64,000 nucleotides of DNA from Serratia sp. FDAARGOS_506 (GTDB taxonomy: Bacteria > Pseudomonadota > Gammaproteobacteria > Enterobacterales > Enterobacteriaceae): assembly GCF_003812745.1 (NCBI RefSeq), contig NZ_CP033831.1, forward strand, positions 2,790,001 to 2,854,000, in the 5' to 3' direction. Both the position numbers and the translations under genes were made by a program. The notes below the pieces were generated by a model. That model searched no databases, had not been told where the DNA came from, and saw only the letters and a list, made by a program, of their open reading frames with translations. Shown here in pieces: positions 1-64,000 of this stretch. The stretch's first letter is position 1; each line of letters opens with the position of its first letter.

Positions 1-2181
1 AATTTGATGAAGCAGATGACGCTGGAAGAGAAGATCGGCCAGTTGCGGCTGATCAGCGTCGGGCCGGATAACCCGAAAGAAGCGATCCGCGAGGGCATCC
101 GCAAAGGACAGATCGGCGCCATCTTCAATACCGTCACCCGCCCGGATATTCGGGTGATGCAGGATCAGGCGATGCAACTCAGCCGCCTCAAAATCCCGTT
201 GTTCTTCGCCTATGACGTGGTGCACGGCCAGCGCACCGTGTTCCCGATCAGCCTGGGGTTGGCGGCCAGCTTCGATCTGGAAGCCATTGCGCTCAGCGCC
301 CGCGTGGCGGCGCAGGAGGCCAGCGATGATGGCCTCAACATGACCTTCGCGCCGATGGTCGATATTACCCGCGATCCGCGCTGGGGCCGGGTCTCTGAGG
401 GCTTCGGCGAAGACACCTGGCTGGTGTCGAAAATCGCCAAAGTGATGGTCGACGGTTATCAAAACGGCGATCCGGCCAAGCCCGGTTCGGTGATGGCCAG
501 CGTTAAGCACTTTGCATTGTACGGCGCCGTCGAAGGCGGCCGCGATTACAACACCGTCGACATGAGCCCGCTGCGCATGTATCAGGACTATCTGCCGCCT
601 TACAAAGCGGCAGTCGATGCCGGCAGCGGCGGGGTGATGGTGTCACTCAACTCGGTGAACGGCGTGCCGGCCACCGCCAACCCGTGGCTGCTGAAAGAGC
701 TGCTGCGTGAGCAGTGGGGCTTTAAAGGCATCACCATCAGCGACCACGGCGCGATTAAAGAGCTGATTAAACACGGCGTGGCCGCCGACGCGCGCGACGC
801 GGTGCGGATGGCAATCACCTCCGGCGTCGACATGAGCATGAGCGACGAGTTTTACGATAAATACCTGCCGGGTCTGGTGAAAGACGGGCTGGTGCCTGAA
901 AGCGATATCGATCGCGCCTGCCGCGATGTGCTGAACACCAAATACGACATGGGGTTGTTCACCGATCCGTATGTGCATCTGGGCCCGGTGGGTTCCGATC
1001 CGCAGGACACCAACGCCGAAAGCCGCCTGCACCGCGCCGAGGCGCGGGTGGTGGCGCGTAAAACGATGGTGCTGCTGAAGAACGATAAGCAGACGCTGCC
1101 GCTGAGCAAGCAGGCGACCATCGCGCTGGTCGGGCCGATGGCCGACAGCCAGCGCGACGTGATGGGCAGTTGGTCTGCCGCCGGGGTGGTCAAGCAGTCG
1201 GTCACCCTGCGCGAAGGGCTGGAGCGGGCGGTGGGCGACAAGGCGCGCATTCTTTACGCCAAGGGCGCCAACGTCACGCAGGATAAAGGTATCATCGACT
1301 ACCTGAATGAGTATGAGCCGGCGGTGGTGTTCGACACCCGTTCGCCGCAGCAGATGATCGACGAAGCGGTACAGGCGGCGAACAAGGCCGACGTGGTCGT
1401 GGCGGTGGTGGGGGAATCGCAGGGCATGGCGCATGAGGCCTCCAGCCGTGCCGACATCACGATTCCGCAGAGCCAGCGCGATCTGATCGCCGCGCTGAAG
1501 GCCACCGGCAAACCGCTGGTGCTGGTGCTGATGAACGGCCGGCCGCTGGCGCTGAGCTGGGAGAGCGAGCAGGCGGACGCGATGCTGGAAACCTGGTACA
1601 GCGGCACCGAGGGCGGCAACGCGGTGGCGGACGTGCTGTTCGGCGATTACAACCCGTCGGGCAAGCTGCCGATGACCTTCCCGCGTTCGGTCGGCCAGAT
1701 CCCGATGTACTACAACCACCTGAACACCGGTCGTCCGTTCGGCAAGGAGAACCCGGGCAAGTACACCTCGCGCTACTTCGATTCGCCCAACGGCCCGCTG
1801 TATCCGTTCGGTTACGGTCTGAGCTACACCACCTTCAGCCTGTCGGATCTGAAATTGTCCAGCCCGACGATGGCGCGCAACGGCAAGTTAACCGCCAGCG
1901 TCACGCTGAAGAATACCGGCAAGTACGACGGTGCCACGGTGGTGCAGCTGTATCTGCAGGACGTGACCGCCTCGGTCAGCCGGCCGGTAAAAGAGCTGCG
2001 CAACTTCAAGAAAGTGACGCTGAAGGCCGGCCAGTCGCAGCAGGTTGAGCTGCCGATTAGCGAAGACGATCTGAAGTTCTACAACGCCAGCTTGAAATGG
2101 GGGGCGGAGCCGGGCAAATTCAACGTGTTCGTTGGCCTGGACTCCGACAACGTGCAGGCGCAAAGTTTTACGCTGAAGTAA
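1..2181 (+). CDS. bglX: Periplasmic beta-glucosidase BglX (GH3), 5' end cut by window
   Basis: Hydrolyses terminal beta-D-glucosyl residues from oligosaccharides; the E. coli enzyme is periplasmic. The reading frame is open from base 1. The first residues align with about residue 40 of E. coli BglX (near the shared IGQLRLISVGPDNPKEAIR), so the signal peptide and about 40 residues are missing. The GH3 nucleophile is the Asp of ISDHGA, residue 247 counted from the codon at base 4. The middle holds the (alpha/beta)6 sandwich domain, and the C-terminus a fibronectin-III-like domain (near FGYGLSYTTFSLSD onward). Similarity to BglX runs to the last residues. The next gene follows after 71 bp on the same strand. 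Confidence 0.95.
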   Translation, partial: NLMKQMTLEEKIGQLRLISVGPDNPKEAIREGIRKGQIGAIFNTVTRPDIRVMQDQAMQLSRLKIPLFFAYDVVHGQRTVFPISLGLAASFDLEAIALSARVAAQEASDDGLNMTFAPMVDITRDPRWGRVSEGFGEDTWLVSKIAKVMVDGYQNGDPAKPGSVMASVKHFALYGAVEGGRDYNTVDMSPLRMYQDYLPPYKAAVDAGSGGVMVSLNSVNGVPATANPWLLKELLREQWGFKGITISDHGAIKELIKHGVAADARDAVRMAITSGVDMSMSDEFYDKYLPGLVKDGLVPESDIDRACRDVLNTKYDMGLFTDPYVHLGPVGSDPQDTNAESRLHRAEARVVARKTMVLLKNDKQTLPLSKQATIALVGPMADSQRDVMGSWSAAGVVKQSVTLREGLERAVGDKARILYAKGANVTQDKGIIDYLNEYEPAVVFDTRSPQQMIDEAVQAANKADVVVAVVGESQGMAHEASSRADITIPQSQRDLIAALKATGKPLVLVLMNGRPLALSWESEQADAMLETWYSGTEGGNAVADVLFGDYNPSGKLPMTFPRSVGQIPMYYNHLNTGRPFGKENPGKYTSRYFDSPNGPLYPFGYGLSYTTFSLSDLKLSSPTMARNGKLTASVTLKNTGKYDGATVVQLYLQDVTASVSRPVKELRNFKKVTLKAGQSQQVELPISEDDLKFYNASLKWGAEPGKFNVFVGLDSDNVQAQSFTLK

Positions 2182-2187
2182 CCCTGT

Positions 2188-2217
2188 CCCCCTCGTTCGC
2201 CGCGCTGAGCGAGGGGG
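2188..2217 (+). other. Intercistronic hairpin between bglX and the next gene
   Basis: CCCCCTCG (2188-2195) and CGAGGGGG (2210-2217) form a perfect 8-bp stem with a 14-nt loop. No T run follows, so it is not a good terminator. It may stabilise the bglX mRNA or trim read-through. Confidence 0.4.
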
Positions 2218-2252
2218 CATCCATTCCCGCTAACGTCATCGGAGCCTGTCTC

Positions 2253-3176
2253 ATGAAACGCTATCTGGACTGCAGCGCCAGCGATCTGGCAGATATCGGC
2301 AAAGCCGATCTGCTCTATGCCATCCGCGCCAGCGAAGGGCGCATCCTGGTCAGCGAAACCATCGCGGTCACTCAGCCGCTGCTCAATAACGTCACCAACG
2401 CCGAGCTGGCGGCCAGCCAGGGCGCCGACCTGCTGCTGCTGAACCTGTTCGACGTCGACCAGCCGTATATTGCGGGCCTGCCCGCCGACGTGCCGCCGCA
2501 GGAGGCGCTGCGCACGCTGCAGCGCCTGACCGGGCGGGTAATCGGGGTGAACCTGGAGGCCGTCGATCCGGCTTTCGCCACCGAACACAACGACTTCTGG
2601 CAGATGACGGCGGGCCGCGCCGCCACCGCCGAGAATGCGCGCAAGCTGTATCAGCTCGGCGCGCGCATGCTGGTGCTGACCGGCAACCCTAACAACGGCG
2701 TCAGCAATCAGGCGATCGCCGCCGCACTGAAAGCGATCCGCGATGAAGTGGGCGACGAGATGGTGTTGGTGACCGGCAAGATGCACGGGGCCGGTATCGT
2801 GCGCGAAAGCGGCAGCCAGCTGATCGGCGAGCAGGACATCGCGCTGTTCGTGGAGAACGGTGCGGACATCGTGCTGTTGCCGGCGCCGGGTACCATTCCC
2901 GGTATGTCGCAGGAGAAAGTGGCGGCGCTGATCGCTTATGCCCAGCGGCAAGGCGCGCTGGCGATGACGGCGATCGGCACCTCGCAAGAGGGGGCCGACG
3001 TGCAGACCGTGCGGCAGATTGCGTTGATGAGCAAAATGGCCGGGGCGGATTTGCACCATATCGGGGATACCGGCTATCTGGGGCTGGCGCTGCCGGAAAA
3101 CATTTTCGCTTACAGCGTGGCGATTCGCGGCGTGCGCCACACCTACAGCCGCATAGCGCGCTCGGTGAACCGCTAA
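2253..3176 (+). CDS. TIM-barrel-like protein of unknown function (DUF7916 / PEP-phosphonomutase-like)
   Basis: 307 residues from ATG 2253, with GGAG at 2241-2244 as ribosome site; the frame stays open upstream without a better start. Alternating beta-alpha units are visible, with glycine-rich strand ends such as VTGKMHGAGIV, VLLPAPGTIPGMS and LHHIGDTGY, as expected of a barrel. I connect it with a family labelled haloacid dehalogenase-like or PEP phosphonomutase-like in databases and, I believe, DUF7916. I see none of the standard HAD motifs, so the HAD label looks wrong. Its position just downstream of bglX suggests a role in glucoside use; this is inference. Confidence 0.55.
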   Translation: MKRYLDCSASDLADIGKADLLYAIRASEGRILVSETIAVTQPLLNNVTNAELAASQGADLLLLNLFDVDQPYIAGLPADVPPQEALRTLQRLTGRVIGVNLEAVDPAFATEHNDFWQMTAGRAATAENARKLYQLGARMLVLTGNPNNGVSNQAIAAALKAIRDEVGDEMVLVTGKMHGAGIVRESGSQLIGEQDIALFVENGADIVLLPAPGTIPGMSQEKVAALIAYAQRQGALAMTAIGTSQEGADVQTVRQIALMSKMAGADLHHIGDTGYLGLALPENIFAYSVAIRGVRHTYSRIARSVNR

Positions 3177-3744
3177 GCCTGGGGTCTTTGCGCCGTCACG
3201 ATGCTGAAATAGCCGAGCGACGGCAGTACCTGAGCAGGTCCGAAGCCGACGTCGCGCAGCAGGTCGCCGGTATCCAGCGCTGCGCGGCAGAGGTCGAGGG
3301 GCAACGACGCCGGCCAGACGTTGGCCGGATCCCATGCTCAGGCTGTGTATGGCGTGGGTGAACCGCCGCATTCTGTCGGCGTTGAGCGTATCCGTTTCAA
3401 ACAGTTCCTGCTCATCGTACATTTGCGAGATATTATTTCTGATAGCGCTTTTCAGGTTTTTCAGCGAGAAAATTTCGCTGTTTTCAACTTTCAAATCTCA
3501 GCCGTGGCCGAAATAATGCGGGCGGATTTTTAACAAAAAGGTTCCCACTCCGGCGTGAGAGAGGATGTTTCGCCGTCTCAGTCTATCAATTTAATTTATC
3601 GGTCAGGTTGCGGGGATGCAAAGCAATAAATTCAAAGATGCCAAGACGATGTGCGATAAGCACTGCCGGATAGAGATATAAATTCATCGTGATATCGAGA
3701 ATGGTTTTGTCGTCGCATTGCGGCGGCCGGACGGAATAGTTCAT
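3173..3744 (-). pseudogene. Decayed class I SAM-dependent O-methyltransferase
   Basis: Three pieces of one methyltransferase lie in order on the minus strand. Piece 1 starts at ATG 3744 behind a good purine-rich site (GGGAGGGG) and runs 52 codons to a stop at 3586-3588; it resembles the N-terminal dimerisation helices (LYLYPAVLIAHRLGIFEF). Piece 2 (about 3494-3330) carries the helical linker that ends RFTHAIHSLSMG, typical just before the Rossmann domain. Piece 3, in another frame, resumes at WDPANVW and ends with LGYFSIVTAQRP, a typical C-terminus, at the TAG 3173-3175. The SAM-binding core is missing between pieces 2 and 3. Its last bases overlap the stop of the converging gene. Confidence 0.75.
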
Positions 3745-4098
3745 GTGAGCCCCCTCCCGCTAAGGCATGGCGCGTGTTAACAGGCTATGTCACGCCTGAG
3801 ATTTTAGCAACGGGCAGGAGCGCGATTGACCGCACGCCAACGCTTTCGTTGTAAATAATCCCTAAATGAGATTATTTTTAATATGAATTGAACGCGGCCA
3901 ATATCGAGCGTGAAAAAATGATGCCGGGCGGTGGCAATTACCCAATTATGCGTTTTTATTTTATTGGAGGGTGACTTAATCACAGTTATTAACGCGTTAG
4001 GATTGTGTTAATCTATGCCGCCGTTATACCGTACCGGAATTCACATTCTTTTTGTGAATAATTCAACTTGATTACTTCATTATTAAAACGAGTTAACA
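3745..4098. other. 354-bp AT-rich intergenic region
   Basis: It lies between the start of the methyltransferase remnant and the exported small protein at 4099. It must hold the promoters for both. AT content is well above the flanks (for example the stretch 3880-4095). I see no open frame of use and no convincing -35/-10 pair that I would place to the base. Confidence 0.5.
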
Positions 4099-4491
4099 AT
4101 GAAAAAAAGCATTCTGACCGGCATGATTGCCGCGACTCTGGGCCTGTTCAACACCGCTAACGCTGAAGGAATGGATCCTGCCGCATTGAAAAACGTCTAT
4201 GACATCACGCGCAATACCGCCGGGCTGATGTCTTACTGTGTCGATAAAGGTTTCCTGAAAGCCGACAGCATCGACAACGCCAAGAAAATGGTGGCCTACG
4301 TGGCGGCTATTCCCGGCGGCGTCGACACCCGCGACGGCGACAAGCGCGAAGCGATGGGCCGCGAAGGCAATGTGCTGAACGACGACGGCAAAGTGGTCGC
4401 GTTGGAAAAAGAAGCGCCGCAGGGGCTGCAGGCATGGTGCCAGCAGGCTGACGAAGGGATCCGCCAGGGCCTGACGTCTATCGGTCAATAA
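4099..4491 (+). CDS. Small exported protein of unknown function
   Basis: 130 residues. A clear Sec signal peptide (KKS, then a hydrophobic stretch, ending NTANA at about residue 22) predicts a mature periplasmic protein of about 108 residues. Two cysteines (in SYCVDK and AWCQQ) flank the mature domain and could pair. I do not recognise the family. The gene stands alone, after an AT-rich upstream region and before hairpins (CCGGGCC/GGCCCGG at 4541-4558), and faces the alpha/beta hydrolase. The translation start is ATG 4099; the ribosome site is weak. Confidence 0.7.
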   Translation: MKKSILTGMIAATLGLFNTANAEGMDPAALKNVYDITRNTAGLMSYCVDKGFLKADSIDNAKKMVAYVAAIPGGVDTRDGDKREAMGREGNVLNDDGKVVALEKEAPQGLQAWCQQADEGIRQGLTSIGQ

Positions 4492-4564
4492 GCGCCTGAT
4501 TTAGCCTCTTCCCCTTTCAGAGCTTGTCTGAAGGGAATCTCCGGGCCAGGCGGCCCGGGGAATC

Positions 4565-5374
4565 TTACCAGAACAACGGGGTGGTGCTTTCAGCCAGAAA
4601 CGCCAGCAGCGTTTCGTTGACCGCCGTCGGGTTTTCCTTGTTGCTGATATGCCCGGCGTTGGGGATCAGCACGTGCCGACAGCCGAGAAGATCGGCCATG
4701 CGCTGGCCTTCCGCCGGCGGGCGCGGTTTATCCTGCGCACCGGTGATGACGATGCTGGTGGCGGTGATGTTTTCCAGCAATGGCAGCTTGTCGGGGCGAC
4801 CGAAGATCATCCGGCCCAGCGGCACGATGCTTTCGCGCAGGCGATCGGCAGGCAGGCTTTGCAACTGACACAGCAGCGATTGCAATAGCGCGTCGGGGAC
4901 GTCATCGGAATAGAACAGAGAAGCGACATGTTCCAGCAAAGGGGACGCGATGGCGCCGGCCTGCTCAACGGCGTCCAGCATGCCCATATAGCGCTGCCGC
5001 GCCTCCGGCGTTTCGTCGCCCAGGTAGCTGTCCAGCAGCGCCAACACCTTGACCCGTTCCGGTGCCAGCGCCGCCAGTTCAGCGCCCCACATGCCGCCGA
5101 CGGACAGGCCGACGATGCCAAACTCTTCGATATCCAAATGATCCATCAGCGCCAGATGGTCGGCGGCGATATCCGACAGGCTGTTTCGCCCGGCCGGCAG
5201 CGCCGGTGAGTCGCCGTGGCCCCAGAGATCCGGCACGATCAGGCGGTAACGTTTCGCCAGTGCTTCGAACTGCGGTGCCCACATGTTCAGGTCGAACAGA
5301 TAGCTGTGGCCCAGCAGTAACGGAAAGCCTGAGCCCACGTCGAGGTAATGCAGGGATTTGCCCATCGTTGGCAT
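4565..5374 (-). CDS. Alpha/beta hydrolase
   Basis: 269 residues with the full alpha/beta-hydrolase layout: nucleophile elbow GLSVGG (Ser91), acid in GAQD (Asp215) and base in NAGH (His242). An HG-type oxyanion region is replaced by GHSYLF near residue 22. The usual family length is 260-280. Substrate is not deducible. An internal ATG at residue 4 is an alternative start. It converges with the exported small protein and stands alone. Confidence 0.85.
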   Translation of the reverse strand: MPTMGKSLHYLDVGSGFPLLLGHSYLFDLNMWAPQFEALAKRYRLIVPDLWGHGDSPALPAGRNSLSDIAADHLALMDHLDIEEFGIVGLSVGGMWGAELAALAPERVKVLALLDSYLGDETPEARQRYMGMLDAVEQAGAIASPLLEHVASLFYSDDVPDALLQSLLCQLQSLPADRLRESIVPLGRMIFGRPDKLPLLENITATSIVITGAQDKPRPPAEGQRMADLLGCRHVLIPNAGHISNKENPTAVNETLLAFLAESTTPLFW

Positions 5375-5602
5375 CTTATCGATTCCTTATATAAAGAGAG
5401 TCCCGGCTGCTTATATCACACTCATATTCAACCTGCGGTATTAATTTACTTTAAATTACTCAGGTGAACCCTTGTTTTAAATTTTTCTTGATAACAAGAC
5501 GTCAATGAAAAGTGACGTTAAGGATAATATTCTGGTTGCAGTTAGATCCTTGGTTTATGCTGACGTTAATTTCTGGGTGGAATAGATAAACAGGGTGTTG
5601 CG

Positions 5603-6358
5603 ATGAAAAGACTTTTCAGGCTATTAATTATTTTGCTTGTCATTTTACTGCTGGCGGCGGTGCTATGGTGGTTCTTCGGGCGCGGCAATCCAAATGCGCT
5701 ATGGCAAATCGTCAGCCAACAGTGCGTGCCCAATCAGCAGCAAAACGACGATCCGGCGCCCTGCTTAAAGGTTGATTTAACCGAAGGTTATGTGCTGTTT
5801 AAGGACAGCAAAGGCCCCTCTCACGATCTGGTGATGCCAACCGTAAAGGTCAGCGGTATCGAGAGCCCGGCATTGCAGACGGAGCACGTGCCGCCTTATT
5901 TCGCTCTGGCCTGGAATAACCGTGAACATATATCCGGCGAGATGGGCAAACCATTAAAAGATGCGTGGCTTTCTCTGGCGGTCAATTCGAAATATGGCCG
6001 TTCTCAAAATCAGCTGCATATTCACGTTGCCTGCCTGCGGCAGGATGTCTATAACGCGTTGGGGCAGCAGGCGGAGCAATTAGATCAGCAGTGGCGCTCG
6101 CTGGCGGTGAAATTGGTCGGCCATCAATATCTGGCCAGAAAATTGGCGGGCACCGACTTAACCCAGGAAGATCCTTTCCGTTTGCTGTACAGCTATGTGA
6201 GGGAGCAGGGCGACAGCATCGGTAATTATGGCCTGGCGGTGGCGGTCAGCCCACAGGGCGAGATGCTGCTGTTGGCAAACCGTTTGAAGTTGACCGATCT
6301 GAATCTGGGTTCGGCCGGCGAAATTCAGGACTACCAATGCGCAGTGGCGGGAAACTGA
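5603..6358 (+). CDS. cdh: CDP-diacylglycerol pyrophosphatase
   Basis: Hydrolyses CDP-diacylglycerol to phosphatidate and CMP at the inner membrane. 251 residues. One N-terminal membrane segment (residues 4-25) anchors the protein, and the rest should face the periplasm. The HIT-like catalytic histidines are in QLHIH (His139, His141). Length and the spacing of CVPNQQ, the APCLKVD region and the C-terminal FRLLYSY fit E. coli Cdh. It stands alone, with its own upstream region of 228 bp. Confidence 0.9.
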   Translation: MKRLFRLLIILLVILLLAAVLWWFFGRGNPNALWQIVSQQCVPNQQQNDDPAPCLKVDLTEGYVLFKDSKGPSHDLVMPTVKVSGIESPALQTEHVPPYFALAWNNREHISGEMGKPLKDAWLSLAVNSKYGRSQNQLHIHVACLRQDVYNALGQQAEQLDQQWRSLAVKLVGHQYLARKLAGTDLTQEDPFRLLYSYVREQGDSIGNYGLAVAVSPQGEMLLLANRLKLTDLNLGSAGEIQDYQCAVAGN

Positions 6359-6405
6359 AGATGTAATGGCCCGCCGGCTGTGGCCCGCCGGCGGCTGTAG
6401 TGCAT

Positions 6406-6708
6406 TCAAAGCTTCTTCAGCAGTTCCAGCAGCTGCGCTTCGCTTTTCTCCGCCAACCCCTCGATCGCCAGCTTGATGATGTCGGAGCGGGTGATGCGCA
6501 CGATGCCGCTACGTGCGGCCTGGACGATCACCTCATCGATGGCTTCAATGTGGTTGTCCGTCAGGCTGACGGAAATCGCCTTATAGGTGCGCTTGCGGCC
6601 GGCCGGCTTGGCTTCCGGCGCGGGCGCTGCGACCGGCAGCGTATGCGAGGTGGCGCTGTTGATGAATTCGTCTTCCGACATGCGGTGGGTTGGGGTGCGT
6701 TTCTTCAC
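6406..6708 (-). CDS. ParA partner: small basic DNA-binding-like protein
   Basis: 100 residues from GTG 6708, which overlaps the ParA stop (GTGA) and has AGGTGAT just upstream; an ATG at 6732 is the alternative and would add 8 residues. The N-terminal half is basic and Pro/Ala rich (APAPEAKPAGRKR). The C-terminal half is a beta-strand (KAISVSLTD) plus two helices with a TRSDIIKLAIEGL segment, which looks like a ribbon-helix-helix domain. Translational coupling to a ParA ATPase suggests it is the centromere-binding partner, as in ParG- or Omega-type systems. That role is inference. Confidence 0.65.
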   Translation of the reverse strand: MKKRTPTHRMSEDEFINSATSHTLPVAAPAPEAKPAGRKRTYKAISVSLTDNHIEAIDEVIVQAARSGIVRITRSDIIKLAIEGLAEKSEAQLLELLKKL

Positions 6709-7340
6709 AGGATCACCTCTTTCACCAGGCATTCAATTTCGGTCTGCGCCTTTTCGTTGTTCGCCTCGTGCACGGTGATGGCCTCGCCCCAGGCGTCGCG
6801 GTAAATCTTCCGATCGCACAGGCGGTTGCTCACCAGAGTGAACTCCGGGTATTCGCTCAGCACCTGCGCCGCTTCGTTGGCTTCATTGATGAAGATGTTG
6901 GTCGGACACATGTTCAGCACGATGTAGCCTTTGACCTTCTCGTTGTATTCCTGCGCGGTGGAGAACATCTCTGACAGATAGCCGACGGTGTCGAGATCCA
7001 TCTGTGAAGGGCGCAGCGGCGAGAGGAACAGATCGGCGGCCAGCAGCCCGGAACGCAGCTCGGCGCTGTCGCGGCCGGCGGTGTCGACGATCACGTAGTC
7101 GTAATGGCGATCCAGCTCCAGCAGCGTTTCCTTGATTTTACCCGACGCGGCCACCACCGGAATGTGCGGCAATCCCTCAACGTTCTGACGGTCGTTGTAC
7201 CAGGTCATGATCGATTTTTGGTCGTCGGCATCGACGATGATCGCCGTCTTGCCTTGCTTAAGAATCAGATACCCGGCGATATTCACCGCTTTCGTCGACT
7301 TGCCGACGCCGCCTTTTTGCGAGCCAATCAGAACAATCAT
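6705..7340 (-). CDS. ParA/MinD-type partition ATPase
   Basis: 211 residues from ATG 7340; a TTG at 7355 is less likely. It has the deviant Walker A box KGGVGKST (residues 9-16), DADD (37-40) and the Walker A' DTAGR (86-90), all typical of small ParA ATPases that move DNA or protein cargo over the nucleoid. It lacks the N-terminal HTH of large plasmid ParA proteins, so it should not bind its own operator. It is coupled to the small basic protein downstream. Three near-identical AT-rich units sit directly upstream. There are no plasmid replication or transfer genes nearby, so this is a chromosomal orphan ParA. Confidence 0.9.
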   Translation of the reverse strand: MIVLIGSQKGGVGKSTKAVNIAGYLILKQGKTAIIVDADDQKSIMTWYNDRQNVEGLPHIPVVAASGKIKETLLELDRHYDYVIVDTAGRDSAELRSGLLAADLFLSPLRPSQMDLDTVGYLSEMFSTAQEYNEKVKGYIVLNMCPTNIFINEANEAAQVLSEYPEFTLVSNRLCDRKIYRDAWGEAITVHEANNEKAQTEIECLVKEVIL

Positions 7341-7356
7341 GCTGCCATCTCTCAAG

Positions 7357-7397
7357 TTATTAAGCTGGTAACTTATTAAGTTAATGTGCTTATTAGG
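7357..7397. repeat. Three TTATTAAG units upstream of parA (iteron-like)
   Basis: TTATTAAG occurs at 7357-7364 and 7373-7380, and TTATTAGG at 7390-7397, spaced 16-17 bp. They start 17 bp upstream of the ParA ATG. This is the layout of an operator and/or partition site. The segment 7365-7387 matches 58362-58384 at 20 of 23 positions. Confidence 0.6.
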
Positions 7398-7569
7398 TTG
7401 ATAATCAAACAGGTTAACAAGAACAACTCGCGAACAATATGCACCAACTGCGGCGGCTTGCCAAGCCAGTATGTCGTTAACTGCGCAGCTTATTTTGCGG
7501 GGAATTGACCGGATGGGTAAGTAGGAATTCTCTGGGAAGTGGCGGAGCGAATGAGAGATTTGTTAGTTT

Positions 7570-7604
7570 AACAGCTTAATAAGTTAGTGGCTTATTAAGC
7601 TGTT
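7570..7604. repeat. 14-bp perfect AT-rich inverted repeat near parA
   Basis: AACAGCTTAATAAG (7570-7583), a 7-nt spacer TTAGTGG, then CTTATTAAGCTGTT (7591-7604). It contains the same TTATTAAG core as the parA-upstream units, once on each strand. It sits 8 bp past the yajD stop but has few G/C pairs and no T run, so a binding site is more likely than a terminator. Confidence 0.6.
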
Positions 7605-7611
7605 GGTGGGA

Positions 7612-7953
7612 TTATTTCTTCATCATCGCCTTCAGGTTGGCGAACGGGTTGTGGGTGGCGACGCCGATGTCTTTCTGCGCGTCTTCACCGGCCACCACCG
7701 TCGAACCGTATTGATCGGCTTCGGTGTATTTCGAGTGCTCGTGGTCGTGGCAATACAGGCACAGCATTTCCCAGTTGCTGCCGTCTTCCGGGTTGTTGCT
7801 GTGATCGTGATCGATGTGGTGCACCGTCAGCTCGCGCAGGTTGGAATACACGAATTCGCGCGAGCAGCGCCCGCACACCCAGGGGAACAGTTTCAGCGCT
7901 TTTTCGCGGTAGCCGGTTTCCAGCTTCGCATAGTTTTTGGGGATATAGGCCAT
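7612..7953 (-). CDS. yajD: HNH nuclease family protein YajD
   Basis: 113 residues from ATG 7953; the frame is open 11 codons further, but MAYIPKNY matches the E. coli YajD N-terminus. It shows two CxxC zinc pairs (Cys27/30 and Cys65/68) around the HNH motif VHHIDHDH, close to the E. coli protein throughout. A nuclease role is inferred from the family. It stands downstream of a GNAT gene on the same strand and upstream of the partition locus. Confidence 0.9.
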   Translation of the reverse strand: MAYIPKNYAKLETGYREKALKLFPWVCGRCSREFVYSNLRELTVHHIDHDHSNNPEDGSNWEMLCLYCHDHEHSKYTEADQYGSTVVAGEDAQKDIGVATHNPFANLKAMMKK

Positions 7954-8007
7954 GGTGGTCGTCCGTCGGGAATCAATATGCGGCAAATAATACCACAGTG
8001 CGTGCGG

Positions 8008-8469
8008 CTACAACGTGCGGCTCATCACCGTGACGGCCTCGCCGGCGACCTGGCGTTGCTCTAGAGGGCGCCAGCCGAGTTTCTGATACAGCGCCTGCTG
8101 ATCGGGCGTGTACAGATACAGTTCGTCTACGCCCTGAGCCCGGCTATGTTCGATGCAGTGCGCGATCAGGTTACGGGCAATGCCTTGGCCGCGGTGCTGC
8201 GGATGAGTGAAGACTTCGCTCAGCCAGTATTGGCGTTCCGGTTTATCCGTTAATTCATACAGAGTCACGCTGGCGGTGCCGACGATCTGTTGCTGCGGCG
8301 ACAGCGCCAGCAGCACGACGCCCGGGCGATCGGGCGCGCAGCGTTCAGCCAGCCGCCGGCTGATGATGTCGCGGCTGCTCCACTGCGCAAAGGCGCCCCA
8401 TTCCTGGTGAAGCAACGCGGCCAGTTCGTCAATGCGCCGGCGATGGGCGAGCAGCGGTTCGATGTGCAT
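8008..8469 (-). CDS. GNAT-family N-acetyltransferase
   Basis: 153 residues. The acetyl-CoA loop is HPQHRGQGIARNLI (R/Q-x-x-G-x-G/A), followed by the usual C-terminal LYTPDQQALYQKLGWRP. Acceptor substrate unknown. Length is standard for a single-domain GNAT. It is followed at 38 bp distance by the YajD frame on the same strand, with no evident promoter between the two. Confidence 0.85.
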   Translation of the reverse strand: MHIEPLLAHRRRIDELAALLHQEWGAFAQWSSRDIISRRLAERCAPDRPGVVLLALSPQQQIVGTASVTLYELTDKPERQYWLSEVFTHPQHRGQGIARNLIAHCIEHSRAQGVDELYLYTPDQQALYQKLGWRPLEQRQVAGEAVTVMSRTL

Positions 8470-8522
8470 AGTTTGCCAATATTTTATAGTCAGGGAAAAA
8501 ACACTCTAGCCTAAGCGGCCGG

Positions 8523-9416
8523 CTAATGAAACGTCTCCACCGCCCAATCGATGAACGCCCGCAGCTTGCCGCTGAGGTGGCGATTGGACGGATAGACTAC
8601 GTACATCTGCTCTGGCGGCGGCTGCCAGTCGTGCAGCAAGCTGACCAGCTCGCCGCGTTCGAGGTGCGGCTGCGCCATAAACCGATAGATCTGGATGATG
8701 CCCAATCCGGCCAGGCTCGCGGCCAGCAGCGCGTTGCCTTCATTGATGCTGACCGGGTAGCGCTGTTGGATGGCGATCTCTTTGCCATGTTCGACATAAC
8801 GTTGCGGATGGATGCGGTCGTTGACCGGATGGCGGTAGTGCACCATCGGAAAACCCTGTTCCAGATCGCACGGGTGTCGTGGGGCGCCGTGGCGCGCCAG
8901 GTAGGCCGGGGTGGCGCAACTCACCCAGTCCAGATCGAACAGGCGGCGTGCGATCAGGCTGGAATCGGCCAGCGGGCCGCTGCGGATCACGCAGTCGGCG
9001 CTGTCGCTAATGAGATCGATAACGCGATCGCCGATGCTGAGATCGATCTGTATCTGCGGATAGCGTTCCAAAAAATCGGGCAGCGCCGGCAACAGCAGTT
9101 GGCGGGCAGTGCCGCTGCCGGTATCGATGCGCAGCACGCCCTGTGGAGAACTTTGCGATTCGGTCAGGCAGCCTTCCATCTGCTCCAAATCCGCCAGCCA
9201 TTTCACCGTATTCTGGTAATAGCATTCGCCTTCGCGGGTGACCGACACGCTGCGGGTGGTGCGCTGGAACAGTTTGGTCTGCAGGTGATCTTCCAGGTTC
9301 TGGATCAGCTTGGTGACCGTCGCTTTCGGCATGCCCAGCGAATCGGCGGCGCGGGTAAAGCCGCCGGTTTCCACGACGCGGTTAAATACCCGGATAGCGA
9401 GCAAATGATGGTCCAT
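8523..9416 (-). CDS. LysR-family transcriptional regulator
   Basis: 297 residues. The N-terminal winged HTH is clear (VVETGGFTRAADSLGMPKATVTKLIQNLE), followed by a substrate-binding domain (about residues 90-297). It resembles the branch of LysR proteins with a YPQIQIDLSIGDR motif, which often control a divergent transporter or oxidoreductase. Here the only close neighbour is the MFS gene, located upstream on the same strand, with 59 bp between them; control of that gene is possible but not shown. Confidence 0.88.
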   Translation of the reverse strand: MDHHLLAIRVFNRVVETGGFTRAADSLGMPKATVTKLIQNLEDHLQTKLFQRTTRSVSVTREGECYYQNTVKWLADLEQMEGCLTESQSSPQGVLRIDTGSGTARQLLLPALPDFLERYPQIQIDLSIGDRVIDLISDSADCVIRSGPLADSSLIARRLFDLDWVSCATPAYLARHGAPRHPCDLEQGFPMVHYRHPVNDRIHPQRYVEHGKEIAIQQRYPVSINEGNALLAASLAGLGIIQIYRFMAQPHLERGELVSLLHDWQPPPEQMYVVYPSNRHLSGKLRAFIDWAVETFH

Positions 9417-9475
9417 AGGTTCTCAACGCCATGCCCCGGCGACGGCCGAGGCATGTTTCTGCAGATAGACAATGA

Positions 9476-10660
9476 TTAACACTGTTTAGCGCCAATCGCG
9501 CCGGAGCGCAAGCTGAGGCCGAACACCAGCGTGGCGGAAAGGATCAGCGCGCCGCCGAACAGCATGGCGCTGCTGACGCCCTGCCAGTCCACGACTTCAC
9601 CGCCCAGCAGCGCGCCGGAGGCCAGCGCGATCTGGATGACGCACACCAGCAGTGCCTGGCCGGCTTCCGGTGCCTGCGGCACCGCGGCGAACATCCAGTT
9701 GGTGGCGCACACTGGCACGGCGCCAAAGGCCAGCCCCCATACCAACACCATCAGCGTGGCACCGGCGAGACCGCTGAGCAGCGGCGAAACGATCAAAATG
9801 CCTGCCAGCATGGCGGCGATCAGGATGAAGGTGGCGCGCAGGCTGTGTTCCGCCAAACGTTCGCCGAGGAAGGTGCCCAACAGGCCGATGGCGCCATAGG
9901 CCAACAGCTGCAGCGAGATCGCCGACGGGCTGAGGACGAACACCTGTTGCAGCAGAGGCCGCAGGTAGGTGTAGGCGGCGAAGTGGCCGACGAACAGCAA
10001 CACGATAGCGATCAGGCCGATGCGTGCCATCGGCAAGCGCAGCGGCAGCACCAGATCGCGCGGCGTGACCGGTCGGGAAGGCGGCACCGACGTGAGTAAA
10101 CGCAGCTGCGCCAACAGCACGCCGACCGCCAGCGCCGCACCGCCGAAGAAGGCGGCACGCCAGCCGAACAGATCGCCGATCAGCGCCCCCGCAGGCACGC
10201 CGCACACCGCACCGACCGAGATGCCGCTGAGGATCAGCGCGGTGGCACGGCCCTGGCTGGCTTCCGGCACCAGGTGGCGGCCATAGTTGGCGGCGAACGA
10301 CCAGAAGCCGCCGACGCAGATGCCCAGCAGCACGCGGCCCAATAGCATCATCGGGAAGTTGACGGCCAGCGCCGCCACCAGGTTGGAGACGATCAGCAGT
10401 AGCGACAGCCCCAGCATCAGCAGGCGCCGATCCAGCCGGCCGGAGGCCAGGCTCAATACGGGGGCGGCCACCGCCGCCACGATACCGGGCATGGTGACCA
10501 TCAGCCCGGCGGTGCCGGTGCTGACGCCGAGCGAAGGCGCGATGTTGGTCAGCAGGCCGATCGGCAGAAACTCGGTGGTGACCATGACAAAACAGGCGAC
10601 CGTCAGCGAGAAGATCGCCGGCCACGGGGATGATGCAGGTTTATCTTTATTATTCAGCAT
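9476..10660 (-). CDS. MFS drug/metabolite exporter, DHA1 type (NepI-like)
   Basis: 394 residues from ATG 10660; a GTG at 10687 is the alternative. Twelve hydrophobic segments are visible. Motif A-like sequence GRLDRRLLMLG follows TM2, and GRVLLGICVGGFWSFAANYG is close to the region around TM4 of NepI/AraJ-like proton antiporters. VTTEFLPIGLL in TM1 is typical of this subfamily. Substrate unknown. It lies just upstream of a LysR regulator on the same strand. Confidence 0.82.
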   Translation of the reverse strand: MLNNKDKPASSPWPAIFSLTVACFVMVTTEFLPIGLLTNIAPSLGVSTGTAGLMVTMPGIVAAVAAPVLSLASGRLDRRLLMLGLSLLLIVSNLVAALAVNFPMMLLGRVLLGICVGGFWSFAANYGRHLVPEASQGRATALILSGISVGAVCGVPAGALIGDLFGWRAAFFGGAALAVGVLLAQLRLLTSVPPSRPVTPRDLVLPLRLPMARIGLIAIVLLFVGHFAAYTYLRPLLQQVFVLSPSAISLQLLAYGAIGLLGTFLGERLAEHSLRATFILIAAMLAGILIVSPLLSGLAGATLMVLVWGLAFGAVPVCATNWMFAAVPQAPEAGQALLVCVIQIALASGALLGGEVVDWQGVSSAMLFGGALILSATLVFGLSLRSGAIGAKQC

Positions 10661-10881
10661 AATGCCGCTCGTCTTGGGTGAATGCACAGGCCGCGCTCAG
10701 GGCACGGCGTGACCGAAATCACAATCTACGGCAGGTCGAAGCCGTGAATAAATCCGTTTGCGGTGGTTACACTGTTTCTGAGGGGAAACAATTGCCGGCG
10801 GCGAGTGAAAACGCGGCTTGCGCCGCGCCGAAGGGAAAGGAATAAAACGGCATAAGGTTATGATGGAATGCCGTGTGGTGT

Positions 10882-12447
10882 TTACAGCCCCGGTGCTTTC
10901 CATAGCGAGGTAGTCAGGCCGTTATCCACCAGCGTCAGCTGATCGGCGTAGACCTGCCGCCAGGTTTCTTTCTGTTCCTGATACAGCGCGTGGTGGGTCA
11001 TGTCAGGCTGATGCTCGCGCTCCCAGCGCACCAGGCGCTCGCCGGTTTCGGCCAGCGACTCGTACAACCCGGCACCGACGCCGGCGGCGATAGCGCAGCC
11101 CAGCGCGGTGGCTTCTTTCACTACCGGCACCCGTACCGTCAGCCCGGTGACGTCGCTGAGGATCTGGCTCCACAGCTTGCCTTTGGCACCGCCGCCGGCG
11201 AACACCAGCGAGCGGGCCTGCACGCCGGAGAAGGCGGCGATCTGTTCCAGATTGCAGGCGGAGACGATGGCGGCATTCTCCTCCAGCGCGCGGAACAGCG
11301 TCTGTTTATTGCAGCGCTCCGGATCGATAGACATGTTGATAAACGACGGCGCGGCGTGATACCAGGTTTTGAAATGCATGGCGTCGGAGAAGATCGGCAT
11401 CACGCCGTAGGCGCCCGGCGGCACCCTGGCCGCCATCTCTTCCAGCAGGCTGTAGGCGTCGACCCCCAGCCGCTCTGCCAGCAACTTTTCTTCCGCGCAG
11501 AAGGCGTCGCGGAACCAGCGCATGGTCAGGCCGGTAAAGAAGCTGATGGATTCCGCCTGAGCCATACCGGGAATGACGTGGGGATTGATGCGAATATTCA
11601 TTTCCGGATCGATGGCCGGCTCCGGCAGATTGACGATCTGCTGCCAGAAGGTGCCGCCGAGCACCGCCGTTTGTCCGGCGTGCACGATGCCAAGCCCCAG
11701 ACTGCCGAGCTGCACGTCGCCGCCGCCCATCACCACCGGCGTGCCGCGGAGCAGCCCACTCTCCTGCGCCGCCTGTTCGGTGATGCGCCCCAGCACGCTG
11801 CCGGTCTCTTTTACCGGCGACAAGATATCGGCGCGCAGCCCGGCCATGTCGAGCAGTGCCGGCCGCCAGTCGCGGCTGGCCAGATCCAGCATGCCGGTGG
11901 TGCCGGCGTTGGAAGGATCGACCGCCAGCTCGCCGCTCAGCATGTTGGCCAGCCAGTCGCTGATCATGGTCAGCGTCGCCGCCTGGCGGTAAATGTCCGG
12001 CCGATGGTGTGCCAGCCACAGCAGACGCGGCATGGCGCTCAGCGCCAGCGTCTGGCCGGAATATTGGTACACCTCGCGTTCGAAACCGTAGTTGTGCAGC
12101 TCTTTCAGTTCGCTGACTTCGTGGCTGGCGCGCGCATCAACGTTGGCGCAGGCCCAGATCGGCACGCCGTTACGATCGTACAGGACGATGCCTTCACGCA
12201 TCGAACAGCAGGCCACCGCGCGTATAGCCTGTGCCGTCAGCCCGGCGCGCTGCAAGGCCTGGCGGATGCACTGGCAGGCCAACTGCCAGTTGCGGCTGAG
12301 GTCAAATTCCATCGAGCCGGGCACGCCCGGCACCGCCAGGTGTTGCCACTCCGCCTGGCCGTGCGCGATCTGGTTACCCGCCAAATCGAAGATCACCGCG
12401 CGAATGCTGCCCGTTCCTGCGTCCAGCGACATCAAATAGTTATCCAT
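10882..12447 (-). CDS. lsrK: Autoinducer-2 kinase LsrK
   Basis: Phosphorylates imported AI-2 (DPD) with ATP, trapping it in the cytoplasm and making the inducer of the lsr operon. 521 residues of FGGY kinase fold: [13 protein letters not shown] at the N-terminus, SMREGIVLY, the GGGDVQLG region, and the ATP-site [13 protein letters not shown]. Similarity to E. coli LsrK extends to the identical last residues [11 protein letters not shown]. The gene is divergent from lsrG; lsrR and the lsrACDBF transporter and aldolase genes are absent from this window. Confidence 0.95.
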
Positions 12448-12639
12448 AGCCTATGCTCTCAGGGGGAGGAGTGTTAACTATAGATGCCGCTGCCTTACCC
12501 CGCCGGGGGAGAAACAGGCATCGCCGGCGCGATTTGTGAGCCAGACGGCAAAATTGCCGTTGCGGCGGGCAATCGACGGGAATAAACCTATGGTTGGAAA
12601 GAGTCACTTTACGGTGCACCGTTTAAACAAGGAGTTGCC

Positions 12640-12933
12640 ATGCACGTCACTTTGGTTGAGATCAACGTTAAACAGGACAAGATCGACGAATTTATCGAAG
12701 TTTTTCGCGCCAATCACCTGGGGGCTGTCGAAGAGCCGGGCAACCTGCGCTTCGACGTACTGCAGGATGAGCATATTCCAACGCGGTTTTACATCTACGA
12801 AGCCTATCGCGACGAGCAGGCGGTGGCGGCGCACAAGCAGACCCCGCACTACCTGCAGTGCGTGGAGAAGCTGGAAGCGCTGATGACCGGCCCGCGCAAG
12901 AAGACCACCTTTATCGGCCTGATGCCTGAATAA
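12640..12933 (+). CDS. lsrG: (4S)-4-hydroxy-5-phosphonooxypentane-2,3-dione isomerase LsrG
   Basis: Converts phospho-AI-2 to 3-hydroxy-5-phosphonooxypentane-2,4-dione. 97 residues of ABM-like ferredoxin fold, close to E. coli LsrG end to end ([32 protein letters not shown]). A strong ribosome site AAGGAG precedes ATG 12640. It is normally the last gene of lsrACDBFG; here it is the first gene after a 192-bp divergent region shared with lsrK. Confidence 0.95.
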
Positions 12934-13020
12934 TCGCCGGCGTTTGTCGGTGTCCATACGCCCGGTTTGGTTGTAACCTGCAAGCTAAAGCGAATTTTCA
13001 ATGGGATAAGCGGGGCGAGG

Positions 13021-13926
13021 ATGACATTGCGCGATCGGCTGTTGGCGCTGTTGGTGGTGGTGATCTGGGGCGTGAATTTCGTCGTGATCAAGTTCGGTTT
13101 ACAGGGCATGCCGCCGTTTCTGCTGGCCGGGATGCGTTTTTTGCTGGTGGCGTTGCCGGCGATCTTCTTTATCCCGCGCCCGACTATCCCCTGGAAATGG
13201 CTGCTGCTGTACGGCATGACCATGAGCTTCGCACAGTTCGCGTTTCTGTTCGTCGCCATCAAGGTGGGGATGCCGGCGGGGCTGGCTTCGCTGGTGCTGC
13301 AGGCGCAGGTGTTCTTCACCCTGCTGTTGGGTGTCGTGCTGATGGGTGAAAAGCTGCGCGTCAACCATTTCGTCGGCATCGCTATCGCCAGCGGCGGCAT
13401 GCTGGTGCTGGCGCAGGCCAGCCTGCATAAGCCGGGCAGCGGTGCGGTCCCCTTGGCGGGCCTGCTGCTGACGCTGGCGGCGGCGTTTTCCTGGGCGCTG
13501 GGCAACCTGACCAACAAGAAGATCCTGGCCGGTTTCCCGCAGCGTAATATTTTATCGCTGGTGGTGTGGAGCGCGCCGATCCCGGTCGTGCCATTCCTGG
13601 TCTGCAGCTGGCTGTTCGACGGCCCGCAGGCGGTGCTGAGCAGCCTGAGCCATGTGCAGGTCGGCACCTGGCTGGCGGTTGCCTACCTGGCGTTCGCCGC
13701 CACGCTGTTCGGTTATTCGGTGTGGGGCAGCCTGCTGGGGCGCTATGAAACCTGGCGCGTTGCGCCGCTGACGCTGCTGGTGCCGCTGATCGGGCTGTTC
13801 GCCGCCTGGCTGCTGCTGGACGAAGCGCTGTCGCCGGCGCAGTTCGGCGGCGCATTGCTGGTGCTGGCCGGCATGGCGGTCAACACCTTCGGGCTGCCGC
13901 GCCGCCGGGCGGCGATCGCGCGTTAA
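13021..13926 (+). CDS. eamA: O-acetylserine/cysteine exporter EamA
   Basis: 301 residues, DMT superfamily, with ten hydrophobic segments in two EamA repeats. E. coli EamA exports O-acetylserine and cysteine. The shared stretches LLALLVVVIWG, AGLASLVLQAQ, LTLAAAFSWALGN and SLLGRYETWRVAPL make the assignment firm. The start is ATG 13021, with GGCGAGG directly upstream. It follows lsrG by 87 bp but is functionally unrelated to it. Confidence 0.9.
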   Translation: MTLRDRLLALLVVVIWGVNFVVIKFGLQGMPPFLLAGMRFLLVALPAIFFIPRPTIPWKWLLLYGMTMSFAQFAFLFVAIKVGMPAGLASLVLQAQVFFTLLLGVVLMGEKLRVNHFVGIAIASGGMLVLAQASLHKPGSGAVPLAGLLLTLAAAFSWALGNLTNKKILAGFPQRNILSLVVWSAPIPVVPFLVCSWLFDGPQAVLSSLSHVQVGTWLAVAYLAFAATLFGYSVWGSLLGRYETWRVAPLTLLVPLIGLFAAWLLLDEALSPAQFGGALLVLAGMAVNTFGLPRRRAAIAR

Positions 13927-14009
13927 ACCGAACAGGGCAATTCTGTTCAATACGTTGTCGGCGGCGGTCGGCATTCTGACACCTGTGAATTCTTTCTCAG
14001 GTGCCCATC

Positions 14010-14600
14010 ATGAATATCTACCTTTCCATGGCCGCGTTTGCGCTGGCGGCCTCCATTACCCCCGGCCCGGTCAACATCGTCGCATTGAGCGCCGGGGCGC
14101 AATTCGGCTTTGGCGCGACCCAGCGCCACGTGTTCGGTGCCACGCTGGGGTTTACCCTGTTGCTGGTGCTGCTGGGATTAGGCATGCACCAGTTGCTGAT
14201 CCTGTGGCCGGCGCTGACCCGCTTGATTCAGTGGGCCGGCGTGGCTTTTCTGTTGTTCATGGCCTATCGGCTGGCGTTTGACGACGGCCGCCTGGGCAAC
14301 GGCGCAGCGCGGGCGCCTTCCTGGCGCTACGGCGCACTGATGCAATGGCTGAACCCTAAGGCGTGGCTGGCATCGGTAGCCAGCCTCGGCGCCTTTGTCG
14401 GCGATGGCGATATGCTGTTGCTGTGGCAGTTCGCCGGGCTCTACTTCGTGATTTGCTATGCCTCGGTGGCCTGTTGGGCCTATGTCGGCGCGATGCTGCG
14501 CGGCCTGCTCAGGCAGGCGCGCAACGTACGGCGTTTCAACCGCGCGATGGCGCTGCTGTTGGCGGCCAGCGCCTGCTATCTGCTGGCGGAGGGTTTTTGA
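14010..14600 (+). CDS. LysE/RhtB-family amino-acid exporter
   Basis: 196 residues from ATG 14010 behind CAGGTG. The family signature ITPGPVNIVALSAGAQFGF is in TM1, and the family NPKAWL motif (QWLNPKAWLAS) is mid-protein. Five to six membrane segments. The substrate is unknown, probably an amino acid or analogue. Its last 25 bp overlap the 3' end of the converging AraC regulator, which is its likely controller by proximity. Confidence 0.88.
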   Translation: MNIYLSMAAFALAASITPGPVNIVALSAGAQFGFGATQRHVFGATLGFTLLLVLLGLGMHQLLILWPALTRLIQWAGVAFLLFMAYRLAFDDGRLGNGAARAPSWRYGALMQWLNPKAWLASVASLGAFVGDGDMLLLWQFAGLYFVICYASVACWAYVGAMLRGLLRQARNVRRFNRAMALLLAASACYLLAEGF

Positions 14601-15403
14601 TACTGCCCCGGCGTGGCGGCCAGCAGCTGCTTGAAGGTGCGCTGGAAGTGCGCCTGATCGGCAAAGCCGCTTTCGCTGGCGGCCGCGGCGATCGGCAGGC
14701 CGCTTTTCAACAGCCGATGGCCGTGCTGCACGCGGCGATTGACCAGATAGGCGTGCGGCGTCATGCCGTAGCGCTGGCGGAAGGCGCGGATCAGGTAAGA
14801 AGGGGACAGCGCGGCGGCGCGGCAAATGTCGTCCAGCGTCAGCGGCCGGGTGCAGTGCGCGTCGATAAACGCCGCCGCCGCTTCCAGCCGGGTATGCGAC
14901 GGTGTCTCCGGCTGGCTGACATCGCCCAGCCCGAGCTGCAGGGCGCTGAAATACTCCACCATGGCGATCTGTTTTTCCAGCGCGCAGCACAGCGGATCCG
15001 TCAGCAGCGCATAAAGCCGGTTCAGGCCATGGAACAGCGCCGGATCGCGGCTGAGCGGCTGGCTGAACGGAACAAAACGGTCACCGTCGCCGCCGAGCAG
15101 CTCTTGCTGCAGTGCGCCGAGCCAGGCGAGATCGAGATAGAACATGATGTACGACCAACGGCGATCGGCAATGGGGTTGCAGGCATGCGCCTGCTGCGGG
15201 TTGATGACAACCAGATCGCCGGCGCTGACCTGCATGCGCTGCTCGCCGTTCACATAGGTGCTGACGCCGCCGGTGATGGCGCCGATGGAAAAGAATTCGT
15301 GGCTGTGCAGGCTGTAGCACACCTGGCGGCCATCCGCGATGGCGCGGGCTTCGACGAACGGCAACTGCGGATCGCGCCAGAACTGCGGCGTTTTTTCACT
15401 CAT
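14576..15403 (-). CDS. AraC-family regulator with N-terminal cupin
   Basis: 275 residues. The N-terminal cupin (HSHEFFSIGAITGG, then VNPQ-like INPQQAHACNP) should sense a small ligand. The C-terminal double HTH is complete (LTLDDICRAAALSPSYLIRA and ASESGFADQAHFQRTFKQ, ending TPGQYQK). This type, with a LysE exporter next door, is a common pair in Enterobacterales: the regulator turns the exporter on when its substrate builds up. That link is inferred. Confidence 0.88.
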   Translation of the reverse strand: MSEKTPQFWRDPQLPFVEARAIADGRQVCYSLHSHEFFSIGAITGGVSTYVNGEQRMQVSAGDLVVINPQQAHACNPIADRRWSYIMFYLDLAWLGALQQELLGGDGDRFVPFSQPLSRDPALFHGLNRLYALLTDPLCCALEKQIAMVEYFSALQLGLGDVSQPETPSHTRLEAAAAFIDAHCTRPLTLDDICRAAALSPSYLIRAFRQRYGMTPHAYLVNRRVQHGHRLLKSGLPIAAAASESGFADQAHFQRTFKQLLAATPGQYQKPSASR

Positions 15404-15472
15404 ACGCTTTCCTTTTCACTGCGGCGGCATCACAGTGTTATAGCCTGAAAGCGACGAGAGGGGGAATGGCGG

Positions 15473-15691
15473 ATGATGATTTTTAACGTGTTCGGCCGTC
15501 TGCTGGGGGTGAAACGCATTGGGGACGAATGGCGGCTGTTCCGCGTGACGCTGCCGGAGCACAAGTATGCTCCCAGCTACGATATCGTGCTGCCGGCCGA
15601 TCTGCATGAAGAGGAGATCGCCGGCTATCTGGGGGATATTTATCATGAGGCGGCGACGCCGCAGTGGCCGGACGTGTTTCGCATCGAATAG
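15473..15691 (+). CDS. Small conserved-looking protein (possibly DUF7661)
   Basis: 72 residues. It begins MMIFNVFGRLLGVKR and is acidic towards the end (LHEEEIAGYLGDIYHEAA). No signal peptide or membrane segment. Frame and codon use match the neighbours, and the gap between flanking genes fits it exactly. I associate it with a small family of the DUF7661 kind, but only weakly. Function unknown. It converges on the RIO kinase gene with 9 bp between stops. Confidence 0.6.
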   Translation: MMIFNVFGRLLGVKRIGDEWRLFRVTLPEHKYAPSYDIVLPADLHEEEIAGYLGDIYHEAATPQWPDVFRIE

Positions 15692-15700
15692 CGCGGCGCG

Positions 15701-16549
15701 TTACTCTTCCGCGTTGCGCGCCATCATACGGCGTTGATGTTCCTCGCCGGCGGCCTGGATCTCTTCCAGTACCGAGCCGACGTCGGCGCGCTTCTGGATT
15801 TCGCTGAACCGGCCGCTGAGGACGCTGTCCGGCGTCAGGTTGCCTTCCTGATACAGCGCCCAGATCTCTTTAGCGTATTGGCTGTCGCGCAATTCCGGCG
15901 CGAACTGGCCGTAATACTCCGCCAAATTGTCGATATCGCGCTCGAACATGCTTTTGGCGTGGTTGTTGGCGGCGGCGTCCACCACCTGCGGCAGATCGAT
16001 GATCACCGGCCCGTCTTTATCCATCAGCACGTTGAATTCCGACAGGTCGCCGTGCACCAGCCCGGCGCACAGCATGCGCACCGCGTAATTCATCATCAGG
16101 GCGTGATCGGCGCGCGCCTGTTCCGGCGTCAGGATGACATCGCTCAGGCGCGGCGCCACCAGGCCTTCTTCGTCGGTGATCAGTTCCATCAGCAGCACGC
16201 CGTCCAGGCAGAGATCCGGCTGCGGCACCCGCACCCCGGCCTTGGCCAGCAGATACAGCGCGTCCACTTCGGTGTTTTGCCAGGCTTCTTCCTGCTGCCG
16301 GCGGCCGAATTTGGAGCCTTTGCTCATGGCGCGCGCGTCGCGGCTGTTGCGCACCTTGCGCCCTTCCTGATAGTGCACGGCCTGCTTGAAGTTGCGCTTT
16401 TCGGCCTCTTTGTACACTTTGGCGCAGCGGATCTCATCGCCGCAGCGCACGATAAACACGTCGGCTTCTTTGCCGCTTTTCAACCGGCGGATGACTTCGT
16501 CGATTAATCCGTCATCAACCAGCGGCTGGAGTCGTTTTGGAATTTTCAT
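15701..16549 (-). CDS. RIO1-family atypical serine protein kinase
   Basis: 282 residues. The ATP-anchoring lysine is in RCAKVYKE. The RIO1 catalytic loop is HGDLSEFNVL, and the metal-binding Asp is in VIIDLPQ. The flexible loop contains RNSRDARAMSKGSKFGRR, as in bacterial RIO kinases. The charged C-terminus is EEHQRRMMARNAEE. Bacterial substrates are not established. No partner gene is adjacent. Confidence 0.9.
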   Translation of the reverse strand: MKIPKRLQPLVDDGLIDEVIRRLKSGKEADVFIVRCGDEIRCAKVYKEAEKRNFKQAVHYQEGRKVRNSRDARAMSKGSKFGRRQQEEAWQNTEVDALYLLAKAGVRVPQPDLCLDGVLLMELITDEEGLVAPRLSDVILTPEQARADHALMMNYAVRMLCAGLVHGDLSEFNVLMDKDGPVIIDLPQVVDAAANNHAKSMFERDIDNLAEYYGQFAPELRDSQYAKEIWALYQEGNLTPDSVLSGRFSEIQKRADVGSVLEEIQAAGEEHQRRMMARNAEE

Positions 16550-16669
16550 GCAGCCTTGTACCCTATTTAGGCTCCGGTGTGAATGGCTTGCGCAGTTGAT
16601 AGCGTAAGTTAGACCCGAAAGGCAAACATTAGTTTTGCCGCCGCGTCATCATTACGCGGCGGCGGGCGT

Positions 16670-18160
16670 TCACAGGCTGTCGGCCGGAACCCAAACGCTG
16701 ACGCTGCCGGCGTTGACCGGGAAGTGGGCGCTGCCCTGGTCGTCGGTGGTGATTTCCTCCTGACGGTTGCCGAGGAAATCACGCCAGGTGGTATGAGCCA
16801 AATCGGCGCCCAGCGTGACCGTCTTGCCGCTTTCGCCACCGTTGGTCAGCACCACCACGCAGCCGGGGGCCTCGGCGGTGCCGGCGCGGCTGAAGGCCAC
16901 GCAGTGGCTGTCGTCGAAGTAGTCGGTTTGCGGGCCGTTGGCAAAACGCTGGCGGGCGGCGATCAGCTTCTCCAACTCCGGGATCGCCGGCATGTCAATC
17001 TGGTATTCGCTGCCGTCGCGCCCCTTGTCGCGGTAGCTGGCGCCATACAGGTCGGGGTAAAACACGCAGGGCACGCCCTGTTCGCGCAAGAGGATCAGCG
17101 CGTAGGCCAGCGGTTTGAACCAGGGTTCCACCGGCGCTTCCAGCGATTGCAACGGCTGGGTGTCGTGGTTGGCGACCAGCGTCACCGCGTGGGCCGGATC
17201 GGCGGCGGTCAGGGTATCGGTGAAGATCTGCGCCATGTCGAAGCCGTCGCCCTGTTTCGACGCCTGATGAAACTTCAGGTGCAGCGCCACGTCGAACAGC
17301 ATCACCTTGCCGTCCACCAACTCGATGTATTGTTGCAGCGCGCTCAGATCGTGCGACCAGTATTCGGCGACGATAAACAGGTCGCGCTGCGCGCTGGCGC
17401 GCACGTGATCCGCCCATTCTTTGAAAAACCAGGCGGGAATGTGTTTGGCGGCGTCCAGGCGGAAGCCGTCGCATGGCAAGGTTTCCAACAGCCAGCGCGC
17501 CCAATATTTGAGTTCCTCCGTCACGGCGGTATTGCGGAACTCCACGTCGGCGCCCATCAGATAGTCGTAGTTGCCTTTTTCATCGTCGACCTGATCGTTC
17601 CAGCCGTCGTCGCCATAGTCGTTGGCGATTTTGAATATCCCCTTGTCGTCCGGCTGCTCAACGTAGTCGACGCCGCTGAAGCATTTGTAATCCCAGATAA
17701 ACTCGGAATGCGCGCCCTGACGGCCGGGAAAGGTGAAGCGGGTGTAGGCCAGCGCGTCGAAGCCCTGATCGTCGATGTCGTTGCGGTTGTTGGCGTCCAC
17801 CTTGAACACGTGTACCTGTTCTTTCTCGTCCGCACCGAGCTTGTGGTTGAACACCACGTCGTAGAGCACCCCCACGCCGTGTTCGCGCAGCGTATGGGCG
17901 GCGTGTTCGAGCGCCGCCTTGTCGCCGTATTTGGTCGCCACGCTGCCTTTCTGGTCAAATTCGCCGAGATCGAACAGATCGTAAGTATCGTAGCCGACGG
18001 AGTAGCCGCCGGAAGCGCCCTTGTAGGCGGGCGGCAGCCACAGATCGGTGATGCCCAGTTCGGCCAGGTGCGGGGCGCGCTCGGCGGCCTCCTGCCACAG
18101 TTTGCCGCCGTCGGGGTAGTACCAGTGGAAGAATTGCAGCAGGGTGATTTTTTTCGTCAT
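16670..18160 (-). CDS. amyA: Cytoplasmic alpha-amylase
   Basis: Endo-hydrolysis of alpha-1,4-glucans in the cytoplasm. 496 residues, no signal peptide, GH13. The catalytic set is present: [11 protein letters not shown] (nucleophile Asp), IVAEYWS (Glu) and VANHDTQ (Asp). It aligns with E. coli AmyA (495 residues) from [16 protein letters not shown] to NAGSVSVWV. It stands alone with a long AT-rich region upstream. Confidence 0.95.
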
Positions 18161-18635
18161 GAGCCAGCGTCCCGGTTAGCTAAAAGGAGAGGAGCAGTTA
18201 AAGCATGGGCTACTTTTGGCAAAAGGGACAATGGCGCAGGGAGGCGCGCGAAGGCAGACATAAATATGTAACCGACGTTGACGGGATAGCGATTGAGTTG
18301 TTGCTATCAAGTTTTTTCGTTCTAATTTTTATCTTTTAAATTTCAAATGAATACTTATTTTGTTTTTTGGTTTGCCAACCTTTGTTGTTTTTGCGTTCAT
18401 TTTTATAGATTTTTTATTTCAATTTTTAACTTTGTTTTGATTTTTAATTTTATTAACTTGCAATTAATTGGTGGTAAATGCTGTGGTATGAAATATTTTG
18501 ACATGTCCAGGTGCCGGATTGGTTATTCATTCGCAATTGTTTATGCGTTATCGTTATGTTCGAAAATAGGTAACACTATCAACCAATAATCCATCCAGCA
18601 TAGCTGAAGGTGGGAGAACAGAGGAGCATAACGCC
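18161..18635. other. 475-bp intergenic region with an AT-rich core (about 18300-18480)
   Basis: Separates amyA (leftward) from the MarR-GNAT gene (rightward). The stretch 18310-18470 is strikingly T-rich on the plus strand, with repeated TTTTAATTTT-like strings, against about 60% GC around it. An 80-codon plus-strand frame (18347-18589) is F/C/I rich and looks like a by-product of the T bias. Its likely content is promoter DNA open to H-NS-like silencing. Confidence 0.6.
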
Positions 18636-19565
18636 GTGAACATCAGGGATTTCAGAGCATTGGCGCGCAGTTTGGTCAGAGAATTCGGCATGTTGAACAA
18701 GCAGAGCAACGGCTCGCGCTTTTCGCCGCTGCAGATCCATCTGATGATCGAAGTCAGCGAGCAGCCGCTGGGCGTCACCGAACTGGCGGCCCGGCTTTGC
18801 ATCGACAAGGCCAGCGCCAGCCGGGCGCTGCGCAGCCTGGTCGCCGCCGGCGTGATAGAAACGGTGGATCATCCGGATGACAAGCGGCACAACCTGCATC
18901 GGCTGAGTAAAAAGGGCGGCAAGGCGCTGGCCGGCATCGAGAGTGACGCCGACGGTTTTATGCAGGCGGCGCTGGCGCAGTTGGATGACGATGAGCTGGC
19001 GAGTACCACTGCGGCGATGAAAAAGATGACCGCGGCGCTGCGCAGCGCGCGCAAACAGCGCGACGCCAATCTACGGGTGCGGCCGATCGCCGAGCGCGAC
19101 GATGCGGCGATGGCGGCGATCATTCGCGACGTGTTTCGCGAGTACGGCATGGACAAGATGGAAGGCATCAGCCTGCACGATCCGGATCTCGATCGGCTGA
19201 CCGGTCTGTATCGCGACAACGGCGGCCACTACTGGGTGCTGGAGCGGGACGGGCAGGTGGTGGGGGGCGTCGGCGTGGCGCCGCTGGCGGGCGAAGAGCC
19301 CGGCTATTGCGAGCTGCAGAAGCTGTTCTTCAAACCCGGCGCGCGCGGGCTGGGCATGGCGCGCCATATGGTGGTGCAGGCGCTGAAGGCGGCGCGGGCG
19401 GCGGGGTATCGCTATTGCTACCTGGAAACCACCGAACAGTTGAAAGAGGCGATCGGGTTGTACCACGCGCTGGGGTTCACACTGTTGACGGAACGGCGCG
19501 GCAACACCGGCCATCACGGTTGCAACGTGTGCATGCTGAAAAATCTGAAGAACGACGATATGTGA
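18636..19565 (+). CDS. Bifunctional MarR regulator / GNAT acetyltransferase
   Basis: 309 residues. Residues about 1-140 form a MarR winged HTH (VTELAARLCIDKASASRALRS and the wing DHPDDKRHNLHRLS). Residues about 150-309 form a GNAT domain (acetyl-CoA loop LFFKPGARGLGMARHMV, then YCYLETTEQLKEAIGLYHALGF). Such fusions are known in many proteobacteria, but their substrates are mostly unknown. GTG 18636 is the probable start, with GGAGG-like purines (AGAGGAGC) upstream. It is followed by an anion permease 84 bp later. Confidence 0.88.
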   Translation: MNIRDFRALARSLVREFGMLNKQSNGSRFSPLQIHLMIEVSEQPLGVTELAARLCIDKASASRALRSLVAAGVIETVDHPDDKRHNLHRLSKKGGKALAGIESDADGFMQAALAQLDDDELASTTAAMKKMTAALRSARKQRDANLRVRPIAERDDAAMAAIIRDVFREYGMDKMEGISLHDPDLDRLTGLYRDNGGHYWVLERDGQVVGGVGVAPLAGEEPGYCELQKLFFKPGARGLGMARHMVVQALKAARAAGYRYCYLETTEQLKEAIGLYHALGFTLLTERRGNTGHHGCNVCMLKNLKNDDM

Positions 19566-19649
19566 GCGGTTTCAAGGTTAGCGCCCGCACCTTGTGTCAC
19601 CCTATTAACCGTTTGATAACAATCACAACGTCTTATCAGGGAGGAAACT

Positions 19650-20948
19650 ATGTTGGGGGATCCGATGGCGCTGTCCGCGCTGGTCACGCTGGTGGTCATC
19701 GCGCTATGGGCCAGCGCCCGCTTACCGGAGTATTTGGTCGCGCTGTTGTTCTTCGCGGCGGTGATGGTGTTGCAGCTGGCGCCCGCCGCGGTGACCTTTT
19801 CCGGTTTCGCGTCTTCCGCATTCTGGCTGGTGCTCAGCGGTTTTGTGCTGGGCACCGCCATCCGCAGCACCGGCTTGGCGGATCGCCTGGCCAACCGGCT
19901 CTTGCCGCACCTGGCCGGCTCCTGGCTCCGCCTGGTGGGCGGCGTGGTGGCGATAAGCTACGCGCTGGCGTTCGTCATGCCTTCCAACATGGGGCGCATT
20001 ACGCTGCTGATGCCGATCGTCATGGCGTTGGCCGAGCGCGCCGGTTTGGCGGAGGGCTCGCGCGGCCGCATCGGTTTGGCGCTGGCGGTGGGGTTCGGCA
20101 CCTTCCAGCTCTCCGCCAGCATCCTGCCGGCCAACGTGCCCAATCTGGTGATGAGCGGCGCGGCGGAAAGCGCCTACGGCAGCCACTTCGCTTATCTCTC
20201 TTATCTGCTGTTGCACGCTCCGGTGCTCGGGATCGCCAAAGGCGCGCTGCTGACGCTATGCATCTGCGGCCTGTTCCGTGCGCGGCCGCAACCGGTGGCG
20301 GCCGAGGCGGCGCAAACCCCGCTCAGCGCTGCCGAATGGCGGCTGATCGCGTTGTTGGGCGCCACGGTGTTGCTGTGGATGACCGACAGCTGGCACGGCA
20401 TCGCTCCCGCCTGGATAGGGTTGGCGGCGGCCTGTTTCTGTCTGTTGCCGCGTATTGGGTTTCTCAACGGCGAGCAGTTCGCCGCCGGGGTTAACGTGCG
20501 TACCTGCATCTATGTGGCGGGGATCCTGGGCTTGACCGCGCTGGTCAGCCATTCGGGGCTTGGCGATCGGCTGGGCGGTGCGCTGCTGGCGATGATGCCG
20601 GATCTGCATGGCAAACCGTTCACCGCATTCGGTTCGTTGGTGGGGATCGCCGCATTGCTGAATTTCGTGGTGACCGCCAACGGCGTGCCGGCGCTGTTTA
20701 CCCCACTGGCGCAGGCGTTGTCCGCGGGCAGCGGCTTGCCGCTGCTGACGGTGCTGATGACCCAGGTGATCGGTTACGCCACGCCGCTGCTGCCGTATCA
20801 GGCTTCGCCGATCGTGGTGGCGATGGGGATGGGCAAAGTGCCGGCGCGTGAAGGGTTGAAGCTGTGCCTGCTGTTGGCCGCGCTCAGCTTTGCGCTGCTG
20901 GTGCCGTTGGACTATCTGTGGTTCAGGCTGCTGGGGTGGATCCCGTAA
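19650..20948 (+). CDS. SLC13/DASS-type anion permease
   Basis: 432 residues, about 11 membrane segments. The DASS-like cues are FVMPSNMGRITLLMPIVMALAE in the first half and VVTANGVPALFTPLAQAL in the second, with a closing ATPLLPYQASPIVVAMG loop that resembles the substrate-site repeat. It probably transports a carboxylate or another anion with sodium; the substrate is unknown. A ribosome site AGGGAGGAAA precedes ATG 19650. Its 3' end overlaps the converging DapF-like gene by 26 bp. Confidence 0.8.
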   Translation: MLGDPMALSALVTLVVIALWASARLPEYLVALLFFAAVMVLQLAPAAVTFSGFASSAFWLVLSGFVLGTAIRSTGLADRLANRLLPHLAGSWLRLVGGVVAISYALAFVMPSNMGRITLLMPIVMALAERAGLAEGSRGRIGLALAVGFGTFQLSASILPANVPNLVMSGAAESAYGSHFAYLSYLLLHAPVLGIAKGALLTLCICGLFRARPQPVAAEAAQTPLSAAEWRLIALLGATVLLWMTDSWHGIAPAWIGLAAACFCLLPRIGFLNGEQFAAGVNVRTCIYVAGILGLTALVSHSGLGDRLGGALLAMMPDLHGKPFTAFGSLVGIAALLNFVVTANGVPALFTPLAQALSAGSGLPLLTVLMTQVIGYATPLLPYQASPIVVAMGMGKVPAREGLKLCLLLAALSFALLVPLDYLWFRLLGWIP

Positions 20949-21798
20949 ACAGCCCCGCGCCGCCGGCAAAGCAGTCTTCGTCCAACGTCAGGGTGGCGAT
21001 TTTATGCACCGGTCCGCGCATGCTGACCTGAAAATCGCCGCTGAAGGCGATCTGCAGTTCGCCGCCCGGCATCCGCACGCTAACCCGATCGCCGACTCGT
21101 CCCAACTTGCGCATCACGCTGGCGGCGGCGCAGCTGCTGCTGCCGGAGGCGAGGGTAAAACCGGCGCCGCGCTCCCAGATGCCGATACGCAGCGTCTGGC
21201 GATCGACTACTTCCACCAGTTGTACATTGGTGCGTTTCGGAAACAGCGGATGGCGTTCAATCTGCGGCCCGAGCCGATGCACCTGCGCCAGATCCAGTTT
21301 TTCCACCGGCACCACGCAGTGCGGGTTGCCCATCGACACCAGCGAAACGCTTAACGTCTCCTCCATCAGGGGCAGCGGATAGTTCAGCGCCTCCGGCAGA
21401 TCGATCAAGGCCGGCAGCGCCGCCGGGCTGAAATTGGCGCGCCCCATCTCCACGGTTATCTGATGCGCATCTTCCGCCACCTGACAACGTACGTCGCCGC
21501 CGGCGGTGTGCACCAGAAACGGCTGATGCCCCACGCGCTCGCTGTCGAACAGATACCGCGCGTAGATACGCAGGCCGTTGCCGCTTTTCTCCGCTTCGGA
21601 GCCATCCGGGTTGATGATGCGCAGGGTGGGATTGACGGCGTCGCCGCTGTCGATCAGCAGGCCGTCGGAACCGATGCCGTAATGCGGGTGGCACAGCAGG
21701 CGGATCTGTTCCTGGCTCAGGCGATCGGCAACCGAACGGTGGCATACCAGATAGTCGTTGCCCAGACCGTGATATTTGTGAAACAGCAGGGGAGTCAT
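20923..21798 (-). CDS. DapF-fold racemase/epimerase homologue lacking both catalytic cysteines
   Basis: 291 residues with the two-lobed DapF layout: FHKYHGLGNDYLVC at the N-terminus, IGSDGLL, RIINPDGSEAEKSGNG, SMGNPHCV, and WERGAGFTLASGSSSCAAAS. In true diaminopimelate epimerase the two acid/base residues are Cys in the CGNG and ACG(S/T)G motifs. Here both are Ser (Ser72 and Ser218, my numbering). Substrate-contact elements (GND, NPDGSEAE, NPH, ERGAG) are kept. So it is probably not the housekeeping DapF, but a paralogue with a changed reaction or a binding role. A strong ribosome site precedes ATG 21798. Confidence 0.85.
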   Translation of the reverse strand: MTPLLFHKYHGLGNDYLVCHRSVADRLSQEQIRLLCHPHYGIGSDGLLIDSGDAVNPTLRIINPDGSEAEKSGNGLRIYARYLFDSERVGHQPFLVHTAGGDVRCQVAEDAHQITVEMGRANFSPAALPALIDLPEALNYPLPLMEETLSVSLVSMGNPHCVVPVEKLDLAQVHRLGPQIERHPLFPKRTNVQLVEVVDRQTLRIGIWERGAGFTLASGSSSCAAASVMRKLGRVGDRVSVRMPGGELQIAFSGDFQVSMRGPVHKIATLTLDEDCFAGGAGLFTGSTPAA

Positions 21799-21865
21799 GG
21801 CGTTGCTCGGCTCAGCGGGAAGGAGGTTGCTACAGCTTACAACAGAACGTAGGCGTTAAAGCAAA

Positions 21866-21892
21866 CAAAAGGCGGCCTGAGCCGCCCTTTTG
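21866..21892 (-). terminator. Rho-independent terminator after DUF1471 gene 1
   Basis: GGCGGC (21871-21876), CTGA loop, GCCGCC (21881-21886), flanked by AAAA on one side and TTTT on the other, so it can work in both directions. On the minus strand it follows the 21913 stop by 20 bp. Confidence 0.8.
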
Positions 21893-21912
21893 CGCGATTG
21901 CCGGTGTGGCAA

Positions 21913-22170
21913 TTAATTGTAGATGATCGCGGTACCGTGCAGTTTGTTGTCGCCGGTGGTGGCGATGATCTGGAAGGATTTGGCGCCGGCTGCATCGGCT
22001 TTGGCCGCCAGTTTGTTTTCCAGGCTGCTCAGGTCGGAAGCACCGCTGACGGTGACGACGCCGGCTTTTTGCAGATCGGCCGGTTGAGCGTTGACCAGTT
22101 CGGCGGCAAAGCTGCCGAAGGAGACAGAGGCAAGTGCGATAGCAGCGATGGTCATTTTCAGGTTTTTCAT
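21913..22170 (-). CDS. DUF1471 (BhsA/McbA/YdgH-type) periplasmic protein, copy 1
   Basis: 85 residues. Signal peptide (MKNLKMTIAAIALASVSFGSFAA) and one DUF1471 domain (VVTVSGASDLSSLENKLAAKADAAGAKSFQII...LHGTAIIYN). E. coli relatives affect biofilm and stress tolerance; the exact role here is unknown. It is a close paralogue of the gene at 22364, and the two signal peptides are nearly the same, pointing to tandem duplication. The upstream region carries a TCGTTAA/TTAACGA palindrome shared with the second copy and the TetR gene. Confidence 0.9.
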   Translation of the reverse strand: MKNLKMTIAAIALASVSFGSFAAELVNAQPADLQKAGVVTVSGASDLSSLENKLAAKADAAGAKSFQIIATTGDNKLHGTAIIYN

Positions 22171-22216
22171 GGTCTTATTTCCTATCTTTGTTCTTTACGA
22201 TGTTTGTTTTGTAAGG

Positions 22217-22235
22217 TCGTTAAATTAATTAACGA
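22217..22235. promoter_or_regulatory. Operator-like palindrome upstream of DUF1471 copy 1
   Basis: TCGTTAA-ATTAA-TTAACGA, a perfect 7-bp inverted repeat 47 bp upstream of the ATG at 22170. A related half site, TCGTTAATTAA, lies at 22291-22301. The same AACGATCGATAA-type sequence recurs beside copy 2 and before the TetR gene. Confidence 0.65.
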
Positions 22236-22363
22236 TCGATAATTTAATGTTAGATGCCGGTTTGACGGATTGCAAGTATTTTTTTAATGCTCGTTAATTA
22301 ATTTTTTTTGACGCCCTGGCGTCGGGAGCTGAACTTCTCGCGATCCGCTGGTTTAATGCTTTG

Positions 22364-22621
22364 TTATTGATAGATTTCTGCGGTGCCATGCAGTTGGTTG
22401 TTACCGCCGGCGCCGATGATGCGGAAGGATTTTGCTCCTGCTTGATCGGCTTTAGTAGCCAGGCTGCTTTCCAGCGAGGTCAGATCGGATGCGCCGCTGA
22501 CGGTGATGACGCCGACTTTCTGTTGGTCAGCCGGTTGGCTCCGAACTAAATCGGCCGCGAAGCTGCCGAAGGAAACACTGGCCAGAGTGAGAGCTGCTAA
22601 GGTTAATTTTAAGTTTTTCAT
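22364..22621 (-). CDS. DUF1471 (BhsA/McbA/YdgH-type) periplasmic protein, copy 2
   Basis: 85 residues with the same plan as copy 1: signal peptide with ASVSFGSFAA, then VGVITVSGASDLTSLESSLATKADQAGAKSFRII. It is about two-thirds identical to copy 1 by eye. It is transcribed away from the TetR-family gene, with 176 bp between the two starts; that region holds the shared operator-like motif. No clear terminator follows. Confidence 0.9.
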   Translation of the reverse strand: MKNLKLTLAALTLASVSFGSFAADLVRSQPADQQKVGVITVSGASDLTSLESSLATKADQAGAKSFRIIGAGGNNQLHGTAEIYQ

Positions 22622-22682
22622 GATGTTATTTCCTTTCCGATAACGGTGAACAGAAGATTTTAATCCGCTTCGCTAATTTATC

Positions 22683-22756
22683 TTAACGATCGATAACTAA
22701 ATGCTAATAGGTTCTCGACGAGGGCGCAATATTTTTTTATAATGATCGTTAAGTTA
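22683..22756. promoter_or_regulatory. Two operator-like sites between DUF1471 copy 2 and the TetR gene
   Basis: TTAACGATCGATAA at 22683-22696 lies 61 bp upstream of DUF1471 copy 2. ATGATCGTTAAG at 22742-22753 lies 44 bp upstream of the TetR start. Together with the sites at 22217 and 22291 they suggest one regulator acting on all three promoters. Confidence 0.6.
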
Positions 22757-22797
22757 TTTGTGCTAACCCTGCTGTGGAGCGGGATAGGAGAGGAACG

Positions 22798-23442
22798 ATG
22801 AGCATCAATGAAACGGTCTGCGGCAAAAAAAGCCGCGGCAGACCGAAACAATTTGATCGCGACCGGGCGCTGGAAAGCGCGCTCGATCTGTTCTGGCGGC
22901 ACGGTTATGAAGCCACCTCGCTGGCCGATTTGGTTGAAGTGACCGGTGCCAAGGCGCCGACGCTGTATGCGGAGTTCGGCAACAAAGAAGGGATGTTCCG
23001 CGCAGCGGTGGAGCGTTATCTGCAGAAATATACGGTTTGCGCTAACCAAATGCTGGAGCAGGATCTGCCGGTGGCCGAGATCGTCGAAGCCTACGTGCGT
23101 TCTTCCGCCGAAGTGTTTACCGATCCCGACACGCCGTCAGGCTGCTTTATGGTATGCGCCTCCGCTGCGCTGTCGTCCGCGTCTGACGATGTCGCCCAGA
23201 TGCTGCGCAGGAAACATCATGCGCAGGAAGCGGCGCTGAAGGCCTGCTTCGATCGCAAGGTGCAGCAGGGCGAATTGCTGGCGAAAACCGACACCGCGCT
23301 GCTGGCGAAATACGTGATTTGCACTATTGAAGGCATGTCGGTACAGGCGCGCGAAGGGGCAAGCCGGAGCGATCTGCTGCGGTTGCTGGAGGCGTTGATG
23401 CTGGTGTGGCCGCGGCTCAGCCAGATTGGCAATAAGGTGTAA
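22798..23442 (+). CDS. TetR-family transcriptional regulator
   Basis: 214 residues from ATG 22798, with AGGAGAGGAA upstream; an in-frame ATG at 22774 lacks such a site. The N-terminal TetR HTH is complete (ALESALDLFWRHGYEATSLADLVEVTGAKAPTLYAEFGNKEGMFRAAVERYL). The C-terminal domain is of the TetR_C branch with DTPSGCFMVCASAA, known from AcrR-like repressors near oxidoreductases. It most likely represses itself and the two DUF1471 genes through TTAACGATCG-type sites. Confidence 0.88.
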   Translation: MSINETVCGKKSRGRPKQFDRDRALESALDLFWRHGYEATSLADLVEVTGAKAPTLYAEFGNKEGMFRAAVERYLQKYTVCANQMLEQDLPVAEIVEAYVRSSAEVFTDPDTPSGCFMVCASAALSSASDDVAQMLRRKHHAQEAALKACFDRKVQQGELLAKTDTALLAKYVICTIEGMSVQAREGASRSDLLRLLEALMLVWPRLSQIGNKV

Positions 23443-23464
23443 CAACCGGCCCGGCTTTTACCGC

Positions 23465-24164
23465 AATGCTGATCAGTTAGCGTTTTTCTGCAGGCGTTCG
23501 TGACATTTTCGGTCGATAAAAGTGAGATGCCCCATGTGGCTCCTGCACCTCGACCGAGCCAGGGGCCGAAGGCGCGGCCCCTGGCAACCCGCGCCTTTGC
23601 CCTATCAGACGGTTGGCTTTGCCAACTTTACTCAGCCCATCCCTGGGCCTCGCCCCTTCGGGGCCGCTGCAAGCAGCGTTCAAATCTGCTCCAGGCAGAT
23701 TTGTCCTATCTCCGCCATAGCGCATTGAGGCCGGTTGCGACAGGCGTCCCTGCCTGTCTCACCTGAAACCGCCGTCCATGGCGGTTTCTCCTAATGCGCT
23801 ATGCCTGCGTTCGGCGTCTTCAAGGGCGCCCAACACCGCGCTCATCTCCAACTTCTCTACCAGAACCTCATAAGCGACAGATTTCCCGGTAGCAGCCAGC
23901 TCAGGTGTTGACCTTTGGCGCGCATCACCGGCTGCCGAGCAAGGCGGCGTTGTCAGGGGCAACCGGCCAGGGAAGGCCGGTTGAGGCGAGACTAACAGGG
24001 ACGTTTGTCGCAGCCGACCCGCCCGACAACGCAGACGCGGCGAGGGTATCCGCGTAGCGGACAGACGGTGTTAAGCGAAGGCGCGGGTGGAGGGGCCGCG
24101 CCATCGGCCCCTCCAATTGCCGTTCATATTGGCCACAGAGAAATGCGGACATTTACGGCAATTC
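23465..24164. repeat. 700-bp structured repeat element, full copy
   Basis: Fills most of the 812-bp gap between the TetR gene and metQ-like gene. Its left 104 bp (23465-23568) and right about 46 bp (24119-24164) recur, joined directly, at 63034-63178. Perfect stems inside: 23559-23567/23576-23584, 23612-23617/23621-23626, 23681-23689/23695-23703, a closing stem 23716-23726/23793-23803 around hairpins 23739-23758 and 23765-23788, 23960-23968/23975-23983 within 23947-23954/24025-24032, and 24089-24097/24106-24114. An 11-bp pair, 23587-23597/24078-24088, closes the whole core. It may act as RNA or as folded DNA. No transposase and no clear target duplication are visible. Confidence 0.75.
23759..23962 (-). 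CDS. Doubtful small protein inside the structured repeat
   Basis: A 67-codon minus-strand frame. Its second half (SVAYEVLVEKLEMSAVLGA and on to a TAMDGGFR end) reads like an amphipathic helical peptide, and I have a faint memory of similar small proteins in enteric satellite-type elements. Against it: the frame overlaps the paired stems at 23716-23803 and 23765-23788, its first part is low-complexity, and no clear ribosome site is seen. Confidence 0.25.
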   Translation of the reverse strand: MPLTTPPCSAAGDARQRSTPELAATGKSVAYEVLVEKLEMSAVLGALEDAERRHSALGETAMDGGFR

Positions 24165-24191
24165 CCCTGCACAGAACGCCCAGAGGCTGGA

Positions 24192-24227
24192 TAAAAAAAT
24201 GCCACTCAGGCTTAAGTGAGCGGCATT
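24192..24227 (-). terminator. Rho-independent terminator of the metNIQ-like operon
   Basis: Read on the minus strand: AATGCCGCTCA, loop, TGAGTGGCATT, then TTTTTTAT. It lies 28 bp past the stop at 24255. A related but weaker hairpin follows the short repeat copy (63212-63241), so it may have travelled with that element. Confidence 0.8.
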
Positions 24228-24254
24228 GCGGCTTTTACCGGGCCGTTTAACCCA

Positions 24255-25076
24255 TTACTGATTGACCGGGATCACCGCGCCCTGGTATTTCTCGCGGATA
24301 AAGTCCTGAATCGGTTTGGAGTGCAGCACCTTGACCAGCGCCACGATCTCCGGCTTGTTCACATCGGCCTTGTGCACGGTGATGATGTTGGCGTACGGGT
24401 TATTTTCGCCGCTTTCGACCGCGATCGGATCTTTGGTCGGATTCAGCCCGGCGTCGATGGCGTAGTTGGCGTTGATCACCACCGCGTCGCCTTCGTCGTT
24501 GTTGTACATCTGCGGCAGCAGCGCGCCCTCAACGTTGGCCTGGAACTTCAGGTGTTTCGGGTTTTCCACCACGTCGGTGATGCGCGCGTCCACCTTGCTC
24601 ACCCCCGGCTTCAGCTTGATCACGCCTTCCCGTTCAAAAATAGACAGAATGCGGCCTTCTTCCGCCACCGCGTCGCGCATGATGATTTTGCCGTTTTCCG
24701 GCAGGTCTTTCAGGCTTTTGTACTTCTTAGAGTAGATGCCGATAGGCTCAATATGGATCGCGCCGGCGCTGACGAAGTCGTAGCTTTTGTCGTCGGCGTG
24801 GTCTTTCAGCACCGAGTTCAGGTAAGGCACGTGCTGGAAGTAGTTGGCGTCGATGTCGTGGCTGGCCAGCGCGGTGTTCGGCAGGATGTAGTCCTGAAAG
24901 CGCTTGATCTGCAGATCGATGCCTTCCTTCGCCAGTATCGGCTTGGCCTGTTCGAGGATCTCGGCGTGCGGCACGTTGGAGGCGCCGACCACCAGCTTGG
25001 TCGCTGCCGTGGCGCCAAAAGAGGCGAGGGTGGCGACGGAGGCGAAAGCCAACATCAGTAGGTGTTTTTTCATCAT
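24255..25076 (-). CDS. MetQ-like periplasmic substrate-binding protein of a MetNIQ-type ABC transporter
   Basis: 273 residues, NLPA/MetQ family (LVVGASNVPHAEILEQ, then DYILPNTALASHDIDANYFQHVPYL and DVVENPKHLKF). Unlike E. coli MetQ it has a plain Sec signal peptide (ASFGATAATK) without a lipobox cysteine, so it should be soluble in the periplasm. Ligand may be methionine, an oxidised or D-form, or another sulfur compound. It is last in the order ATPase-permease-binding protein, 16 bp after the permease gene. Confidence 0.88.
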   Translation of the reverse strand: MMKKHLLMLAFASVATLASFGATAATKLVVGASNVPHAEILEQAKPILAKEGIDLQIKRFQDYILPNTALASHDIDANYFQHVPYLNSVLKDHADDKSYDFVSAGAIHIEPIGIYSKKYKSLKDLPENGKIIMRDAVAEEGRILSIFEREGVIKLKPGVSKVDARITDVVENPKHLKFQANVEGALLPQMYNNDEGDAVVINANYAIDAGLNPTKDPIAVESGENNPYANIITVHKADVNKPEIVALVKVLHSKPIQDFIREKYQGAVIPVNQ

Positions 25077-25092
25077 CGTTTTCCTTGGTTAA

Positions 25093-25761
25093 TTAACGTT
25101 TATCGAGCGTTCTTGTTAGGGTGTCGCCGATGAACTGAATGACGAAAACGATCAGCAGAATCGTCAGCGTCGCCACCAGCGTCACGTCACTGTGGTTGCG
25201 TTGGAATCCTTCCAGATAGGCCAGGTTGCCCAGGCCACCGGCGCCGATCACTCCGGCCATCGCGGTGTAGCTCACCAGCGCGATCAGGGTGACGGTGATG
25301 CCGGAAACCAGCGCCGGCGAGCTCTCCGGCAGCAATACGCGGAAAATCAGGGTGCGGTTTTTGGCGCCCATCGAGCGCGCCGCTTCGATTACCCCTTTGT
25401 CGACCTCGCGCAGCGCGATCTCCACCAACCGGGCGTAGAACGGCGCCGCGCCGACGATCAGCGCCGGCAGGGCCGCGTCCGCGCCGAGAATGGTGCCGAT
25501 CAGCGACTTGGTGAACGGGATCAGCAGCACGATCAGGATGATGAACGGAATGGAGCGGAAGACGTTGACCAGTACGGAGATCAGCGAGTAGACCGTCCGG
25601 TTTTGCAACAGCTGGCCCTTCGAGGTTAAAAACAGCAGCACGCCGAGCGCGATGCCCAGCACCAGCGTGGCCAAACCGGCGATGCCGGTCATGTACAGCG
25701 TTTCCCAGGTGGCGTCCCACAGTTGGTCCAGACGCAGGTGGGGGAATAGGGATTCAATCAT
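25093..25761 (-). CDS. MetI-like ABC transporter permease
   Basis: 222 residues, five to six membrane segments, and the BPD permease signature near EAARSMGAKNRTLIFRVLLPES (EAA loop that docks on the ATPase). RSIPFIILIVLLIPFTKS is characteristic of the MetI branch. Its start overlaps the end of the ATPase gene by 8 bp, so translation is probably coupled. Confidence 0.9.
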   Translation of the reverse strand: MIESLFPHLRLDQLWDATWETLYMTGIAGLATLVLGIALGVLLFLTSKGQLLQNRTVYSLISVLVNVFRSIPFIILIVLLIPFTKSLIGTILGADAALPALIVGAAPFYARLVEIALREVDKGVIEAARSMGAKNRTLIFRVLLPESSPALVSGITVTLIALVSYTAMAGVIGAGGLGNLAYLEGFQRNHSDVTLVATLTILLIVFVIQFIGDTLTRTLDKR

Positions 25762-26779
25762 GTTGGATAACCTCGACGGCGATGTCTCTTTCGTGCAGCA
25801 GGCTGAGCATGTCGGCGACTTGTTGTTCGTTGCCTTCGGCGTGGATGTACAGTTCGCCGAACGAACCGTTGAGGGTGTGGCTGATCTTGCCGTGCAGAAT
25901 GTTGATGGTCAGGGCATAGCGCCGGATCACTTCGGAGATTACCGCCTGATGGGTTTGCACACCGACGAAGGTCAGCTTGAAAATCGCCCCCGGCAGATGA
26001 GCGGTGAGCAGCGGGTTGAAGCTCTCTTCGGTATCCGCATACTGCGACACCTGTTTGACGAACTGCCGGGTGATCGGCTGCTGGGGCCGGGTGAACACGT
26101 CGATCACCGGGCCTTCTTCGACGATGCGGCCGTTTTCCATCACCGCCACGCGGTGGCAGATTTTGCGCACCACGTGCATCTCGTGGGTGATCAGCACGAT
26201 GGTCAATTTCAGCTGGCGGTTGATGTCCAGCAGCAGGTCGAGAATGGCGTCGGTGGTCTGCGGGTCGAGCGCCGAGGTGGCCTCGTCGCACAGCAGCACG
26301 CTCGGGTTATTGGCCAGCGCGCGGGCGATGCCGACGCGCTGTTTCTGGCCGCCGCTGAGCTGCGACGGGTAGGCATCTTCGCGCCCCTGCAGGCCGACCA
26401 GCGCGATCAGTTCCGCCACGCGCGGCGCAATCTGCGCCTTGGGCACGCCGGCGATCTGCATGGAAAAAGCGATGTTTTGGCTGACGGTGCGCGACCACAG
26501 CAGGTTGAAGTGCTGAAACACCATGCTGATTTTCAGGCGCGCCTGGCGCAGGTGGCTGCCTTTGGCGCGGGCGATATCGAAGCCGCCTACGTCAATGCGG
26601 CCGCTGGTGGGCGTTTCCAGGCCGTTAAGCAGGCGGATGAGCGTGCTTTTGCCGGCGCCGCTGTAGCCGATGATGCCGTAAATTTGCCCGGCCTCTACCG
26701 CCAGACTGACGTTGTCTACCGCCACGACGCGGCCCTGTGTGCTGTCAAAAGTTTTGCAAACGTTCGAAAGAACGATCAT
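25754..26779 (-). CDS. MetN-like ABC transporter ATP-binding protein with NIL domain
   Basis: 341 residues. Walker A GYSGAGKST, signature LSGGQKQRVGIARAL, Walker B VLLCDEATSALD, switch His in LITHEMH. The C-terminal NIL domain (about residues 265-341, LTFVGVQTHQAVISEVIRRYALTINILHG) is the methionine-sensing domain that shuts MetNI down when its ligand is plentiful. First gene of a three-gene leftward operon. The upstream 160 bp are AT-rich (26935-26990); I see no MetJ box. Confidence 0.9.
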   Translation of the reverse strand: MIVLSNVCKTFDSTQGRVVAVDNVSLAVEAGQIYGIIGYSGAGKSTLIRLLNGLETPTSGRIDVGGFDIARAKGSHLRQARLKISMVFQHFNLLWSRTVSQNIAFSMQIAGVPKAQIAPRVAELIALVGLQGREDAYPSQLSGGQKQRVGIARALANNPSVLLCDEATSALDPQTTDAILDLLLDINRQLKLTIVLITHEMHVVRKICHRVAVMENGRIVEEGPVIDVFTRPQQPITRQFVKQVSQYADTEESFNPLLTAHLPGAIFKLTFVGVQTHQAVISEVIRRYALTINILHGKISHTLNGSFGELYIHAEGNEQQVADMLSLLHERDIAVEVIQHD

Positions 26780-27050
26780 AGCGAAGCGGATCCTTATCGA
26801 TACTTCACAGCATTCCGTCCAGAGCGCGGTGCGCCGGGCAGAGATCGTTCGGCTTTTCTGCGGGGCACAACCCGGCGGGGAGTGGCGGACGGAACCTCTG
26901 TTGCGGGTGAATACCGGGCAATCCTACCGAGGGTTTATAGTGACAGGAAGAATGTAAATTCTATTACTTATTCTGATTTGATATATAAAACGGCGGGTGA
27001 AACAAGCGGGAGAAAACCGGCCGCAGGGCGGCCGGCGGGAGGGCTAAGGG

Positions 27051-27494
27051 CTAGCGCTTGTCCAGCTTCATGTGCAGCAGCGGGAACGGGTTGCCCTGGC
27101 CGTCAAGCGGCGAGCGGCCGGTGATGACAAAACCGTAGTGGCGGTAGAAGCCGCTGGCCTGTGGGTTTTGCTCGTTCACGTCCAGCTGCAGTTCATCGTG
27201 CAGCGTTTCCGCGTGGGTCAGCAGCGCTTTGCCCACCCCTTTACCGCGCTGATCGGCGTCGATGAACAGCATCTCCACCTTGTTGCCGTTCAGGCCGATA
27301 AAGCCGCAGGGATGCCCTGGCCGCTCTTCGGCCACCCAGACGTTAACCGCCGGCAGGTAGTCGTTCAGCACCAGCGGGAACAGCTGCGCGATGTTGTCTT
27401 CGGTTAAAAAATGGTGAGTGGCGCGCACCGAACGCAGCCAGATATCTGCCAATTGCGCGTTGTCTTCCGCCGCGCGTGCTCTGATGGTAATCAT
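27051..27494 (-). CDS. yjaB: GNAT N-acetyltransferase YjaB
   Basis: 147 residues, matching E. coli YjaB in layout (IWLRSVRATHHFL, then LFIDADQRGKGVGKALL, DVNEQNPQASGFYRHYGF and TGRSPLDGQGNPFPLL). E. coli YjaB is reported as a protein-lysine acetyltransferase. The acetyl-CoA loop QRGKGVG is intact. It stands alone, after the metNIQ-like operon's promoter region. Confidence 0.85.
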   Translation of the reverse strand: MITIRARAAEDNAQLADIWLRSVRATHHFLTEDNIAQLFPLVLNDYLPAVNVWVAEERPGHPCGFIGLNGNKVEMLFIDADQRGKGVGKALLTHAETLHDELQLDVNEQNPQASGFYRHYGFVITGRSPLDGQGNPFPLLHMKLDKR

Positions 27495-27735
27495 CGAACT
27501 CTCTGCTATCTAAGTTGAAGGAAAAAAACTAGATAGAGGTTTTGTGGGGTTAGTGCCGAATTAACGTGGGTTAACGCCCTGCAAAGCGCCTCTGCAGTGG
27601 ATCGAATAGGCCCGCCTTTTTGCAAGCGGTATAATAACTGTAATTCAGTAAGTTAATGCTTTCAACCGCCGCAGGGCACAATGGGGCGCCCGGCGCGTGA
27701 TACACTGGCCGCTGAGTGAGCAAGAGGGCAGCAGG

Positions 27736-28608
27736 ATGGAAGCGGTACGCGCAGCGATAGAAAAACAGGTGCTCAGCCTGACCGGGCTGGCGCTCGGCGG
27801 CGTCGATTTCGAAAATCCGCCGGGCGATCCGGGGTTGTTCGGCCCGCAGTCGGTCATTTGGCAGGTTCACCGCGATTTCACCCCGATGCTGTGCGGCGGC
27901 GTCAGTGCCTTGCTGCTGCAGATGCTGCACCCGCTGGCGCTGGCCGGAGTGTGGGATCACTCCAACTTCCGCGAAGATATGATTGGCCGCCTGCGCCGCA
28001 CCAGCCAGTTCGTGTCGGTCACCACCTTCGGCCCGACCGCCGAGGCGGAGCGGCTGATCGCCAAAGTCAAAGCCATCCATCTGCGGGTGACCGGCGTCGG
28101 CAGCGACGGCACGCCTTATGCCGCCAGCGATCCGGCGCTGCTCACCTGGGTACATGTGGCGGAGAGCAGCCGTTTTCTGGCCAGCCACCTGCGCTACCGC
28201 AACCCGCATCTTTCCCGCGATTTGCAGGATCAATACTACCGGGAAGCGGCGCGCGTGGCCGCCGCGCTGGGGGCGACCGCAATTCCTCAGTCCTGCGCGG
28301 AGGTCGAAGAGTACCTGCAGGCAATGCGGCCGCAGCTGGTCTGCGATGAACGCACTCGAGAGGTAGCGCGCATTCTGCTGAATGCGCCGGCGCCGAGCGC
28401 ATTGGCGCGCCCGCTCGGCGGGGTGGTGATGCAGGCGGGCATCGATCTGTTGCCAGACTGGGCGCAACGGCAGTTCGGTTTTCATCCGGGCGCGCTGCGG
28501 CGGCGGCTGGTGCGAACGGGTGCCGCAGGCCTCGGCAAAGTGCTGGGCGCGTCGATGCGCAACGGTTCCTATCAGCGCGCGGTACGGCGCATCACTCAGC
28601 CGTCGTGA
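27736..28608 (+). CDS. MpaB/Lcp-type oxygenase family protein (DUF2236)
   Basis: 290 residues from ATG 27736, behind AGCAGG; the frame runs 13 codons further up without a better start. Family cues are FGPQSVIWQVHRDFTPMLCGGVSALLLQMLHPLALAGVWDHS and LLTWVHVAESSRFL. Relatives include the latex-clearing protein Lcp and fungal MpaB, haem-dependent oxygenases, but most bacterial members have no known substrate. No signal peptide. A TATAAT at 27630-27635 could be part of its promoter. Confidence 0.8.
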   Translation: MEAVRAAIEKQVLSLTGLALGGVDFENPPGDPGLFGPQSVIWQVHRDFTPMLCGGVSALLLQMLHPLALAGVWDHSNFREDMIGRLRRTSQFVSVTTFGPTAEAERLIAKVKAIHLRVTGVGSDGTPYAASDPALLTWVHVAESSRFLASHLRYRNPHLSRDLQDQYYREAARVAAALGATAIPQSCAEVEEYLQAMRPQLVCDERTREVARILLNAPAPSALARPLGGVVMQAGIDLLPDWAQRQFGFHPGALRRRLVRTGAAGLGKVLGASMRNGSYQRAVRRITQPS

Positions 28609-28771
28609 GCCATAGCCGCTATAATTAGTCTTTGTTTATCTTCGTTTACGGACGCTTTTGAGACTTTTACGGGTGATCCGGCCAGTAATGCGTTTTACAC
28701 TTGGGGGCAAAGCCACATTCCATTTTTGGCGCGCAGCCGATTCTGCCGCGCCCTGACCCTATTGAGGTGAT

Positions 28772-29875
28772 ATGAACGAGTCATACGTACTTGCTGAAGT
28801 CAGCAATGAGAACCAGACGCTGGTTGCGGTGGTTCAGCAAGATCACCGGGCAGCCTATTTTTATATCTATCCCGCCGAAGCCTACAGCGATCGCTATCAG
28901 GTGCGCGCCTGCTGGTTGCGTAACCTGGCCGCCGCGCCGCTGCAGGAAGATCGCGCCGCGCTGGAACAAGGGCAGCCGCCGATGCTGGCGGCGGAGTATT
29001 GCCGCAATCTGGAGGGCGAAGCGCCGCTGAACCCGGAAGGGCTGATGGTGGTGTGGAGCGAAAGCGATGATGGCGCGGCCCTGTGGTATTACGGCCAACT
29101 GCTGGCGGTGATCCCCGGCTGGAGCCTGTATATCGACCATTCGGTGTGCTATTCCGCCAGCTGCATCAAGGAGAGCCCGTTGGCTTATCCGCTCGGTTCG
29201 GCCTCGACCAACACCCAGTATGCGCAGGCGGAGAGCACTCGCCAGTTCTGGCGCAGCTGGCAGCGTGAAGAGGGCAATCCGTGGCCGAAGATGCAGCGCG
29301 ATTTTCAGGCGCGCTATGAGTCGCATTTTGGCCCTTCGGTGAAGTACTACGCCATCGATCAGGGCAAGTGGCCGCCGATGGCCATCACCCAGCACGAGCG
29401 CGACGGCATCTATTACTTCCTCACCATGGGGGTGAGCATTCGGCCGATGCCGTGGGTGGAGATCCTGTTCAACGACGAGGCTTCGCGCTATCGCCGTATG
29501 GAGATGGCGATCGCTATCGACAGCCAATACATGACTGAAGACAACGCGGTGCAGATGGCCAGCGCGCTGGCCGGTTTCGCGCACGCGCCGTGGGCGCGGC
29601 TGACCTGGATCGGCGAAGGGCATACGCTGGAGTCGGACGTGGCGCCGTTGGGCTACGAGGGCTATATTTTGTCGTCGTCCTTCTACCCGCATAACGCGCA
29701 GCTGACTCTGCCGCAGCAGTACGGCGATCCGGTGAACCTGTTCTGGGCCAGCCCGGTGTTTACCGCCGAGCGGCAGCTGGCGCACGCCACGCCGAACGGC
29801 GGGCACGATCTGGTGAACCGGCTGCGCGAGCAGGGCGTCGACCATATTTTCCGCCCGCGCCAGCCGGTGTGCTGA
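28772..29875 (+). CDS. Suppressor-of-fused (SUFU)-like domain protein
   Basis: 367 residues, cytoplasmic, no membrane segments. The second half (from about residue 175: FGPSVKYYAIDQGKWPPMAI, GIYYFLTMGVSIRPMPWVEI) has the order of beta strands and the closing VNRLREQGVDHIFRPRQP of bacterial SUFU domains. The first half (about 1-170) is an unrecognised domain ending with a SVCYSASCIKESPLAYPLG segment. Bacterial SUFU proteins often occur with toxin or immunity genes; none is visible here. Function unknown. Confidence 0.6.
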   Translation: MNESYVLAEVSNENQTLVAVVQQDHRAAYFYIYPAEAYSDRYQVRACWLRNLAAAPLQEDRAALEQGQPPMLAAEYCRNLEGEAPLNPEGLMVVWSESDDGAALWYYGQLLAVIPGWSLYIDHSVCYSASCIKESPLAYPLGSASTNTQYAQAESTRQFWRSWQREEGNPWPKMQRDFQARYESHFGPSVKYYAIDQGKWPPMAITQHERDGIYYFLTMGVSIRPMPWVEILFNDEASRYRRMEMAIAIDSQYMTEDNAVQMASALAGFAHAPWARLTWIGEGHTLESDVAPLGYEGYILSSSFYPHNAQLTLPQQYGDPVNLFWASPVFTAERQLAHATPNGGHDLVNRLREQGVDHIFRPRQPVC

Positions 29876-29904
29876 CGCCACTTATCTTCTCTTAGGGAGC
29901 CGCC

Positions 29905-30432
29905 ATGACCACCGCGCTGTTGATTATCGATGTACAGGAAGGATTGTTTACGCCGCCGCCGGCGGATGCCGCGGGCACCGTTGCGCGCATCAATCAGCTG
30001 AGCGAGCGCGCCCGCCTGGCGGGCGTGCCGGTGATCGTGATTCAGCACCACACGCCGGACGACGAGCTGCGGCACGGCAGCGCCGCCTGGCAAGTGCTCG
30101 CGGCGCTGAAGGTGGCGCCGGGCGATCACCGGGTGGATAAAACCACGCCGGACTCGTTCCTGCGCACCTCGCTCGGCGCGTTACTGATCGCCAACGGCGT
30201 ATCGCATCTGGTGGTTTGCGGCTACTCCACGCCGTTTTGCATCGACACCACGGTGCGCAGTGCGGCGGCGCACGGCTATCCGGTGACGCTGGCGGCGGAT
30301 GCCCACACCTGCCACGACAAACCTTATGCCGACGGTTTGCTGATCCGCACCCACCATAACGAGACGCTGTCGAATATCGAAAGTTTCGGCGTGCCGATCC
30401 GCGCGGTTCCCGCGGCGGACATCGTGTTCTGA
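29905..30432 (+). CDS. Isochorismatase-family cysteine hydrolase
   Basis: 175 residues with the full triad: Asp9 (IIDVQEG), Lys79 (RVDKTTPDSF) and Cys112 (GYSTPFCIDTT). Such enzymes hydrolyse amides or vinyl ethers; the substrate here is unknown. The start is ATG 29905 behind TTAGGGAG. It is the second gene after the SUFU-like gene, with a 29-bp gap, so the two may be co-transcribed. It ends at a strong bidirectional terminator. Confidence 0.88.
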   Translation: MTTALLIIDVQEGLFTPPPADAAGTVARINQLSERARLAGVPVIVIQHHTPDDELRHGSAAWQVLAALKVAPGDHRVDKTTPDSFLRTSLGALLIANGVSHLVVCGYSTPFCIDTTVRSAAAHGYPVTLAADAHTCHDKPYADGLLIRTHHNETLSNIESFGVPIRAVPAADIVF

Positions 30433-30441
30433 GAACGGAAA

Positions 30442-30463
30442 AACGGGGGCTTAGGCCCCCGTT
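30442..30463. terminator. Bidirectional terminator between converging genes
   Basis: AACGGGGGC, loop TTAG, GCCCCCGTT: a perfect 9-bp stem, with TCGTTATTT to the right and AAAA to the left. It serves the isochorismatase-like gene and the dehydrogenase gene whose stops flank it. Confidence 0.85.
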
Positions 30464-30465
30464 CG

Positions 30466-31344
30466 TTATTTCAGGCCCGCCCGCCGCGCCGCCACCTTGG
30501 CCAGCGCGGCCCAGTCCAGATCCGCATCCCCCTGCGCCATCGCGTCGAGGAAGTTGTCTTTCAGCACCCCGGCGAACGGCATCGGCGTATGGCTGTCGGC
30601 CCCGGCGGCCAGCGCCAGCCCGACGTCCTTCAGCCCCAGCGCCAGCCGGAATCCGGCGGGGGAATACTTCTCGGCGGCGATCAGCGCGCCATAGCCCTGA
30701 TAGGCTGGGGCGGCAAAGACGGTGCCGCTCAGCATCTGCAGGTAGTCGGCACCGGACACGCCGTAGTTGCGCACCAGCGCGCTGCCTTCCGCCATCGCTT
30801 CAATGGCGCTGGCCAGCGTAAAGTTGGTGGCGATTTTGACCACGTTGGCCTGCGCCGGATCGGCGCCGAAATGCCAGGTTTTCTGGCCGAGGGCATCGAA
30901 CAGCGGCTGCGCCTTCTTCAGTAGCTCGCTATCGCCGGCCGCCAGAATATTCAGCTTGCCGGCGGCGGCCACGTCGACCCGCCCCAGCACCGGTGCGGCG
31001 AGATAGCCGATGCCGTGTTCCGCATGCAGCGCCGTCAAACGCTTGGCGAGTTCGACCGAGATGGTCGCCATGTTGATATGCAGCGCGCCCGGTTTCATCC
31101 GTTGCAGCAGCCCGCTGTCGACCACCACCTGTTGCGTGGCGGCATCGTCGGCCAGCATGGTGATCAGCACGTCGGCATCGGCCAGCTGTTCCGGCCGTTC
31201 TGCCTGTCGTGCGCCGGTGCTTACCAACGGCTGCGCCGCCTGCGGCGAGCGGTTCCATACCGTTAAGGCGAAGCCCGCCTGCAACAGGTTGGCCGCCATA
31301 GCGCTGCCCATCCCACCCAGTCCGGCAAATCCGATCTTCATCAT
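30466..31344 (-). CDS. NAD(P)-dependent beta-hydroxyacid dehydrogenase (HIBADH family)
   Basis: 292 residues. N-terminal Rossmann motif GFAGLGGMGSAMA (dinucleotide binding), then the substrate motif region APVLGRVDVAAAGKL and the catalytic lysine Lys170 in VVKIATNF. The second domain is all-helical, as in 3-hydroxyisobutyrate and tartronate semialdehyde reductases. The substrate cannot be set from sequence. It is divergent from the trpS2 leader region, with no functional link seen. Confidence 0.88.
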   Translation of the reverse strand: MMKIGFAGLGGMGSAMAANLLQAGFALTVWNRSPQAAQPLVSTGARQAERPEQLADADVLITMLADDAATQQVVVDSGLLQRMKPGALHINMATISVELAKRLTALHAEHGIGYLAAPVLGRVDVAAAGKLNILAAGDSELLKKAQPLFDALGQKTWHFGADPAQANVVKIATNFTLASAIEAMAEGSALVRNYGVSGADYLQMLSGTVFAAPAYQGYGALIAAEKYSPAGFRLALGLKDVGLALAAGADSHTPMPFAGVLKDNFLDAMAQGDADLDWAALAKVAARRAGLK

Positions 31345-31476
31345 GCGCTCCTTTTTCAGGTTGAAGGTTTTACCCTAGCGCGCCAGGCCAGGAACGCAAA
31401 TGCCGGAATGTAACGCCGTCTTACGCGCCGGCGGCGGGCTATTGACGTGCTGCCGTTGCGGGTATACCTTGATGGC

Positions 31477-31530
31477 ATGAATATATCGATGCACTCCACC
31501 CACAATCAGTCATGGTGGCGCCTCTTCTGA
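31477..31530 (+). CDS. Trp-rich leader peptide of trpS2
   Basis: Short frame encoding MNISMHSTHNQSWWRLF and a TGA stop. The tandem TGG codons (31513-31518) sit just before mutually exclusive hairpins and a T-run terminator, the layout of the trp operon leader. An internal ATG at 31489 is an alternative start. The ribosome site before 31477 is weak. A candidate promoter, TTGACG (31442-31447) and TATACC (31463-31468), lies directly upstream with short spacing. Confidence 0.75.
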   Translation: MNISMHSTHNQSWWRLF

Positions 31531-31590
31531 GGCGGCACGAGTATTCACATCTCTTTTTAATGCCGCCGGTTTGGCGGCATTATTTTTTGT
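31520..31590 (+). promoter_or_regulatory. Transcription attenuator controlling trpS2
   Basis: Segment 1:2 is GCCTC (31520-31524) with GAGGC (31529-31533). Segment 2:3, the antiterminator, is GGCGGCA (31531-31537) with TGCCGCC (31561-31567). Segment 3:4, the terminator, is AATGCCGCC (31559-31567), GGTTT, GGCGGCATT (31573-31581), then ATTTTTT. Ribosome stalling at the two Trp codons would block segment 1, favour 2:3 and let polymerase read into trpS2. Confidence 0.85.
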
Positions 31591-31598
31591 GGCGTTGA

Positions 31599-32639
<1,041 letters not shown>

Positions 32640-32692
32640 GGCGCACGCCGGGGCGGCACGCGTCACGCCCCGGCCATAAAACGATCATCCCA

Positions 32693-32728
32693 CTGTCATA
32701 AACTTATCCGTTAATAGGTGCCCATAAT
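32693..32728 (+). promoter_or_regulatory. Pho box and -10 of the phn transporter operon
   Basis: CTGTCAT (32693-32699), 4-nt AT linker, then the degenerate repeat TTATCCG (32704-32710), giving the 11-bp spacing of PhoB sites. A -10-like CATAAT follows at 32723-32728, 12 bp on. Predicts induction by phosphate starvation via PhoB. The first repeat is perfect, the second poor. Confidence 0.7.
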
Positions 32729-32756
32729 GATTAGCCACTGAAACCAGAGAAATCAT

Positions 32757-33590
32757 ATGGCTCAGGCACTGTTAAAATTGGCACAGCACGACTTTCCAGG
32801 GCAGCACGCCGCCGCATCCCGCAAAGTATTATCGGTAAAGGGACTCGGCAAGGCTTACAAAGCGCAGCACCGCGTGCTGGATGACATCAATTTCGATCTG
32901 CACGCCGGCGAATTTGTGGCGGTGATCGGCCGCTCCGGCGCGGGCAAGTCCACGCTGCTGCACACCCTGAACGGCACCATTCCTTCCAGCTGCGGCGAGA
33001 TGCTGCACTTCGAAGACGATGGCGTGGCGCAGGACATCGCCCAACTGGCCGGCCGCCAGATGCGCCAGTGGCGCGCGCGCTGCGGTATGATCTTCCAGGA
33101 CTTCTGCCTGGTGCCGCGGCTGGACGTGATGACCAACGTGCTGCTGGGCCGCCTGAGCCACACTTCCACCCTGAAATCCTTCTTCAAACTGTTCGATGAC
33201 GCCGACCGTGCTCGCGCCATCGAGCTGTTGCAGTGGCTCAACATGCTGCCGCACGCGCTGCAGCGCGCCGAGAACCTCTCCGGCGGCCAGATGCAGCGCG
33301 TCGCCATCTGCCGCGCGCTGATGCAAAACCCGCAAATCCTGCTGGCCGATGAGCCGGTGGCGTCGCTCGATCCGAAAAATACCCGCCGCATCATGGACGC
33401 GCTGCAGAAAATCAGCGAAGACGGCATCGCGGTGATGGTGAACCTGCACTCGGTCGAACTGGTGAAAGAGTATTGCTCGCGGGTGATCGGCATCGCCCAC
33501 GGGAAGATCGTGTTTGACGGGCATCCTTCGCAACTGAACGAACGGATCCTGCACCAGCTGTATGGCGAAGAAGCCAATCAGATCCATTGA
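32757..33590 (+). CDS. phnC: Phosphonate ABC transporter ATP-binding protein PhnC
   Basis: 277 residues. Walker [10 protein letters not shown], signature [15 protein letters not shown], Walker [14 protein letters not shown] and switch His in [12 protein letters not shown], which is typical of PhnC. It has an N-terminal extension of about 20 residues before [11 protein letters not shown]. It powers uptake of phosphonates (or phosphite and phosphate esters). First gene of phnCDEE, behind a Pho box. Confidence 0.93.
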
Positions 33591-33631
33591 AGCACTTTTG
33601 ACCTTTACCCTTTACACACAAGGCACACCTA

Positions 33632-34564
33632 ATGAAAAAAGTATTGAGTCTGACCACCCTGATGGCCGGCGCGATGATGGTATTTAATGCTGCCGCAGCG
33701 GATGCGCCGAAAGAGCTGAACCTGGGCATTCTCGGCGGCCAGAACGCCACCCAGCAGATCGGCGATAACCAGTGCGTGAAGCAGTTCCTGGATAAAGAGC
33801 TGAACGTTGATACCAAGCTGCGCAACTCGTCCGACTATTCCGGCGTGATCCAGGGCCTGCTGGGCGGCAAGATTGACCTGGTGCTGAGCATGTCACCGTC
33901 GTCGTTCGCTTCGGTCTACATCAAGGATCCGAAAGCGGTGGACATCGTCGGCATCGCGGTCGACGACGTCGACCAGTCGCGTGGCTACCACTCAGTCGTG
34001 GTGGTGAAGGCCGGCAGCCCGTACCAGAAACTGGAAGACCTGAAAGGCAAGGCCATCGGCTTCGCCGATCCGGATTCCACCTCCGGCTTCCTGATCCCGA
34101 ACCAGGCGTTTAAAAAGCTGTTCGGCGGTACGGTCGACAATAAATACAACAACACCTTCTCCAGCGTCACCTTCTCCGGCGGCCACGAGCAGGACATCCT
34201 CGGCGTGCTGAACGGCCAGTTCGAAGGCGCGGTGACCTGGGCGTCGATGATCGGCGACTACAATACCGGCTACACCAGCGGCGCGTTCACCCGCATGATC
34301 CGCATGGATCACCCGGACCTGATGAAACAGATCCGCATCATCTGGCAGTCGCCGCTGATCCCGAACGGCCCGATCCTGGTGAGCAATTCGCTGCCGGCCG
34401 ACTTCAAGGCCAAAGTGGTCACCGCCATCAAGAAGCTGGATAAAGACGATCACCAGTGCTTTATCAAAGCGATGGGCGGCAAGCAGCACATCGGCGACAC
34501 CACCCTGGCGGAATACCAGACCATCATCGATATGAAGCGCGAGCTGACCAAAGGCGACCGTTAA
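33632..34564 (+). CDS. phnD: Phosphonate-binding periplasmic protein PhnD
   Basis: 310 residues with a Sec signal peptide (MKKVLSLTTLMAGAMMVFNAAAADA). It has the PhnD-type core: LNLGILGGQN, DYSGVIQGLLGGKIDLVLSMSPSSFAS, GYHSVVVVKAGSPYQKLEDLKGKAIGFADPDSTSGFLIP. The DPDSTSG loop and the nearby serine/tyrosine residues form the ligand pocket in E. coli PhnD. It gives the transporter its specificity. Confidence 0.92.
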   Translation: MKKVLSLTTLMAGAMMVFNAAAADAPKELNLGILGGQNATQQIGDNQCVKQFLDKELNVDTKLRNSSDYSGVIQGLLGGKIDLVLSMSPSSFASVYIKDPKAVDIVGIAVDDVDQSRGYHSVVVVKAGSPYQKLEDLKGKAIGFADPDSTSGFLIPNQAFKKLFGGTVDNKYNNTFSSVTFSGGHEQDILGVLNGQFEGAVTWASMIGDYNTGYTSGAFTRMIRMDHPDLMKQIRIIWQSPLIPNGPILVSNSLPADFKAKVVTAIKKLDKDDHQCFIKAMGGKQHIGDTTLAEYQTIIDMKRELTKGDR

Positions 34565-34591
34565 TTCCCGGCTGCCTCGGCCGTCCGAATG

Positions 34592-34617
34592 AAGGGGTTC
34601 AGCGTGCTGAACCCCTT
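34592..34617 (+). other. Intercistronic hairpin between phnD and phnE1
   Basis: AAGGGGTTCAGC, GT, GCTGAACCCCTT: a perfect 12-bp stem 27 bp after the phnD stop. Followed by GTTCC, so at best a weak terminator. Such stems after a binding-protein gene usually keep that mRNA abundant relative to the permease genes. Confidence 0.7.
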
Positions 34618-34642
34618 GTTCCATAAAGATGGAAGACCTCTT

Positions 34643-35506
34643 TTGAATACCGATTTCGCACACTATTACCAACGGATCCGCAGCAAGCAAAAGCGCGAAA
34701 CGCTGCTGTGGTCGCTCGGGCTGGTAGCGCTGTACTTGGGCGCCGGCAACCTCGCCGAGTTCAACCTGCACACCGTCTGGGTATCTATTCCGCACTTCTT
34801 CGACTACCTGGCCGAAACCATTCCGACGCTGCATTGGCATCTGTTGTTCGCCGACGGGCGCACCGAAGGCTCGCTGGCCTACTGGGGTTACCGCCTGAAT
34901 ATCCAGCTGCCGCTGATCTGGGAGACCCTGCAGCTGGCGCTGGCGGCGACCATTTTCTCGGTGCTGGTGGCGACCGTGCTGGCGTTTCTGGCGGCCGGCA
35001 ACACCTATACCCCGGTCTCGGTGCGGCTGGCGATCCGCACGCTGGTGGCGTTTTTGCGCACCATGCCGGAGCTGGCGTGGGCGGTGATGTTCGTGATGGC
35101 GTTCGGCATCGGCGCTATTCCCGGCTTCCTGGCGCTGGCGCTGCACACCATCGGCAGCCTGACCAAGCTGTTCTACGAATCGATAGAAACCGCCTCCAAC
35201 AAACCGGTGCGCGGGCTGGCGGCCTGCGGCGCCACGCCGCTGCAGCGTATGCGTTTCGGCCTGTGGCCGCAGGTGAAGCCGGTGTTTCTCTCCTACAGCT
35301 TCATGCGGCTGGAGATCAACTTCCGTCAGTCGACTATTTTGGGGCTGGTGGGCGCGGGCGGCATCGGCCAGGAGCTGATGACCAACATTAAACTCGACCG
35401 CTACGATCAGGTCAGCATGACGCTGCTGCTGATCATCGTGGTGGTTTCCGCGCTCGACTACGTGTCGGGCGAGCTGCGCAAGCGCGTGGTGGAGGGGGCA
35501 AAATGA
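34643..35506 (+). CDS. phnE: Phosphonate ABC transporter permease PhnE, first copy
   Basis: 287 residues from TTG 34643, with GGAAGA 6 bp upstream. An in-frame ATG at 34589 would place the 12-bp intercistronic stem inside the coding sequence and has no ribosome site, so I reject it. Hydrophobic segments from about residue 20, and the permease EAA loop at SNKPVRGLAACGATPLQRMRFGLWPQ. GLVGAGGIGQELM is the usual C-terminal element. Two tandem, diverged phnE genes point to a heterodimeric pore. Confidence 0.85.
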   Translation: MNTDFAHYYQRIRSKQKRETLLWSLGLVALYLGAGNLAEFNLHTVWVSIPHFFDYLAETIPTLHWHLLFADGRTEGSLAYWGYRLNIQLPLIWETLQLALAATIFSVLVATVLAFLAAGNTYTPVSVRLAIRTLVAFLRTMPELAWAVMFVMAFGIGAIPGFLALALHTIGSLTKLFYESIETASNKPVRGLAACGATPLQRMRFGLWPQVKPVFLSYSFMRLEINFRQSTILGLVGAGGIGQELMTNIKLDRYDQVSMTLLLIIVVVSALDYVSGELRKRVVEGAK

Positions 35507-36402
35507 TAGCGGGCACTCCGGCGTCGGCGGAAACGCTGCGCCAGTTGAAACAACAGCATCCGGCGATCTTCGCGCAGCAGGGGCGCTACCTGCGCACCGT
35601 CGGCCTGATCGCGCTGGCGATCGTGCTGTACTACGTGTTCTTCTTCCTGGTCTTCGGCATTCCCTGGCCGCAGTTTATCAACGGCTGCCAGCAGCTGGGG
35701 CGCTATTTCCTGCGCATGTTCGTCTGGCACGACTTCGTCAACTGGCCGTTCATGTACTACTTCCAACAGATCGGCATCACCATCGCCATCGTGTTCGCCG
35801 GTACCATCACCGCGTCGCTGATCGCGCTGCCGCTCTCGTTCTTCGCCGCGCGTAACGTGATGTCGACGCCGCTGCTGCGGCCGATCGCGGTGGTGGTGCG
35901 CCGCTTGCTGGACGTGCTGCGCGGTATCGACATGGCGATCTGGGGGCTGATCTTCGTGCGTGCCGTCGGCATGGGGCCGCTGGCCGGGGTGCTGGCGATC
36001 GTGATGCAAGACGTCGGGCTGCTGGGCAAACTGTACTCGGAAGGGCATGAGGCGGTGGACAAGTCTCCCAGCCGCGGCCTGACGGCGGTGGGCGCCAACG
36101 GGTTGCAGAAGCACCGTTACGGCATCTTCACCCAATCGTTCCCCACCTTCCTGGCGCTCAGCCTGTACCAGATCGAGTCCAACACCCGCTCTGCGGCGGT
36201 GCTGGGCTTCGTCGGCGCCGGCGGCATCGGCCTGGTGTACGCGGAGAACATGCGGCTGTGGAACTGGGACGTGGTGATGTTCATCACCCTGATCCTGGTG
36301 GTGGTGGTGATGATCATGGACAAGGTCTCGTCGATGCTGCGTAACAAGTACATCATCGGCGAAGACATCCCGTTGTATCAGCAAAAAAGCCAAATCGATT
36401 GA
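35503..36402 (+). CDS. phnE: Phosphonate ABC transporter permease PhnE, second copy
   Basis: 299 residues. It starts with an ATGA overlap on the stop of copy 1, so translation is coupled. It has a longer N-terminal cytoplasmic stretch, six membrane segments, the EAA loop near SPSRGLTAVGANGLQKHRYGIF, and GFVGAGGIGLVYAENM near the end. It is only moderately similar to copy 1. The operon ends here; no C-P lyase, phosphonatase or phosphite dehydrogenase gene is present in the window. Confidence 0.9.
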   Translation: MIAGTPASAETLRQLKQQHPAIFAQQGRYLRTVGLIALAIVLYYVFFFLVFGIPWPQFINGCQQLGRYFLRMFVWHDFVNWPFMYYFQQIGITIAIVFAGTITASLIALPLSFFAARNVMSTPLLRPIAVVVRRLLDVLRGIDMAIWGLIFVRAVGMGPLAGVLAIVMQDVGLLGKLYSEGHEAVDKSPSRGLTAVGANGLQKHRYGIFTQSFPTFLALSLYQIESNTRSAAVLGFVGAGGIGLVYAENMRLWNWDVVMFITLILVVVVMIMDKVSSMLRNKYIIGEDIPLYQQKSQID

Positions 36403-36426
36403 GAAACCCCTTGCCGATCCCTATAC

Positions 36427-36587
36427 TGCCGCACATTCAAGGTGTGCGGCCATACCCGTCATACTTGGAGCTGCCTCTTTGTTGGCTGCATTTGCGCGCC
36501 CCGTTCACATAGTTATCTATGCTCCGGGGTTTACAAATTTGCCGCCGCGATGCAACTCCAAGTATGACGGGTATGGGGCATTTTTTT
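36427..36587 (+). terminator. phn operon terminator split by a palindromic insertion
   Basis: TGCCGCACA (36427-36435), loop TTCAAGG, TGTGCGGC (36443-36450). The final pairing A and the T run (ATTTTTTT, 36580-36587) lie on the far side of the inserted repeat at 36450-36576. Removing the repeat restores a stem of 9 bp followed directly by seven T. The present form should terminate poorly. Confidence 0.75.
36450..36576. mobile_element. MITE-like palindromic repeat, 127 bp
   Basis: Begins CCATACCCGTCATACTTGG and ends with its complement CCAAGTATGACGGGTATGG; the 24-bp arms (36451-36474 and 36552-36575) differ at one position. The interior holds CATAG-TTAT-CTATG. I know this ACCCGTCATACTT-type end from many intergenic repeats of Serratia and relatives. 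It has no coding capacity. It sits between the halves of the phn terminator and also upstream of yehS. Confidence 0.85.
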
Positions 36588-36632
36588 ACAATGCGCACGT
36601 CCCCGTTAGACAAGTAAAGGCAATGCAATCCC

Positions 36633-37097
36633 ATGATGAACAACGACGTGCTGCGCAGCGTGCGCTATATGCTGAGCATTAATAACGCCAAAATGGTCGA
36701 GATTATCAAACTGGACGATTTCGAGGTGGCGGTGTCGGCGATGGACGCTTACGTGATCAAAGAAGGTGAACCGGGCTACGAGAAGTGCCCGGACGAAGTA
36801 ATGGCACACTTCCTCAACGGCCTGGTGTTCTTCAAACGCGGCAAGGACGACAAGTTCCCGGCGCCGGCGGTTGAACTGCCGATCACCAATAACCTGGTGC
36901 TGAAAAAGCTGCGCGTGGCGTTCGAGTTGAAAGACACCGACATGCACCAGATCTTCACCGCGGTGGACTTCCGCATCTCCAAGCCGGAGCTGAGCGCGCT
37001 GTTCCGCAAAGAGGGCACTAAGAATTACCGCCCGTGCGGCGATCAGATGCTGCGCTACTTCCTCAAAGGGTTGGCGCAGCGCATTCGCGGCGAGTAA
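36633..37097 (+). CDS. yehS: DUF1456 family protein YehS
   Basis: 154 residues built of two DUF1456 repeats of about 70 residues (NDVLRSVRYMLSINNAKMVEIIKL...LNGLVFFKRGKDD, and NLVLKKLRVAFELKDTDMHQIF...YFLKGLAQRIRGE). It matches E. coli YehS end to end. Function unknown. ATG 36633 or 36636. The upstream region contains the MITE and the displaced T run of the phn terminator, so its promoter lies in or next to the repeat. Confidence 0.88.
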   Translation: MMNNDVLRSVRYMLSINNAKMVEIIKLDDFEVAVSAMDAYVIKEGEPGYEKCPDEVMAHFLNGLVFFKRGKDDKFPAPAVELPITNNLVLKKLRVAFELKDTDMHQIFTAVDFRISKPELSALFRKEGTKNYRPCGDQMLRYFLKGLAQRIRGE

Positions 37098-37115
37098 ACC
37101 GACTGCTGATTTTAG

Positions 37116-37143
37116 GCGCCGTCACGAGACGGCGCTTTTTTTT
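37116..37143 (+). terminator. Rho-independent terminator after yehS
   Basis: GCGCCGTC, loop ACGA, GACGGCGC, then eight T (37136-37143). A strong, classical terminator 18 bp after the stop; it separates yehS from the urea operon promoter. Confidence 0.92.
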
Positions 37144-37164
37144 GCCCTTTTTTTGCCCCTTTCT

Positions 37165-37181
37165 TGCCCGCCTTTGGTGCG
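37165..37181 (+). promoter_or_regulatory. Possible NtrC-type enhancer site
   Basis: TGCCCGCCTTTGGTGCG is a partial match to the NtrC dyad (TGCAC-N7-GTGCA type), with a good right half and a poor left half. It is 64 bp upstream of the sigma-54 promoter -24 element, an acceptable enhancer distance. Confidence 0.4.
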
Positions 37182-37243
37182 CATTTTTTCATCTGTCGTC
37201 ATAAGTTTTAATTATAATTTATTGAAATCATGAGATTAAAAAT

Positions 37244-37259
37244 TGGCACGCCGGTTGCT
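37244..37259 (+). promoter_or_regulatory. Sigma-54 promoter of the urea operon
   Basis: TTGGCACGCCGGTTGCT: the -24 GG (37245-37246) and -12 GC (37257-37258) have the required 10-nt gap, and the flanking bases match the TGGCAC-N5-TTGC consensus fully. The predicted start is near 37270, 30 bp before the first ATG. Predicts nitrogen-limitation control through RpoN. Confidence 0.88.
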
Positions 37260-37299
37260 CTGTTGAATCCCATCTTGTGTACCAGATGGAATTCAGCCG

Positions 37300-39138
37300 A
37301 TGAGCGAACCTGTTGTAGCGTGCGGTTTTACCCTCAGTGAATGGCAGCACCATTATCAAACCCGTCCGGCGAGCGAGCGCCTCGCCTGCGTCAGCGCGAC
37401 GATCGAAACGCTGATCGCCGGGCTGAACCCGGACGATAACGCCTGGCTGTATCTCGCCACGCCGGCGCAGCGTGAGCAGCAGTATCGGCAGCTTGCGCAG
37501 TTGCTGGCGGCGGTCGCCGGCGATCTCAGCCGCCTGCCACTGTTCGGCGTGCCCTTCGCCATCAAAGACAATATCGACGTCGGCGGCTGGCCGACCAGCG
37601 CCGCCTGCCCGGCGTTCACCTACCAGGCCGTGGCGGACGCCACCGTGGTCGCCCACCTGCGTGCCGCCGGGGCGATCGCCCTCGGTAAAACCAACCTCGA
37701 CCAGTTCGCTACCGGGTTGGTGGGTACCCGCTCACCGTATGGTGCGGTGGTCAACAGCTTCGACAGCCGCTACGTCAGCGGCGGTTCCAGTTCCGGCTCC
37801 GCTTCGGTGGTGGCGCGCGGCCTGGTGCCGTTCGCGCTGGGCACCGACACCGCCGGTTCGGGGCGCGTGCCTGCCGGGTTCAACAACATCGTCGGGCTGA
37901 AGCCGACCAAAGGGCGGTTGTCCAACCGCGGCGTGGTGCCGGCCTGCCGGTTGAACGATACGGTGTCGGTCTTCGCGCTGACGGTGGCCGACGCCGCGCA
38001 GGTGGCGGAACTGGCGAGCGGCTTTGACGTGGCAGACCCGTATTCCCGCCCCGATCCGCATACGGCGCCGGCGGATATCCCCGCCACGCCGCGTTTCGCC
38101 GTTCCTGCCCAACTGGAGTTTTTCGGTGACGTTCAGGCAGAGCGGGTGTTTCACCGCGCGCTGGCGCAGCTGCAGGCAGGCGGCGCCACGCTGGAACCCC
38201 TCGATTTCGCGCCGTTTCGCACCCTGGCGGAACAGCTGTATTACGGCCCCTGGGTGGCGGAGCGCACCGTGGCGATTGAGCAGGTGCTGGATGCGAACCC
38301 GCAGGCTATCGACCCGGTGGTGCGCGGTATCGTCAACAACGGCCTGAGCTACAGCGCCTGCGACGCCTACAAGGCGGAATACCTGCGCGCCGAGCTGGCG
38401 CGGCAAATTGCCCAGCGGCTGGCGCCGTTCGACGCGCTGGTGGTGCCGACCGCGCCCACTATCCGCACCCTGGCGGAGATGGCGCAGGAGCCGGTGCTGT
38501 TCAATTCGCAGTTTGGCACCTACACCAATTTCACCAATCTGGCCGATCTGAGCGCGTTGGCGCTGCCGGGGCCGCTGCGCGAAGACGGTCTGCCGGCGGG
38601 CATCACCCTGATTGCGCCCGCCTGGCATGACCGGGCGCTGGCGGCGTTCGGCCTGCGCTGGCAACGGCAAAGCGCCTTACCGCTCGGGGCTACCGGCCGG
38701 GCATTGCCGCCGCAGCCCGCGCCGGCCCCGTCTGCGGGGCACGTGCGTCTGGCGGTAGTGGGCGCTCACCTCAGCGGCATGCCGCTCAACGTCCAGCTGA
38801 CGCAGCGCGACGCGGTGCGGGTGGAGCAAACCGTCACCGCCCCCTGTTACCGCCTCTACGCGCTGGCCGATACCGAGCCGCCGAAGCCGGGGCTGGCGCG
38901 CGTGGCGCAGGGAGCGGCGATCCGTCTTGAGCTGTGGGACATCCCGCTGGCCCGTTTCGGCGAGTTTGTGGCGGAAATCCCGGCGCCCTTGGGCATCGGC
39001 ACGTTGCTGCTGGCGGACGGCCGGCGGGTGAAGGGGTTTATCTGCGAAGCCTGGGCGCTGGAAGGCGCCACGGATATCACTGAGTTTGGCGGCTGGCGTG
39101 ACTATCTCACCAGCCTTAAGGGGTACGAACATGTTTAA
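37300..39138 (+). CDS. atzF: Allophanate hydrolase
   Basis: Second step of ATP-dependent urea breakdown: allophanate to ammonia and CO2. 612 residues. The amidase-signature domain (about 1-450) has the Lys-Ser-Ser triad: Lys89 (AIKDN), a cis-Ser at 163 in GGSSSGS and nucleophile Ser187 in DTAGSGR. The C-terminal domain (about 465-612, VGAHLSGMPLNVQLTQRDA) is the gamma-glutamylcyclotransferase-like domain of AtzF/DUR1,2. It is a separate gene here, where yeast has a fusion. Its end overlaps the next gene by 8 bp. Confidence 0.93.
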   Translation: MSEPVVACGFTLSEWQHHYQTRPASERLACVSATIETLIAGLNPDDNAWLYLATPAQREQQYRQLAQLLAAVAGDLSRLPLFGVPFAIKDNIDVGGWPTSAACPAFTYQAVADATVVAHLRAAGAIALGKTNLDQFATGLVGTRSPYGAVVNSFDSRYVSGGSSSGSASVVARGLVPFALGTDTAGSGRVPAGFNNIVGLKPTKGRLSNRGVVPACRLNDTVSVFALTVADAAQVAELASGFDVADPYSRPDPHTAPADIPATPRFAVPAQLEFFGDVQAERVFHRALAQLQAGGATLEPLDFAPFRTLAEQLYYGPWVAERTVAIEQVLDANPQAIDPVVRGIVNNGLSYSACDAYKAEYLRAELARQIAQRLAPFDALVVPTAPTIRTLAEMAQEPVLFNSQFGTYTNFTNLADLSALALPGPLREDGLPAGITLIAPAWHDRALAAFGLRWQRQSALPLGATGRALPPQPAPAPSAGHVRLAVVGAHLSGMPLNVQLTQRDAVRVEQTVTAPCYRLYALADTEPPKPGLARVAQGAAIRLELWDIPLARFGEFVAEIPAPLGIGTLLLADGRRVKGFICEAWALEGATDITEFGGWRDYLTSLKGYEHV

Positions 39139-42100
39139 TACCGTACTGATCGCTAACCGCGGCGAAATCGCCTGCCGCGCCATTCGCACCCTGAAACGCC
39201 TGGGCGTCACCAGCGTGGCGGTTTATTCCGACGCCGACCGCAATGCGCCGCACGTCACCGAAGCCGATAAGGCGGTGGCGCTCGGCGGCGACAAGGCCGC
39301 CGACAGCTACTTGCGCATCGACAAGATCCTCGCCGCCGCCGCCGCCACCGGTGCGCAGGCGATCTACCCCGGCTACGGCTTTTTGTCCGAGAGCGCCGAG
39401 TTTGCCGACGCCTGCGAGGCGGCGGGCATCGTCTTTATCGGCCCGACGGCGGAGCAGATCCGCGAGTTCGGCCTCAAACACCGGGCGCGCGAGCTGGCGG
39501 CGTTGGCCGGAGTACCGATGACGCCGGGCACCGGCTTGCTGGAGAGCGTTGAGCAGGCGGTCGCCGCCGCCGCGCGCATCGGCTACCCGGTGATGCTGAA
39601 AAGCACCGCCGGCGGTGGTGGCATCGGCCTGACGCGCTGTGACGACGAGGCGGCGCTGCGCGCCGCGTACGACAACGTCAAACGGCTGGGAGAGCAGTTC
39701 TTCCGCGACGCCGGCGCGTTTATCGAACGCTTCGTCGATCGTGCGCGCCATGTCGAGGTGCAGATTTTCGGCGACGGCCAGGGGCGGGTGGCGGCGCTCG
39801 GCGAGCGCGACTGCTCGCTGCAGCGTCGCAACCAAAAGGTGGTGGAAGAAACCCCGGCGCCGCACCTGCCGGCAGCGACCCGCCAGGCGCTGCATCGCGC
39901 GGCGGTGGCGCTGGGCGAGTCGGTGAATTACCGCAGCGCCGGCACCGTAGAATTCATTTACGACGCCGCGCGCGACGAGTTTTACTTCCTGGAAGTGAAC
40001 ACCCGCTTACAGGTCGAGCACCCGGTCACCGAGATGGTCACCGGGCTGGATCTGATCGCATGCATGCTGCAGGTGGCGGCGGGCGACGCGCTGGATTGGG
40101 CGGCGTTGCAATGCGCGCCGCAGGGGGTGGCAATCGAAGTGCGCCTCTACGCTGAAGATCCGCTGAAGAACTTTCAGCCGAGTCCCGGCGTGCTGACCGA
40201 GGTGCATTTCCCCGCCGACGTGCGCCTCGACGGTTGGGTGGCGACCGGCAGCGAAGTCTCGGCGTTTTACGACCCGATGATCGCCAAGCTGATCGTACAC
40301 GGCGCTGACCGCGCGCAGGCGCTGGAAAAACTGCGCGTGGCGCTGGCGGCGACCCGTTTGCACGGCATCGCCACCAACCTCGATTATCTGCGGCAGGTGA
40401 TCGCCACGCCGCAATTTCAGCGCGGCGACGTTTGGACGCGCCTGCTGGACGATGTGCGTTTCCAGCCGCACTGCCTCGAAGTGCTGCAACCCGGCACCTA
40501 CAGCAGCGTGCAGGATTATCCCGGCCGCCTCGGCTATTGGGACATCGGCGTGCCGCCATCCGGCCCGATGGACGACTTCGCGTTCCGGCTGGCCAACCGC
40601 ATTGTCGGCAACCACCCGGCGGCCGCCGGGCTGGAGTTCACCCTGCAGGGGCCGACGCTGCGCTTTCACTGCGACGCCACCATCGCGTTGACGGGAGCGA
40701 ACTGCCCGGCCGAACTGGATGGCGAAGCGGTCGCTTACTGGCGGCCGATAGCGGTGCGGGCCGGGCAGGTGCTGACGCTGGGGCGCGCCACGCACGGCTG
40801 CCGCACCTATCTGGCGGTACGCAATGGTTTCGACGTGCCGGTGTATCTCGGCAGCCGCTCCACCTTCGCGCTCGGGCAGTTCGGCGGGCATGCCGGGCGC
40901 ACCTTGCGGGTGGCGGACATGCTGGCGATCGCCCAACCGGTGCTGGCGGCCAGCACCACGCCGGCGCCGATCGCCGCGCCGCAGGCGATGGACGACAGCC
41001 TGATCCCGCACTACGGCGACCAGTGGCACATCGGCGTGCTGTATGGGCCGCACGGTGCGCCGGACTTTTTCACCGCCGCATCGATAGAGGCCTTCTTCGC
41101 CACCGACTGGCAGGTGCATTACAACTCCAACCGCCTCGGGGTGCGCCTGGAGGGGCCGAAGCCCGAGTGGGCGAGAGAGGACGGCGGCGAAGCCGGTTTG
41201 CATCCTTCCAACGTGCACGACTGCGAGTACGCCATCGGCGCGATCAATTTCACCGGCGACTTCCCGGTGATCCTGACCCGCGACGGGCCCAGCCTCGGCG
41301 GCTTCGTCTGCCCGGTGACCATCGCCAAGGCCGAGCTGTGGAAAGTGGGGCAGGTGAAGCCGGGCGACCGCATCCGGTTCCATCCGATCGGCTTTCGCCA
41401 GGCGCAGTCGCTGGAACAGGCGCAGCTTGGCAGTATCGAAGCGCTGGCGGCGGTGAAGGCCATCACCCTGCCGCCGCCGGATCTGGCCCCGGCGGAGACC
41501 GTTTCCGCTGCGGTGCTGGCGGCGCTGCCGGCGGCGGAAGGGCGCCCGGCGGTGGCGTATCGCCAGGCCGGGGACGGTTACATCCTGATGGAGTACGGCG
41601 ACAACGTGCTCGATCTGGCGCTGCGGCTGCGCATCCATCTGCTGATGCAGTCGCTGCGGCAGGAGGCGATCCCGGGCGTGGCGGAGCTGGCGCCGGGCGT
41701 GCGTTCGCTGCAGATCCGTTACGACAGTCGGCTGATAAGCCAGGCCGATCTGCTAGAGCGCCTGCTGGCGCGCGAACGGGCGTTGGGGGACGTCAGCCAC
41801 CTGAAGGTGCCGACGCGCACCGTCTGGCTGCCGATGGCGTTCGAGGATTCGGCCACGCTGGGCGCGGTGGATCGCTATCAGCAGACGGTGCGCGCCTCGG
41901 CGCCCTGGCTGCCGAACAATGTCGATTTCATCCAGCGCATCAACGGCCTGAGCCGACGCGAGCAGGTACGCGACATTCTGTTCGACGCCAGCTATCTGAT
42001 CCTCGGATTGGGAGACGTTTACCTCGGCGCACCCTGCGCGGTGCCGCTCGATCCGCGCCATCGCCTGCTGAGCTCCAAATATAACCCGGCGCGTACCCAC

Positions 42101-42751
42101 ACCGCCGAAGGAACGGTCGGCATCGGCGGCATGTACATGTGCATCTACGGCATGGACTCGCCGGGCGGTTACCAACTGGTGGGGCGCACGCTGCCGATCT
42201 GGAACAAATTCCTCAAGAACCCGCAGTTCACCGGCGGTGAACCCTGGCTGCTGCGCTTCTTCGATCAGGTGCGCTTCTACCCGGTCAGCGAGCAAGAACT
42301 GGACGAGCAGCGCGAAGCGTTCCGCGAAGGGCGCATGCAGGTGCGCATCGAAGAGAGCGAATTCGACTTCGCCGCCTACACCCAATTCCTGACCGACAAC
42401 GCCGAGGCGATCGCCGACTTCCAGCATCGCCAGCAGCAGGCGTTCAGCGCCGAAGTGGCGCGCTGGCGCAGCGACGACGACGAGGCCGATGCGCAGCTGT
42501 TGCCGCCGATTGAAGAAGACGCGATCGACGGCGATTTGGTCAGCGCCGATCTGAACGGCAGCGTGTGGAAGATCCTGGTGGAGCCGGGGCAGGCGGTGGT
42601 GGCCGGGCAGCCGCTGATCGTGGTCGAAGCGATGAAGATGGAATTGGCGGTCACCGCGCCGCGCGCCGGGATCGTTAAACGCATCAGCTGCAGACAGGGG
42701 CGGCCGGTCGGGCCGGGCGACGCCCTGCTGTGGCTGGAAAAAGCGGTCTGA
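39131..42751 (+). CDS. uca: Urea carboxylase (biotin-dependent)
   Basis: Carboxylates urea to allophanate with ATP and bicarbonate. 1206 residues from ATG 39131, inside the atzF stop region (CATGTTTAA). Domains in order: biotin carboxylase (1-450; MLKSTAGGGGIGL ATP loop, FLEVNTRLQVEHPVTE), KipA-like carboxyltransferase half (about 455-750; GRLGYWDIGVPPSGPMDD), KipI-like half (about 780-1060; GMYMCIYGMDSPGGYQLVG), and BCCP (about 1130-1206) with biotinyl Lys1169 in EAMKME. All parts look intact. Confidence 0.95.
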   Translation: MFNTVLIANRGEIACRAIRTLKRLGVTSVAVYSDADRNAPHVTEADKAVALGGDKAADSYLRIDKILAAAAATGAQAIYPGYGFLSESAEFADACEAAGIVFIGPTAEQIREFGLKHRARELAALAGVPMTPGTGLLESVEQAVAAAARIGYPVMLKSTAGGGGIGLTRCDDEAALRAAYDNVKRLGEQFFRDAGAFIERFVDRARHVEVQIFGDGQGRVAALGERDCSLQRRNQKVVEETPAPHLPAATRQALHRAAVALGESVNYRSAGTVEFIYDAARDEFYFLEVNTRLQVEHPVTEMVTGLDLIACMLQVAAGDALDWAALQCAPQGVAIEVRLYAEDPLKNFQPSPGVLTEVHFPADVRLDGWVATGSEVSAFYDPMIAKLIVHGADRAQALEKLRVALAATRLHGIATNLDYLRQVIATPQFQRGDVWTRLLDDVRFQPHCLEVLQPGTYSSVQDYPGRLGYWDIGVPPSGPMDDFAFRLANRIVGNHPAAAGLEFTLQGPTLRFHCDATIALTGANCPAELDGEAVAYWRPIAVRAGQVLTLGRATHGCRTYLAVRNGFDVPVYLGSRSTFALGQFGGHAGRTLRVADMLAIAQPVLAASTTPAPIAAPQAMDDSLIPHYGDQWHIGVLYGPHGAPDFFTAASIEAFFATDWQVHYNSNRLGVRLEGPKPEWAREDGGEAGLHPSNVHDCEYAIGAINFTGDFPVILTRDGPSLGGFVCPVTIAKAELWKVGQVKPGDRIRFHPIGFRQAQSLEQAQLGSIEALAAVKAITLPPPDLAPAETVSAAVLAALPAAEGRPAVAYRQAGDGYILMEYGDNVLDLALRLRIHLLMQSLRQEAIPGVAELAPGVRSLQIRYDSRLISQADLLERLLARERALGDVSHLKVPTRTVWLPMAFEDSATLGAVDRYQQTVRASAPWLPNNVDFIQRINGLSRREQVRDILFDASYLILGLGDVYLGAPCAVPLDPRHRLLSSKYNPARTHTAEGTVGIGGMYMCIYGMDSPGGYQLVGRTLPIWNKFLKNPQFTGGEPWLLRFFDQVRFYPVSEQELDEQREAFREGRMQVRIEESEFDFAAYTQFLTDNAEAIADFQHRQQQAFSAEVARWRSDDDEADAQLLPPIEEDAIDGDLVSADLNGSVWKILVEPGQAVVAGQPLIVVEAMKMELAVTAPRAGIVKRISCRQGRPVGPGDALLWLEKAV

Positions 42752-42762
42752 ACGGAGGGGCG

Positions 42763-43485
42763 ATGATGCAAATCACCAACGGAGAGCACAAGGCGCGGCC
42801 GGAGGGGCTGGCGGAGCGCATTTATCTGCAGCTCAAGGTCGACATCTTCGAGTTTCGCCTGCTGCCGGGCGATCGCTTCAGCGAAAGCGACGTGGCGCAA
42901 CGCATGGCAGCCAGCCGCACGCCGGTGCGCCAGGCGCTGTTTCGGCTCGAGCGCGAAGGCTATGTCGAGGTGCTGTTTCGCAGCGGCTGGCAGGTGCGGC
43001 CGTTCGACTTCGCCTACTTCGAAGAGCTGTACGACCTGCGCATCGTGCTGGAACAAGAGGCGGTGAAACGGCTGTGCGCCTGGCCAGCCGGGGAAACGCC
43101 GGCCGCGCTGGCGGCGCTGAACCGTTTTTGGACCGAAGCGCCGCGTCTGGCGGACGGCCAGGCGGTGTCGCAGCACGATGAGCAGTTTCATCAGGCGTTG
43201 GTGGCCGCGGCGGGCAACGGCGAGATGGCGCGCATTCACCGCGAACTGACCGAAAAGATCCGCATCATTCGCCGGCTGGATTTTACCCAGCAGGCGCGGG
43301 TGGACGCCACCTACCGCGAACACGCCGCCATTTTGCAGGCGATCCTGCAGCGGCAAAGCGGGGAGGCGCAAACGCTGCTCGGCGAGCATATTGCCGTCAG
43401 CAAGGCAGAGGTACGAAAAATAACGCTGCACATGTTGCATCAGGCGCGGGCCCAGCAGCCCGCGCGGTCGGCGCAACGATTTTGA
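42763..43485 (+). CDS. GntR-family (FCD) regulator within the urea operon
   Basis: 240 residues from ATG 42763; ATG 42766 has the better spacing to GGAGG at 42754-42758. N-terminal winged HTH (AERIYLQLKVDIFEFRLLPGDRFSESDVAQRMAASRTPVRQALFRLEREGYVEV) and C-terminal FCD ligand domain (about 95-220). It lies between the catabolic genes and urtA with 11 bp to the urea carboxylase stop, so it is co-transcribed. It could sense urea, allophanate or a related metabolite; inference. Confidence 0.88.
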   Translation: MMQITNGEHKARPEGLAERIYLQLKVDIFEFRLLPGDRFSESDVAQRMAASRTPVRQALFRLEREGYVEVLFRSGWQVRPFDFAYFEELYDLRIVLEQEAVKRLCAWPAGETPAALAALNRFWTEAPRLADGQAVSQHDEQFHQALVAAAGNGEMARIHRELTEKIRIIRRLDFTQQARVDATYREHAAILQAILQRQSGEAQTLLGEHIAVSKAEVRKITLHMLHQARAQQPARSAQRF

Positions 43486-43511
43486 TTTCACACACATCAG
43501 GAGTTTGAACT

Positions 43512-44780
43512 ATGCAACGTCGCCGTTTTATCAAAGCTTTTGCGCTGTCCGCCGCCGCGATCGGCCTGGGTCTGGCCTGGAGCGCGCAGGCCGCCGACAC
43601 CATCAAGGTCGGCATTCTGAGTTCGCTCTCTGGCACCATGGCGATTTCCGAGACGCCGCTGAAGGATGTGGCGCTGATGACCATCGACGAGATCAACGCC
43701 AAAGGCGGGGTGCTCGGTAAAAAGCTGGAGCCGGTGGTGGTGGATCCGGCCTCCAACTGGCCGCTGTTCGCCGAAAAGGCGCGCCAGCTGCTGAGCCAGG
43801 ACAAGGTGGCAGCGGTGTTCGGCTGCTGGACTTCGGTGTCGCGCAAGTCGGTGCTGCCGGTGTTTGAGGAGCTGAACGGGCTGCTGTTCTACCCGGTGCA
43901 ATACGAAGGTGAAGAGATGTCGCCGAACGTGTTCTATACCGGCGCGGCGCCGAACCAGCAGGCAATCCCGGCGGTGGAATACCTGCTGAGCGAGGACGGC
44001 GGCGGCGCCAAGCGCTTCTTCCTGCTGGGCACCGATTACGTCTATCCGCGCACCACCAACAAGATCCTGCGCGCCTTCCTGCACAGTAAGGGCGTGCAGG
44101 ACAAGGATATCGAAGAGGTCTACACGCCGTTCGGCTACAGCGATTACCAGACCATCGTCGCTAACATCAAGAAGTTTGCCGCCGGCGGCAACACGGCGGT
44201 GATCTCCACCATCAACGGCGACTCCAACGTGCCGTTCTACAAAGAACTCGCCAACCAGGGCGTTAAGGCCACCGACGTGCCGGTGATCGCCTTCTCGGTC
44301 GGCGAGGAAGAGCTGCGCGGCATCGACACTCAACCGCTGGTGGGCAACCTGGCGGCCTGGAACTACTTCGAGTCACTGGATAACCCGACCAACAAACAAT
44401 TCGTCAGCCAGTGGAAAGCCTACGCCAAGGCACACAACCTGCCGAATTACGCCACCGCGGTGACCAACGATCCGATGGAGGCCACCTACGTCGGCCTCCA
44501 CATGTGGGCGCAGGCGGTGGAAAAGGCCGGCACCACCGACGTCGATAAGGTACGCGCGGCGATGGCCGGGCAAACCTTCGCCGCGCCGTCGGGCTTCACG
44601 CTGACCATGGACCAGACCAATCACCACCTGCACAAACCGGTGATGATCGGCGAGATCGAGGGCAACGGCCAGTTCAACGTGGTGTGGCAGACCGAAGCGC
44701 CGGTGCGCGCGCAGCCGTGGAGCCCGTATATCGCCGGCAACGACAAGAAGCCGGATTACCCGGTGAAGGGCGGCAAGTAA
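43512..44780 (+). CDS. urtA: Urea ABC transporter substrate-binding protein UrtA
   Basis: 422 residues. Twin-arginine-like signal (RRRFIKAFALSAAAIGLGLA, then AQA-AD). Type I periplasmic binding fold of the UrtA/AmiC branch: KVGILSSLSGTMAISETPLKDVALMTIDEINAKGGVLGKKLEPVVVDPASNWP, then FGCWTSVSRKSVLPVFEE and LFYPVQYEGEE. It binds urea in the periplasm. First of the five transporter genes; AGGAG sits just before ATG 43512. Confidence 0.93.
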   Translation: MQRRRFIKAFALSAAAIGLGLAWSAQAADTIKVGILSSLSGTMAISETPLKDVALMTIDEINAKGGVLGKKLEPVVVDPASNWPLFAEKARQLLSQDKVAAVFGCWTSVSRKSVLPVFEELNGLLFYPVQYEGEEMSPNVFYTGAAPNQQAIPAVEYLLSEDGGGAKRFFLLGTDYVYPRTTNKILRAFLHSKGVQDKDIEEVYTPFGYSDYQTIVANIKKFAAGGNTAVISTINGDSNVPFYKELANQGVKATDVPVIAFSVGEEELRGIDTQPLVGNLAAWNYFESLDNPTNKQFVSQWKAYAKAHNLPNYATAVTNDPMEATYVGLHMWAQAVEKAGTTDVDKVRAAMAGQTFAAPSGFTLTMDQTNHHLHKPVMIGEIEGNGQFNVVWQTEAPVRAQPWSPYIAGNDKKPDYPVKGGK

Positions 44781-44836
44781 CGTCACTCAGCGCCGGCGCG
44801 GCCCAACGTCCGCCGGCCCAACAGAAGAGGCAGCTG

Positions 44837-46417
44837 ATGCAATCTCCGTTTTTATCTTCTCTGCGCGTCGGGCTGTGGCTGCTGTGCGCCTGGCCCCTGC
44901 TGGCGCAGGCCGGGCCGGCCGATGAGTTTGTGGCGGCCAACCGTGCGCAGCAGGCCAAACTGCTGCAGGCCTGGGCGGCCGAGCCGGACGCCGCACGCCT
45001 GCCGCTGCTGCAGGGGCTGCAGCAGGAAACCGTGGCGATCGACGGGGCGAAGCGCGCCTTTATCCGCCAGGGCGATCGCTATCTGCCGCTCGAGGGTGAG
45101 GCGGCCCCGGTTGGCGAACCGAAGAAGGTGTGGCTGAACAACCGGCTGCGCATTCTGATCGCCAACGCATTGTCGGCGCAGCGGCTGGTCAGCGCGGACG
45201 CGGCGGTGCGGCTGCAGGCGGCGAGCGCGCTGCAGCGCGAGGCGCAGGGCGAGCAGCTGCCGCTGTTGACCCGGCGGCTGGCGCAGGAGAAAGACCCGCA
45301 GGTACGCGACGCGCTGAGCATTGCGCTGGCGAACCTGCAATTGACCGATGCCAGCCCGCAGGTGCGTTTCAATGCGGTGCGGCTGCTGGGGGAGTCGGGC
45401 GAGCCGGAAACCCGCGCGCGGCTGCAAGCGTTGATCGACGCGGCCAATGAGCCGGACGCTGCGGTGCGCGCCGAGGCGCAGCGCAGCCTGCAGCGCGTGC
45501 AGCACCGCCTGATGATCGGCGATCTGCTCGGCCAGGCGTTCAGCGGCCTGTCGCTCGGTTCGATCCTGCTGCTGGCGGCGCTCGGCCTGGCGATCACCTA
45601 CGGCCTGCTCGGCGTCATCAATATGGCGCACGGCGAAATGCTGATGCTCGGCGCCTATTCCGCCTATCTGGTTCAGGGGCTGTTTCAGCAGTGGGCGCCG
45701 CAGTGGCTGGCGCTCTACCCGCTGGCGGCGTTGCCGGTGGCGTTCGCCATCACCGCCGGGATCGGCATGCTGCTTGAGCGCACGGTGATCCGCCACCTGT
45801 ACGGCCGGCCGCTGGAAACCCTGCTGGCCACCTGGGGCATCAGCCTGGTACTGATTCAACTGGTGCGGGTGCTGTTCGGCGCGCAGAACGTCGAGGTCGC
45901 CAACCCGGCGTGGCTGTCGGGCGGCGTGCAGCTGTTGCCGAACCTGGTGTTGCCGTGGAACCGCATCGCGGTGATCGCGTTCGTGCTGCTGGTGCTGGCG
46001 TTGACCTGGCTGCTGCTGAACAAGACCCGGCTCGGCATGAACGTGCGCGCGGTGACGCAAAACCGCGCGATGGCGGCCTGTTGCGGCGTGCCGACCGGCC
46101 GGGTGGACATGCTGGCCTTCGGGTTGGGATCCGGCATCGCCGGGCTTGGCGGGGTGGCGCTGTCGCAGTTGGGCAACGTCGGGCCGGAGCTGGGGCAAGG
46201 TTACATCATCGATTCGTTCCTGGTGGTAGTGCTCGGCGGCGTCGGCCAGCTGGCGGGGACGGTGGCGGCAGCCTTCGGCCTCGGCATCGTCAATAAGATC
46301 CTCGAGCCGCAGATCGGCGCCGTGCTGGGCAAGATCCTGATCCTGGTGCTGATCGTTCTATTTATTCAAAAGCGTCCGCAGGGGCTGTTCGCCCTTAAGG
46401 GCAGGGTGATTGACTGA
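44837..46417 (+). CDS. urtB: Urea ABC transporter permease UrtB with N-terminal periplasmic domain
   Basis: 526 residues from ATG 44837, with AGAGG upstream. It starts with a signal-like hydrophobic stretch and then about 200 residues of HEAT-like helices (AAVRLQAASALQREAQ, DPQVRDALSIALANL) found in UrtB but not LivH. The permease part is about 230-526: YGLLGVINMAHGEMLMLGAYSAY, and DSFLVVVLGGVGQLAGTVAAAFGLG. It forms the membrane pore with UrtC. Confidence 0.93.
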   Translation: MQSPFLSSLRVGLWLLCAWPLLAQAGPADEFVAANRAQQAKLLQAWAAEPDAARLPLLQGLQQETVAIDGAKRAFIRQGDRYLPLEGEAAPVGEPKKVWLNNRLRILIANALSAQRLVSADAAVRLQAASALQREAQGEQLPLLTRRLAQEKDPQVRDALSIALANLQLTDASPQVRFNAVRLLGESGEPETRARLQALIDAANEPDAAVRAEAQRSLQRVQHRLMIGDLLGQAFSGLSLGSILLLAALGLAITYGLLGVINMAHGEMLMLGAYSAYLVQGLFQQWAPQWLALYPLAALPVAFAITAGIGMLLERTVIRHLYGRPLETLLATWGISLVLIQLVRVLFGAQNVEVANPAWLSGGVQLLPNLVLPWNRIAVIAFVLLVLALTWLLLNKTRLGMNVRAVTQNRAMAACCGVPTGRVDMLAFGLGSGIAGLGGVALSQLGNVGPELGQGYIIDSFLVVVLGGVGQLAGTVAAAFGLGIVNKILEPQIGAVLGKILILVLIVLFIQKRPQGLFALKGRVID

Positions 46418-47493
46418 TGAGCCAACCATTGACCGTAACCGGCGTGCAGAAAGCGCCCCGGCTGGCGTTGAGCATCGGCGGGCTGGCGTTGCTGGCGCTG
46501 CTGGTGATGCCGTTCATGACGTTGTTGCCGGCGGATCATCCGCTGGCGGTGTCCACCTATACCCTGACGCTGGCGGGCAAGATCCTGTGCTATGCGGTGG
46601 TGGCGGTGGCGCTCGATCTGGTGTGGGGCTATGCCGGGCTGCTGTCGCTCGGCCACGGGCTGTTCTTCGCGCTCGGCGGCTACGCCATGGGCATGTACCT
46701 GATGCGGCAGGCGGCAGGCGATGGGCTGCCGGCGTTTATGGCGTTCCTCTCCTGGAACGAGCTGCCGTGGTTCTGGAGCGGCACCCAGCATTTCGCCTGG
46801 GCGCTGTGCCTGATCGTGCTGGTGCCGGGCCTGCTGGCCTTCCTGTTCGGCTACTTCGCCTTTCGCTCGAAAATCAAAGGGGTGTATTTCTCGATCATGA
46901 CTCAGGCGCTGACCTACGCCGGCATGCTGCTGTTCTTTCGCAACGAAACCGGCTTCGGCGGCAATAACGGCTTTACCGGTTTCACCACGCTGCTCGGCTT
47001 TCCCATCACCGCCGCCGGCACGCGGGTGGCGCTGTTTCTGGCGACGGTGCTGCTGCTGGCCGCCAGCCTGGCCATCGGCTTTGCGTTGGCGCGCAGCAAG
47101 TTCGGCCGGGTGCTGACCGCGGTGCGCGATGCGGAAAACCGCCTGACCTTCTGCGGCTACGATCCGAAGGGCTTCAAGCTGTTCGTCTGGACGCTGTCGG
47201 CGGTGCTGTGTGGGTTGGCCGGCGCGCTCTATGTGCCGCAGGTCGGCATCATCAACCCGGGCGAAATGTCGCCGACCAACTCGATCGAAGCCGCCATCTG
47301 GGTGGCGCTCGGCGGGCGCGGCACGCTGGTGGGGCCGCTGCTCGGCGCCGGCATCGTCAACGGCGCCAAGAGCTGGTTCACCATGGCCATTCCCGAATAC
47401 TGGCAGTTCTTCCTCGGCCTGATGTTTATCGTCGTCACGCTGTTTCTGCCCAAAGGGGTGATCGGCCTGCTGCGCCGGAGGAAAACCTCATGA
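46417..47493 (+). CDS. urtC: Urea ABC transporter permease UrtC
   Basis: 358 residues. Its ATG shares a base with the urtB stop (TGATG). LivM-type permease with about 10 membrane segments, VALDLVWGYAGLLSLGHGLFFALGGYAMGMYLM near the N-terminus, and ALGGRGTLVGPLLGAGIVNGAKSWF near the end. Pairs with UrtB. Confidence 0.93.
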   Translation: MSQPLTVTGVQKAPRLALSIGGLALLALLVMPFMTLLPADHPLAVSTYTLTLAGKILCYAVVAVALDLVWGYAGLLSLGHGLFFALGGYAMGMYLMRQAAGDGLPAFMAFLSWNELPWFWSGTQHFAWALCLIVLVPGLLAFLFGYFAFRSKIKGVYFSIMTQALTYAGMLLFFRNETGFGGNNGFTGFTTLLGFPITAAGTRVALFLATVLLLAASLAIGFALARSKFGRVLTAVRDAENRLTFCGYDPKGFKLFVWTLSAVLCGLAGALYVPQVGIINPGEMSPTNSIEAAIWVALGGRGTLVGPLLGAGIVNGAKSWFTMAIPEYWQFFLGLMFIVVTLFLPKGVIGLLRRRKTS

Positions 47494-48296
47494 AAGCGAT
47501 GCAAGTGACCGACGAGCTGTTTACCCATCCGCTGCCGGCGGACAAATACCGGCAGCAAACCGATCCGGTGCTGCAGCTCGACAATGTCAACGTCAGCTTC
47601 GACGGTTTTCGCGCGCTGACCGATCTGTCGCTGCGCATTGGCGTCGGCGAACTGCGCTGCGTGATCGGCCCCAACGGCGCCGGCAAGACCACGTTGATGG
47701 ATGTGATCACCGGTAAGACCCGGCCAGACAGCGGCAGGGTGTTTTACGATCAGACCGTCGATCTGACCCGGCTGGCGCCGATGCAGATCGCCCACGCCGG
47801 CATCGGCCGCAAGTTTCAAAAACCGACGGTGTTCGAGGCGCTGACGGTGTTCGAAAATCTGGAGATCGCGCAGAAAACCCGCAAATCGGTGTGGGCCTGC
47901 CTGCGCGCCCGCCTGAGCAGCGAACAGCGCGACCGCATCGACGAGATGCTGAAGACCCTGCGGCTGGGGCATGAACGCCACCGGCCCGCCGGGTTGCTGT
48001 CCCACGGGCAGAAACAGTTTCTCGAGATCGGCATGCTGCTGGTGCAGGAGCCGCACCTGCTGCTGCTCGACGAACCGGCGGCCGGCATGACCGACGCTGA
48101 AACCGACTACACCGCCGAACTGTTTCGCGAGCTGGCGGGCAAGCATTCGCTGATGGTGGTGGAGCACGACATGGGGTTTGTGGAAACCATCGCCGATCGC
48201 GTGACGGTGCTGCATCAGGGGCAGGTGCTGGCGGAAGGATCGCTGGCGCAGGTGCAGGCCGATGAACGGGTGATTGAGGTATATCTGGGGCGCTGA
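47490..48296 (+). CDS. urtD: Urea ABC transporter ATP-binding protein UrtD
   Basis: 268 residues from ATG 47490, overlapping the urtC stop by 4 bp (ATGA), with GGAGG at 47477-47481. LivG-type ATPase: Walker A GPNGAGKTT, signature LSHGQKQFLEIGMLL, Walker B LLLLDEPAAGM and switch His in VVEHDMGFV. Signature Ser-His-Gly instead of Ser-Gly-Gly is usual in UrtD. Confidence 0.93.
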   Translation: MKAMQVTDELFTHPLPADKYRQQTDPVLQLDNVNVSFDGFRALTDLSLRIGVGELRCVIGPNGAGKTTLMDVITGKTRPDSGRVFYDQTVDLTRLAPMQIAHAGIGRKFQKPTVFEALTVFENLEIAQKTRKSVWACLRARLSSEQRDRIDEMLKTLRLGHERHRPAGLLSHGQKQFLEIGMLLVQEPHLLLLDEPAAGMTDAETDYTAELFRELAGKHSLMVVEHDMGFVETIADRVTVLHQGQVLAEGSLAQVQADERVIEVYLGR

Positions 48297-48308
48297 GGAG
48301 GCGTAATC

Positions 48309-49007
48309 ATGCTGCAGGTAGAGGAGTTGAATCAGTATTACGGCGGCAGCCACATTCTGCGCGGCCTGTCGTTCCAAGCGCGCATCGGCGAGGTGACCTG
48401 CCTGCTGGGGCGCAACGGCGTGGGCAAGACCACGCTGCTGAAATGCCTGATGGGGCTGATCCCGGCGCGCAGCGGCAGCGTCCATTGGCGGGGCGAGGCC
48501 ATCACCGGTAAAAAGCCGCATCAGCGGGTGCAGGCGGGCATAGCCTATGTGCCGCAGGGACGGGAGATTTTTCCGCGCCTGACGGTGGAGGAAAATCTGC
48601 TGATGGGGCTGGCGCGCTTTTCCGGCGCCGACGCGCGCACGGTGCCGGATCCGATCTATGAACTGTTTCCGGTGCTGCGGCAAATGAAGGATCGGCGCGG
48701 CGGCGATCTCTCCGGCGGACAACAGCAGCAGCTGGCGATCGGCCGGGCGCTGGCCTGCCGGCCGCAGCTGCTGATCCTCGACGAGCCGACGGAAGGGATC
48801 CAGCCTTCGGTGATCAAGGAGATCGGCGCGGTGATCAAGCAGCTGGCGGCGCGCGGCGATATGGCGATCCTGCTGGTGGAGCAGTTCTATGACTTTGCCG
48901 CCGATCTGGCGGACAGCTATCTGGTGATGTCGCGCGGCAGCATCGTGCAGCGCGGCGGCGGCAGCAATATGGAACAGGACGGCGTACGCGGGCTGGTGGC
49001 GATTTGA
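48309..49007 (+). CDS. urtE: Urea ABC transporter ATP-binding protein UrtE
   Basis: 232 residues, LivF-type ATPase: LNQYYGGSHILRGLSF, Walker A GRNGVGKTTLLKCLMG, AYVPQGREIFPRLTVEENLL, signature LSGGQQQQLAIGRAL, Walker B LLILDEPTEGIQPS. Its AGGAG site lies in the 12-bp gap after urtD. Last gene of the operon; no obvious terminator before the converging parE gene. Confidence 0.93.
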   Translation: MLQVEELNQYYGGSHILRGLSFQARIGEVTCLLGRNGVGKTTLLKCLMGLIPARSGSVHWRGEAITGKKPHQRVQAGIAYVPQGREIFPRLTVEENLLMGLARFSGADARTVPDPIYELFPVLRQMKDRRGGDLSGGQQQQLAIGRALACRPQLLILDEPTEGIQPSVIKEIGAVIKQLAARGDMAILLVEQFYDFAADLADSYLVMSRGSIVQRGGGSNMEQDGVRGLVAI

Positions 49008-49014
49008 CGTTGGA

Positions 49015-49314
49015 TCAGCTGAAAAAGGATCGGCTGAGCGGATCGCGGGAATGATGCAGCACTCTGATGATATTCACCTCCCGCCTGTGCTGTCGAAAAT
49101 AAATCAGGTGGTTGGCGACGGGCAATACCCATAGGCCGGGGCCGATTTCATCGAGGTTTCTGCCGAGTTGGTGGTGGCTAAGGTTATCGAAAGCCTGATG
49201 CAGGCGGCGCAGATAATCTTCGGCCACCTGTAAGCCAAAGCGCGCCAACCCGTAAAAATAGATCTCTTCCATATCGTCCAACGCTTTTGGACGAATGGTT
49301 ACTTTTCTGCGCAT
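49015..49314 (-). CDS. parE: ParE-family toxin
   Basis: 99 residues of RelE/ParE fold: RPKALDDMEEIYFYGLARFGLQVAEDYLRRLHQAFDNL, then VANHLIYFRQHRREVNIIRVLHHSRD. ParE toxins poison DNA gyrase. Its start overlaps the end of parD by 16 bp. The stop is 8 bp from the converging urtE stop. Confidence 0.9.
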   Translation of the reverse strand: MRRKVTIRPKALDDMEEIYFYGLARFGLQVAEDYLRRLHQAFDNLSHHQLGRNLDEIGPGLWVLPVANHLIYFRQHRREVNIIRVLHHSRDPLSRSFFS

Positions 49315-49562
49315 CCTTTTGCTTTGCTCCGTATTCTTTCCATGAACACATCACGATCCCATTCGACGGCCTCACCGCTGTTTTCTCCTTCGGCGATCAA
49401 GCGCCTAAGCTCTTCCAACTTTGAGGTGGCGGTACGTTCGCGCAAGGTGCGCACCGATTCGCGGATGACTTCACTGGGCGTGCGGTAATCGCCGCTGGCC
49501 ACCAGGTCTTCGACGAAGCTACGCAGTTCGTCACCCAGATCTACCGTTAATGTTCTGCCCAT
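49299..49562 (-). CDS. parD: ParD-family antitoxin
   Basis: 87 residues. N-terminal ribbon-helix-helix (TLTVDLGDELRSFVEDLVASGDYRTPSEVIRESVRTL) binds DNA; the flexible C-terminal part (about 50-87) neutralises ParE. First gene of the pair, as is usual for type II antitoxins, so the complex can repress its own promoter. GGAGGAAC lies just upstream of ATG 49562. Confidence 0.92.
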   Translation of the reverse strand: MGRTLTVDLGDELRSFVEDLVASGDYRTPSEVIRESVRTLRERTATSKLEELRRLIAEGENSGEAVEWDRDVFMERIRSKAKGCAEK

Positions 49563-49595
49563 TGTTCCTCCTCACTTTCGGCTATGCTGCGTCAT

Positions 49596-49614
49596 TGTAA
49601 GATTAGTTCTTACA
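49596..49614. promoter_or_regulatory. Operator palindrome of parDE
   Basis: TGTAAGA-TTAGT-TCTTACA, a perfect 7-bp inverted repeat 34 bp upstream of parD. Fits a ParD or ParDE autorepression site. Confidence 0.7.
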
Positions 49615-49696
49615 TTGTGCACGTCAAACTCTCAGGATCTCAATAGCGGTCCCGTCATGAGGGCGGGAGTCACCCGTTTATTCATTAAGGATAACC

Positions 49697-50209
49697 ATGA
49701 ACGAAATCACTGTGTCACGCCTCGGTTGCATCGTCCTGTCCCTGTTTCCGGCCCTGTGGGGGCTGTTCAGCCTGTTGAACAATACGGCGGATTTCTCCGG
49801 CACCGCGCGCAATGCGGTGGGCCCGCTGCTCGCCATGCAGGATACCTATCAGACGCCGGGGTTGATGTGGCGCGCGATCAGCGCCGACTGGGCCTGCATG
49901 TTGGGGTTGGCTGTCATCACCACGCTGGAAACGCTGGCCGGCCTATTCGCGGCCGCAGGCGTGGTGCTGATGATCGGGCGATTGAAAGGCCCTTACGCCG
50001 CTTTCGCCAAGGGTAAAGCCTGGGCGATGCTGGGGGCGATTTGCGCAATTGCGGTGTGGGGCGTCGGCTTTATGGTGGTCGCCGGCGACTGGTTTATGGC
50101 CTGGCAGGCCAAGAAGGATCCGCTGGCGGTGCAGCTGGGGGCGCTGATCTACCTGGCGCCCAATGCGTTTGCCTTGCTGTTCCTGATGCTGCAGCAGGAG
50201 CCACGCTAA
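49697..50209 (+). CDS. DUF2165 family membrane protein
   Basis: 170 residues with four hydrophobic segments (about 8-28, 70-95, 110-135 and 145-165). The second half has ICAIAVWGVGFMVVAGDWFMAWQ, typical of DUF2165. Small integral membrane protein of unknown role. ATG 49697 is preceded by AAGGATAACC. It stands alone. Confidence 0.8.
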   Translation: MNEITVSRLGCIVLSLFPALWGLFSLLNNTADFSGTARNAVGPLLAMQDTYQTPGLMWRAISADWACMLGLAVITTLETLAGLFAAAGVVLMIGRLKGPYAAFAKGKAWAMLGAICAIAVWGVGFMVVAGDWFMAWQAKKDPLAVQLGALIYLAPNAFALLFLMLQQEPR

Positions 50210-50231
50210 ACGACGGCGGAGCGGGGCGCGG

Positions 50232-50744
50232 TTACAGCGCCTTGCTCATCGTCCAAAGTTCGATGGCACCCTGTTCGCTGGTGTATTGGGCCTCGCCGCA
50301 TACGGCAAGGCCTTGCCGCTGATAAAAGCGCTGAGCATCGGCGTTTTGCTTCAATACTTCCAGCCACAGCAGCGGCTGCCGGCGTTCGACGGCCCGCTGC
50401 TGCACCTGCTCGAAAAATTGTCGGCCGAAGCCGCGCCCGGCGCAGTCCGGCAGGAAGTAGATCTTTTGCAGTTCGGCACCGCGCTGCTGGGTTGCGGCCA
50501 ACAGGCTGTCGAAGTTCACCCGCGCATAGCCGATGAGGGCGTCATCCTCATGGGCCAGCAGCCAGCACACGTCGGGATCGAGCAGCGTCCGTTCCAGCGC
50601 GGAGACGGAAAAATCCTCGGCCAGAAAGGCCTCCAGCTCGTGCGGGTAGCGCCACAGCTCACCGAAGTGTGCCCGATAGGTGCGGATGCCGATATCGCGC
50701 ACCTGCGTTAAATCTTCCAGCAATGCCTGACGGACGGTGAACAT
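50232..50744 (-). CDS. GNAT-family N-acetyltransferase
   Basis: 170 residues. The acetyl-CoA loop is YFLPDCAGRGFGRQFF, followed by LWLEVLKQNADAQRFYQRQGL, the usual beta5-alpha4 of GNATs of the spermidine/RimI-like type. Acceptor unknown. It converges with the DUF2165 gene (22 bp apart) and is 41 bp downstream of the FAD enzyme on the same strand. Confidence 0.87.
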   Translation of the reverse strand: MFTVRQALLEDLTQVRDIGIRTYRAHFGELWRYPHELEAFLAEDFSVSALERTLLDPDVCWLLAHEDDALIGYARVNFDSLLAATQQRGAELQKIYFLPDCAGRGFGRQFFEQVQQRAVERRQPLLWLEVLKQNADAQRFYQRQGLAVCGEAQYTSEQGAIELWTMSKAL

Positions 50745-50785
50745 GAATGAACCTCATCGAAGCGGGAACTGATGAGTATAGCGGG

Positions 50786-52003
50786 TTAATTTTCAAGATG
50801 TCGCGGCGTTTCGCGGCGAAAACCCAGGCCGATGATGCGGCCGAACAGGCGCGGCAGCCAGCGGCTGTTGCCGACGCGGGCGATCAGGCGTGAGCCGCCC
50901 GCCGCGCGGCGTTGGCCCGGCTTGCGCTGGCTCATTTTGATCTGCAAAAACTGGATGGCCCGGGTGGGCAATTCGCGCCGGCGCTGCACGCTCAGCAAAT
51001 GCTTCAACTGCAGCCGATGCTGGCGCAGCGGCGGGATCAGGGCGTTGGCGGCAGCCACGGCGTCCTGAATCGCCAGGTTGACGCCCACGCCGCCGATCGG
51101 CGACATGGCGTGCGCGGCGTCGCCGATGCACAGCACCCCCGGTTTGGCCCAGCGATCCAGACGATCGATGCGGATGCTCAGCAGCTTCACCTGATCCCAC
51201 TCGACGATCTCCTGCAGGCGATCGTCCTGGAATGGCGCCACCTCGGCAAGGTGCAGCAAAAATTTCTCCAGGCCGCTGCGGCGGATCGCGTCGAAGCTGC
51301 CTTTATCGATTGAGTAGCCGCACTGCCAATAGTCGCCGCGATCGATCATGATGAAGTTCTGCTTCGGCCCGGTATGGCCCATCGACCAGGCCGGATCGCC
51401 CGGCTGCTTGCTGAGCTTCATCCACAATACGTCGCGCGGGGCGCCGAAGGAGCGGCTGCTGAGCGCCGCCTGCTCGCGCACCACCGAGTGGCGGCCGTCG
51501 GTGCCGATCACCAGTTGGCTGCGCACGCGGATTGGGCCTTCCGGCGTGTCGGCCAGCACGCCGCATACCTGGCCGCGGTCGTAGAGCAGCTCATGAACCT
51601 GTGTCGAGGTGAGCAGCCTGAAATGGGGGAAAGCGGCGGCCTGCCGCGCCAAAAAGTTGAGGAACTCCCACTGCGGCATAAAGGCGATAAATTTGCAGCG
51701 CGTCGGCAAGTGGGTGAAATCCGCCAGCTTGATGTCGCGCCCGGCGACTTCGGCGTGCAGGGATTCGGCGCGCTGGTGTGGCAACGCCAGCAGTTCATCG
51801 AGCAGGCCCAGCTGGTGCATGACTTCCAGCGTCGACGGGTGAATGGTGTCACCGCGAAAATCGCGCAGGAAGTCGGCGTGCTTCTCCAGCACCGTCACAT
51901 CGACCCCCGCCCGCGCCAGCAGATAGCCGAGCATCAGCCCGGCAGGGCCGCCCCCCACGATGCAGCAGGTGGTGGCGTAAGGTGTGATCGGTGATGACGG
52001 CAT
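50786..52003 (-). CDS. FAD-dependent oxidoreductase / monooxygenase (PHBH type)
   Basis: 405 residues. FAD-binding GxGxxG as IVGGGPAGLMLGYLLARAG, the second motif VIGTDGRHSVVRE, and the GD motif in GVLCIGDAAHAMSPIGGVGVNLAIQDA. These are the three motifs of class A flavin monooxygenases. The C-terminal tail (about 365-405) is basic. The substrate is unknown. A Fur-box-like site 60 bp upstream suggests iron-repressed expression, which is unusual for the class. Confidence 0.88.
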   Translation of the reverse strand: MPSSPITPYATTCCIVGGGPAGLMLGYLLARAGVDVTVLEKHADFLRDFRGDTIHPSTLEVMHQLGLLDELLALPHQRAESLHAEVAGRDIKLADFTHLPTRCKFIAFMPQWEFLNFLARQAAAFPHFRLLTSTQVHELLYDRGQVCGVLADTPEGPIRVRSQLVIGTDGRHSVVREQAALSSRSFGAPRDVLWMKLSKQPGDPAWSMGHTGPKQNFIMIDRGDYWQCGYSIDKGSFDAIRRSGLEKFLLHLAEVAPFQDDRLQEIVEWDQVKLLSIRIDRLDRWAKPGVLCIGDAAHAMSPIGGVGVNLAIQDAVAAANALIPPLRQHRLQLKHLLSVQRRRELPTRAIQFLQIKMSQRKPGQRRAAGGSRLIARVGNSRWLPRLFGRIIGLGFRRETPRHLEN

Positions 52004-52062
52004 GACGGTTGACCCCGGAGAGCGGCCCGCATCCCGCGAACCGCAAATGAATGTTTAGTGTT

Positions 52063-52081
52063 GATAATGATTATCAATATC
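52063..52081. promoter_or_regulatory. Fur-box-like site
   Basis: GATAATGATTATCAATATC matches the 19-bp Fur consensus (GATAATGATAATCATTATC) at most positions. It lies 60 bp upstream of the FAD oxidoreductase ATG (52003, minus). It is some 200 bp from the divergent LysR gene, so the first gene is the likelier target. Confidence 0.75.
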
Positions 52082-52283
52082 AAGTTTGCCTGTCAACCCG
52101 TGGCGCAGTGTGGTCAAAGGGGGTGGACAGAGGATCGGAGCCGACGGGCAGGGTGAAACGGTATTGCATCACGAGCATATGGATTCTCCGGAAAGACATT
52201 GACCGGGAGAGCGTGACACGCCATCTTTATCAGTAAAATCGGTATTATTTTGATTGATGATTCAGAAAATCAGGATGGTCAGC

Positions 52284-53153
52284 ATGGGACGAATAACGTT
52301 CGATCTCGAGGATTTGCGCAGCTTCGTTACCGGCGTCGAACTGGGCAGCTTTGCCAAGGCCGCTGAACGGTTAGGGCGCTCGACTTCAGCGGTCAGCGCT
52401 CACCTGAAAAAGTTGGAACAGCAGGTCGGCGCGCCGATCCTGCGCAAGGCCGGGCGCGGCATGGTGATGACCGAGGCGGGGGAAACCCTGCTCGGCTACG
52501 CGCGCCGCCTGCTGGAGCTCAATGACGAAGCCGCCGCCGCAGTGCGCGGATTGGATCTGCAGGGCACGGTGCGGCTGGGGCTGCAGGAGGATTTCGGCGA
52601 GACGTTTCTGCCGCAGGTATTGGGCAGCTTCGCGCGCGCCAACCCGAAGGTGCGCATCGAGGCGCGCATCGCCCGTAATGCCGAGCTCATCGAGTGGGTG
52701 TTGAAAGGCCAACTGGATCTGTCGCTGGCGTGGGATGGCGGCTTGAGCACGCCGTTTCATCAGGCGCTGGGGCAGCGGCAGCTGCACTGGATCGCCTCGC
52801 CCGGCTTCGCGCTGGCGCCTTGGCGAGAAGGGGATGAGCCGCTGCCGCTGGTGATGTTCGACGCGCCTTGTCTGATGCGCAGCGCGGCGACGCAGGCGCT
52901 GGATCGCGCCGGCATTCCTTGGCGCATCGCCTTTACCAGCCGCAGCCTGAACGGCGTTTGGGCGGCGGTGAGCGCCGGATTGGGCGTTACGGTGCGGGCC
53001 GCGGCCGGTTTGCCGCCTGGCCTGGCGCCGCTGGCGCCCGATCTGCTGCCCGCTCTCGGCCAGCTCGGCGTGGTGCTGCACCGCGCCGAGGATCAGCCTT
53101 CCGCCGCCGTGCAGCGGCTGGCGCAGATCGTGGTCGAGCGGATCGGCACTTAA
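52284..53153 (+). CDS. LysR-family transcriptional regulator
   Basis: 289 residues from ATG 52284 (AGGA at 52272-52275); TTG/ATG codons up to 52254 would add ten residues. N-terminal HTH (LEDLRSFVTGVELGSFAKAAERLGRSTSAVSAHLKKLEQQVG) and substrate-binding domain. The SHLKKLEQ-type helix and VRLGLQEDFGETFLPQVLGSFARANPKV are typical. It is divergent from the FAD enzyme, which it may regulate. Confidence 0.87.
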   Translation: MGRITFDLEDLRSFVTGVELGSFAKAAERLGRSTSAVSAHLKKLEQQVGAPILRKAGRGMVMTEAGETLLGYARRLLELNDEAAAAVRGLDLQGTVRLGLQEDFGETFLPQVLGSFARANPKVRIEARIARNAELIEWVLKGQLDLSLAWDGGLSTPFHQALGQRQLHWIASPGFALAPWREGDEPLPLVMFDAPCLMRSAATQALDRAGIPWRIAFTSRSLNGVWAAVSAGLGVTVRAAAGLPPGLAPLAPDLLPALGQLGVVLHRAEDQPSAAVQRLAQIVVERIGT

Positions 53154-54001
53154 TCTTTAGCGATAGGCTGCTTGCCGCTCAGCTGCCCCCACTCGCTCCA
53201 GGCGCCGTCATACAGCTTGACCTGCGGCGCGCCGAGCGACAGCAGGCCGAACGCCAGCACCGCCGCCGTCACGCCGGAGCCGCAGCTGGTGATGATCGGG
53301 CCGTTGATGTCCACGCCCTTACCGTTGAAGGTTTGGCGTAGCGCTTCCAGCGACTTGAAGCGGCCGTTTTCCAGCAGTTCGCCGTATGGAATGTTGATGC
53401 TGCCGGGAATATGGCCACGGTGCAGGCCAGGGCGCGGCTCCGGCGCTTCGGCATAAAAGCGCGGCGCGGCGCGCGCATCGAGAATTTGCACCGGCGTGCC
53501 TAACGCCTGTTCCACTTGCCGCATATCCACCACCGCGTCGGCGTTGAACCGGGCGTTGAACGTCTGCGGCTCAGGCTGCGCCGGGCCGGTTTCCAGCGCT
53601 TGGCCCAGCGCGGTCCAACCGTTCAGCCCTTCGTCCAGCACGTAAACATGCTGGGCGCCGAAATTGCGGAAGGTCCACCAGCCGCGCGGCGCGGAGAACT
53701 GGTTGCCCTCATCGTAAATCACCAGGGTATCGCGCTCGCTGATGCCCAGCTTGCCCACCGCCGTGCCAAACTCCGTCGCCGTCGGCAGCATGTGCGGCAG
53801 CGCGGTGTTTTTGTCCGCCACCTCGTCGATATCGAAATAGACCGCGCCGGGAATATGGCCGCGTTCGAACTCGGCAAGCATGTCTTTCTTCGGCGTCAGC
53901 CCGACCGGCGACATCCGGACATCGATCACCACCAGATTTTCATCGTTGATATGCTGTGCAAGCCATTGGGGAGTCACCAGAAACGGAGAGTTCATCGTCA
54001 T
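53150..54001 (-). CDS. sseA: 3-mercaptopyruvate sulfurtransferase
   Basis: Transfers sulfur from 3-mercaptopyruvate to thiol acceptors. 283 residues, two rhodanese domains (about 1-140 and 155-283). The catalytic cysteine is Cys240 in SCGSGVTA, the mercaptopyruvate-type loop (thiosulfate sulfurtransferases have CRKGVTA). Close to E. coli SseA, including YDEGNQFSAPRGWWTFR and KLYDGAWSEWG. ATG 53995 is an alternative start. Its stop overlaps the end of the LysR gene by 4 bp. Confidence 0.93.
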   Translation of the reverse strand: MTMNSPFLVTPQWLAQHINDENLVVIDVRMSPVGLTPKKDMLAEFERGHIPGAVYFDIDEVADKNTALPHMLPTATEFGTAVGKLGISERDTLVIYDEGNQFSAPRGWWTFRNFGAQHVYVLDEGLNGWTALGQALETGPAQPEPQTFNARFNADAVVDMRQVEQALGTPVQILDARAAPRFYAEAPEPRPGLHRGHIPGSINIPYGELLENGRFKSLEALRQTFNGKGVDINGPIITSCGSGVTAAVLAFGLLSLGAPQVKLYDGAWSEWGQLSGKQPIAKD

Positions 54002-54104
54002 TGTTCGCCTGTTGTGAAAACGGATTTTTACTATACACCAGGCTGCGCGGGGATGAAGTATGATGTTCAGTCAAAGAGGAGGGACACGGGGCGGAGAAAA
54101 CACG

Positions 54105-54524
54105 ATGGATCAGACATTTGGCGGGGCCAAGATCGCGCTGCTGTGCGACGATCGCTTGTTGGTTTACCAACGGGACGACAAGCCGGGTATTCCATGGCCC
54201 GGCCTGTGGGATCTGCCCGGCGGCGGGCGGGAAAACGGCGAAACGCCGCTGCAGTGCGTGCAGCGGGAAACGCAGGAGGAATTCGGCGTGGCGATCGCCG
54301 AATGCCAGGTGACCTGGCGGCGACGCTATGACGGCATTCTGCCTGGCTACCCGCCGACCTGGTTTATGGTCGGCGAGATCACCCCGGCGCAGATCGCCGC
54401 CATTCGCTTCGGCGATGAAGGCCAGCGCTGGCAAATGATGCCGGTGGCGCAGTTTATTCATCATCCGCAGGGCATCGAACATCTGCGCCGCCGGGTGGCC
54501 GAGTTTTTGCTTCAGTCCGTCTGA
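54105..54524 (+). CDS. NUDIX hydrolase
   Basis: 139 residues from ATG 54105 with GGAG upstream; the frame is open for 15 further codons. The Nudix box is complete (GGGRENGETPLQCVQRE, then TQEEFG). The protein has a WPGLWDLPGGG strand, like 8-oxo-dGTP or nucleoside-diphosphate-X hydrolases. Substrate unknown. Its 3' end overlaps the converging MocR gene by 13 bp. Confidence 0.88.
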   Translation: MDQTFGGAKIALLCDDRLLVYQRDDKPGIPWPGLWDLPGGGRENGETPLQCVQRETQEEFGVAIAECQVTWRRRYDGILPGYPPTWFMVGEITPAQIAAIRFGDEGQRWQMMPVAQFIHHPQGIEHLRRRVAEFLLQSV

Positions 54525-55951
54525 GGTTGCAGCGCGTTGCTCGGCATCAGCTGCTGGATGGTGGCGCCGACCCGCTGCACCGCTTGTTCGATCTCCGTCG
54601 TCAGCTTCGGCGCATAGTTGATGCGCAGGCAGTTACGGTATTTGCCGGCGGCAGAAAAAATGCTGCCGACGGCGATCTGCACGCCCTGCGGCTCGAGATG
54701 GCGGTTCAGCCGCAGGGTGTCGAACGCCTCATCCAGTTCGATCCACAGCATAAAGCCGCCGCGCGGCCGGCTGACGCGGGTGCCGGCCGGGAAGTGCTTC
54801 AGGATAAGCTCGGTCATGCGGTCGCGGTTCTGCTGGTAGCGGGCGCGCATGCGCCGCAGGTGCTGCAGATAGTGCCCGCTGCGGATAAATTCTGCGATCG
54901 CCAGCTGCGGCTGGGTAGCGGTGGCACCGGAGCCGATGAACTTCATGTGCAGCACCCGCTCCAGGTAGCGGCCGGGCGCGATCCAGCCCACCCGCAGCCC
55001 CGGCGCCAGCGTTTTGGAAAACGAGCTGCACAGCAGCACGCGGCCGTCTTCGTCGAACGACTTGATGGTGCGTGGCCGCGGGTAGTGATAGGCGATGTCG
55101 CCGTAGACGTCGTCTTCGATGATTGCCGCATCGTGGCGCTGCGCCAGCGTCAGCAGCCGCTGTTTGTGGGCGTCGGGCATGATGTAGCCCAGCGGATTAT
55201 TGCAGTTGGGCGTCAGCAGGATGGCCTTGACCGGCCACTGTTCCAGCGCCATCTCCAGCGCCGCCAGGCTGACGCCGGTGAGCGGATCGGTGGGGATTTC
55301 CAGCGCCTTGATACCCAGGCCCTTCAGCGTCTGCATGGTGCCGTGGAAGCAGGGCGAGTCGACTGCCACGATGTCGCCGGGTTGGCAAACGGCGCGCAGC
55401 CCGGCGGAGATCGCTTCCTGGCAGCCGGTGGTGATTAGCAACTGTTCGGGGCCGATTTGGCAACCGGAATCCAGCAGCAGGCGGGCAACCTGCTCGCGCA
55501 GCGCGGCCACGCCCTGAATGCTGTCGTAATACAGGCTGCGCAGGTCGCCGTGGCGGGCGGCATTGCGCAGAGCGACGATCAGCGGCTTCATCGTCGGCTC
55601 GGCGATATCCGGCATGCCGCGCCCCAGCTGGATCAGGCCCTCGCGCGGCCGGCTGCGCACCAGCTCCAGCACCTGCTCCCATTGCGAAATGTCCACCGGC
55701 CGCTGCACCGGCGCCGTCATGGCGGGCAGTTCGGCCTGCGCGCGCTGCGTATGCACGAAGTAGCCCGACTTTGGCCGCGCTTCCACCAGGCGCTGTTCCT
55801 CCAGCAGCCGGTAGGCTTGCTGCACCGTGCTGATGCTGACGCCGTGCTCCTGGCTCAGCGCGCGCACCGAAGGCAGGCGATGGCCGGCCGGATACAGCCC
55901 TTGCTGAATGCGTTGGCTGAGAATGGCGGCCAGCGTTGCGTAGCGTGTCAT
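54512..55951 (-). CDS. MocR-type regulator (GntR HTH fused to PLP aminotransferase fold)
   Basis: 479 residues from ATG 55951 with GAGAGG upstream; the longer open frame up to 56164 would add an unlikely N-terminus. GntR winged HTH (ILSQRIQQGLYPAGHRLPSVRALSQEHGVSISTVQQAYRLLEEQRLVE), then a fold-type I aminotransferase domain (about 90-479) with the PLP lysine in SSFSKTLAPGLRVGW. Similar in plan to E. coli YdcR. A palindrome AGAGGCCTCT (55954-55963) lies on the ribosome site. It is divergent from DUF1127-GST, probable targets. Confidence 0.9.
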   Translation of the reverse strand: MTRYATLAAILSQRIQQGLYPAGHRLPSVRALSQEHGVSISTVQQAYRLLEEQRLVEARPKSGYFVHTQRAQAELPAMTAPVQRPVDISQWEQVLELVRSRPREGLIQLGRGMPDIAEPTMKPLIVALRNAARHGDLRSLYYDSIQGVAALREQVARLLLDSGCQIGPEQLLITTGCQEAISAGLRAVCQPGDIVAVDSPCFHGTMQTLKGLGIKALEIPTDPLTGVSLAALEMALEQWPVKAILLTPNCNNPLGYIMPDAHKQRLLTLAQRHDAAIIEDDVYGDIAYHYPRPRTIKSFDEDGRVLLCSSFSKTLAPGLRVGWIAPGRYLERVLHMKFIGSGATATQPQLAIAEFIRSGHYLQHLRRMRARYQQNRDRMTELILKHFPAGTRVSRPRGGFMLWIELDEAFDTLRLNRHLEPQGVQIAVGSIFSAAGKYRNCLRINYAPKLTTEIEQAVQRVGATIQQLMPSNALQPQTD

Positions 55952-56131
55952 ACAGAGGCCTCTCATCGGGATAAAGGATTCAAAAACCGGTACAGATGCG
56001 TTCAAAGTAAACCATTCAACGGGTTTTTTGACGTAGCTGTATGAAAAAAATAGCGCCAGCGTGAATCTGTATTGTTTTTCTCTCGGCGAGCATGATGACT
56101 GCAACGTGAAAACATCAGGGAGAATAACAAG

Positions 56132-56314
56132 ATGGCTCTGTTTGCTGGTACGCCGCTGCGGCATTCGGTAGGTTGGTCACGCTGGCGTCTTTATCTGCTG
56201 CGCCACAGAACGAGAAGGGAGTTGTTGCTGTTGAACGACAAACAACTGGCGGATATCGGCCTGACGCGGGCGGATGCCTGGCGGGAAGGGTATAAACCGT
56301 TCTGGAGAGAATAA
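56132..56314 (+). CDS. DUF1127 small protein
   Basis: 60 residues. The C-terminal 40 residues are the DUF1127 domain (RRELLLLNDKQLADIGLTRADAWREGYKPFW). The N-terminal part is basic and tryptophan-containing (SVGWSRWRLYLLRHRTRR). Proteins like this (YjiS-like) bind RNA or affect metabolism in other bacteria. It forms an operon with the GST gene 11 bp downstream and is divergent from the MocR regulator. Confidence 0.88.
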   Translation: MALFAGTPLRHSVGWSRWRLYLLRHRTRRELLLLNDKQLADIGLTRADAWREGYKPFWRE

Positions 56315-56325
56315 AAGGAAAGCGA

Positions 56326-56949
56326 ATGCTGAAACTATTGGGCAAGGCTTCATCGATCAACGTGCGCAAGGTGTTGTGGACCTGCCAGGAGCTGGGGCTG
56401 CCGTTGGCGCGAGAGGACTGGGGCAGCGGCTTTCGCTCCACGCAGGAGCCGGCGTTTCTGGCGCTTAACCCGAACGGCCTGGTGCCGGTGCTAATCGACG
56501 GCGAGCGAGTGCTGTGGGAGTCGAACACCATTTGCCGTTACCTGGTCGGGCGAGAAGGGCGCCGCGATCTGCTGCCGCAGGAACCCGGCGCGCGCGCGGC
56601 GGTGGAGATGTGGATGGATTGGCAGGCCACCGATCTGAACGGCGCCTGGCGCTATGTGTTCATGTCGCGGGTGCGCGGGCATGCAGATTTTCAGGATGCC
56701 GCCCGCCTGGCTGCCGCCGAGTGCGAGTGGAATCGGCTGATGGGGTTGCTGGACAGGCATTTGGCGCAGCATGGCCCTTATGCCGCCGGCTCCGCCTTCA
56801 CGCTGGCGGACGTGGTGCTGGGGCTGTCGCTGAATCGCTGGCTGATGACGCCATTCGAACGGCCGGATTATGCGGCGTTGGCGGCCTATCAGCAGCGCCT
56901 GCTGCAACGCCCCGGCTACGTGCAGCACGGCGCCAACGGCTTAGCTTGA
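56326..56949 (+). CDS. Glutathione S-transferase family protein
   Basis: 207 residues. Thioredoxin-like N-terminal domain (LLGKASSINVRKVLWTCQELGLP; the cis-Pro in GLVPVL; ESNTICRYL for glutathione binding) and all-helical C-terminal domain (about 85-207). The start is ATG 56326 with AAAGGAAAGCG upstream. Substrate unknown. It follows DUF1127, and both are likely controlled by the divergent MocR protein. Confidence 0.88.
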   Translation: MLKLLGKASSINVRKVLWTCQELGLPLAREDWGSGFRSTQEPAFLALNPNGLVPVLIDGERVLWESNTICRYLVGREGRRDLLPQEPGARAAVEMWMDWQATDLNGAWRYVFMSRVRGHADFQDAARLAAAECEWNRLMGLLDRHLAQHGPYAAGSAFTLADVVLGLSLNRWLMTPFERPDYAALAAYQQRLLQRPGYVQHGANGLA

Positions 56950-56978
56950 TATGAAATAAACGGTTCATTTTATCTCGT

Positions 56979-57007
56979 CCGGATACGGTAAACCGTGTCC
57001 GGCTTTC
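56979..57007 (+). terminator. Terminator after the GST gene
   Basis: CCGGATACGG, loop TAAA, CCGTGTCCGG (one U-G pair), followed by CTTTCTT. 30 bp beyond the stop. A good Rho-independent structure, though with an imperfect T run. Confidence 0.75.
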
Positions 57008-57173
57008 TTCGTTGCATCATCCCATCAACGTTTCATGAACGACATCACGAATATGAACTTTATTTTCCCGTGTGCTTGTTATTGAAATTTATATTCCATA
57101 TAAACCCGTTATCAGACGGCGCGTTTCATTGAACGGCGCCTGATTCTACGCAGGATTTCGATCACGGGAGAAA

Positions 57174-58307
57174 ATGATGAAACAGGTACGCGTTGGGTTA
57201 ATCGGCACCGGTTATATCGGGCGTTGTCACGCTATCGCCTATGCGCAGGCCCCCACGGTCTTTCCTCTGAAAGGGGAGCTGGTGCTGGAGATGTTGGCGG
57301 AAGTGACGCCCGAGCTGGCAGCGCAGCGCGCCGGCGAGTTCGGCTTTGCGCGTTCGACCGGCGATTGGCGGCAACTGGTGGCCGATCCGGCGATCGACGT
57401 GGTGGACATCTGCGCCCCCAACTTCTTGCACAAAGAGATGGCGCTTGAGGCGATCCGCCACGGCAAGCACGTGTATTCGGAAAAGCCACTGGCGCTGGAC
57501 GCCGCCGACGCGGCGGAGATGGTGCAGGCCGCCCGCGCCAAGGGCGTGAAAACGCTGGTCGGTTTCAACTACATGAAGAACCCGACCAGCCAGCTGGCGC
57601 GCGAGATCATCGCCAACGGCGAAATCGGCGAAGTGGTGCATTTTTACGGCACCCACAATGAAGATTATCTGGCCGACCCACGCACGCCGCTCGATTGGCA
57701 CTGCCGCCGCGCCAGTGCCGGGCTGGGCGCGCTGGGGGATCTGGCGGCGCACATCGTCAATATGGCGCACTACCTGGTGGGCGATATCGTGGCGGTCTCC
57801 GGCGATATGCAGACCGTTATCAAGCAGCGCCCGGATCCGCAAGACCCGGCGCGCCTGCTGCCGGTGGAAAACGAAGATCAGGCCAGCGCGCTGTTGCGTT
57901 TCGCCGGCGGAGCGATGGGCACCCTGGAAACGTCACGCATCGCCTGCGGGCGCAAGATGGGGCTCACCTATGTGGTCACCGGCACCAAGGGCACGCTGAG
58001 CTATACCCAGGAACGGATGGCGGAGTTAAAGCTGTATCGGCACGATGAACCGGCGGAGCGGCAGGGGTTCAAGACGCTGCTGGTGGGGCCGAAGCACCCG
58101 GACTACGCGGCGTTCTGCATCAGCGCCGGGCACGGCATCGGCTTTAACGATCAGAAGACGGTGGAGATCCGCGATCTGGTCAATGGCATCGCCGCGGGCG
58201 ATCGCATGTGGCCGGACTTTGAAGAAGGCTGGAAGGTGTCTTGCGTGCTGGATGCGATAGCCGCCTCCGCCGAGCAGCGGCGCTGGCTGGATATTAACCG
58301 CGATTGA
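57174..58307 (+). CDS. Gfo/Idh/MocA-family NAD(P)-dependent oxidoreductase
   Basis: 377 residues; ATG 57177 has the better spacing to GGGAG (57166-57170). Rossmann motif VGLIGTGYIGRCHAIAYAQ, then the EKPLALDAADAAEMV motif of the family and the C-terminal alpha/beta domain (LGDLAAHIVNMAHYLVGDIVAVSGDM). It probably acts on a sugar or inositol derivative; the substrate is unknown. It stands alone. The site at 58362 lies just past its stop. Confidence 0.88.
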   Translation: MMKQVRVGLIGTGYIGRCHAIAYAQAPTVFPLKGELVLEMLAEVTPELAAQRAGEFGFARSTGDWRQLVADPAIDVVDICAPNFLHKEMALEAIRHGKHVYSEKPLALDAADAAEMVQAARAKGVKTLVGFNYMKNPTSQLAREIIANGEIGEVVHFYGTHNEDYLADPRTPLDWHCRRASAGLGALGDLAAHIVNMAHYLVGDIVAVSGDMQTVIKQRPDPQDPARLLPVENEDQASALLRFAGGAMGTLETSRIACGRKMGLTYVVTGTKGTLSYTQERMAELKLYRHDEPAERQGFKTLLVGPKHPDYAAFCISAGHGIGFNDQKTVEIRDLVNGIAAGDRMWPDFEEGWKVSCVLDAIAASAEQRRWLDINRD

Positions 58308-58361
58308 AAATGAAATGGCGCTCTCCTGCGGACAGCGCCATTAATTTATTATCTTGCTAGC

Positions 58362-58400
58362 CTGGTAGCTTATTAAGTTAGTTTCCTAATGAGTTGCTGG
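58362..58400. repeat. Second copy of the parA-linked AT-rich site
   Basis: 58362-58384 matches 7365-7387 (parA upstream) at 20 of 23 positions, sharing CTTATTAAGTTA. 58368-58400 matches the inverted repeat region 7574-7606 at 25 of 33 positions. It lies between the converging oxidoreductase and amidohydrolase stops, a position that avoids coding sequence. Confidence 0.6.
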
Positions 58401-58409
58401 GCTGGCAGC

Positions 58410-60278
58410 TTAGAACGAGAAGCACGAACAGCCGAACGCGCCCCAGAAGGCATTCTCGTCCGACACCGGGATGCTGGAGCGGCGCGCAATGTCATGCTGA
58501 TGCGCGTGTACACCGCACGGGCCACAGCATTGGTGCGCCTGGCTCAGCACGCCGACTTTGGCCGCCGCCGGCGGCGCGGAGCGGTAGTGGCCCGGCACCT
58601 GGGTGACCGGCGACCACTCCGGCAGCACCGGCAGCGGCGGTGGCGCCAGCGGCGAGAAGCTGCCGGCAGCGTAAACCACCTTGCCGTCCACCACCGTCAT
58701 CACCGACTCGATGCCTTTGATCTGCTCTTCCGGCACGCTGAAATAGTCCTGCGACAACACCGCCACATCCGCCAGCTGGCCGACCTTGATCTGGCCTTTC
58801 TTGCCCTGTTCGGTGGAGAACCAGGCGCTGCCTTGCGTCCACAGCATCAGCGCCGTTTCGCGATCCAGCCGGGCGCTGTCATCGTACATCGCCATACCGC
58901 CGACGGTGCGGCCGGAGACCAGCCAGTACAGCGCCGTCCAAGGATTGTAGCTGGCGACGCGGGTGGCGTCGGTGCCCAGCCCGACCGGCAGCTCGGCCGC
59001 CAGCATTTTCGCCACCGGTGGCGTATGCTTGGTGGCTTCGATGCCGTAGCGGTCGGCAAAATATTCGCCCTGGAACGCCATGCGGTGCTGCACCGCAATG
59101 CCGCCGCCCAGGGCCTTAACCCGCTCGATATTGCGTTCGGTAATGGTTTCGGCGTGGTCGAACAGCCAGTGCAGCCCGTTGAACGGAATGTCGCGGTTCA
59201 CCTTCTCGAACACGTCCAGCATGCGGCTGATGGATTCGTCATAGGTGGCGTGCAGGCGAAACGGCCAGCGATGTTCGACCAGATGGCGCACTACCCGTTC
59301 CAGCTCGTCTTCGGTGCCCGGCGGCAGATCCGGGCGCGGCTGCAGGAAGTCTTCGAAGTCGGCGGCGGAGAATACCAACATCTCGCCGGCGCCGTTGTGG
59401 CGATAGAAGTCAGTGCCCTGGCCCGGCTTGAGCATGTCGGTCCACAGCTCGAAGTCTTCCAGCTCCTGCTTTGGTCGCTGGGTGAACAGGTTATAGGCGA
59501 TGCGGATGGTCAGCTGCTTTTTCTCGTGCAGCTCGGCGATCACCTGATAATCCTCCGGGTAGTTCTGGAAGCCGCCGCCGGCGTCGATGGCACTGGTGAG
59601 GCCCAGGCGGTTCAGCTCGCGCATAAACTGGCGGGTGGAGTTGACCTGCTGTTCCAGCGGCAGCTTCGGCCCTTTCGCCAGCGTAGCGTACAGGATCATG
59701 GCGTTGGGTTTGGCGATCAGCATGCCGGTCGGATTGCCGTTGGCGTCGCGCTGGATCTCCCCGCCCGGCGGGTTAGGCGTGTCTTTGGTGTAGCCGACCA
59801 CCTTCAGCGCCGCGCGGTTGAGCAGCGCGCGATCGTAGAGGTGCAGAATGAACACCGGCGTGTCCGGCGCCGCCTGGTTGATCTCGTCCAGCGTCGGCAT
59901 GCGGCGCTCGGCGAACTGGAATTCGGTCCAGCCGCCGACCACCCGCACCCACTGCGGGGTCGGCGTGCGCAGCGCCTGTTCTTTCAACATGCGCAGCGCG
60001 TCGGCCAGCGAAGGCACACCTTCCCAGCGCAACTCCAGGTTATAGTTCAGGCCGCCGCGGATCAGGTGCAGGTGCGAGTCGTTGAGGCCCGGAATCGCGG
60101 TGTGGCCGTGCAGATCGATCACCTGGGTTTCCGGCCCGGCGTGCTGCATGACTTCGCCTTCGCTGCCGACCGCCAGAAACTTGCCGTCGCGGATGGCGAC
60201 AGCCTGTGCGGTAGGATTTTGGCGATCGACGGTGTGAAACTTGCCGTTGGTGATGATCAATGAAGCGTGGTGGTTCAT
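58410..60278 (-). CDS. Amidohydrolase (YtcJ/amidohydrolase-3 type) with Cys-rich tail
   Basis: 622 residues. N-terminal strand motif HTAIPGLNDSHLHLIRG (metal-binding HxH), FRLHATYDES, HWLFDHAETI and VGLGTDATRVASYNPW (the Asp motif) give the TIM-barrel metal site. The last 42 residues carry a cysteine-histidine cluster: Cys584, Cys585, Cys588, His591, His593, His595, then Cys617 and Cys619. This tail is beyond the catalytic domain and may bind metal. Substrate unknown. No signal peptide. Confidence 0.85.
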   Translation of the reverse strand: MNHHASLIITNGKFHTVDRQNPTAQAVAIRDGKFLAVGSEGEVMQHAGPETQVIDLHGHTAIPGLNDSHLHLIRGGLNYNLELRWEGVPSLADALRMLKEQALRTPTPQWVRVVGGWTEFQFAERRMPTLDEINQAAPDTPVFILHLYDRALLNRAALKVVGYTKDTPNPPGGEIQRDANGNPTGMLIAKPNAMILYATLAKGPKLPLEQQVNSTRQFMRELNRLGLTSAIDAGGGFQNYPEDYQVIAELHEKKQLTIRIAYNLFTQRPKQELEDFELWTDMLKPGQGTDFYRHNGAGEMLVFSAADFEDFLQPRPDLPPGTEDELERVVRHLVEHRWPFRLHATYDESISRMLDVFEKVNRDIPFNGLHWLFDHAETITERNIERVKALGGGIAVQHRMAFQGEYFADRYGIEATKHTPPVAKMLAAELPVGLGTDATRVASYNPWTALYWLVSGRTVGGMAMYDDSARLDRETALMLWTQGSAWFSTEQGKKGQIKVGQLADVAVLSQDYFSVPEEQIKGIESVMTVVDGKVVYAAGSFSPLAPPPLPVLPEWSPVTQVPGHYRSAPPAAAKVGVLSQAHQCCGPCGVHAHQHDIARRSSIPVSDENAFWGAFGCSCFSF

Positions 60279-60299
60279 AACATTCTCCCGGCGAACCGC

Positions 60300-60845
60300 C
60301 TAGCGGCGGGTCAGCCATTGATGAAAAACGCGAGTCACGATGGGCATCCACAGGTACACCACCAAGGCGACCACGGTGGCGTCATTGAGAAAATGGCCGA
60401 GCAGCGTGCCGTCCAGCTGCGGCACCACCAACCCCCAAAACCAGGGCACCAGATTGGTGGAGGGGAAGATCACCAGCAGGGTGATGATGAACTGCTTCCA
60501 CTGGGGAGGTTGGCTGACGCTGGGGCTGGGTGGGGTAAACCAGAACTCCGCGCCGGGGCGGATCTCGATATGGTCGTTATCCAGCAACAGCGGGGTGACT
60601 TCTTCGATGTATTGCTTGCGCAGCGGCGAGTGGATCCAGCGGTACAGGTTGTCGAGGTTGTCGAAGCGGACCAACACCGTATAGGCCTGTTCGTCGCCGG
60701 AAGGGCGAATCACGTTGACGCCCAAATGGCCGGTGAAGCCTGCGGCATCGGGCATGATGCGGTTCAGCCAGGCCTCATAGGCCTGTTCGTTCCCCGGCGC
60801 CAAACGGTGGGTGATCACCAGCGTGACATGCTGCGGATGGGCCAT
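60300..60845 (-). CDS. ABM-domain protein with C-terminal membrane segments
   Basis: 181 residues from ATG 60845. The N-terminal antibiotic-biosynthesis-monooxygenase fold (about 1-100: VTLVITHRLAPGNEQAYEAWLNRI...YTVLVRFDNLDNLYRWIHS) is followed by two hydrophobic segments (about 118-140 and 152-170), as in YgiN-like fusions of unknown role. It lies 21 bp before the amidohydrolase start, and 48 bp after the YcaC-like stop. The three form one leftward operon. Confidence 0.8.
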   Translation of the reverse strand: MAHPQHVTLVITHRLAPGNEQAYEAWLNRIMPDAAGFTGHLGVNVIRPSGDEQAYTVLVRFDNLDNLYRWIHSPLRKQYIEEVTPLLLDNDHIEIRPGAEFWFTPPSPSVSQPPQWKQFIITLLVIFPSTNLVPWFWGLVVPQLDGTLLGHFLNDATVVALVVYLWMPIVTRVFHQWLTRR

Positions 60846-60893
60846 AATACCGACTCCTGAAAATACCCCGGCGCAGGGCCGGGGCAAAGGGGA

Positions 60894-61538
60894 TTATTTC
60901 ACCGTGCGCGCCGGTGCGTGGTGCACCATGGTGTAAGCGTAGTCGACGCCCATGCCGTACGCGCCGCTGTGTTCGCGCACCAGCGCCATCACCGCGTCGT
61001 AGGTATCTTTGCGCGCCCAGTCGCGCTGGTACTCCAGCAGCACCTGCTGCCAGGTCACCGGCACGGCGCCGGCCTGCACCATGCGGTCGATCGAACGCTC
61101 ATGCGCATCGACGGAGGTGCCGCCGGAGGTGTCGGTGACCACATACACTTCATAACCGGCTTCCAGCGCCATCAGCGCCGGGAAGGTCAGACACACTTCG
61201 GTCCACAGTGCGGAGATCACCAGCTTTTTGCGGCCGGTGGCTTCCACGGCTTTAACGAAGGCCGCGTCTTCCCAGGAGTTCATCGAGGTGCGTTCAATCG
61301 GGGTGATTTCAGGGTGTACCGCCAGCAGTTCCGGCCAGATATAGCCGCTGAAGCTTTCGGTTTCGACCGAGGTGAAAAGGGTTGGCACGTTGAAAATCTT
61401 GCCCGCCTTCGCCAAGCCAACAACGTTGTTTTTCAGTTGCTGACGATCAATATTAGCCACGCCGAAGGCCATTTGCGGTTGATGGTCGATAAAAATCAGT
61501 GCGGAGTTGTCTTTATCAAGTAGTTGAAACTTTGACAT
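60894..61538 (-). CDS. YcaC-like cysteine hydrolase (isochorismatase family)
   Basis: 214 residues. Asp18 (IFIDHQPQMAFG) and catalytic Cys116 (LWTEVCLTFPAL) are in place. The TSMNSWEDAAFVKAVEATGRKKLVISALWTEVC block and SGGTSVDAHERSIDRM make it close to YcaC, an octameric hydrolase of unknown physiological substrate. First gene of the leftward operon with the ABM protein and the amidohydrolase; divergent from a LysR gene. Confidence 0.9.
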   Translation of the reverse strand: MSKFQLLDKDNSALIFIDHQPQMAFGVANIDRQQLKNNVVGLAKAGKIFNVPTLFTSVETESFSGYIWPELLAVHPEITPIERTSMNSWEDAAFVKAVEATGRKKLVISALWTEVCLTFPALMALEAGYEVYVVTDTSGGTSVDAHERSIDRMVQAGAVPVTWQQVLLEYQRDWARKDTYDAVMALVREHSGAYGMGVDYAYTMVHHAPARTVK

Positions 61539-61678
61539 AATTTACCTTCCCAGTGATATTTCGGTTGAACATCTGATGAGTGTAACGCCGATAAAACCCA
61601 TGGTAGGCAGAGGGCGATTTCAAAGATACCGCAGAATTTTTGCCGACTTGTTGAGTTTTTTTATACACGGGAGAAAGC

Positions 61679-62590
61679 ATGAGATTAAACCTGGAAGCGC
61701 TGCTGATTTTGGACGCGCTGGACCGGCACGGATCTTTCGCCGCCGCGGCCGCCGCACTGTTTAAAACCCCTTCGGCGCTCAGCTATATGGTGCAAAAGCT
61801 GGAGAACGATCTCGACATCACCCTGCTGGACCGCTCCGGCCACCGGGCGAAATTCACCGATACCGGCAAGCTGATGCTGGAAAAAGGCCGGGTGCTGCTG
61901 CGGGCGGCACAGGATCTGGAACAGCAGGCGCGTTACGTGGAGAACGGCTGGGAAAGCGAGATCACGCTCGGGATCGACGCCTCCTTCCCGTTTGCCCGCC
62001 TGTTGCCGCTGATCGACGAGTTTTATCGGCAGCATCACCATACCCGGCTGCGTTTCAGCCACGAGGTGCTGGCCGGTTCCTGGGAATCGCTGGTTTACGG
62101 TTGTGCCGACATTATCATCGGCGCCATCTGCGAGCCGCCGTCCCGGGTGGGCTATGCGTTCAGCCGGCTGGGGCAGCTGGATTACGTGTTCGCCGTCGCG
62201 CCGCAGCATCCGTTGGCGGCGCTGCCGGAACCGTTGCCGAAGGACGAAATCCGTCAGCACCGGGCGGTGGTGGTGCGCGACACCTCGCGGGTCAACGCGC
62301 CGCAGAGCCTGAATCTGCTGGAAGAGCAGGATACGCTGACGGTCTTCGGCTTCGACGCCAAGCTGCAGGCGCAATTGGTCGGGTTGGGCTGCGGCTATCT
62401 GCCGCGTTCTCTGGCGGAACCTTACCTGAACAGCGGTGAACTGGTGGCGAAACGCGTTGAATCTGAGCGCTGCAGCGACGTTGCCTATTTCGGCTGGCGG
62501 GAAAGCGCCAGCGGTCTGGCGGCCAAGTGGTGGCGCGAGCGGCTGCAGCGTTATGCGGACGACGGTGAGGCTTACCCGGCGGCGCAGTGA
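61679..62590 (+). CDS. LysR-family regulator, divergent from the YcaC-like operon
   Basis: 303 residues. HTH (EALLILDALDRHGSFAAAAAALFKTPSALSYMVQKLENDL), then the ligand domain (about 92-295) with a FPFARLLPLIDEFYRQHHHTRLRFSHEVL strand-helix unit. The 140-bp divergent region to the YcaC-like gene is the standard arrangement for a LysR regulator and its target, so this operon is its likely target. Confidence 0.88.
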   Translation: MRLNLEALLILDALDRHGSFAAAAAALFKTPSALSYMVQKLENDLDITLLDRSGHRAKFTDTGKLMLEKGRVLLRAAQDLEQQARYVENGWESEITLGIDASFPFARLLPLIDEFYRQHHHTRLRFSHEVLAGSWESLVYGCADIIIGAICEPPSRVGYAFSRLGQLDYVFAVAPQHPLAALPEPLPKDEIRQHRAVVVRDTSRVNAPQSLNLLEEQDTLTVFGFDAKLQAQLVGLGCGYLPRSLAEPYLNSGELVAKRVESERCSDVAYFGWRESASGLAAKWWRERLQRYADDGEAYPAAQ

Positions 62591-62632
62591 GGGCCGCACG
62601 ATAAAGATAAATCCCCAATAAGGACATAGGGA

Positions 62633-63001
62633 ATGAAAAAAACACTAAGCCTGTTGGCGTTGTTGCTGCTGAGCGGCTGCGGCGCCGGGCGTCAGGCCGG
62701 CATCCCGTTGCCGGAGCCGCAGGCCGAGTCGCAGGCCACGGTACCGCTCAGCTATCCGGTTCGGGTGCATAACGCGGTGAGCCGCGAGCTGCGTTTGCCT
62801 GAACACGCGCGCGGCCAACGCTGCACCATCAGCATTCGGCTGCGGCCGGATGGCAAGCTGGCGAGCAGCAAGGTAGTAAGAGGCGACGCGCCCCTGTGCG
62901 CAGCGGCGAGCGCGGCTGTGCAGCACGCGCAGTTTCCACCGATGGCCACCGCCACCGAGTACGCGCTGTTCAACGCCGTGGTGCTCGATTTCGTTCCTTG
63001 A
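62633..63001 (+). CDS. Lipoprotein carrying a TolA C-terminal (domain III)-like domain
   Basis: 122 residues. Signal peptide with lipobox LLSGC (Cys16), so the protein is lipid-anchored. Residues about 45-122 (RCTISIRLRPDGKLASSKVVRGDAPLCAAASAAVQ, then PPMATATEYALFNAVVLDFVP) match the TolA C-terminal domain, including its two cysteines (Cys64, Cys89). TolA itself spans the periplasm on a long helix; here the domain is tethered to a membrane directly. It could bind TolB, colicins or porins; inference. It stands alone. Confidence 0.82.
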   Translation: MKKTLSLLALLLLSGCGAGRQAGIPLPEPQAESQATVPLSYPVRVHNAVSRELRLPEHARGQRCTISIRLRPDGKLASSKVVRGDAPLCAAASAAVQHAQFPPMATATEYALFNAVVLDFVP

Positions 63002-63380
63002 TGGGATATCACGGACGGGCCCCCGGCGCGGTTAATGCTTGTCAGTTAGCGTTTTTATGAAGTACTCGTGTTGTTTTCGGTCGATAAATGAGAGGTGCAT
63101 CATGAGACTCCTGCACCTCGACCGAGCCAGGGGCCGTTCATGTTGGCCACAGAGAAATGCGGATATTTACGGCAATTCAGACTACACGAAACACAAAAAG
63201 ATGGGATAAAAAATGCCAGTCAGGTTTAACTGACTGATATTACCGCCTCCGCGGCCCGTTTTTTCGCTTTTACGCGTACGCAACCCGCTGAATTTTCACT
63301 TAGCTTTGCCATTTTCGTTATTTTGAACGCCGCTACGGCTCACGGATACTGGGAGAAAATCTCTCACCGCGAGCCGCAGC
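63002..63380. other. 379-bp gap holding the short structured repeat
   Basis: Holds the repeat at 63034-63178, an AATGCCAGTCA/TGACTGATATT hairpin with A-run at 63206-63241, and the promoter region of the desaturase gene. Nothing else recognised. Confidence 0.6.
63034..63178. repeat. 145-bp deleted copy of the structured repeat
   Basis: Matches both ends of the 700-bp copy at 23465-24164 but lacks the 550-bp core. The join is at GGGGCCG/TTCAT; the long copy has GCCG at both core borders. It keeps TCGGTCGA (63077-63084) with TCGACCGA (63118-63125) and a perfect inner pair GAGGTGCA (63092-63099)/TGCACCTC (63112-63119). Homology goes on to the hairpin with A-run past 63206. Confidence 0.75.
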
Positions 63381-64000
63381 ATGTCCCACGCCCACTATTT
63401 GCATCCCGAACAGCGCGAACGAATCAGGCAGCTTTATCGGCGCCGGCATTGGCGGCTGGAATTGCCCACCTGGGGGATCATGGCGGCGGTGTACGGCGGC
63501 TGGTTCGCCGTGGCGCTGGGGTGGCAAACACTGGGCCCGTGGCTTGGCGCGCCGCTGTTGATTCTCCTGACCACCTGGTACATGTCGTTGCAACACGAGC
63601 TGATCCACGGCCATCCGACGCGCTGGCCGCGCGTCAATCAGCTGTTCGGCCTATTGCCGCTGGCGGTGTGGTATCCCTACGGGTTGTATCGCGATTCGCA
63701 TCTGCGCCATCACCGCAACGACCACCTGACCGATCCGCACGAAGATCCCGAAAGTTATTACTTCAGCGCCGCGCAGTGGCGGCGCTATCCCCGCCTGCTG
63801 CCGCTGCTGGCCGCCGTGCGCAATATGCTGATCGGCCGGGTGCTCCTCGGCCCGGCGCTGGATATCGCCGCGACCCTGGCCGGGGCGGTGAAAGCGCTTG
63901 CCTCTGGGGAGTGGCGCACCTGGGGGATGTGGGGAGTGCACCTGTCGCTGCTGGCGATGTTGCTGAACTGGCTGCAGGCGCAGGGTATCGGCGCGGCGTT
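63381..64000 (+). CDS. Membrane fatty-acid desaturase, 3' end cut by window
   Basis: Open frame from ATG 63381 to the window end (206 codons seen). It has two of the histidine boxes of membrane di-iron desaturases: HELIHGH (His72, His76, His78) and HLRHH (His107, His110, His111), separated by hydrophobic segments. The third box lies beyond the window. Related proteins act on fatty acids, carotenoids or alkanes; the substrate is unknown. The ribosome site is weak. Confidence 0.82.
   Translation, partial: MSHAHYLHPEQRERIRQLYRRRHWRLELPTWGIMAAVYGGWFAVALGWQTLGPWLGAPLLILLTTWYMSLQHELIHGHPTRWPRVNQLFGLLPLAVWYPYGLYRDSHLRHHRNDHLTDPHEDPESYYFSAAQWRRYPRLLPLLAAVRNMLIGRVLLGPALDIAATLAGAVKALASGEWRTWGMWGVHLSLLAMLLNWLQAQGIGAA

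Follow-up and report, generated by a model that had tools for sequence, protein, structure and literature searches.

A probable non-autonomous IS4-type transposon of Serratia in terminator stem-loops, with a losable core and a four-hairpin cassette shared with ERIC repeats and tRNA/tmRNA trailers

Escherichia coli IS4 prefers AAA-N20-TTT sites, an attenuator among them. Target duplications in the IS4 subgroup are about one helix turn long, and some of its elements display a "spectacular apparent insertion specificity" in the target arms, according to the part of PMC2266710 consulted, in which the word "terminator" does not occur. The YPAL/RU-2 repeat of Yersinia, as described in the consulted part of PMC2229807, resembles the element reported here as a palindromic repeat whose duplications coincide with or adjoin dyad symmetry, but differs in its length of 168 bp, its duplications of 3-26 bp and its internal inverted repeats. 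The portion of a MITE review that was covered (PMC10969869) names neither IS4 nor Serratia nor CsrA. A shallow literature search yielded no account of terminator targeting by IS4-type MITEs and no description of this Serratia element.

ERIC repeats with an internal insertion of about 70 bp were reportedly described by Wilson and Sharp in 2006 and by De Gregorio in 2005. A GGA in a hairpin loop is the signature of CsrA, and the same shallow search returned no report of CsrA together with ERIC. In the parts of the sources consulted, the TwoAYGGAY RNA family is proposed to bind CsrA (PMC4333381), and small RNAs located between rRNA-operon terminators interact with CsrA and Hfq in pull-downs (PMC8144298); the latter RNAs set a precedent for stable-RNA trailers.

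The window, a 64,000-nucleotide stretch of the Serratia sp. FDAARGOS_506 genome (contig NZ_CP033831.1), contains a 765-bp element whose ends are 16-bp inverted repeats and which is flanked by a target duplication of 12 bp (Table 1). A sequence-only reading had placed its bounds at 23465-24164 (700 bp); these are corrected to 23464-24228, and the short copy is assigned to 63033-63242. Without its cassette the element measures about 690 bp; an outer hairpin stands on either side of a core, in which two diverged inverted arms surround a variable centre. The core is pseudo-palindromic, its left arm (23561-23787) and right arm (23961-24112) being diverged inverted copies. The 765 bp hold no long ORF. 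Relic coding sequence, already discounted by the sequence-only reading, was considered and rejected because none of the five ORFs tested has a Pfam match and length differences among copies in the centre break the frame.

Table 1. Coordinates of the element, its parts and its short copy in the window.
Feature	Position	Strand	Details
Target duplication, left copy	23452..23463		CGGCTTTTACCG; terminator loop and inner stem between a tetR-type gene and a metQ-like gene
IS4-type element without transposase, entire	23464..24228	+	765 bp; ends, duplications, empty sites
Left terminal inverted repeat	23464..23479	+	CAATGCTGATCAGTTA
Outer left hairpin	23509..23557	+	TCGGTCGA/TCGACCGA
Left junction hairpin	23558..23585	+	GCCAGGGGCCG/CGGCCCCTGGC; 11-bp, one edge of the deletable core
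RNA-like cassette (RttR/AaHKsRNA22-like)	23628..23705	-	78 bp, four hairpins, GGA in loops 1 and 4
Left-arm hairpin B	23739..23758	-	Minus-strand loop AGGGAC
Left-arm hairpin A	23765..23788	-	Minus-strand loop AUGGAC; with hairpin B, a sub-threshold TwoAYGGAY match
Right-arm hairpin A	23960..23983	+	Plus-strand loop AGGGAA
Right-arm hairpin B	23990..24009	+	Plus-strand loop AGGGAC; one T-T mismatch in the stem
Right junction hairpin	24088..24115	+	TGGAGGGGCCG/CGGCCCCTCCA; 11-bp, other core edge
Outer right hairpin	24116..24164	+	AATTGCCGT/ACGGCAATT
Right end	24199..24228	-	Terminal inverted repeat inside a terminator-like hairpin, then a T-run on the minus strand
Target duplication, right copy	24229..24240		Same 12-bp repeat, CGGCTTTTACCG
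Short copy, core deleted at the GCCG repeat	63033..63242	+	210 bp; same site long in G010, G011 and G029

The genome to which the window belongs (4.86 Mb) has the element at 14 places, seven long, six short and one partial, where one long place corresponds to two matches (L007, L009) and each short place likewise to two. Both ends were found at 11 of the 14 (L007, L008 and L016 gave no end pair in the end/duplication test); eight of these 11 are flanked by an 11-12-bp duplication with at most one mismatch, and a clean duplication is absent from the other three. Among 60 regions fetched from Serratia, 45 have both ends and 15 lack an end pair; a duplication of 10-13 bp accompanies 24 of the 45 paired copies, the remaining 21 having no clean one. 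Query matches occur in all 30 genomes of a genus scan, but the element itself (E < 1e-100) in only 14, and best matches in the remaining 16 are short and, among the matches listed, mostly cassette. Long elements in other Serratia are about 82-85% identical. The core without the cassette was found in none of 294 other order-level genomes, so that among 295 it is present in this genome only. Among phage, plasmid and E. coli records, none reaches 80% coverage of the whole-element query; in those listed (all 6 phage records, 20 of the 170 plasmid records and 20 of the 633 from E. coli), the matches are to the cassette.

The ends place the element close to the IS4 family. Its right end recurs across Enterobacterales, with matches in 65 of 295 genomes; outside the genome under study these are pieces of 25-42 bases, all but one of them of that end. 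Autonomous insertion sequences bearing these ends on both sides were recovered from other Enterobacterales as 26 rows from 59 loci, two elements being counted twice (L213/L216 and L214/L215). Twenty-five are 1.36-1.43 kb long and one is 986 bp, 23 of the 26 have a 9-13-bp duplication, and the flanks look terminator-like by eye. The transposase of one of them (L109) has Nterm_IS4 and DDE_Tnp_1 domains and is assigned to the IS4 family with 251.5 bits, above the cut-off of 115; with this single IS4-family protein as query, no match was found in the genome under study, and 5 of the 30 genus genomes match. The element resembles the IS4 subgroup in ends such as TAATGCCGATCAGTTAAG, in duplications of 9-13 bp and in the terminator-like flanks of autonomous copies, but it lacks a transposase gene, shows no interior similarity to IS4 and carries structured modules. 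What is found for an IS4-family MITE is found here as well, namely matching inverted ends, a duplication close to one helix turn in length, dependence on a transposase encoded elsewhere in so far as it encodes none, and empty and filled orthologous sites.

The target of the element is the hairpin of an intrinsic terminator. Thirty of 31 resolved insertion sites, drawn from 71 loci, lie in a scored hairpin with a T-tract, as do 3 of 186 control positions taken at a distance of 60-100 bp. The 31 sites are distinct by a 30-base key and include orthologues (L001/L169/L170 are one site, and L138/L152 share a terminator). The sole exception, L006, has a low score yet is a terminator by eye. Duplications at these sites are 11 bp (11 sites), 12 bp (17 sites) or 13 bp (3 sites), and the better hairpin is on one strand in 16 sites and on the other in 15. 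A comparison of orthologous sites with and without the element, suggested by the sequence-only reading, bears this out, as seven relatives keep the same terminator uninterrupted. These seven belong to 25 genus loci, the window's own included, of which five are filled and 13 are element-free with another hairpin. The filled loci are long in the window, L248 and L257 and short in L249 and L252, and in L248 and L257 the element is in the opposite orientation. The family offers a clear example of transposons for which intrinsic terminators serve as landing pads.

The sequence-only reading had left the choice between a big structured RNA and a hairpin-based mobile DNA. Inverted ends, target duplications, natural empty sites and autonomous relatives support hairpin-rich mobile DNA, and a single big RNA is not supported. 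We regard it as very probable that the element is a Serratia non-autonomous IS4-type transposon (broadly speaking, a MITE) that sits in terminator stem-loops and has a losable core and a separate four-hairpin cassette, shared with ERIC repeats and tRNA/tmRNA trailers. An IS4-family transposase supplied in trans would move it, and slippage between short repeats would remove the core. Insertion would be nearly harmless, given the landing in a terminator and the terminator-like hairpin brought along in the right end. Read-through RNA entering from either side would carry putative GGA-loop hairpins in its 3' half, which may act as sites for a CsrA-type protein.

The cassette is the part of the element with strong evidence for an RNA-like fold. 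By a string test on 37 long copies it is present in the left arm only in 14, the right arm only in 5, both in 3 and neither in 15, and the right-arm cassette is inverted relative to the left. The cassette alignment was restricted to matches that begin by query base 9 and extend at least to base 74; a limit of under 93% identity then left 31 of the 55 cassettes. In these 31, 18 of 25 base pairs have changed on both sides, and the two-sided cells number 78 against 18.0 ± 3.5 when shuffled and 6-12 when slid. For a second, model-fitted set (75 matches at 40 loci) the corresponding figures are 22 of 25 pairs and, in cells, 370 vs 112.7 shuffled. The compensatory changes that the sequence-only reading proposed to test are strong in the cassette on both sets. 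The preference for G.U over A.C, which would reveal the transcribed strand, is absent from the similarity-aligned set (23 vs 18), and the 33 vs 9 in the model-fitted set comes from a fit that leans to G.U by construction. Against a covariance model (R1) that includes a near-identical relative of it, the window cassette reaches 103 bits, with the match on the minus strand. The window also has a weak R1 match at 10785-10845 on the plus strand (14.4 bits, E 0.047). At L291 and L299 the cassette starts at or just after an ATG, and by eye an ORF could begin inside it.

Far beyond Serratia, R1 matches occur in 161 of 369 class-level gammaproteobacterial genomes (127 of 272 genera) and, at E 1e-6, in 71 of 299 phylum-level genomes; these searches applied tighter filters, with no more than 12 or 15 candidates scored per genome. 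A plain-pattern scan that was blind to tRNAs found at least 127 distinct cassettes. By simple string rules, GTTC before the cassette among them, the 127 listed fall into 30 in ERIC, 20 at a tRNA 3' end, 7 YPAL-like and 70 other contexts. Measured by distance, 20 of the 127 listed follow a tRNA on the same strand at 49-90 nt and the other 107 lie elsewhere; none is within 130 nt behind an opposite-strand tRNA. The tRNA-linked cassette splits a repeated tRNA 3' end in the order GGTTC, cassette, ATCC..CCA. In E. coli, Salmonella, Serratia and Yersinia the cassette stands alone within ERIC repeats, a setting akin to that of the ERIC internal insertion; in the Serratia element it occupies the IS4-type core instead. 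Several individual loci may also be recorded. L231 has tandem cassettes at 1501-1578 and 1669-1746, downstream of a series of Val-Val-Val-Lys tRNAs; a repeated tRNA 3' end comes after each of the two, an arrangement like that of E. coli tyrT. At L286, L288 and L225 the cassette is about 80-84 nt downstream of tmRNA genes, with the GGA strand in the tmRNA direction. By eye, the cassette at L309, L328, L353, L375, L388, L401, L410 and L423 is followed by a second hairpin, for instance TACATGGATGTA or CCCAGGGATGGG plus TTTACGGCG; the second hairpins at these eight loci resemble the Yersinia YPAL sequence (PMC2759123) and may belong to a wider set of GGA-loop repeats.

Two Rfam families resemble the cassette. 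E. coli RttR (Rfam RtT, RF00391; the tyrV/tyrT repeats) has the same arrangement of GGTTCGA, module and GAGTAATCC plus tRNA 3' end, and R1 scores three K-12 copies at 26.2, 25.5 and 23.9 bits with filters off. The aligned K-12 copies differ in lacking the GGA of hairpins 1 and 4, and RttR looks like a decayed relative of the cassette. The Rfam RtT model gives no match in the window up to E 5, and a tRNA-linked relative reaches 33.8 against a gathering score of 45. AaHKsRNA22 (RF02902), whose Rfam name comes from Aggregatibacter, has the same order of four hairpins and the linkers ACAAA..UUUGAACG..CGGCCCC..GGGGCGAG, but the cassette scores 36.9 bits, under the 39.8 gathering score. An Rfam scan of 40 cassette-bearing loci passed the gathering score for the cassette in none. 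One covariance model thus links the ERIC insertion, AaHKsRNA22, RttR and the core cassette, which have hitherto been filed apart.

What might the hairpins do? In the 31 cassettes a GGA is found in loop 4 of 28 and loop 1 of 25, compared with 0 and 2 for the other two loops; among the 75 model matches the figures are 72 and 67 vs 3 and 7. The search itself accounts for part of this retention, as the queries that found the copies contain GGA. The arm hairpins of the core come from copies found regardless of their loops, and GGA is present there in 36, 36, 36 and 35 of 36 copies, which are closely related; the left arm has it on the minus strand, the right arm on the plus strand. These arms resemble TwoAYGGAY RNA (RF01731) in their tandem hairpins with A(U/G)GGA loops, but at 34.1 bits (left) and 29.2 bits (right) both are under the 43-bit gathering score. 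The pattern suggests that the GGA hairpin loops are putative CsrA sites. The cassette co-occurs with CsrA, being present in 65 of 180 genomes that have CsrA vs 6 of 119 that do not, a comparison confounded by shared ancestry.

An alternative that we take seriously, while thinking it somewhat improbable, is that core and cassette are selfish DNA only, with hairpins that aid cruciform or hairpin-based recombination and GGA loops that mean nothing. Such a view accommodates the cassette's presence in unrelated hosts (ERIC, the IS4-type core and tRNA 3'-end repeats), the lack of G.U bias on the similarity-aligned set and the coincidence of deletion end points with hairpin junctions. It is at odds with the keeping of GGA in loops 4 and 1 while the stems change by compensation, with its near absence from the other two loops in both sets, and with the tRNA-linked cassettes, all 20 of which carry the GGA strand in the tRNA direction. 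More speculatively, an RNA family widespread in gammaproteobacteria (78 nt long, with four hairpins, two GGA loops and RttR as a decayed member) might be a decoy for a CsrA-type protein, made in tRNA/tmRNA trailers and mobile via ERIC and terminator-seeking IS4-type elements, the inverted arms showing GGA hairpins in either direction of transcription. We put this forward tentatively and think it rather unlikely. If GGA loops do bind CsrA, mobile repeats would spread regulatory decoys through genomes.

The long element could also be imagined as a single functional gene, incidentally mobile, for a non-coding RNA of 500-700 nt, which we consider very unlikely. The local hairpins and nested long-range pairs described by the sequence-only reading are indeed where it put them, with the long closing pair at 23587-23600/24075-24088, the enclosing pair at 23947-23957/24022-24032 and, in the window copy, a three-way junction closed by the stem 23716-23727/23793-23803. 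The predicted fold is also highly stable relative to 20 shuffles per strand (z -9.4 plus, -7.8 minus), conservation in 20-base bins across 36 copies is lowest in spacers (0.81) and reaches 1.00 at hairpins A and B, and two-sided changes occur at alignment pair 97-120 (C-G to A-T, 10 of 36 copies) and at the inter-arm pair 199-472 (G-C to A-T, 11 of 36). Against a single RNA, the RNAalifold covariation term for the long copies (L162 was omitted from the 37 before folding) is unfavourable on both strands, and compensatory change is strong in the cassette only; in the rest of the element hairpins are conserved but little varied. The three-way-junction stem, examined in the raw flanks of 33 of 36 copies (three were not parsed), is not well supported: some copies keep it whole, and in others it is broken, as where CATACCGCATT stands opposite AATGCGCTATG. 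Moreover, the arm hairpins lie on opposite strands, internal deletion derivatives persist and the core was not found in the 294 other order-level genomes.

A transposon with a losable core, the reading preferred here, agrees with the short copies. Long and short copies in the window both retain the outer stem TCGGTCGA/TCGACCGA, as had been noticed from the sequence. At the 63-kb site the window copy is short, with ends meeting at GCCG as the sequence-only reading had it, and the orthologues in three relatives are long; this copy is therefore a deletion derivative. The 23.4-kb site is the reverse, long in the window and short (235 bp) in G010 and G011, which have the same duplication and are joined within the AGGGGCCG..CGGCCCCT hairpin. 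Loss of the core as a unit, one half of an earlier suggestion, is thus seen at two orthologous sites, and its gain was not. Likewise very unlikely is a short ancestral form with the core as a cassette inserted into its hairpin, for while the short form has a single hairpin that flanks the core in inverted orientation, the relatives are long at the 63-kb site where the window copy bears a deletion scar, other Serratia hold diverged long elements and no target duplication is seen around the core. Core-less copies end in two near-palindromic junction hairpins or at GCCG/GCCG, and further derivatives of 185-500 bp are present; the core was presumably lost by slippage between short repeats. Two neighbouring 85-aa proteins, similar to each other and with signal-peptide-like starts, are encoded on the minus strand at 21913-22170 and 22364-22621, beside the tetR-type gene.
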